A stretch of 20,159 nt of DNA from the IMG/VR virus record IMGVR_UViG_3300032560_000154, positions 1 to 20,159 of that record; one strand, given 5' to 3'. Both the position numbers and the translations under genes were made by a program. The stretch's first letter is position 1; each line of letters opens with the position of its first letter. The stretch is from a virus. Below the pieces are notes generated by a model. The model ran no database searches, was not told where the DNA came from, and saw only the letters and a program-made list of their open reading frames with translations. Shown here piece after piece: positions 1-20,159 of the stretch.

Positions 1-32
1 AAGTTAATAATGTTAAAAGGTTCGATGGCCAT
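1..32 (-). CDS. Start of a late gene cut by the left edge (unknown)
   Basis: Only the first ten codons are visible (MAIEPFNIIN), so no family can be assigned. The ATG overlaps the stop of the upstream gene in a TAATG junction, as expected for a coupled operon. It is the fourth gene after the leftward promoter. In many tailed phages the large terminase subunit follows the small one closely, so that is a reasonable guess from position only. Confidence 0.35.
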   Translation of the reverse strand, partial: MAIEPFNIIN

Positions 33-373
33 TAGGTCACCGAGATTTCAACAAGCCCGGCCATAGCGTCGGCATGGCGCTGTTCGCGCTGCCGTTTCTC
101 CATTAGATTTTCTTTAATGCGGCGAACGGCAACGTTGTGCATGTTGGCCGCTTCCGACCGAGCGTTGCTAAAACGCGGCCCGGAGAGCGACAATAACTTT
201 TCCAGCGCGGTAAAGTGCGCCATGGCGAGTCGCAATTGCGATTCTTCCAAAGGCGCACCAGTCACCAACGCATTAGCCGTTTGCACGTTCATGGTGGCGG
301 CTACCGGCGCTTTGCCGGCAACTGGCCGAACGGGCTGTTGCTCATCAACAATGGTGACTGGGCGTTTGGTCAT
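32..373 (-). CDS. Hypothetical 113-aa phage protein in the packaging operon
   Basis: I do not recognise this family. The start at 373 is chosen because its ATG overlaps the TGA of the upstream gene (ATGA); a longer reading to 406 would run deep into that gene. The N-terminal third is rich in P, V and A and probably disordered. The rest is charged and likely helical, with an R/K/E-rich segment near residues 85-105 that could form a coiled coil. It lies two genes downstream of the terminase small subunit, so a packaging or late function is an inference from position only. Confidence 0.6.
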   Translation of the reverse strand: MTKRPVTIVDEQQPVRPVAGKAPVAATMNVQTANALVTGAPLEESQLRLAMAHFTALEKLLSLSGPRFSNARSEAANMHNVAVRRIKENLMEKRQREQRHADAMAGLVEISVT

Positions 374-567
374 TCCAGGCCAGTCGCAATCAGGCGCTTG
401 ACCCACGCCTTGAGGTAAGCAATCACGTCGCGCTCCCGCTGACCGTAATCCGGTTCGACCGGCGCTTCCACGTCCGTGAAAGTCGGAATTTCGACGGCAG
501 GCACGTCGGGCGGCAAGGCATCACCCACGGCAGAAACCGGAATGGGAATTTGCGGCACGTCACTCAT
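370..567 (-). CDS. Hypothetical 65-aa acidic phage protein
   Basis: This small protein starts MSDVPQIPIPV and has a proline- and valine-rich acidic N-terminal half (many PxV and E/D), then a short basic helix ending YLKAWVKRLIATGLE. The family is not recognised. The ATG at 567 lies just inside the 3' end of the terminase small subunit gene and has an AAGGAG ribosome binding site about nine bases upstream. The TTG six codons further upstream would place that site inside the reading frame, so I reject it. The gene ends in an ATGA overlap with the next gene. Confidence 0.6.
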   Translation of the reverse strand: MSDVPQIPIPVSAVGDALPPDVPAVEIPTFTDVEAPVEPDYGQRERDVIAYLKAWVKRLIATGLE

Positions 568-1060
568 CGTCAACGTCTCCTTCAATTTCCTGCCGCTCCT
601 TGCGTTGCGCTGCGGCCAGGAGGATTTTCTCTATCGCTTTTCGTTCTTCATAGGAAAGCGATTCCAACTGCTGACGGCGCTGCGTTTCGACAAGCAACGG
701 GGCGTCCTCGTCGCCGGACACAATTGTCCGGTCACCCCAGTTCTTCGGATCAAGCTTGGAAGCCGACCACTGAAGGGCGTTAAAGGCCAAACGCCGACTG
801 TGGGCGTCATGGTTTTTGAAAGCTGGGTCTTCATTCATCGCAATGCGAAGGCCGCGCTCGGCATGGGATAGCGCCTGAGCCTTTCTAGCCTCAGCATAAG
901 CGGCAGCAAATTCAGGGTGACGCGCTCGCCAATCGCCAAGGGTGCGAAACCCCGGCATGTTTTTTTCCTTACAAATGGCAGTGACGTATTCGCCCTTTTC
1001 CATTCGGTCGAGGATTTTGTCAGCAACAGCTTTACTGTATGAGGATTCAGGGCGAGCCAC
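560..1060 (-). CDS. Terminase small subunit
   Basis: The 166-aa product fits phage terminase small subunits, which recognise the packaging site and load DNA onto the large-subunit motor. The N-terminal part, roughly residues 7-60, reads as the helix-turn-helix type typical of the family: a KAVADKILDRMEKGE helix, then a turn and recognition helix through TLGDWRARHPEFAAAYAEARKAQ. The KLDPKNWGDR motif near the middle is also common in this family. The C-terminus is charged and probably coiled coil. I chose GTG at 1060, with GGAG eleven bases upstream, because the open frame further upstream to 1174 runs through the promoter and the divergent gene. It is the first gene of the leftward late operon. 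Confidence 0.75.
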   Translation of the reverse strand: MARPESSYSKAVADKILDRMEKGEYVTAICKEKNMPGFRTLGDWRARHPEFAAAYAEARKAQALSHAERGLRIAMNEDPAFKNHDAHSRRLAFNALQWSASKLDPKNWGDRTIVSGDEDAPLLVETQRRQQLESLSYEERKAIEKILLAAAQRKERQEIEGDVDDE

Positions 1061-1091
1061 TGGGTAAGCAACTCCGTTGTTATATTTTGCA

Positions 1092-1120
1092 AATGTAGCC
1101 CGCCGTCGCTTGACTGTCAA
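1092..1120 (-). promoter_or_regulatory. Sigma70-like promoter for the leftward packaging operon
   Basis: On the minus strand there is a perfect TTGACA (1120-1115), a 17-base spacer and TACATT (1097-1092, 4 of 6 matches to TATAAT). It lies 30-60 bases upstream of the GTG of the terminase small subunit. The -35 box sits inside a palindrome, so the promoter could be controlled by a bound protein. Confidence 0.5.
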
Positions 1121-1129
1121 CGGCGGGCT
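1097..1129. promoter_or_regulatory. Inverted repeat between divergent genes (candidate operator)
   Basis: A perfect 10-bp inverted repeat, AGCCCGCCGT at 1097-1106 and ACGGCGGGCT at 1120-1129, surrounds a second palindrome TTGACTGTCAA at 1110-1120. The inner palindrome contains the TTGACA of the leftward promoter and a TTGACT on the plus strand. There is no T-tract on either side, so a terminator role is unlikely. A regulator binding here could control both directions. Confidence 0.4.
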
Positions 1130-1144
1130 TGCCAGTATAGGCTT

Positions 1145-1477
1145 ATGGCAATTATAGATTTCACCACCCCGCAAGGGATCAAGCGCGCAACTTACATCTT
1201 TAGCGGGATGATAGTCGCGGGCCGCATTACGTTTGAGCAGGCTTTGTTCATCCTAGAACGAGCCTACAAAAAAAACGTATGGAAGGGAGACGCGACGCAG
1301 CTTGAGCGCGTGATGGACAAAATCGCCAAGCAACTTGAGGAAGCGGTTTGGGCCGGGGAGCAATGGGACGACTTTGTTCAGTCCGGCCTCAAGCAAAAGC
1401 AGCAGGACGAAAAAACAAAACTCGCGTTGATATTGCGCGCTGGCTATAAGCTGAACGTGCCCAAGGTGACAAAATGA
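1145..1477 (+). CDS. Hypothetical 110-aa protein
   Basis: I do not recognise the family. The product is mostly helical and charged, with a lysine- and glutamine-rich segment near residues 80-92 (KQKQQDEKTK). There is no visible Shine-Dalgarno site before the ATG at 1145. A TATAGG box ends only four bases upstream, so either the message is leaderless or the true start is the ATG at 1208, just after AGCGGG. The gene is the first of the rightward group and overlaps the next one by ATGA, which supports it being real. Confidence 0.6.
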   Translation: MAIIDFTTPQGIKRATYIFSGMIVAGRITFEQALFILERAYKKNVWKGDATQLERVMDKIAKQLEEAVWAGEQWDDFVQSGLKQKQQDEKTKLALILRAGYKLNVPKVTK

Positions 1478-1848
1478 ACCTTATGGTCTTGGTGGCCCCC
1501 AGCTACCGCAATCGTGACTTCGTGCTGTTCTGCCTGGACGCGGCAAACAAGAAGCGCGAGATCACCTGTGTGCTGTCATTGGCCAGGGGCGGCGCGGAAG
1601 AATTTGGCTACGATTGGGCCTGCGATACCGCGACGCTGCACATGGCCAAAGCCAAAATGCAGATGGCAGACGGCGTGGTGGCGTTTCCCGGCGTCGATCC
1701 CGCGTTAATTGAACAGGCCGGTGCGCTCGGCCTTAAAGTTTGGCTCCCCAAGGAAGTGCCTGTCCCGACGCGCAAACCTACGACGGCGGCGGACAGAGAT
1801 TGGCATGCCACTCTGCATGAATTGCTTGACAGGGTTGCAGCTGGTTAA
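1474..1848 (+). CDS. SLOG/DUF2493-like nucleotide-binding protein
   Basis: The 124-aa product begins with a hydrophobic strand and a small turn (MNLMVLVAPSYRNRDF). Residues 36-51 contain LARGGAEEFGYDWACD, which resembles the glycine-rich GGARGAD-type loop of DUF2493 and related SLOG proteins. A strand near residues 66-73 (DGVVAFPG) follows, where the family often has a second nucleotide-binding loop. The family is thought to bind nucleotide-derived ligands, but the function in phages is not established. The start overlaps the upstream stop (ATGA). The assignment rests on motif likeness only. Confidence 0.55.
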   Translation: MNLMVLVAPSYRNRDFVLFCLDAANKKREITCVLSLARGGAEEFGYDWACDTATLHMAKAKMQMADGVVAFPGVDPALIEQAGALGLKVWLPKEVPVPTRKPTTAADRDWHATLHELLDRVAAG

Positions 1849-1963
1849 TAGCTAACCGTCTAGCGTGGTCTAGCGTGTCCCATGGTGTCCCAGGTCGTTC
1901 AAAACTGACCGTATCCGTTCACCCGGTCTGACACTTTTGGGCCGCAAGTTCAAAATAATCTAT

Positions 1964-1992
1964 TTGCCCCATTCGCCCCATTTTGGTAATGT
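1964..1992 (+). promoter_or_regulatory. Possible promoter upstream of the helicase operon
   Basis: TTGCCC at 1964-1969, a 17-base spacer and TAATGT at 1987-1992 lie upstream of a strong AAGGAGG ribosome binding site (2008-2014) and the ATG at 2020. The boxes match the consensus only partly. The 170-base gap (1849-2019) also holds short direct repeats, CTAGCGTG twice near 1860-1880 and GCCCCATT twice near 1966-1982, which could be binding sites. Confidence 0.35.
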
Positions 1993-2019
1993 GCGTCCGT
2001 CTCAACCAAGGAGGACGAC

Positions 2020-2436
2020 ATGGCTGATCTTGTTTACGATAGTATGGTTGGCGTTGGCTTTGATTTGAAAAACAACCGAGCAATGTGGTGGGTTGCTGGC
2101 AAGGGGTGGGCGAACCGGAACATACCCAAACGCATGCAGGACATTTTGACGGCGAGCATCATCAACCCGCTTAATAGCAGGGCGGCTGAAGATGAGGCTC
2201 TTGCGAAGGCTGGATATGAACTTGCGGCAGAAAGCGTAGTCACTTCTCCCAATGATTGTCTTAACCACCTTTGGATTTACCAAAACCCAAAGGACGAATA
2301 TAACCCAGGTCACTATTACTTTCAGTTGCAGATTTCTGATCTGCCCATCGTTTGCTTTTTTGTCAGCGATTTGGACTGGCCGGCGTTCTTGGTTGATAAA
2401 ATGCTGAATGTTGACTGGGCGCTGAACTCACTATGA
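2020..2436 (+). CDS. Hypothetical 138-aa protein upstream of the helicase
   Basis: I cannot assign a family. The product is rich in aromatic residues (MWWVAGKGWANRN near the N-terminus, then LWIYQNP and HYYFQLQ) and has several predicted strands, suggesting a compact alpha/beta fold. It has the best Shine-Dalgarno site in the left part of the window, AAGGAGG six bases before the ATG, and an ATGA overlap with the helicase gene. That arrangement implies coordinated expression, so a helper role in replication is possible, but nothing in the sequence shows it. Confidence 0.7.
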   Translation: MADLVYDSMVGVGFDLKNNRAMWWVAGKGWANRNIPKRMQDILTASIINPLNSRAAEDEALAKAGYELAAESVVTSPNDCLNHLWIYQNPKDEYNPGHYYFQLQISDLPIVCFFVSDLDWPAFLVDKMLNVDWALNSL

Positions 2437-4100
2437 GCCTTAACCTCGATCCACCCGCCGACCCTGATGGCTATTGGGAAAGCCTCGGGGTTACCAACTC
2501 ACCAAAACTGGGCGTGGCCGACAAGAGGCCAAAGCCATCGAAAACCCCAACGGACAAGGCGGTCACCATTAAGGTGATCGCCGGCCAACTCGATAAGGTG
2601 GCCACCAAGGGCGAGCAGGCGTTGGTTGACTCGGGCATGCCCATTTACCAGCGCGGGCAGTCCATCGTTCGTCCGATCCTGACGGAAGTGCCGGCATCCC
2701 GTGGCCGAACCACATTAGCTGCGGGGCTATCACAGATCGGCGCGGCCGCACTAACCGACCGGCTTTGTCAGGCGGCAGAATGGGAGCGGTTCGACAAGCG
2801 TAGTGCGGATTGGGTGCGCATTGACCCACCATCCGCCGTTTCGGTTACTATTTTGTCACGCAATGGGCTGTGGAAGTTTCCACGGGTTGCCGGCGTCATC
2901 ACAACACCCACACTCAGGCCGGACGGCAGTTTGCTGACGGCGGATGGCTACGACGCGGCCACACGGCTGTTTCACGCCGCCGACGCCAAGCTGGATGTGA
3001 TGGCCCACATACCAGAGGAACTAAGGAAGGACGATGCCGTTGCGGCGTTGAAGAAACTGCAACGGCTGCTGAAGAACTTTCCCTTCGTCACCCCGACCGA
3101 TGAGGCGGTGGCCATTTCCGCCGTCATCACGCCGGTCATTCGTGGGGCAGTCTCGGTTGCGCCCATGCACGCTTTCCGCGCCAGCACCGCCGGCACCGGG
3201 AAGACTTATCTAGCCGACGTGGCCAGCGCCATCGCCACGGGCCGTCCGTGTCCGGTGGCGACGGTGGCCAAGACCGAAGAAGAAACTGAAAAGCGGCTGG
3301 GTGGCCTGCTCATCGCCGCTCACCCCATTATCTGCCTGGACAACGTGAACGGCGAATTGGGCGGTGACCTTCTCTGCCAAGCCATCGAACGTCCCATTGT
3401 CCAGATCAGGCCGCTGGGCACGTCCGAGATCATCGAAATCGAATCACGCGCCACCATATTTGCCACCGGCAACGCAATGCGTGTGCGCGGCGATATGACA
3501 CGGCGGGCGATTCTCTCCAACCTAGACGCCGGCCTAGAACGCCCGGAACTGCGCGAGTTTGACTTTGATCCTGTCGAGCAGGTCTTAAACAATCGGGCAG
3601 AGTATGTGGCTGCATGCCTCACAATTGTGCTTGCCCATGCGAAAGCTGGCTTTCCGGGGGCGCGTGATCTCCGGCTGGCGTCTTTCCAAGATTGGTCCAA
3701 CTTTGTCCGTTCGGCCTTGGTGTGGCTCGGCTGCCCGGACCCGTGCGATTCGATGGAGCAGGCACGGGAAGACGACCCCGAATTGAGCGAATTGAGCGAA
3801 TTGATCGAAGCGTGGAAGGCTGAGTTCGATGTTGTCATGTCGTTCACCACGGCAGAGTTGATCGACCTCGTGGGCCAACGGCTGTTTTCGGATGAGCCGG
3901 GGGAGCCTGGGCAGTTTAAGTATCCCTTAATGCGGGAGATCGTGCTGCGCGTCAGTGAAAGCCGACAACAGGGGGATAGCAGGAAGTTGGCGTCTTACCT
4001 TCGCAGCAAGGAAGGCCGCATCGTAGGTGGCTTTATGGTTCGTAAAATGGGCATGGCGTCCGGTGGCGTCGTGCGTTGGAGCGTTTTTAAGAAACCATGA
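2433..4100 (+). CDS. SF3-like AAA+ replicative helicase (primase-polymerase type C-terminal module)
   Basis: This 555-aa protein carries a clear ATPase core. Walker A is STAGTGKT at 251-258 with K257, Walker B is IICLDNV with D303, sensor 1 is FATGN ending at N347, and GDMTRR at 353-358 offers candidate arginine fingers. The stretch through LGGDLLCQAI, PLGTSEI and RPELREF is typical of the helicase half of phage and plasmid primase-polymerase proteins. The C-terminal region (FVRSALVWLGCPDP onwards) also matches that group. The N-terminal 200 residues lack visible primase motifs, so the primase may be separate or elsewhere. It probably unwinds the phage origin. The gene is followed directly by the repeat-rich non-coding region. 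Confidence 0.85.
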   Translation: MSLNLDPPADPDGYWESLGVTNSPKLGVADKRPKPSKTPTDKAVTIKVIAGQLDKVATKGEQALVDSGMPIYQRGQSIVRPILTEVPASRGRTTLAAGLSQIGAAALTDRLCQAAEWERFDKRSADWVRIDPPSAVSVTILSRNGLWKFPRVAGVITTPTLRPDGSLLTADGYDAATRLFHAADAKLDVMAHIPEELRKDDAVAALKKLQRLLKNFPFVTPTDEAVAISAVITPVIRGAVSVAPMHAFRASTAGTGKTYLADVASAIATGRPCPVATVAKTEEETEKRLGGLLIAAHPIICLDNVNGELGGDLLCQAIERPIVQIRPLGTSEIIEIESRATIFATGNAMRVRGDMTRRAILSNLDAGLERPELREFDFDPVEQVLNNRAEYVAACLTIVLAHAKAGFPGARDLRLASFQDWSNFVRSALVWLGCPDPCDSMEQAREDDPELSELSELIEAWKAEFDVVMSFTTAELIDLVGQRLFSDEPGEPGQFKYPLMREIVLRVSESRQQGDSRKLASYLRSKEGRIVGGFMVRKMGMASGGVVRWSVFKKP

Positions 4101-4123
4101 ATTATTCCCCCAAAAAGGGGTCC

Positions 4124-4264
4124 AAAATGGGTTGGATGGGTGCGAGGGGTCTCTGCCAGTAGCTATACTCTAAGTGTCATTTCATTTCTGCCATTTCAGG
4201 GTAACTCGTAAGGGGTAACCCATTTTACCAATCCAACCCATTGGGAGGCACGATTCGACCCATT
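4124..4264. repeat. Iteron-like ACCCATT motifs with inverted partners
   Basis: ACCCATT occurs three times in the same direction at 4218-4224, 4236-4242 and 4258-4264, spaced 18 and 22 bases, about two helix turns. An inverted copy lies at 4126-4132. The arms AATGGGTTGGAT (4126-4137) and ATCCAACCCATT (4231-4242) are a perfect 12-bp inverted repeat. AAAATGGGTT (4124-4133) also pairs with AACCCATTTT (4217-4226). Such a cluster just downstream of the helicase gene could bind an initiator. Confidence 0.5.
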
Positions 4265-4501
4265 CCGGGAGACCGGGGTGGGTCTTTTCGTATGCGCTGG
4301 TCGGGCTGGGTGTGTATGCGAAGGGGGGGGGTATAGCCATAACATCAACGCTAGGCCTGTTTTTTTGACCGTGTGGGTGGGTGTGGGGTGCGGCGTGTTA
4401 GGTAGGACCGGACGGGGTGTTGAAGCCGCTCTATGGCCGTTTAAAAGGCTGCGTGGTTTTTTGGCTGGAATGTATGGGGGTTTGGCCAGCAAATTTTCGA
4501 A

Positions 4502-4519
4502 CGCCCCCGAATGGGGGTG
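4502..4519 (+). repeat. GC-rich hairpin CGCCCCC-GAAT-GGGGGTG
   Basis: A 7-bp stem (one G-T wobble) with a four-base loop lies in the gene-poor region. There is no T-tract, so I do not call it a terminator. It may be part of origin structure. Confidence 0.3.
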
Positions 4520-4606
4520 CCCGGTCGGTGCTGGGCGGTCTTTTGACATAGCCCCTGCCGTTTCTTTTTTGAGACAAAGCCTCCCCTACCTTTCCCTTAT
4601 CATCAG

Positions 4607-4618
4607 TTACAATTGTAA
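4607..4618. promoter_or_regulatory. Perfect 12-bp palindrome TTACAATTGTAA
   Basis: The palindrome is AT-rich in a GC-rich setting and lies 16 bases upstream of a possible short reading frame. It has the form of a dimer binding site; no binding protein can be named. Confidence 0.35.
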
Positions 4619-4634
4619 TGCGCTAGGATAGGAA

Positions 4635-4742
4635 ATGAAACCGTTACGATTGCGCAAGCCGTTGATATCATTGGCTTTTACATGTCGCAGAAGAGGTATT
4701 ATGGAATTATTTATTGCCGGCGGGGTGGTCATGGCAGGCTAA
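4635..4742 (+). CDS. Possible 35-aa small protein
   Basis: The ATG at 4635 follows AGGATAGG, a fair ribosome binding site, and reads 35 codons to TAA. The product starts with a basic segment (MKPLRLRKPL) and ends with a short hydrophobic stretch (ELFIAGGVVMAG). Nothing similar comes to mind. The short length and the surrounding repeats make a chance open frame quite possible. Confidence 0.2.
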   Translation: MKPLRLRKPLISLAFTCRRRGIMELFIAGGVVMAG

Positions 4743-4789
4743 GGCACTGAAATCATTAGATACTGACCGATGGTGCAGGCTCTTGCTTG

Positions 4790-4801
4790 TCGGCATGCCG
4801 A
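4790..4801. promoter_or_regulatory. Perfect 12-bp palindrome TCGGCATGCCGA
   Basis: This second perfect palindrome of the gene-poor region lies just upstream of the direct repeats that begin at 4821. A protein-binding role is inferred only from symmetry. Confidence 0.3.
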
Positions 4802-4860
4802 TGCTGTGCCGGCGACTGGTTGGCGTTATGTCCAAACAGGAATAGCGCGCGGGTGGGACG

Positions 4861-4905
4861 GCGGGCTGTCTGAGCAGATAGCGGGCTGTCCGAGCAGATA
4901 GCGGG
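4861..4905 (+). repeat. 20-bp tandem repeat, 2.25 copies
   Basis: Copy one (4861-4880) is GCGGGCTGTCTGAGCAGATA. Copy two (4881-4900) differs at one base (T to C), and a third copy is cut to GCGGG. There is no spacer, so this is not a CRISPR array. Exact two-turn periodicity suits repeated protein binding. Confidence 0.7.
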
Positions 4906-4959
4906 AACTTCTACCCCCCCAGATTTTCCCACCCCGCAATACTTATTGCCCCACCACCA

Positions 4960-4999
4960 CCGTCAGACCTGGTGCTATTCCCGTCAGACCTGGCGCTAT
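4960..4999 (+). repeat. 19-bp direct repeat with 21-bp period
   Basis: CCGTCAGACCTGGTGCTAT (4960-4978) recurs at 4981-4999 with one change (T to C), separated by two bases. The second copy runs into the 28-bp dispersed repeat at 4991. Confidence 0.65.
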
Positions 5000-5115
5000 G
5001 TCCAATCGGGAACAGCGCACCGCCACCACCCCGCCGCTTGCCACCCCCCCCCATTACGACACCATAACAACCACCCACCCCAACCCCCTATCTTTCCGCC
5101 CTCGTTCCGTTCCGC

Positions 5116-5132
5116 ATGTGGATTTACCACAT
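5116..5132. promoter_or_regulatory. Inverted repeat ATGTGG-ATTTA-CCACAT
   Basis: A 6-bp perfect inverted repeat with a five-base centre lies about 110 bases upstream of the accessory operon. Its left half plus centre (TGTGGATTT) differs from an inverted DnaA box (TGTGGATAA) at two positions. It may be an operator or a weak DnaA site. Confidence 0.3.
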
Positions 5133-5239
5133 AGCAACCCGTTGAAAACGCATGAGAATAAAAAACGCTTGTAATGGGTTTCTTATGTCTTTATGCGCTG
5201 GGCCTCCACATCAACCGCTCACAAGAGAGGCAACCAAAC

Positions 5240-5488
5240 ATGACCGACTACGCACTACGTTGTGAAATCTCATCCGCCCGCGAGGGTCAACCCCACTGGC
5301 ACTTTGCCGGCGACCCGGACGCCGGGCGCGCGTGCGTTGAGCACGACGGTAAACGCTGGACATATCGCGTCGAGCGCGGCGAACGCCGGGCCTTTCGCGC
5401 ATGGCTGGCCGAGGCATTTTCCGGTTTTGGCACACAGGCCCGTGTCGCCGGGCGGTGGCCGCACTACGAAATCAAGACACGGAGTTAA
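5240..5488 (+). CDS. 82-aa protein, first copy of a duplicated gene
   Basis: The family is not recognised. The ATG at 5240 is chosen because GAGAGG lies nine bases upstream and because the second copy at 8095 begins at the equivalent codon; a longer frame to 5174 lacks a site. The product is soluble-looking. Its middle is conserved with the other copy (GQPHWHFAGDPDAGRACVEH) and is rich in H, W and D. By hand count the two copies differ at 7 of 82 residues and 30 of 249 bases, mostly silent, so both are probably kept by selection. It opens the operon that contains the AAA+/VWA pair. Confidence 0.8.
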   Translation: MTDYALRCEISSAREGQPHWHFAGDPDAGRACVEHDGKRWTYRVERGERRAFRAWLAEAFSGFGTQARVAGRWPHYEIKTRS

Positions 5489-5492
5489 CCAC

Positions 5493-5639
5493 ATGACCCA
5501 CCTCACACACCGTCAATTGCGCCGTCGCCGCGCCGCCATCCGCTATGGCCTATACCCTGCCCAGCCCTGCCACGCATGCCGCATCGCCGCCGTGCTCGCC
5601 GCCGTTGTCGCCGCCGTGGCGCTCGGCCTCTATTACTAA
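5493..5639 (+). CDS. Small single-span membrane protein (48 aa)
   Basis: The product starts MTHLTHRQLRRRRAAIRYG, strongly basic, and ends in a hydrophobic segment of about 18 residues (IAAVLAAVVAAVALGLYY). This suggests one membrane helix with the basic part in the cytoplasm. GGAG at 5481-5484, inside the end of the upstream gene, sits eight bases before the ATG. Only four bases separate the two genes. An anchor or holin-like role can be imagined but is not shown. Confidence 0.5.
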   Translation: MTHLTHRQLRRRRAAIRYGLYPAQPCHACRIAAVLAAVVAAVALGLYY

Positions 5640-5653
5640 GGAGCACACCCAGC

Positions 5654-7081
5654 ATGGCCCGCACCCCTCGACTGTCACCAGCAGAAGCCCTAGCGGCGGC
5701 GGTGGCGATTTATGGCCCGCGCAACAGCGACCACCTGCCCAGCATCACCGCCGCCACGAAAGAGCCGGCCTGCCAGTGGCTGACTAGCCACGGCATCCGC
5801 AGCAGCATTGCCCGCGCCCTGCCGCTCGCAGACCTCGCCGGCGTCTGGTCCGACACGACTGACACCAAATTACTCGCTCTCGTTCCCGGCCTGCTTGCTC
5901 GCGTCTCTGTTGTTGGCACGACTGATGCCGCAGTTCGTATCGTGGTGCAGCAGATTGTTGACCATCCCAACCACGATTTTAAACCGTTCACCGCCTGGAT
6001 ACCGAAAAAATCGGCACGGCACGACAGCACGACCAGCACCGCGCATCTGCCGCACTGGTGGCTTAAGCGCACCTCGCCCGAGCTTGCGGCGCTCGTAGGC
6101 ACCGACGACGACACCCCCACACCCACCCCCACACCCACCCCCACACCCACCCCCACACCGGAACCGCGCCCCATGACCACACCGACGACACCGCCCGCAC
6201 CCAATCCCGACGCAGCCGCAGCACTCGCCGCCGCAATCGCCGGTTTCATGGGCGGCCAGCAACTCGACCGCAGCGCCGTGGCCGCGATTGTGCGCGACGA
6301 ACTGCAAAATCACACTATTCCCCGCGCCGTGCATATCCACGTCAACGACGCACCGCGCGGCGAACTCCCGGCGTTGCGTCACCGCCTCACTGGAAAACTA
6401 TTAGCAACCGTCGCCGCCGGCCTCGCCGCTTATATTGTCGGCCCGGCTGGCAGCGGAAAAACCACCGCCGCCGAGCAAGTTGCCGAGGCTTTAGGCCTCA
6501 AATTCTACATGCAGGGCGCAGCCAGCGGCGCACATGAATACATGGGCTTCATCGACGCGCGAGGCACATATAACGCGACCCCTTTCCGCGAAGCCTTTGA
6601 AAACGGAGGCGTTTTTCTAGCCGACGAAATTGATGGTTCCGACGCCGCCGCCTTGCTCGCACTAAATGCAGCCTTGGCTAATGGCGTTTGCGCTTTCCCC
6701 GGTAGCGTTTCCCCCGTCAAAAAACATAAGGATTTTCGCTTCATCGCCGCCGCGAATACCTTTGGAACGGGAGCCAATCGTCAATACGTTGGCCGCAGCC
6801 AACTTGACGCAGCAACGCTTGACCGTTTTGTTTTTATCGACTGGCCCTACGACACCGTGCTGGAACGCATGCTCTGCACCGACGCCACGTGGCTCGCATA
6901 CGTCCAATCCGTCCGCGCCGCCGTGGAGAAACTCAACATCCGCCACGTTGTCAGTCCCCGCGCCTCTATTTTTGGCGAAAAACTTATCACCGCCGGCATC
7001 CCCCGCGCCGAGGTCGAGCAGATGGTCATTTGGCGTGGCTTGTCCGATGCCGACGTTATCCGCATCAAAACGGCGATGTGA
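5654..7081 (+). CDS. MoxR/CobS-like AAA+ ATPase
   Basis: This 475-aa ATPase has Walker A GPAGSGKT at 263-270, Walker B VFLADEID with D324-E325, sensor 1 FIAAANTFGTG with N368, and a LDRF motif after it. This matches the AAA_5/MoxR/CobS group, which usually remodels a partner protein recruited through a VWA protein. Residues 1-150 form an unknown domain. A linker of eight TP pairs (154-169) and a proline/alanine segment join it to the ATPase. The start at 5654 has AAGGAG ten bases upstream. The stop is immediately followed by the ribosome binding site of the VWA-like gene, so the two are surely made together. Confidence 0.85.
   Translation: MARTPRLSPAEALAAAVAIYGPRNSDHLPSITAATKEPACQWLTSHGIRSSIARALPLADLAGVWSDTTDTKLLALVPGLLARVSVVGTTDAAVRIVVQQIVDHPNHDFKPFTAWIPKKSARHDSTTSTAHLPHWWLKRTSPELAALVGTDDDTPTPTPTPTPTPTPTPEPRPMTTPTTPPAPNPDAAAALAAAIAGFMGGQQLDRSAVAAIVRDELQNHTIPRAVHIHVNDAPRGELPALRHRLTGKLLATVAAGLAAYIVGPAGSGKTTAAEQVAEALGLKFYMQGAASGAHEYMGFIDARGTYNATPFREAFENGGVFLADEIDGSDAAALLALNAALANGVCAFPGSVSPVKKHKDFRFIAAANTFGTGANRQYVGRSQLDAATLDRFVFIDWPYDTVLERMLCTDATWLAYVQSVRAAVEKLNIRHVVSPRASIFGEKLITAGIPRAEVEQMVIWRGLSDADVIRIKTAM
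6113..6160 (+). repeat. 12-bp tandem repeat coding a Thr-Pro linker
   Basis: A repeat of ACCCCCACACCC, about four units, encodes eight Thr-Pro pairs inside the AAA+ protein. Copy number could vary by slippage and would change linker length in steps of four residues without breaking the frame. Confidence 0.7.
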
Positions 7082-7094
7082 GGAGCAAAAAACC

Positions 7095-8006
7095 ATGAGC
7101 AGCCGCCCCCCCTATAAATACCACACCTCCGACCTCTACAGCGCACACCTGCCCGCCGGATTTGTTGACCTGCGCGGCAATGGCGACCGCAAGGCGGCCG
7201 CGGCCGCGCACTATGCGGATGTTTCCGAAATCATCCCGCCGGCCTCGCCGCCCGTCGGCGCGTGGAATAAATTTGCCTGGGAGAGCGCCGATAACGCATG
7301 GGCAGGCGCGACCTTCACCGCCGCCTGCGACATGCTGCGCAACGGCTGGATTGAGGGCGCAGACCGCGCCGCCGCAATTCGCGGCCGCATGGAAGCCGAC
7401 CGCCCCGTCGCTCAAAAACTTATTAGGTGGGACGTGGCAGGAGCCTACCCCAGCGTTGGCCGTTTTCTATCTGGCAATCCCGCGAACATGCGCCGCCTCG
7501 GCCAAGCCAACACCCCCCGCGTTTTGTCACTTTCATTTGATGGTTCCGCTTCCGCCATCGTCACCGCCGCCGACATGGAAGCACATGCAGCCAGCGCCGC
7601 CGCGATCATCGACACGCTCGAAGCGGCAGATTATCGCGTCGAGTTATTTTGGATATGGCGTGCCAATGGCGACAGCCTGCGCACCGAGGTTGCGGTTTGC
7701 ATCAAACAGGCAGACCAAGCCGTAAACCTTTCGACACTAGCTTTCAGCCTTGGCCATCCCGCCATGCTGCGCCGGATTGGTTTTTCCCTTATCGGGTCAA
7801 TTCCGCACTGGCGCGGTTTGGGTGGCAGCATGGGAACCCCTTGCCCCCTGATAGCCGACTCCGAACGTGGCGCATACGTCATCCCCAGCGCACAAACCAC
7901 GAAAGCTGGCAGCGATCCAATCAAAGCCTTTGACGCGCAAATTGCAGCACTGCGCCGGCAAGGCTGCCCCGGACTGGCAGACGAATCCGGCGCCCAGGCC
8001 GCCTAG
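7095..8006 (+). CDS. VWA-like partner of the AAA+ ATPase (DUF7192-type)
   Basis: The 303-aa product holds a stretch read as LSLSFDGSAS, with D149-G-S-A-S153 matching the DxSxS metal-binding motif of von Willebrand A domains. It follows a WDVAGAYPSVGRFLSGNP segment that I associate with phage proteins of the DUF7192 type found next to CobS/MoxR ATPases. After the motif come a helix (AAAIIDTLEAA) and a strand (YRVELFWIW), the order expected of a VWA fold. The start has AGGAG nine bases upstream, overlapping the stop of the ATPase gene. The likely role is to recruit or hold the substrate of the ATPase; the substrate is unknown. Confidence 0.7.
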   Translation: MSSRPPYKYHTSDLYSAHLPAGFVDLRGNGDRKAAAAAHYADVSEIIPPASPPVGAWNKFAWESADNAWAGATFTAACDMLRNGWIEGADRAAAIRGRMEADRPVAQKLIRWDVAGAYPSVGRFLSGNPANMRRLGQANTPRVLSLSFDGSASAIVTAADMEAHAASAAAIIDTLEAADYRVELFWIWRANGDSLRTEVAVCIKQADQAVNLSTLAFSLGHPAMLRRIGFSLIGSIPHWRGLGGSMGTPCPLIADSERGAYVIPSAQTTKAGSDPIKAFDAQIAALRRQGCPGLADESGAQAA

Positions 8007-8015
8007 CCTTGCCCT

Positions 8016-8062
8016 TGCCGGCGCGCACCACACCGCGCCGGCACTAGCAAGCCTCAGGCTTG
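8016..8062 (+). repeat. Two adjacent hairpins between the VWA-like gene and the second 82-aa gene
   Basis: The first has a perfect 10-bp stem, TGCCGGCGCG (8016-8025) with CGCGCCGGCA (8034-8043), and an eight-base loop. The second is CAAGCC-TCA-GGCTTG (8048-8062). Neither has a T-tract. They may stabilise the upstream message or cause partial termination before the AAAAGGAG site at 8079-8086. Confidence 0.5.
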
Positions 8063-8094
8063 ACCGCGACCAATAACTAAAAGGAGCAAACAAC

Positions 8095-8343
8095 ATGATC
8101 GACTATGCACTGCGTTGTGAAATCTCAGCCGCCCGCGAAGGCCAACCGCACTGGCACTTTGCCGGCGACCCGGACGCAGGCCGCGCATGCGTGGAGCACG
8201 ACGGCAAACGCTGGACGTATCGCGTGGAACGCGGCGAGATCCGATCCTTCCGCTCATGGCTGGCCGAGGCATTTTCGGGTTTTGGCACACAAGCCAGTGT
8301 CGCCGGGCGCTTTCCGCATTACGAAATCAAAACACGGAGTTAA
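8095..8343 (+). CDS. 82-aa protein, second copy of the duplicated gene
   Basis: This copy is 91% identical in protein to the gene at 5240 (T2I, S12A and five changes in the last 35 residues). The 3' flank through the next ATG (ACGGAGTTAAC, A or C, ACATGACC) is also shared, so the duplicated unit included the ribosome binding site of the following gene. The strong AAAAGGAG site lies eight bases upstream of the start. Function is unknown. Its position straight after the AAA+/VWA pair suggests the whole module was assembled or bracketed by recombination between the copies. Confidence 0.8.
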   Translation: MIDYALRCEISAAREGQPHWHFAGDPDAGRACVEHDGKRWTYRVERGEIRSFRSWLAEAFSGFGTQASVAGRFPHYEIKTRS

Positions 8344-8347
8344 CAAC

Positions 8348-8557
8348 ATGACCCCCGCCGACATTGCCACCCTACTGCGCACCAAAGCCGAGCGCAGCAC
8401 CGAGACTGCCCGCGCGATGCAGGCAGCGCACGGCTTCACCCCAGCCGAAGCCAGCTATAGCCGCGCCGCCGCTTATGCCGAGGCAGCCGACCTTATCGAG
8501 AAAAACTTATTGCCACCCGCCACCCGCACCACCCGCAAAACCACACCCAAGGAATAA
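8348..8557 (+). CDS. Hypothetical 69-aa helical protein
   Basis: The product starts MTPADIATLLRTKAERS and is largely alpha-helical and alanine-rich, with a basic, threonine-rich tail ending TTPKE. The ATG at 8348 has GGAG eight bases upstream, within the end of the second 82-aa gene. The last codons lie in a 23-bp sequence that recurs at two later gene junctions. I do not recognise the family. The TPADIATLL start resembles small phage proteins that begin with a short helix pair, which gives no function. Confidence 0.6.
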   Translation: MTPADIATLLRTKAERSTETARAMQAAHGFTPAEASYSRAAAYAEAADLIEKNLLPPATRTTRKTTPKE

Positions 8558-8560
8558 GCA
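8538..8560 (+). repeat. 23-bp junction repeat, copy 1
   Basis: The sequence contains CCCAAGGAATAAGCA and holds the end of one gene (TTPKE, stop) and the ribosome binding site of the next. Exact copies lie at 8901-8923 and 10322-10344. Confidence 0.75.
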
Positions 8561-8563
8561 CCA

Positions 8564-8920
8564 ATGAAAAACCAATTTGCCGACCTGATTGCCGAACTGG
8601 ACCGCGATGCCACCGACACCGCGCGGCGAACCCAGGATATCCGCAAAGTATTTTATGGCACAATTCCAATTCTCAAAGCCTTGAAAACTTATTGCGAAGG
8701 AATTGACGAAAGCCCGCAGTTTGGCGCGGCAATTCTAGCCTACGCCATGGGCATAATCTTCCGCGAAGAAACCGACATTGAAAGCAAAACCGAAGTATGC
8801 AGCGCCCTTGTGAGCCTGTTTGCCCACTCAGCGGCGAGCACCCGCACCATGTCGGAGGAATACGACGCCATACAAAGCCCTGACTTTATCCCACCCACCG
8901 AAACCACACCCAAGGAATAA
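8564..8920 (+). CDS. Hypothetical 118-aa protein
   Basis: The family is unknown to me. The sequence is acidic and mostly helical. A moderately hydrophobic stretch, FGAAILAYAMGIIF near residues 53-66, could be a buried helix rather than a membrane span. The C-terminal tail ends TETTPKE, the same last residues as the upstream gene, because both ends lie in the 23-bp repeat. AAGGAATAAG provides the ribosome binding site. It belongs to the accessory operon and its codon use is like its neighbours. Confidence 0.65.
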   Translation: MKNQFADLIAELDRDATDTARRTQDIRKVFYGTIPILKALKTYCEGIDESPQFGAAILAYAMGIIFREETDIESKTEVCSALVSLFAHSAASTRTMSEEYDAIQSPDFIPPTETTPKE

Positions 8921-8923
8921 GCA
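8901..8923 (+). repeat. 23-bp junction repeat, copy 2
   Basis: It is identical to the copy at 8538-8560 and again codes TTPKE-stop in the upstream gene while supplying AAGGAATAAG to the gene at 8927. Confidence 0.75.
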
Positions 8924-8926
8924 CCC

Positions 8927-9226
8927 ATGCCATACATAATCCATGATGACACAGCCATATGGGCAACAGGGGAAACCGAAGCCGAAGCATGGGAGGACTT
9001 TGCACACGAAATGAAAATGGGTAACGTAGGATTGCCAGAACGCGACGACTTCACGGCATGTCGCGCCACGCTCGCACTTGTCAAACAAGTTCGGGATTGC
9101 GGCGGGGCGATTGCATGGGGAGCAACACCGGACGGACTGGCATGCACAACCGATGAAAAAAATGGAGGCTGGGCTTGGCAAGACCGCATAGAGGCAGCGG
9201 GATACGCCGTCTTTCAGGCAGTCTAA
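8927..9226 (+). CDS. Hypothetical 99-aa protein
   Basis: The product starts MPYIIHDDTAIWATGETEAE and reads as a short strand-helix domain, with a predicted helix around EAWEDFAHEMK and a second half containing GWAWQDRIEAAGYAVF. I do not recognise a named family. The ribosome binding site is in the 23-bp repeat seven bases upstream. The stop is followed after five bases by the first arm of the two-state hairpin at 9232, so translation of this gene could influence that structure. Confidence 0.65.
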   Translation: MPYIIHDDTAIWATGETEAEAWEDFAHEMKMGNVGLPERDDFTACRATLALVKQVRDCGGAIAWGATPDGLACTTDEKNGGWAWQDRIEAAGYAVFQAV

Positions 9227-9231
9227 GCCAC

Positions 9232-9288
9232 CCGCTTGAAACCCGCGCGACTGGCAACCGCGCGGACTTCAAGCGGATGGCCGCTTGA
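9232..9288 (+). promoter_or_regulatory. Two-state hairpin with competing arms (possible attenuator)
   Basis: Arm 1 CCGCTTGAA (9232-9240) pairs perfectly with arm 2 TTCAAGCGG (9268-9276). The inner stem CCGCGCG (9243-9249) with CGCGCGG (9259-9265) extends this hairpin. Arm 2 can instead pair over eight bases with arm 3 CCGCTTGA (9281-9288) across the loop ATGG. The two states exclude each other. The next gene's GGAG (9293-9296) begins five bases after arm 3. A ribosome ending at 9226 would cover arm 1. Confidence 0.5.
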
Positions 9289-9306
9289 CCACGGAGACAA
9301 TCAACC

Positions 9307-9801
9307 ATGACACGCGAAGAAGCCTTGCGGCTGGCCCTGGAAGCCACGCCGAACGACCCGGCAAAAGCAATCCAAACCGCCCGCGATATGCTGGCGTTTC
9401 TGTCCGAGGAACCCAAATCAGCATTTCCATTGCCCGCGTTAAGGCCGCTCGTTGCCGATGCTGCACCGGATCTGCTCGCCGGCTGGACCCCCGACCCCAA
9501 TCCGCCAGATGTTGCAGAGCCTAGCGGTCTGACCGAACAGGCAAAAATATTGCTTGGCTTGACCAGTTGCCGACGCCGATGGGTTAAGGCGCACGATGAA
9601 AAATTGTCCTTCTACATCACGCGCGGCGACAGTAGCGCGCTATACGATGCCGCCATTGCGCTGCGCCGTTCAATTAAAGCCTGTCATTGTCGCGCCGCTC
9701 GCCTCTTTAGTGCGCCACAGGATGCCCAAAACTTGACGCGCATGTATCGTTTTGCGCGTGATCGCTTGATGGAGGAAGCCGGCCAGTATGGCACACTGTA
9801 G
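9307..9801 (+). CDS. Hypothetical 164-aa protein
   Basis: The product begins MTREEALRLALEATPNDP with an acidic helical N-terminus (residues 1-38), followed by a proline-rich linker near residues 40-75 and a basic, cysteine-containing helical C-terminus (for example RRSIKACHCRAARLF). It resembles no family I can name. The ACGGAGA site sits ten bases upstream, directly after the two-state hairpin, so its expression may depend on that structure. A possible short gene and a long hairpin follow it. Confidence 0.65.
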   Translation: MTREEALRLALEATPNDPAKAIQTARDMLAFLSEEPKSAFPLPALRPLVADAAPDLLAGWTPDPNPPDVAEPSGLTEQAKILLGLTSCRRRWVKAHDEKLSFYITRGDSSALYDAAIALRRSIKACHCRAARLFSAPQDAQNLTRMYRFARDRLMEEAGQYGTL

Positions 9802-9804
9802 GCC

Positions 9805-9993
9805 ATGCGCCGCCCGTTGCGCATAACTTATCGTCAGGGGTTCCGCGCGCAAACACAGCGCGCGGAACTCACCGACAACCCACACCGCAAGCAGGGCGAC
9901 CTATTCCGCCCTTCCAGCCTGTCCACCGATACCCGCGCTTTTTGGTGGTCCACTGGCTGGCATCACGCGAAACACAAGGAACCGAAGCAATGA
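9805..9993 (+). CDS. Doubtful 62-aa reading frame between two genes
   Basis: An ATG three bases after the upstream stop opens a 62-codon frame that ends in an ATGA overlap with the next gene, which is the pattern of real genes here. Against it, there is no ribosome binding site and the frame contains a perfect 11-bp hairpin. The sequence is also basic and unlike a folded domain. It may instead be a 188-base untranslated spacer. Confidence 0.25.
   Translation: MRRPLRITYRQGFRAQTQRAELTDNPHRKQGDLFRPSSLSTDTRAFWWSTGWHHAKHKEPKQ
9838..9870 (+). repeat. Strong hairpin with an 11-bp perfect stem
   Basis: GTTCCGCGCGC (9840-9850) pairs with GCGCGCGGAAC (9858-9868) around the loop AAACACA. A G-T and a G-C pair extend it to 13 bp. 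No T-tract follows, so intrinsic termination is unlikely. It may protect or separate parts of the message. Confidence 0.6.
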
Positions 9994-10349
9994 CCGCGAA
10001 CGACTACTTAAAAAACCTCATCCACACGAGCCACCTTCCAATCCGCGCGGCCAATGTGTTGCGCAACATGCAGCCGCCCATTTGCAGCGAAGATGACTTT
10101 CTGGCGCTGACCACGCACCAAATCATGGAGCAGCCCAACGCTGGTCGCATCACCGCGCGGCAAATTGACATTCAGCAAGGCGAAATCCGCAAAAAGCAGC
10201 AACAGCCGGCAGAGGATTACGTGCCCTTCATGGAGCAATTTGAAAAAATATCAGAAAAACTTGAAAATATCACTCAATTACTGGTTGCAATACATCGAAA
10301 GCAGCGAAACAATCAAACCGTAAACCACACCCAAGGAATAAGCAGATGA
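9990..10349 (+). CDS. Hypothetical 119-aa protein with coiled-coil C-terminus
   Basis: The start at 9990 is preferred over the longer frame from 9942, because it has AAGGA upstream and an ATGA overlap. The N-terminal half (MTANDYLKNLIHTSHLPIR) reads as small helices. Residues 60-105 are rich in K, Q and E and end in a probable coiled coil (FEKISEKLENITQLLVAIH). The last codons (NHTQGISR) run through the third copy of the 23-bp junction repeat in a different frame from the other two genes, so the end may have shifted. No family is recognised. Confidence 0.6.
   Translation: MTANDYLKNLIHTSHLPIRAANVLRNMQPPICSEDDFLALTTHQIMEQPNAGRITARQIDIQQGEIRKKQQQPAEDYVPFMEQFEKISEKLENITQLLVAIHRKQRNNQTVNHTQGISR
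10322..10344 (+). repeat. 23-bp junction repeat, copy 3
   Basis: It is identical to the copies at 8538 and 8901, but here the upstream gene reads it in another frame (NHTQGIS instead of TTPKE). It still provides AAGGAATAAG to the following gene. Confidence 0.75.
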
Positions 10350-10774
10350 CCGAAGAAGAAGACCGCGCTGTTATGGGCCTGCAAACCAAGAAGGCGCTTT
10401 ACGAGGACGCAAAGGCGGCGGGTGCCGATTTTGGCGAACCTCGGCAGCTATTAACCGCCGCCGAAGCTGACCTTGCCCCCGACGCCAAATTTAATCTTGG
10501 CGACGTTTTTATAACCACCGGGGCTATGCTGCGCCTGTCCGGTCCTAAATATGGCGACGCCATTTTGCTCATGCACCAGACCGGCGAGTGGGGCGCAGTG
10601 TGCGACGAAGACAAGGCCGCCAACAATCAGGCCATCGAATTGGGCAACCGCATTTTGTCGGCTTATCCCATCAACCCCCTTGAGGAATGCAAGGGCCACG
10701 GCGAAAATACCGTGTGGGTTATCACTGAGGCTGACAGGTTCAGCACCACCATTCTTCTACCGGAGGAATACTAA
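10346..10774 (+). CDS. Conserved phage/plasmid protein, often mislabelled type I restriction subunit M
   Basis: Residues 48-142 match a small family common in phages and plasmids: FNLGDVFITTGAML, then GEWGAVCDEDKAANNQAI, and the ending VWVITEADRFSTTILLPEEY. Databases often label such proteins type I restriction endonuclease subunit M, but they have no methyltransferase motifs and no proven role. The N-terminal 45 residues are an extra acidic helical part. The ATG overlaps the upstream stop (ATGA), and the 23-bp repeat supplies the ribosome binding site. Confidence 0.7.
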   Translation: MTEEEDRAVMGLQTKKALYEDAKAAGADFGEPRQLLTAAEADLAPDAKFNLGDVFITTGAMLRLSGPKYGDAILLMHQTGEWGAVCDEDKAANNQAIELGNRILSAYPINPLEECKGHGENTVWVITEADRFSTTILLPEEY

Positions 10775-10776
10775 CC

Positions 10777-11226
10777 ATGAGCCTCAGCAAAAAAAACGGC
10801 AAGGCCATTCAAGAGTTTTACGACCAAATCGAAGATGGCGAGCGGATTGAATTATCTTTCATTCATCCCGCAGGAATGGTCAAAAATCTGTTGGCGTGGG
10901 TCGAAAATCAAACGCGCATGCCCAAGCAACACGCGGCGGCTTTTGGTTTTTTGAAAAAGGTCAAAGAAAACCCAGGCAAAATCCGGTGTAGCTGCTGCAA
11001 TGTCCGTTTTGAGGAACTCTCCCCGACTGCGTTTGTCACCGCTGGCGTTGCCGACGAAAAAAAGGCCGAGGCAACGCCCCGCATGATTGTGGTTGGCATT
11101 TGCATTGACTGCTACAGAAACCGGCCAGATTGGGAGGCTGAAGCAGAGGCGAAGTTTGACCGCTTGTTTGGCAACACAGAAGACGCGCCACCTATGCCAA
11201 CGGTTTCCGGCGTTGGCCACGCTTAA
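10777..11226 (+). CDS. Hypothetical 149-aa protein with a zinc-ribbon-like cysteine pattern
   Basis: Cysteines at 71, 73 and 74 (RCSCCN) and at 109 and 112 (CIDC) make two CxxC knuckles 34 residues apart, as in zinc ribbons. The N-terminal 65 residues are helical and basic. The family is not recognised; binding of DNA or protein is possible. GGAGGAATA gives a good ribosome binding site. The TAA stop shares the bases TTAA with the stop of the convergent nuclease gene on the other strand. Confidence 0.65.
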   Translation: MSLSKKNGKAIQEFYDQIEDGERIELSFIHPAGMVKNLLAWVENQTRMPKQHAAAFGFLKKVKENPGKIRCSCCNVRFEELSPTAFVTAGVADEKKAEATPRMIVVGICIDCYRNRPDWEAEAEAKFDRLFGNTEDAPPMPTVSGVGHA

Positions 11227-11747
11227 AAAAACAATCCATCTTTGCGAAGGTGGGCGATCTTAGCGATTGCCCGCTTTTTTGCTTCCCGTCCCGTTGCCCG
11301 TGCAGCGCCGGGAATAACTTTCTTCACGCCGTCTTCTTTCCCTGCCAACCACTTCGCCGCTAATTTGCGATCCAGGGCAGCGGCTTCTTCCCGCGCGCGA
11401 GCATGCAACGTCAGTCCTTTTGCATACAGGGCGTTCGCGTAATCGGCCACCGTGTAGATAATATCCACATGATGGCCGACGCCTGCCATTTCGAGGTGCA
11501 AAGCCAGTTGGGCCTCTTGCGCCTTGTTTCGGCCAACCTTTAACTCAACCCACCAGCACTTCCCATCGGGATACAACAGCACCGTGTCGGGTGTGCCGGC
11601 CCTGATGCCGCGCGCTGCCTCAAATAAGTATTGAGTTTCCGACATAGCCCGCGACCGATCAAAGGCAAGGAATACGCAGGGGGACGTAACCCACCGCCTG
11701 ACCCACGCTTTAATGCTTGCCTGAAGATCGTGTTCGCGGTGCTGCAT
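11223..11747 (-). CDS. VRR-NUC domain nuclease
   Basis: The core of this 174-aa protein fits the VRR-NUC branch of PD-(D/E)xK nucleases. GIRAGTPD at 47-54 supplies D54 and WWVELK at 65-70 supplies E68 and K70. The pattern KAQEAQLALHLEMAG that follows is the usual helix of the family. Phage versions are stand-alone enzymes thought to cut branched or flap DNA during replication and recombination. The C-terminal 70 residues are a basic helical extension. The start is immediately after the stop of the GapR-like gene, with GGCGGA upstream. The gene runs against the flanking early genes. Confidence 0.8.
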   Translation of the reverse strand: MQHREHDLQASIKAWVRRWVTSPCVFLAFDRSRAMSETQYLFEAARGIRAGTPDTVLLYPDGKCWWVELKVGRNKAQEAQLALHLEMAGVGHHVDIIYTVADYANALYAKGLTLHARAREEAAALDRKLAAKWLAGKEDGVKKVIPGAARATGREAKKRAIAKIAHLRKDGLFF

Positions 11748-12002
11748 TCAAATTCCGCCCAAGGCCCGCCGGTAAATATCCAGCATGGTTTCCTGCGCCA
11801 CCACATCATCTTCGTTCATAGCCCGCAGTTTGATGAGTTGCCGCAACACGCGCACTTCAAAGCCCGCGCTTTTGGCTTCCATGTAAATATCTTTAATGTC
11901 GGACACGACCGCCTTGCGATCTTCCTCCAAACGTTCGATGCGCTCAACCACAGACCGCAGACGGTCGGCATTGATGCTGTTATCACCCATTTCAGGCGTC
12001 AT
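11748..12002 (-). CDS. gapR: GapR-like nucleoid-associated protein (DUF2312)
   Basis: This 84-aa protein is close to the DUF2312/GapR family over its whole length: DNSINADRLRSVVERIERLE, then DIKDIYMEAKSAGFEV, then RQLIKLRAMNEDDV and the final MLDIYRRALG. GapR in Caulobacter binds overtwisted AT-rich DNA ahead of replication and transcription and helps topoisomerases. Phage copies are common in alphaphages and may help phage DNA replication or alter host chromosome structure. The start overlaps the upstream stop (ATGA). The symbol reflects family membership, not proof of the same role. Confidence 0.85.
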   Translation of the reverse strand: MTPEMGDNSINADRLRSVVERIERLEEDRKAVVSDIKDIYMEAKSAGFEVRVLRQLIKLRAMNEDDVVAQETMLDIYRRALGGI

Positions 12003-12199
12003 GCGTTTAGCCTTTCATAACTTATTTGTTTGCGGTATCCAAGCGCGGCCAAGATTTTTGGCCCCGGTTCTGTTTTGGCGTTCAACACGAGGCTGACGTA
12101 AGTGGGGCTGATCCCATTCTTTTCAGCCCACGCCGTTTGCCCGCCGGCATCACTGCAAGCTGCGGTCAGGGCGTAGAAAATTTCGGATAAATTAGCCAT
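11999..12199 (-). CDS. Small HTH regulator (Cro-like)
   Basis: The 66-aa product reads as a single Cro/XRE-type helix-turn-helix: ALTAACSDAGGQTAWAEKNG, then ISPTYVSLVLNAKTEPG as turn and recognition helix, and PKILAALGYRKQISYERL at the end. I use ATG 12199 rather than the preceding TTG. AAGGCGGGG lies just upstream. It overlaps the end of the other HTH gene by eight bases and the start of the GapR-like gene by ATGA. It likely regulates the divergent promoters at 12414-12551. Confidence 0.75.
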   Translation of the reverse strand: MANLSEIFYALTAACSDAGGQTAWAEKNGISPTYVSLVLNAKTEPGPKILAALGYRKQISYERLNA

Positions 12200-12413
12200 C
12201 AATCCCCGCCTTCAAGGAATAAGCCGTAATTTGTTTGCGTCGCACCTTCAGGATGCGCGCCATCTTCCCGTGATACTCGGTTGGAATTGGCCGAACGTTG
12301 TTCACCCACCGGGAATAAACCGACGGATGAACCCCTAGTTTGGCGGCGATAAAGTCGTGCCGTAGACCAAGTGCAGCGGCAGCGGCTTTGGGGCTGAAAT
12401 CAGGTGTGCTCAT
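12192..12413 (-). CDS. Small HTH regulator, first gene of the leftward operon
   Basis: The 73-aa protein contains a helix-turn-helix of the Cro/cI type: KAAAAALGLRHDFIAAKLG, then VHPSVYSRWVNN as recognition helix, and a KMARILKVRRKQI helix. The ATG at 12413 is the best start; the longer frame to 12584 would run through the divergent promoter. AAGGA lies only two bases before the ATG, too close for a good site. A TAAACT box ends eight bases upstream, so a leaderless message like lambda cI is possible. Confidence 0.7.
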   Translation of the reverse strand: MSTPDFSPKAAAAALGLRHDFIAAKLGVHPSVYSRWVNNVRPIPTEYHGKMARILKVRRKQITAYSLKAGIDG

Positions 12414-12414
12414 G

Positions 12415-12449
12415 TCCTTGAGTTTACTAAGGATTGAAGGAATACGCAA
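12415..12449 (-). promoter_or_regulatory. Possible leaderless promoter and operator for the HTH operon
   Basis: On the minus strand TTGCGT (12449-12444), a 17-base spacer and TAAACT (12426-12421) precede the ATG at 12413, which would put the transcript start at or next to the ATG. An imperfect inverted repeat, TCCTTGAGT (12415-12423) and ACTAAGGA (12426-12433), overlaps the -10 box. The -35 match is weak. Confidence 0.3.
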
Positions 12450-12489
12450 GGCCGGTTGCCCGTCATGCAATTTTTTTTGCTTCCTCCGC

Positions 12490-12518
12490 TTGACACACCA
12501 AAGCACGAAGCGCAAATT
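12490..12518 (+). promoter_or_regulatory. Promoter for the rightward early operon
   Basis: A perfect TTGACA (12490-12495) is followed by a 17-base spacer and CAAATT (12513-12518, a weak -10). It lies 34 bases before the ATG at 12552, which has AGGAG at 12541-12545. An eight-T run lies just upstream (near 12470). The weak -10 suggests that an activator may be needed. Confidence 0.4.
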
Positions 12519-12551
12519 GAACACGCTAACAACATCCAACAGGAGCCAACA

Positions 12552-12809
12552 ATGGCAAAAACCAAAGCAAACGTTAAATCGCAAGAATATGAAGTGGTAA
12601 GCGGTATTCCCGTGCCAGCGCCCCGCGTGCCTTTAAGTTCCTGCCCTTATCCGTTTGACGCGATGAAGGCGGGGGATTCATTCCTCGTTCCCGGCGCGAC
12701 GCACAAGACGCTTGCCAATTGGCTAAACCGCTATCGTGCCAACAACCGCAACAAGACGCTTGTTTCGCGCTTGATGGACGGGGGCTTGCGCATTTGGAGG
12801 ACCAAATGA
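12552..12809 (+). CDS. Conserved small phage protein (DUF7303-like), first early gene
   Basis: The 85-aa product has the pattern SGIPVPAPR, then YPFDAMKAGDSFLVPG, then LANWLNRYRANNRNK and RLMDGGLRIWRTK. I associate this with small phage proteins of the DUF7303 type that open early operons. They have no known function. The sequence looks like a short strand-rich part followed by a basic helix and resembles nucleic-acid-binding proteins. AGGAG lies seven bases before the ATG; the longer frame to 12456 crosses the promoter and is rejected. Confidence 0.65.
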   Translation: MAKTKANVKSQEYEVVSGIPVPAPRVPLSSCPYPFDAMKAGDSFLVPGATHKTLANWLNRYRANNRNKTLVSRLMDGGLRIWRTK

Positions 12810-13042
12810 AAGACGCAATTGCGCGGCTGCTAACCCTTGGAAGACAGGCAGAAATTGCCGTCCACCAAGACGGGGGCGTTGCGTTTGATATCGTCCGCGA
12901 AATGCGGCGCTGCGCCACTGACATCAAATTCTTTCACATGCAGGAACAGCGAACCAATCACTTGTTTGTGCTTACGGTGTCGGCGCTGATCCCGGTGGCA
13001 TTTTGCGCTGGCTTTGTTTTGGCAATGCGCGCTCATGGGTAG
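12806..13042 (+). CDS. Small protein with one membrane helix
   Basis: The 78-aa product has an amphipathic helical N-terminal half (MKDAIARLLTLGRQAEIAV), a charged middle and one clear membrane helix near the C-terminus (LFVLTVSALIPVAFCAGFVL), ending in a short basic tail. It is probably an inner-membrane protein with its N-terminus in the cytoplasm or periplasm. The start overlaps the upstream stop by ATGA. No family is recognised. It might act in superinfection control or membrane attachment of the replication complex, but this is a guess. Confidence 0.6.
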   Translation: MKDAIARLLTLGRQAEIAVHQDGGVAFDIVREMRRCATDIKFFHMQEQRTNHLFVLTVSALIPVAFCAGFVLAMRAHG

Positions 13043-13079
13043 CGATTGGCTTGACCGGCCAGAATACAAGGGGAAGCAG

Positions 13080-13769
13080 ATGCTTAAAGTTTACGAGGAA
13101 TTGGAACAGGGCACCGACGAATGGCTTGCGGCCAGATGTGGGTTGCTGACGGCCAGTGAGATGAAGCTGATTATCACGCCGACTCTTAAAGCTGCCAGCA
13201 ACGACAAGGAACGCGCGCACCTATTCGAGTTGTTGGCCCAGCGCATCACCGGCTACGTTGAGCCAATGTATGTCAGTGATGACATGCTGCGGGGGCGTGA
13301 GGACGAGATTGAAGCGCGCTTGGTCTACGACAAGAACGTGGCCCCGGTGCGCGAGGTCGGCTTTATGACCAATGACAAATGGGGGTTTACGATTGGGTAT
13401 TCTCCCGATGGCCTTGTGGGTGATGACGGTCTGATTGAATGCAAATCGCGCCGGCAAAAGTATCAAGTGCAAACCATCATCGACGGGAGTATGCCCGACG
13501 ATTATGTGATGCAGGTGCAAACCGGGCTATTGGTGTCGGGCCGCAAGTGGTGCGACTTCATTAGTTATTGCGGCGGGTTGCCTATGGCCGTGATTCGCGT
13601 TGAACCCGATGAACGCATCCAATCTGCCATCATCGCCGCCGCGTCCGCGTTTGAAGGCCGGCTTCAAGACCATCATCAGCGTTATGCGGCCATGATTGAG
13701 TCGGGCGAAATGCGCACATTCCCAACGCAGCGCCGCATGCGCCAGGATGAAATGGAGATCATTGTATGA
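13080..13769 (+). CDS. YqaJ-type viral recombinase exonuclease
   Basis: The 229-aa product belongs to the YqaJ group of PD-(D/E)xK nucleases, related to lambda exonuclease. EQGTDEWLAARCGLLTASE at the N-terminus is the usual family opening. GREDEIEARLVYD forms the middle helix. The active site reads GYSPDGLVGDDGLIECKS with D110, E120 and K122. The enzyme would resect double-stranded DNA ends to leave a strand for annealing. I choose ATG 13080, with AAGGGG seven bases upstream; ATG 13035 (overlapping the upstream stop) is the alternative. No RecT- or Redbeta-like partner is visible, but a conserved unknown protein follows directly. Confidence 0.85.
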   Translation: MLKVYEELEQGTDEWLAARCGLLTASEMKLIITPTLKAASNDKERAHLFELLAQRITGYVEPMYVSDDMLRGREDEIEARLVYDKNVAPVREVGFMTNDKWGFTIGYSPDGLVGDDGLIECKSRRQKYQVQTIIDGSMPDDYVMQVQTGLLVSGRKWCDFISYCGGLPMAVIRVEPDERIQSAIIAAASAFEGRLQDHHQRYAAMIESGEMRTFPTQRRMRQDEMEIIV

Positions 13770-14380
13770 TTGACCTGCGCAAAACCGTCATCGCCAAGTC
13801 CGACCAACTCAACGCCGACGATTTGCTGGGCGGCGGTTCGCTGACCATCAAAATCACGAAGGTCAGCCCGACGCCAGACCCGGACCAACCGATTGCGATT
13901 GGCTTTGAAGGTGACGGCGGCAAACCTTACAAGCCGGGCAAGTCCATGCGGCGGGCGCTGATTAACATTTGGGGACCGGATGGCAGCGCATACGTAGGCC
14001 GAAGCCTGACACTCTATCGGGATGAAAAGGTCCAATTTGGCGGTCTCGCTGTTGGAGGCATACGGATCAGCCATGCAAGCCACATCACGACGACGATGAC
14101 CATGGCTTTAACGGCCACCAGGGGTAGCAAGAAGGGGTTCACCATTAAGCCGCTCGTGGCTGACGTGGATAAGGCGGCAAACCTTGCTGACGCCCTTGTG
14201 GAGCGCGTGAAGTCCGTTACGACCATTGAAGAATTGCAAGCCATGACCGCCGATGCGGACGTGGTGAAACAGCGGAAAGCGCTCAGTGAACGCCGACCGG
14301 AACTGGCACAGCGCGTTGATGAAGCCGTTGCCGGCGCGCTTGCTGCCTTTGACCAACTAGCAACAGGAGACGATAAGTGA
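13766..14380 (+). CDS. Conserved 204-aa phage protein between exonuclease and SSB
   Basis: This protein is of a type often seen beside YqaJ and SSB in alphaphages, but its function is not established. The N-terminal 130 residues look like a beta-rich domain: [14 protein letters not shown], then [20 protein letters not shown], then [20 protein letters not shown] and [12 protein letters not shown]. The rest is helical ([16 protein letters not shown] onwards). Its place between an exonuclease and an SSB, with ATGA and GTGA overlaps on both sides, suggests a DNA-annealing or loading role. That is an inference from context only. Confidence 0.65.
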
Positions 14381-14814
14381 GTAGCTTGAATAAGGTGACT
14401 TTGATTGGCCGCGCCGGAAAAGACCCGGAGGTCCGCACCACGCAGGACGGCGGCAAAATCGTCAACATGACCATCGCCACAAGCGATGTTTGGAAAGACA
14501 AAAACAGCGGCGAGCGCAAGGAAAAGACCGAGTGGCACCGCATTGTGATCTTCAACGACCGGCTTGCCGATGTGGTCGAAAAGTATGTGCGGAAAGGCTC
14601 GCAGCTTTACATTGAAGGCGCGGTTCAAACGCGCAAGTGGACCGACAAAGACGGGCACGAAAAATACACGACTGAAATCGTCCTGCAAAAGTTCAAGGGC
14701 GAGATCATTTTGCTTGATAGCAAAAAGGACAGTGCGTCCGGCGACAACCGGCCTGCTTACAAGGCAGCACCTGCCACGCAGGCCCCTGACCTCGATGACG
14801 ACATCCCGTTTTAG
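14377..14814 (+). CDS. ssb: Single-stranded DNA-binding protein
   Basis: The 145-aa protein has the standard SSB OB-fold. It starts [20 protein letters not shown], continues with [15 protein letters not shown] and [20 protein letters not shown], then [15 protein letters not shown] and TEIVLQKF. A short disordered linker leads to an acidic tip DDDIPF that binds partner proteins. It would coat phage single strands and recruit the helicase and nucleases. The start is GTG at 14377, overlapping the upstream TGA, with AGGAG seven bases before it. Length and motifs are normal. Confidence 0.93.
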
Positions 14815-14823
14815 GAATTACTA

Positions 14824-15192
14824 ATGGCATCCGCACCCTTGTTGACGCGAATTGATCGCGTTCCCAAAAAGACGCACAAGAAGTTCACAGAAGCCTGGAA
14901 TGCGGGTGCCACTCGTCAGCAGTTGGCTGATGAGTTTCATCTGACCGTAAAAGGCGTGGACAGCTTGCGCACTCGGTTGAAATTGCCACCGCGCGTAAAG
15001 CTTCCCCCATTGCCCGCCGAAGATGTGGGCCGGGTTGAAGGTAAACGACAAATTGAGGTTCCATTCGATCCCGTTGCCGCCGCCAAACGTGCGCGTTTGT
15101 TGGCCGGCAATTCACCACTGCCACCGTTTCACCCAATTGCGTTGGATGTTTTCCTTGAGGCTCAAAAACGGGAATGGCCAACGGAGGAATAA
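14824..15192 (+). CDS. Hypothetical 122-aa HTH protein
   Basis: Residues 18-55 look like a helix-turn-helix of the homeodomain-like or sigma-4 type: KKFTEAWNAGATRQQLADEF, then HLTVKGVDSLRTRLKL. The remaining part is proline-rich and basic (LPPRVKLPPLPAE) and ends with HPIALDVFLEAQKREW. No family is firmly recognised. The AGGAA site sits seven bases before the ATG, directly after SSB. It probably binds DNA; whether it regulates late genes cannot be judged. Confidence 0.6.
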   Translation: MASAPLLTRIDRVPKKTHKKFTEAWNAGATRQQLADEFHLTVKGVDSLRTRLKLPPRVKLPPLPAEDVGRVEGKRQIEVPFDPVAAAKRARLLAGNSPLPPFHPIALDVFLEAQKREWPTEE

Positions 15193-15195
15193 GTT

Positions 15196-15384
15196 ATGGG
15201 CGTTTTTTCAATGGCGGTCATCGCCTTAATGGGATCAGTGCAAATTGCACCCCCCGAGCGTGTGTTTGCCAACCTTGATATGTGCTTGGTCGCAAAAACC
15301 GGCACTATGGAAGACTTGCAAAAAGCAGGGGCAATAATTCTCACCGCCCGATGCGACCTGCGCCAACTGGCACCAATGAAATAA
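15196..15384 (+). CDS. Small possibly exported protein (62 aa)
   Basis: The product starts MGVFSMAVIALMGSVQIAPP, a short hydrophobic segment with no basic start, and then a small polar domain with two cysteines (DMCLVAK and TARCDL). A weak signal peptide is possible and the cysteines could form a disulfide outside the cytoplasm. GGAGGAATAAG provides a good ribosome binding site. The family is not known. The gene overlaps the likely start of the next. Confidence 0.5.
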   Translation: MGVFSMAVIALMGSVQIAPPERVFANLDMCLVAKTGTMEDLQKAGAIILTARCDLRQLAPMK

Positions 15385-15824
15385 GGGGACAAAACATAAA
15401 ATGGAAAGCAGGCGATATCGTCGGGGTGCGTGTGATGGGCATTAGCCCCTCTGGTAGAGTTTATGTGCGTGTTGATGACCACGGCGATAGGGTGGCTATC
15501 GACCCAGCGTTCATTCAACCCCTCCCCACCGACCCGCATCAGGCGTTGAAGGACGCGGTGATTGAGGCTGCGAAGGGTTACATGAAAGAAGGTGCAAACG
15601 TTGCCTTATACCGGGAGTTGCGCGAAGCGGTTGGTGCTCTCGAAGCCGCGTTGGCACCGCCGAAGCTTGATCTGGTGGAGGTGTTTTATAAGGCCACACA
15701 GGGTCAAGCGACGTGCAGTCCTTATGGATGGGAGCACTGCAAAGATACGCGGGAGGTCTGCTACTGCCGCAACAATATCGCATCCGGCCTAGCCGCCGTT
15801 GACGCCGCGCGGGGTGCGAAATGA
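15351..15824 (+). CDS. Hypothetical 157-aa protein, start uncertain
   Basis: The conserved part begins IKWKAGDIVGVRVMGIS and reads as a small beta barrel (VYVRVDDHGDRVAIDPAFIQPLP), followed by a helix (YRELREAVGALEAAL) and a cysteine-rich end (TCSPYGWEHCKDTREVCYC). The only in-frame ATG upstream of the barrel is 15351, inside the previous gene and without a ribosome binding site. A fair site, AAGGGGAC, instead points to ATA at 15399. The ATG at 15401 is out of frame. The true start is therefore open. The four-cysteine end may bind zinc. No family is named. Confidence 0.55.
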   Translation: MRPAPTGTNEIRGQNIKWKAGDIVGVRVMGISPSGRVYVRVDDHGDRVAIDPAFIQPLPTDPHQALKDAVIEAAKGYMKEGANVALYRELREAVGALEAALAPPKLDLVEVFYKATQGQATCSPYGWEHCKDTREVCYCRNNIASGLAAVDAARGAK

Positions 15825-16348
15825 CCGAAACCATTGGTGCTGGCGGAAGCGGCGCACACCCAACCAAGGAGCATGCGATGCAGGCTGCGGCAGATCGCAT
15901 CGGGAAAAAAGAGGCCCATGCCATGACCGATTTTGTAACCGTGCGGCGCGATGCGCTGAAGGCGTTGGTCGAGGTTAGCGTGGCATACCACGGCATTCCC
16001 CTCGTCGCCCCTATCACAGAGGCATACACCCGCGCGATAGATGACGCACTCGCCGCCATGATCGTCTCGCCGTGGCGGGAGATTGATGACGCGGCGAGGA
16101 ATGGGCAGCTATGGCTTGTCGCTACCAAGATGGAACCGCCCGGAAAATGGAGACGCCAGATTGCGCGCTACATCCCGCGATACACCGAACAAAACGATGA
16201 GGATTTCGCGGAGCGTTGTGAAGAAAATGACGAGTATTATACCCCCGAAGGCTGGTATGAAATGTGCTACGAGCATGACGAATATATCGCCATGGGGATG
16301 AAAAAAGCGCCGTCGTTTTATGCGGCCATACCGGAGCCACCGAAATGA
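15821..16348 (+). CDS. Hypothetical 175-aa protein with DUF551-like C-terminus
   Basis: The C-terminal half (residues 85-175) has the DUF551 style: WREIDDAARNGQLWLVATKM, then a charged insert, and the ending SFYAAIPEPPK. The N-terminal half is alanine-rich and helical. The ATG overlaps the upstream stop (ATGA). A downstream ATG near 15924 could also be used. The function of DUF551 proteins is unknown; they are common in early phage operons. The stop overlaps the first copy of the duplicated gene. Confidence 0.6.
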   Translation: MTETIGAGGSGAHPTKEHAMQAAADRIGKKEAHAMTDFVTVRRDALKALVEVSVAYHGIPLVAPITEAYTRAIDDALAAMIVSPWREIDDAARNGQLWLVATKMEPPGKWRRQIARYIPRYTEQNDEDFAERCEENDEYYTPEGWYEMCYEHDEYIAMGMKKAPSFYAAIPEPPK

Positions 16349-16722
16349 CCCCACGCGAAACAATGATTGAAGCAGCGGCAAAAGCAATCTGCGCCACCTT
16401 TCGTATGCCATCTAACAAGCATACCGATTGTTTTTCCTGGGATGGTCTTTTTCTTTGGGATGATCTTTTGGAGGAAGAACGTAACGCATTTCGTGCAACT
16501 GCCCGAACCCATTTAGACGCCCTCCTCGCCGCCCTGCTGGACCTCGGGTTGAAGATCGTGCCGATCGAGGCGAATGAAGCGATGGCCGAAGCCTGGGCAG
16601 GTGCGTCTATTGACACAGCCAGCGCTGGCCTGCCGGACAACGAGGTCAACATGTTACACGCGCAGTCGGACTGGTCGGCCATGCTCGCCGCAACCCTTGA
16701 TGTGCTGGAAGGTGAAAAATGA
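16345..16722 (+). CDS. 125-aa protein, first of a tandemly duplicated family
   Basis: The product starts MTPRETMIEAAAKAICAT and ends MLAATLDVLEGEK, with a conserved middle (LDALLAALLDLGLKIVPIEA). These ends are repeated in the following gene. The first 28 bases are the same in the two genes, and a 38-bp sequence at the 3' end (16687-16724) recurs at 17049 and 17324. The family is a small helical early-phage protein without known role. The variable centre contains FSWDGLFLWDDLLEEER, which may determine partner choice. ATGA overlaps join it to both neighbours. Confidence 0.65.
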   Translation: MTPRETMIEAAAKAICATFRMPSNKHTDCFSWDGLFLWDDLLEEERNAFRATARTHLDALLAALLDLGLKIVPIEANEAMAEAWAGASIDTASAGLPDNEVNMLHAQSDWSAMLAATLDVLEGEK

Positions 16723-16724
16723 CC
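16687..16724 (+). repeat. 38-bp repeat at the end of the duplicated genes
   Basis: The repeat includes CTTGATGTGCTGGAAGGTG and the ATGACC junction. Copies lie at 16687-16724, 17049-17086 (exact) and 17324-17361 (one mismatch). Each copy closes one family member and opens the next frame. Confidence 0.75.
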
Positions 16725-17084
16725 CCACGCGAAACAATGATTGAAGCGATAACGCGGGCGCTTTTGTGGAATGCATGGCCGATCCCAGAAGGGAAAATCG
16801 ACAGCGATTTTTTTGACCTCATGAAGAAGGCAAACCCTGAGTGGTGGGCTATCAACCAACAGGACGCAACAACCGCCCTAGACGCCCTCCTAGCCGCCCT
16901 GCCGGGGCTGGGTTTGAAGGTGGTGCCGGTGGAGGCGACGGCGAAAATGGCTAACGCCGCCGTCGATAGAACAGGCGCGGGCGGGGATATGTCATGGCGC
17001 AATCTATCGCCGCAACATCTGTTCCGAGAAGGCCATATCGCCATGCTCGCCGCAACCCTTGATGTGCTGGAAGGTGAAAAATGA
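16719..17084 (+). CDS. 121-aa protein, second of the tandemly duplicated family
   Basis: It shares with the gene at 16345 the start MTPRETMIEA, the middle LDALLAALPGLGLKVVPVEA and the end MLAATLDVLEGEK. The region between residues 11 and 50 and that before the last 15 residues differ strongly. Unequal crossing-over within the 38-bp repeat would create or remove such copies. The function is unknown. The start overlaps the stop of the first copy, and the stop overlaps the short third fragment. Confidence 0.65.
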   Translation: MTPRETMIEAITRALLWNAWPIPEGKIDSDFFDLMKKANPEWWAINQQDATTALDALLAALPGLGLKVVPVEATAKMANAAVDRTGAGGDMSWRNLSPQHLFREGHIAMLAATLDVLEGEK

Positions 17085-17128
17085 CCGCGCGCGAAGCGGT
17101 GATTAAAGCAATGAAAGGCAACACTTAA
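17081..17128 (+). pseudogene. Broken third family copy, N-terminal fragment (15 aa)
   Basis: The frame reads MTAREAVIKAMKGNT and stops, matching the family start MTPRETMIEA. A C-terminal piece of the same family appears at 17318. The gene at 17128 starts within this fragment's stop codon, so it looks like an insertion or replacement inside the third copy. Confidence 0.55.
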
Positions 17129-17316
17129 TGACGCGCGTTGACCCTCCGCTGCCACTGCTGACTCCCAAGGGCAAAGCAATGGCGCATTTTGTTATTGATT
17201 ATGGTTATGAGCATGATTTGATGTGGGTATGCTTTCAAGACGACAGCGGGGAATGTTGGACTTGGCGCAATGACGCAGTGCGCATGGGCGATAACTTAAC
17301 AGCAAGGGGAAAGTGA
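17128..17316 (+). CDS. Conserved small phage protein inserted in the duplicated family (62 aa)
   Basis: The product reads MTRVDPPLPLLTPKGKAMAH, then FVIDYGYEHDLMWVCFQDD and SGECWTWRNDAVRMGDNLT. I associate this pattern with small conserved proteins of alphaphages with no assigned function. It looks like a compact beta domain with conserved aromatic and acidic residues. The ATG overlaps the stop of the upstream fragment (TAATG). It lies exactly where the third family copy is interrupted. Confidence 0.65.
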   Translation: MTRVDPPLPLLTPKGKAMAHFVIDYGYEHDLMWVCFQDDSGECWTWRNDAVRMGDNLTARGK

Positions 17317-17317
17317 C

Positions 17318-17359
17318 ATGTTTGCCGCAGCCCTTGATGTGCTGGAAGGTGAAAAATGA
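17318..17359 (+). pseudogene. Broken third family copy, C-terminal fragment (13 aa)
   Basis: The frame MFAAALDVLEGEK is the end of the duplicated family, and its DNA (17324-17361) matches the 38-bp repeat at one mismatch. It may be translated as a peptide that keeps ribosomes flowing to the ATGA junction, or it may be a mere remnant. Confidence 0.5.
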
Positions 17360-17487
17360 CCGCACATGATATCTGGTCCAGCGTCTTCTTGATTTTTGGT
17401 GCGGTGTTTGTCGGGCGCGGAGTTGCCGAGCCTAATTGGGCAGCCGTTTTGATAGGGGCGCTGCTGTTGGCGGCAGGAAGCGCATGA
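17356..17487 (+). CDS. Small membrane protein (43 aa)
   Basis: This short gene reads MTAHDIWSSVFLIFGAVFVG and then a second hydrophobic segment (WAAVLIGALLLAAGSA). It would make two short membrane helices with a small turn (RGVAEPN). The start overlaps the upstream fragment's stop (ATGA) and its own stop overlaps the next start in the same way. That coupling on both sides argues for a real gene. A phage membrane role is likely but not specified. Confidence 0.5.
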   Translation: MTAHDIWSSVFLIFGAVFVGRGVAEPNWAAVLIGALLLAAGSA

Positions 17488-17711
17488 AAATGAAGCTAAC
17501 CACCGAGAAGCGGGCTGCCCTAGAATACCTGTCTGATCGCCCTGCGAAGGACGGCGGCTGGGTCTTGGTGCGCGGTTTTTACGCCAGCGAATTTGCGTCA
17601 TTGTCAAAAAGCGGACATGCAGAGGCGCATATTCTTTCTGCCAATACTGCATTGTGTCGTATCACCCCACCCGGCCTGAAGGCGCTGAGGGAGGCGCGGG
17701 ATGCAGAATGA
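17484..17711 (+). CDS. Hypothetical 75-aa winged-helix-like protein
   Basis: The pattern LTTEKRAALEYLSD at the start and CRITPPGLKALREARDA at the end resembles short winged-helix proteins of phages (LTxxQRxALxWL ... RITPxGxxAL). The middle has a short strand and helix (GWVLVRGFYASEFASL). The ATG at 17484 overlaps the upstream stop. A related small protein is coded at 17920. DNA or RNA binding is plausible. Confidence 0.55.
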   Translation: MKMKLTTEKRAALEYLSDRPAKDGGWVLVRGFYASEFASLSKSGHAEAHILSANTALCRITPPGLKALREARDAE

Positions 17712-17910
17712 ACCGAAGCGATACCGTCCGACTGAAATGGAATGCCGATGCGAGGTCTGCGGCGACCGCATCACTCACCCCGCGCTTTGGATAGATACCA
17801 TTCCGCCGAGCAAGAAATGCCCCGAAGGCGCGACGGTAGTCACAAACTGCCCCACCGCGATGAACCGCGCCAAAGTGTCGGCATGGTTATTGAAGGAGGC
17901 GCAAGTATGA
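17701..17910 (+). CDS. Small zinc-finger-like protein (69 aa)
   Basis: Cysteines at 15, 17 and 20 (CRCEVCGD) with later ones at 40 and 50 (KKCPEGA and TNCP) suggest a metal-binding knuckle. The family is not recognised. The start overlaps the end of the upstream gene by eleven bases. The end holds a strong site, GAAGGAGG, aimed at ATG 17907 rather than at the downstream gene's start. Confidence 0.55.
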   Translation: MQNEPKRYRPTEMECRCEVCGDRITHPALWIDTIPPSKKCPEGATVVTNCPTAMNRAKVSAWLLKEAQV

Positions 17911-17919
17911 GCAACGCTG

Positions 17920-18126
17920 ATGACCCCACTATCCCCCGCACAACGGGCCGTGCTGGAATGGCTGCCGCTAGACAGTGCAACCGATATTTTTTCTCTCGAA
18001 ACCCACCAGGAACTGACCAGACTGTCGCTATTACATCTCGCTAAATGGCAAAGCGGCCACTCTTTCGACACTTTCCGTTGGCGCATCACCCCAGCCGGCA
18101 AACAGACACTAAAGGACAACACATGA
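17920..18126 (+). CDS. Hypothetical 68-aa winged-helix-like protein
   Basis: The product starts MTPLSPAQRAVLEWLPLD and ends FRWRITPAGKQTLKDNT, the same winged-helix-like pattern as the gene at 17484. The ATG at 17920 has no good ribosome binding site. The strong GAAGGAGG (17893-17900) serves ATG 17907, which lies in another frame (MSNADDPTIPRTTG). Either the gene begins by re-initiation, or one base was lost or gained near 17925. The stop overlaps the start of ThyX by ATGA. Confidence 0.55.
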   Translation: MTPLSPAQRAVLEWLPLDSATDIFSLETHQELTRLSLLHLAKWQSGHSFDTFRWRITPAGKQTLKDNT

Positions 18127-18773
18127 AAGTTCGCATTGTCGCCATCACGCAACCCCACGTTAAAGGCATCAGGACGCCGCAAGTTTTTATCATCTACGCA
18201 GCCAGGGTGAGCAACCCCGACAACCAGATGAATACCGAAACCGGCGGGAAGCTGCTGAAATATTGCTATGACAATAAGCACTTTTCGATCTTTGAAATGG
18301 TCAACATCGTGATGGAGATCGAAACCACGCGCGACATTGGCCGGCAAATCCTGCGGCATGGATTCCGCTTTCAAGAGTTCAGCCAGCGTTATGCCGATCC
18401 CACAAAATCGCTGGATTTTGAAACGCGCGAGGCGCGATTGCAGGACCACAAGAACCGGCAGAACAGCATCGAACCCGGTCTTGATGATGTGGATTTGGAA
18501 AATTGGTGGTTTGTTACACAAAGGCACATCATTGACTGCGCCAATGATGCTTACAAGGAGGCCCTAGAACGCGGCATCGCCAAGGAACAAGCCCGCGCCG
18601 TGCTTCCCGAGGGCCTGATGAAAACCCGCATGTATGCCAACGGCACCCTGCGGCAGTGGATTCATTACATTGCTGTCCGCACCGATCCATCGACGCAGAA
18701 AGAGCATCGGATTATTGCAGAAGAAGCTAGGGAATTGATCCGAAAAGAGTTTCCATCCTTGGACTTCATTTAG
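18123..18773 (+). CDS. thyX: Flavin-dependent thymidylate synthase ThyX
   Basis: The 216-aa product is ThyX, which makes dTMP from dUMP using FAD, NADPH and methylene-tetrahydrofolate. The N-terminus has AARVSNPDNQ, then HFSIFEMVNIVMEIETTRDIG. The signature region reads RHGFRFQEFSQRY at 78-90. EGLMKTRMYANGTLRQWIHY and the HRIIAEEARELI helix complete the family features. The classical RHRxxSxNExSxR motif is altered here and appears one residue shorter. It boosts dTTP for phage replication. The ATG overlaps the upstream stop. Confidence 0.9.
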   Translation: MKVRIVAITQPHVKGIRTPQVFIIYAARVSNPDNQMNTETGGKLLKYCYDNKHFSIFEMVNIVMEIETTRDIGRQILRHGFRFQEFSQRYADPTKSLDFETREARLQDHKNRQNSIEPGLDDVDLENWWFVTQRHIIDCANDAYKEALERGIAKEQARAVLPEGLMKTRMYANGTLRQWIHYIAVRTDPSTQKEHRIIAEEARELIRKEFPSLDFI

Positions 18774-18783
18774 GGTAACGCCT

Positions 18784-19014
18784 TTGCATAAACGACACCC
18801 CAATGCCTACCCGCTGCCACAACCTCTGCCGGCAGAAAACCAATGGTGGCATACACCTGATGGAGATTGGCGGTTTATTTACAAAATAGACCGCAATGGC
18901 GATGTGTTTTGGAAGAAACCCAATGCCGTCAGATCGTTTTTAACCGAGCCGGCCCATTTTTACCGATGGATCAGAACTCACAACGCCTACATGGTCAAGG
19001 AATACACCAAATGA
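18784..19014 (+). CDS. Hypothetical 76-aa protein
   Basis: The product starts at a TTG (18784), preceded by AGGG ten bases upstream, and reads MHKRHPNAYPLPQPLPAE. The rest looks like a small beta-rich domain with many aromatic residues (WWHTPDGDWRFIYKIDRNG, VFWKKPN). No family is recognised. The stop overlaps the start of the DUF6378-like gene, which supports it being translated. Confidence 0.5.
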   Translation: MHKRHPNAYPLPQPLPAENQWWHTPDGDWRFIYKIDRNGDVFWKKPNAVRSFLTEPAHFYRWIRTHNAYMVKEYTK

Positions 19015-19454
19015 ACGCCAATGAAGTCCTATCCCGCGCCAAGCACATCATTGAAGGTGGCCGGTCTAAGCATGGTGCCGAAAACAGCTTTGGTTTGATC
19101 GCAAAGCTGTGGTCCAGTTACCTGCAAGAAGCCGCATCGCTGCCCATCAACATCACCCCCGCCGACGTGGCGCAACTCATGGTGCTGCTCAAGGTGGCCC
19201 GCAGTGTGTGCGGTGGCTTTAACCCCGATAACTTTGTGGATCAGGCCGGCTATTCGGCTTGGGCGGCAGAATTGGAGGATGATAAAATCAAAAAAAGCGC
19301 CATTGCCGAAGCCGCGATGGCGCAGGCCGAGCAGCTTTACGCGCGGCGGCAGGACAACGGTTTGGTGACGCAAGTTGGATCAGGCCCCCTCGCGCAAACA
19401 AACTTTGACCAGACGCCGCGCGAAAAGCTGCTCGGCGTCAAACGCTGGGATTAA
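19011..19454 (+). CDS. DUF6378-family protein
   Basis: The 147-aa product fits the DUF6378 pattern of small phage proteins: KHGAENSFGLIAKLWSSYL near residues 20-40, ITPADVAQLMVLLKVARS at about 48-66, and DNFVDQAGYSAWAAEL at about 72-88. Its function is not known. A dozen charged and glutamine-rich residues follow at the C-terminus. The ATG overlaps the upstream stop. Its TAA stop shares the bases TTAA (19451-19454) with the stop of the lysis gene on the other strand. Confidence 0.7.
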   Translation: MNANEVLSRAKHIIEGGRSKHGAENSFGLIAKLWSSYLQEAASLPINITPADVAQLMVLLKVARSVCGGFNPDNFVDQAGYSAWAAELEDDKIKKSAIAEAAMAQAEQLYARRQDNGLVTQVGSGPLAQTNFDQTPREKLLGVKRWD

Positions 19455-19819
19455 CCGGCCACAACCTCAAGCACTCGGTCATTCGACGCATCAATGGCTG
19501 CGCGGATGATGCGGGGCAGGATCACGCAACCGTGGCTGGCCGTGTGATTCATGTCGGTGTTGTCGCCATGGATCAAAAAACCGTCGCGCCCAAAAGTATT
19601 GGTGCCCACCTGCGGGGTCAAACGCATAGCCACCGGCCCGCACTGCGGATGCGTAAAGGCTGGCCCAATATCATAGGTTCCAACCGGAATTGGGCCAACG
19701 TCCGCAATGTTTTGTTCGGCGGGATTGTCCAGCCCATCAGCAATGCCAGAATAGCCAACGCCAACCATTTCGCCATTTTGCGATAACTTTCCGCTCGTTT
19801 GTTCATAAACCCACGTCAT
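19451..19819 (-). CDS. DUF2778/Tlde1-like L,D-transpeptidase-type cell-wall enzyme
   Basis: The 122-aa product has the DUF2778 layout: WVYEQTSGKLSQNG, then VGYSGIADGLDNPAEQN, then VGPIPVGTYDIGP. The active site region is FLIHGDN with H84 and ASHGCVILP with S95-H96-G97-C98, the SHGC motif of L,D-transpeptidase-like enzymes. Relatives act as peptidoglycan-modifying toxins or enzymes. As the last gene of a spanin operon it may serve as lysin or assist one. The start at 19819 overlaps the lipoprotein stop, with GAAGGCGAA upstream. No signal peptide is present, so a holin would be needed for export. Confidence 0.75.
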   Translation of the reverse strand: MTWVYEQTSGKLSQNGEMVGVGYSGIADGLDNPAEQNIADVGPIPVGTYDIGPAFTHPQCGPVAMRLTPQVGTNTFGRDGFLIHGDNTDMNHTASHGCVILPRIIRAAIDASNDRVLEVVAG

Positions 19820-20004
19820 TTGCAATTCGCCTTCCATTTTTCGTTGTGGGCGAGAATTTCGTCAGCCGTTTCCGTGGTCAGCACGTCCTGCGCGCCAACG
19901 TAAATCGGTCGCACCCAAAGGCAGCCGGTATCGGTGGCAATGCCCGGCTTCGGTGCGCATCCTGTCAGCAAAATCACGATGGGCAACGCGATAACTAATT
20001 TCAT
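19816..20004 (-). CDS. Rz1-like lipoprotein (outer-membrane spanin)
   Basis: The 62-aa product has a signal segment MKLVIALPIVILLTGC with a lipobox LTGC and lipidated C16. The mature part (about 47 residues) contains a second cysteine, WVRPIYVGAQDVLTTETADE and ILAHNEKW, a pattern I recognise from small lipoproteins of alphaphage lysis cassettes. It would sit in the outer membrane and fuse it with the inner membrane through the i-spanin. Its ATG overlaps the stop of the upstream gene. Confidence 0.7.
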   Translation of the reverse strand: MKLVIALPIVILLTGCAPKPGIATDTGCLWVRPIYVGAQDVLTTETADEILAHNEKWKANCK

Positions 20005-20159
20005 TTGGGCCGCTCCCAGTCTTTGCGTAACTCGGCTTGCGGATTGGCATCTTGCCAGATTGCTTGGTCAATCCGCGAACTATTTTGCATCACGGTCGCC
20101 GCGCGTTTTGCTGACACGCTGGCATCTTCCGCTTGGCCCTGTGCGATTCCTTCCACGCG
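20001..20159 (-). CDS. Rz-like i-spanin, C-terminal part, cut by the right edge
   Basis: The open frame runs in from the edge and gives 52 residues, for example GQAEDASVSAKRAATVMQNS and ending QAELRKDWERPK. The alanine-rich helical periplasmic part fits the C-terminal end of Rz-type i-spanins, and the following lipoprotein gene supports that. The N-terminal membrane anchor would be outside the window, so the call rests on context and composition. Confidence 0.5.
   Translation of the reverse strand, partial: RVEGIAQGQAEDASVSAKRAATVMQNSSRIDQAIWQDANPQAELRKDWERPK

Follow-up and report, generated by a model that had tools for sequence, protein, structure and literature searches.

A MoxR-type ATPase and a DUF7192 protein form a widespread phage gene pair that lies, in one virus, between two copies of an apparently mobile 82-aa gene

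The DNA analysed here, referred to as the window, is the 20,159-base virus record IMGVR_UViG_3300032560_000154, taken from position 1 to 20,159. Since genes elsewhere in it encode a terminase small subunit, a YqaJ recombinase, an SSB and ThyX, the window is probably the early part, or replication region, of a tailed phage. The locus under study (Table 1) holds an ATPase gene followed by a DUF7192 gene, with a complete copy of an 82-aa gene on each side. As the initial annotation of this DNA had stated, the two copies differ at 30 of 249 nucleotides and at 7 of 82 residues; together they form a direct repeat of 263 nt, longer than any other in the window. The differences lie mostly at third codon positions, and comparison of copy 1 with copy 2 by NG86 gave dN 0.049, dS 0.494 and a dN/dS ratio of about 0.10, in keeping with the mostly silent changes noticed at the outset. 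Judged from its codons, the 82-aa gene is under strong purifying selection.

Table 1. Features of the locus in the window and their counterparts in related contigs (L006 and L007 are the nearest relatives of the window).
Feature	Position	Strand	Remark
Leader/RBS of the variable slot	5208..5239	+	Similar leader before another gene in L006 and L007
82-aa gene, copy 1, occupant of the variable slot	5240..5488	+	Absent in the nearest relatives
48-aa small gene, starts ATGACC	5493..5639	+	Seam where L006 and L007 rejoin the window
MoxR/CobS-type AAA+ ATPase, 475 aa	5654..7081	+	PF07728 AAA_5, phrog_249
DUF7192 protein, 303 aa, predicted VWA-like partner	7095..8006	+	PF23822, phrog_1909
Conserved segment preceding beta-1 in the DUF7192 gene	7455-7481	+	
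DGSAS in the DUF7192 gene	7539-7553	+	Residues 149-153
HPxMLRR family signature in the DUF7192 gene	7755-7775	+	
Leader of copy 2	8064..8094	+	Common to the unrelated contigs L008-L012
82-aa gene, copy 2	8095..8343	+	Also at this position in L006 and L007
69-aa small gene after copy 2	8348..8557	+	

The Walker A, Walker B and sensor-1 motifs of the ATPase, initially described as intact, were indeed found (GPAGSGKT at residue 263, VFLADEID at 320 and AANT at 366), together with an arginine finger (LDRF at 389) and a sensor-2 motif (SPRAS at 434), and all five are conserved across 67 ATPase homologues. The protein matches PF07728 (AAA_5) with an E-value of 1.5e-10 and phrog_249 with 2.4e-52, and its best sequence match in the PDB is midasin. 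On the evidence of the five intact motifs it is a member of the MoxR clade of AAA+ proteins (AAA_5). An N-terminal region is joined to the AAA+ domain by a (TP)n linker. The TPTPTP linker is encoded by a (CCCCAC)n microsatellite (window 6112-6160), which differs from its L006 and L007 counterparts in both sequence and length.

We scanned IMG/VR with an alignment of DUF7192, the loci being found by an HPxxL motif, and obtained 80 loci. The ATPase gene lay beside or close to the DUF7192 gene in 79 of them; in the sole exception (L031) the DUF7192 gene starts 258 bases from the end of the contig, which is cut there. This linkage is not built into the search because the query was DUF7192 alone. 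In eight isolate phages and one crAss-like genome the ATPase gene is likewise found upstream, with no more than two genes between, the isolates being phages of Staphylococcus, Listeria, Mycobacterium, Gordonia, Rhizobium and Tunturiibacter. The two genes are adjacent in Tunturi_4, Staphylococcus P108, Listeria P70 and LP-048, Gordonia Kudefre and the crAss-like cr10_1, are separated by one gene in Mycobacterium Lumos, and by two small genes in Rhizobium P106B and X2_24. Among 38 representative loci no third gene recurred beside the pair in over 11, and neighbours otherwise vary. The ATPase and DUF7192 are therefore a genuine and widespread phage partnership, so far uncharacterised. Phage Lumos (L109) carries two DUF7192 genes (3938-4765 and 7600-8460), one near the ATPase gene and the other about 4 kb away.

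The second protein was assigned to PF23822 (DUF7192) with 82.6 bits against a curated cut-off of 27 (E 3.9e-23), and also to phrog_1909; no mention of DUF7192 was found in the papers searched. It had been singled out initially for a DxSxS metal motif. The letters DGSAS are present, but at the aligned place a full DxSxS occurs in only two of 71 distinct DUF7192 proteins, those of the window and of contig L006, where the product of the column frequencies predicts about 2.2; the L007 protein, 90% identical overall, carries DGALS instead. The motif is thus no feature of the family, and by its alignment DUF7192 has no conserved metal site and does not show the DxSxS-T-D pattern of a MIDAS. The family signature consists of G116, M132, H221-P222, L225-R226 and F230; since HPxxL served to find the loci, its conservation owes something to the search, which in part selected the H, P and L but not the remaining signature residues.

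No VWA model of Pfam matched the DUF7192 members better than E 0.14, and hhalign of the DUF7192 profile against one classical phage VWA protein, that of Thermus phage P74-26, gave no match. An AF2 model (pLDDT 72) has a beta-alpha-beta-beta-alpha core, with beta strands at 142-149, 180-191 and 195-204 and helices at 158-177 and 212-235, an order that is VWA-like. Its best PDB matches are the NorD VWA domains in NorQ complexes (E 0.014, 0.07 and 0.075), which lie below significance and have low TM-scores (0.22-0.25); among viral models Foldseek ranked DUF7192 itself first and phage CobT proteins next. The strand and helix order and the NorD and CobT matches, leads rather than proof, suggest that DUF7192 may have a VWA-like fold. 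The initial pairing of a MoxR-type ATPase with a VWA-like partner fits both the linkage at 79 of 80 loci and the NorD match of the model.

The pair resembles several known systems. NorQ and NorD of Paracoccus denitrificans are likewise a MoxR-clade AAA+ protein encoded with a VWA-like partner, and of all solved structures the NorD VWA in complex with NorQ matches the DUF7192 model best. DUF7192 differs from NorD in its lack of a conserved MIDAS and of the large N-terminal domain, being about 280-300 aa long. In NorQD a finger of the VWA domain (NorD residues 403-448) enters the pore of the ring, and the C-terminus of NorD contacts the loop after sensor 1 (PMC13036017). From the residue numbers, the NorD finger appears to precede the MIDAS strand. 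The DUF7192 segment 107-138, conserved, modelled with low confidence and lying just before beta-1, may by its place correspond to this finger. NorD with a mutated MIDAS keeps its binding to NorQ, whereas action on the target fails (PMC9976466); a partner devoid of a MIDAS could therefore still engage its own ring. Phage CobS/CobT pairs (archaeal tailed viruses, cyanophages, Roseobacter phage CRP-810) also combine a CobS-like ATPase with an adjacent VWA partner, and share the phrog_249 annotation and, through CobT, the next viral fold match. The CobT-like VWA proteins of phages, however, run to about 560-730 aa, twice the length of DUF7192, which lacks a conserved DxSxS. The P74-26 VWA protein does have the motif (VDESGSMG), and DUF7192 has no detectable sequence similarity to it. 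The MoxR-vWA ternary conflict systems share the MoxR and vWA core but have a conserved third component and mostly intact MIDAS aspartates (PMC7159879), neither of which was found for the DUF7192 pair.

The 82-aa gene was found on ten IMG/VR contigs, of which only L006 and L007 carry the pair; a search of 50,697 phage records did not find it, and neither did searches of plasmids and host genomes. DUF7192 was absent from the other eight contigs, which are fragments, as was the ATPase of the pair, with only a weak phrog_249 match in L010. This L010 AAA+ protein, which lies near a transposase-like gene, was rejected as the pair ATPase, being a classical AAA that belongs to a different family (phrog_3757). 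The pairless contigs form two groups (L098/L004/L005 and L008-L012/L100), both with almost no nucleotide similarity to the window beyond the 82-aa gene, the DNA of which is 84-92% identical between these otherwise unrelated backbones. Its GC content is 0.61-0.62 in L008, L009 and L100, where that of the contig is 0.48-0.49, and a leader like the one at the variable slot also precedes it in the unrelated contig L003. The gene is best read, from these sequence comparisons, as an independent small gene that moves horizontally among phages. An AF2 model of its product, built from nine near-identical sequences, reached a pLDDT of 54 and was set aside. In L008, and also in L009, L010 and L100, the 82-aa gene is followed by a small gene (L008 3131-3300) that varies at clustered, mostly amino-acid-changing positions; these contigs are otherwise 96-99% identical.

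The presence of two copies was examined by comparing the window with L006 and L007. Backbone identity is mostly 94-100% but falls to 77-93% across about 5.0-9.0 kb, which marks a region of exchange. Within it, copy 2 lies directly downstream of the pair in both relatives. Copy 1 is missing from L006, where window position 5245 is joined straight to 5490, and is replaced by a 61-aa gene in L007. The seam is ATGACC, the start of both copy 1 and the following 48-aa gene. Copy 1 is 87.8% identical to copy 2 and 87.8-89.8% identical to the unrelated contigs, and in a weakly supported tree of the 82-aa gene the two copies are not each other's nearest relatives. As copy 1 is no nearer to copy 2 than to unrelated contigs, and as the slot differs between L006 and L007, the best reading is that copy 1 was acquired separately and occupies a variable slot, the choice between gain and loss resting on three relatives. 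The silent changes had been taken to mean that both copies were kept for a long time. This does not agree with the lack of copy 1 in relatives whose backbone is 97-99% identical, and the silent divergence (dS 0.49) reflects purifying selection across phage lineages rather than long co-residence. The idea of a movable cassette held in so far as the 82-aa gene moves and the locus lies in a divergent block; the 82-aa gene, however, moves alone.

Four alternatives were weighed. The 82-aa protein could be the substrate or third subunit of an ATPase/VWA machine, as the initial annotation had proposed, the four genes then forming one cassette. The flanking of the pair on both sides in the window, the position of copy 2 in L006 and L007 and the strong purifying selection would all suit this. 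Yet the gene is near the pair at only 2 of the 80 IMG/VR loci and missing at 78, an absence that the initial annotation had itself named as refuting its proposal; no phage or plasmid record searched contains it, and on eight of its ten contigs, which represent two unrelated backbones, the pair is not present. We regard the proposal as highly improbable. Its double presence does not tie it to the motor. If instead both copies were ancestral, L006 and L007 would have lost copy 1 separately. The slot, empty in L006 and holding a 61-aa gene in L007, must have seen at least two events, which is consistent with such losses. Against them, copy 2 is not the nearest relative of copy 1, which stands at least as far from the group of the window as from unrelated phages, and the dS between the copies contrasts with the near-identical backbone, so that separate loss is possible but doubtful.

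As to the pair itself, phrog_249 is labelled porphyrin biosynthesis, hijacking of the host CobN has been suggested for the cobST pairs of tailed viruses (PMC8651126), and phage CobT comes next after DUF7192 in the Foldseek ranking. A CobS/CobT-type cobalt/magnesium chelatase accessory that boosts cobalamin synthesis is nevertheless quite unlikely: CobN (PF02514) and CobT_C (PF11775) were found in none of nine pair-carrying phage records, although a host CobN could serve, the MIDAS is not conserved, and the pair occurs in Staphylococcus and Listeria phages, which have no evident link with cobalamin. Five bacterial genomes with DUF7192 matches also contained no CobT_C. DUF7192 might otherwise be a finger-type partner outside the VWA fold, as McrC is for McrB, a finger-in-pore partner that need not be a VWA protein (PMC13036017). 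The fold E-values above 0.001, the low TM-scores and the lack of a sequence match to VWA models would allow this, but the VWA-like order of strands and helices, and the fact that the top PDB matches and the top viral matches other than DUF7192 are all VWA partners of MoxR-type ATPases, make it unlikely.

We favour, with moderate confidence, the reading that the ATPase and DUF7192 are a remodelling motor of the MoxR/VWA kind with a degenerate adaptor, and that the 82-aa gene is an unrelated mobile gene. In such a motor the ATPase would form a hexameric ring, and DUF7192 would be the degenerate VWA-like adaptor, its segment before beta-1 acting as a NorD-like finger in the ring. The adaptor would be twisted as ATP is hydrolysed, remodelling a bound target without recourse to a conserved metal site. 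The 82-aa gene, travelling alone, would have entered the slot upstream of the pair in the lineage of the window (or been lost in the two relatives), its two copies being an accident of position. More tentatively, DUF7192 might be a phage-specific VWA adaptor without a metal site, working with a CobS-like ring in a dedicated motor that phages of widely differing bacterial phyla share and that would act on a target, of host or phage, which they have in common; the 82-aa protein might be a host-interaction or counter-defence factor whose gene moves from start codon to start codon among unrelated phages. The pair is carried by well-used lytic phage genera (Kayvirus, Pecentumvirus), often under the label porphyrin biosynthesis. 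Seen as a motor that is probably MoxR/VWA-like and has a degenerate metal site, the pair would gain a testable function, and both this label and the idea of the 82-aa gene as a substrate would be corrected.

Further features were noticed along the window. At a second variable slot (window 9158-9167) L006 and L007 have about 345 extra bases that are absent in the window. Gene ends at 8538-8566, 8901-8929 and 10322-10350 carry a 29-nt repeat (AAACCACACCCAAGGAATAAGCA), its copies 79-97% identical; it spans a stop and the next start, and may be a recombination seam for small genes. Finally, window 16343-17387 holds tandem paralogous small genes of 125 aa and 121 aa, the products of which start with MTPRETMIEA and end with LAATLDVLEGEK, and a third, partial copy of their boundary repeat lies at 17315-17387.
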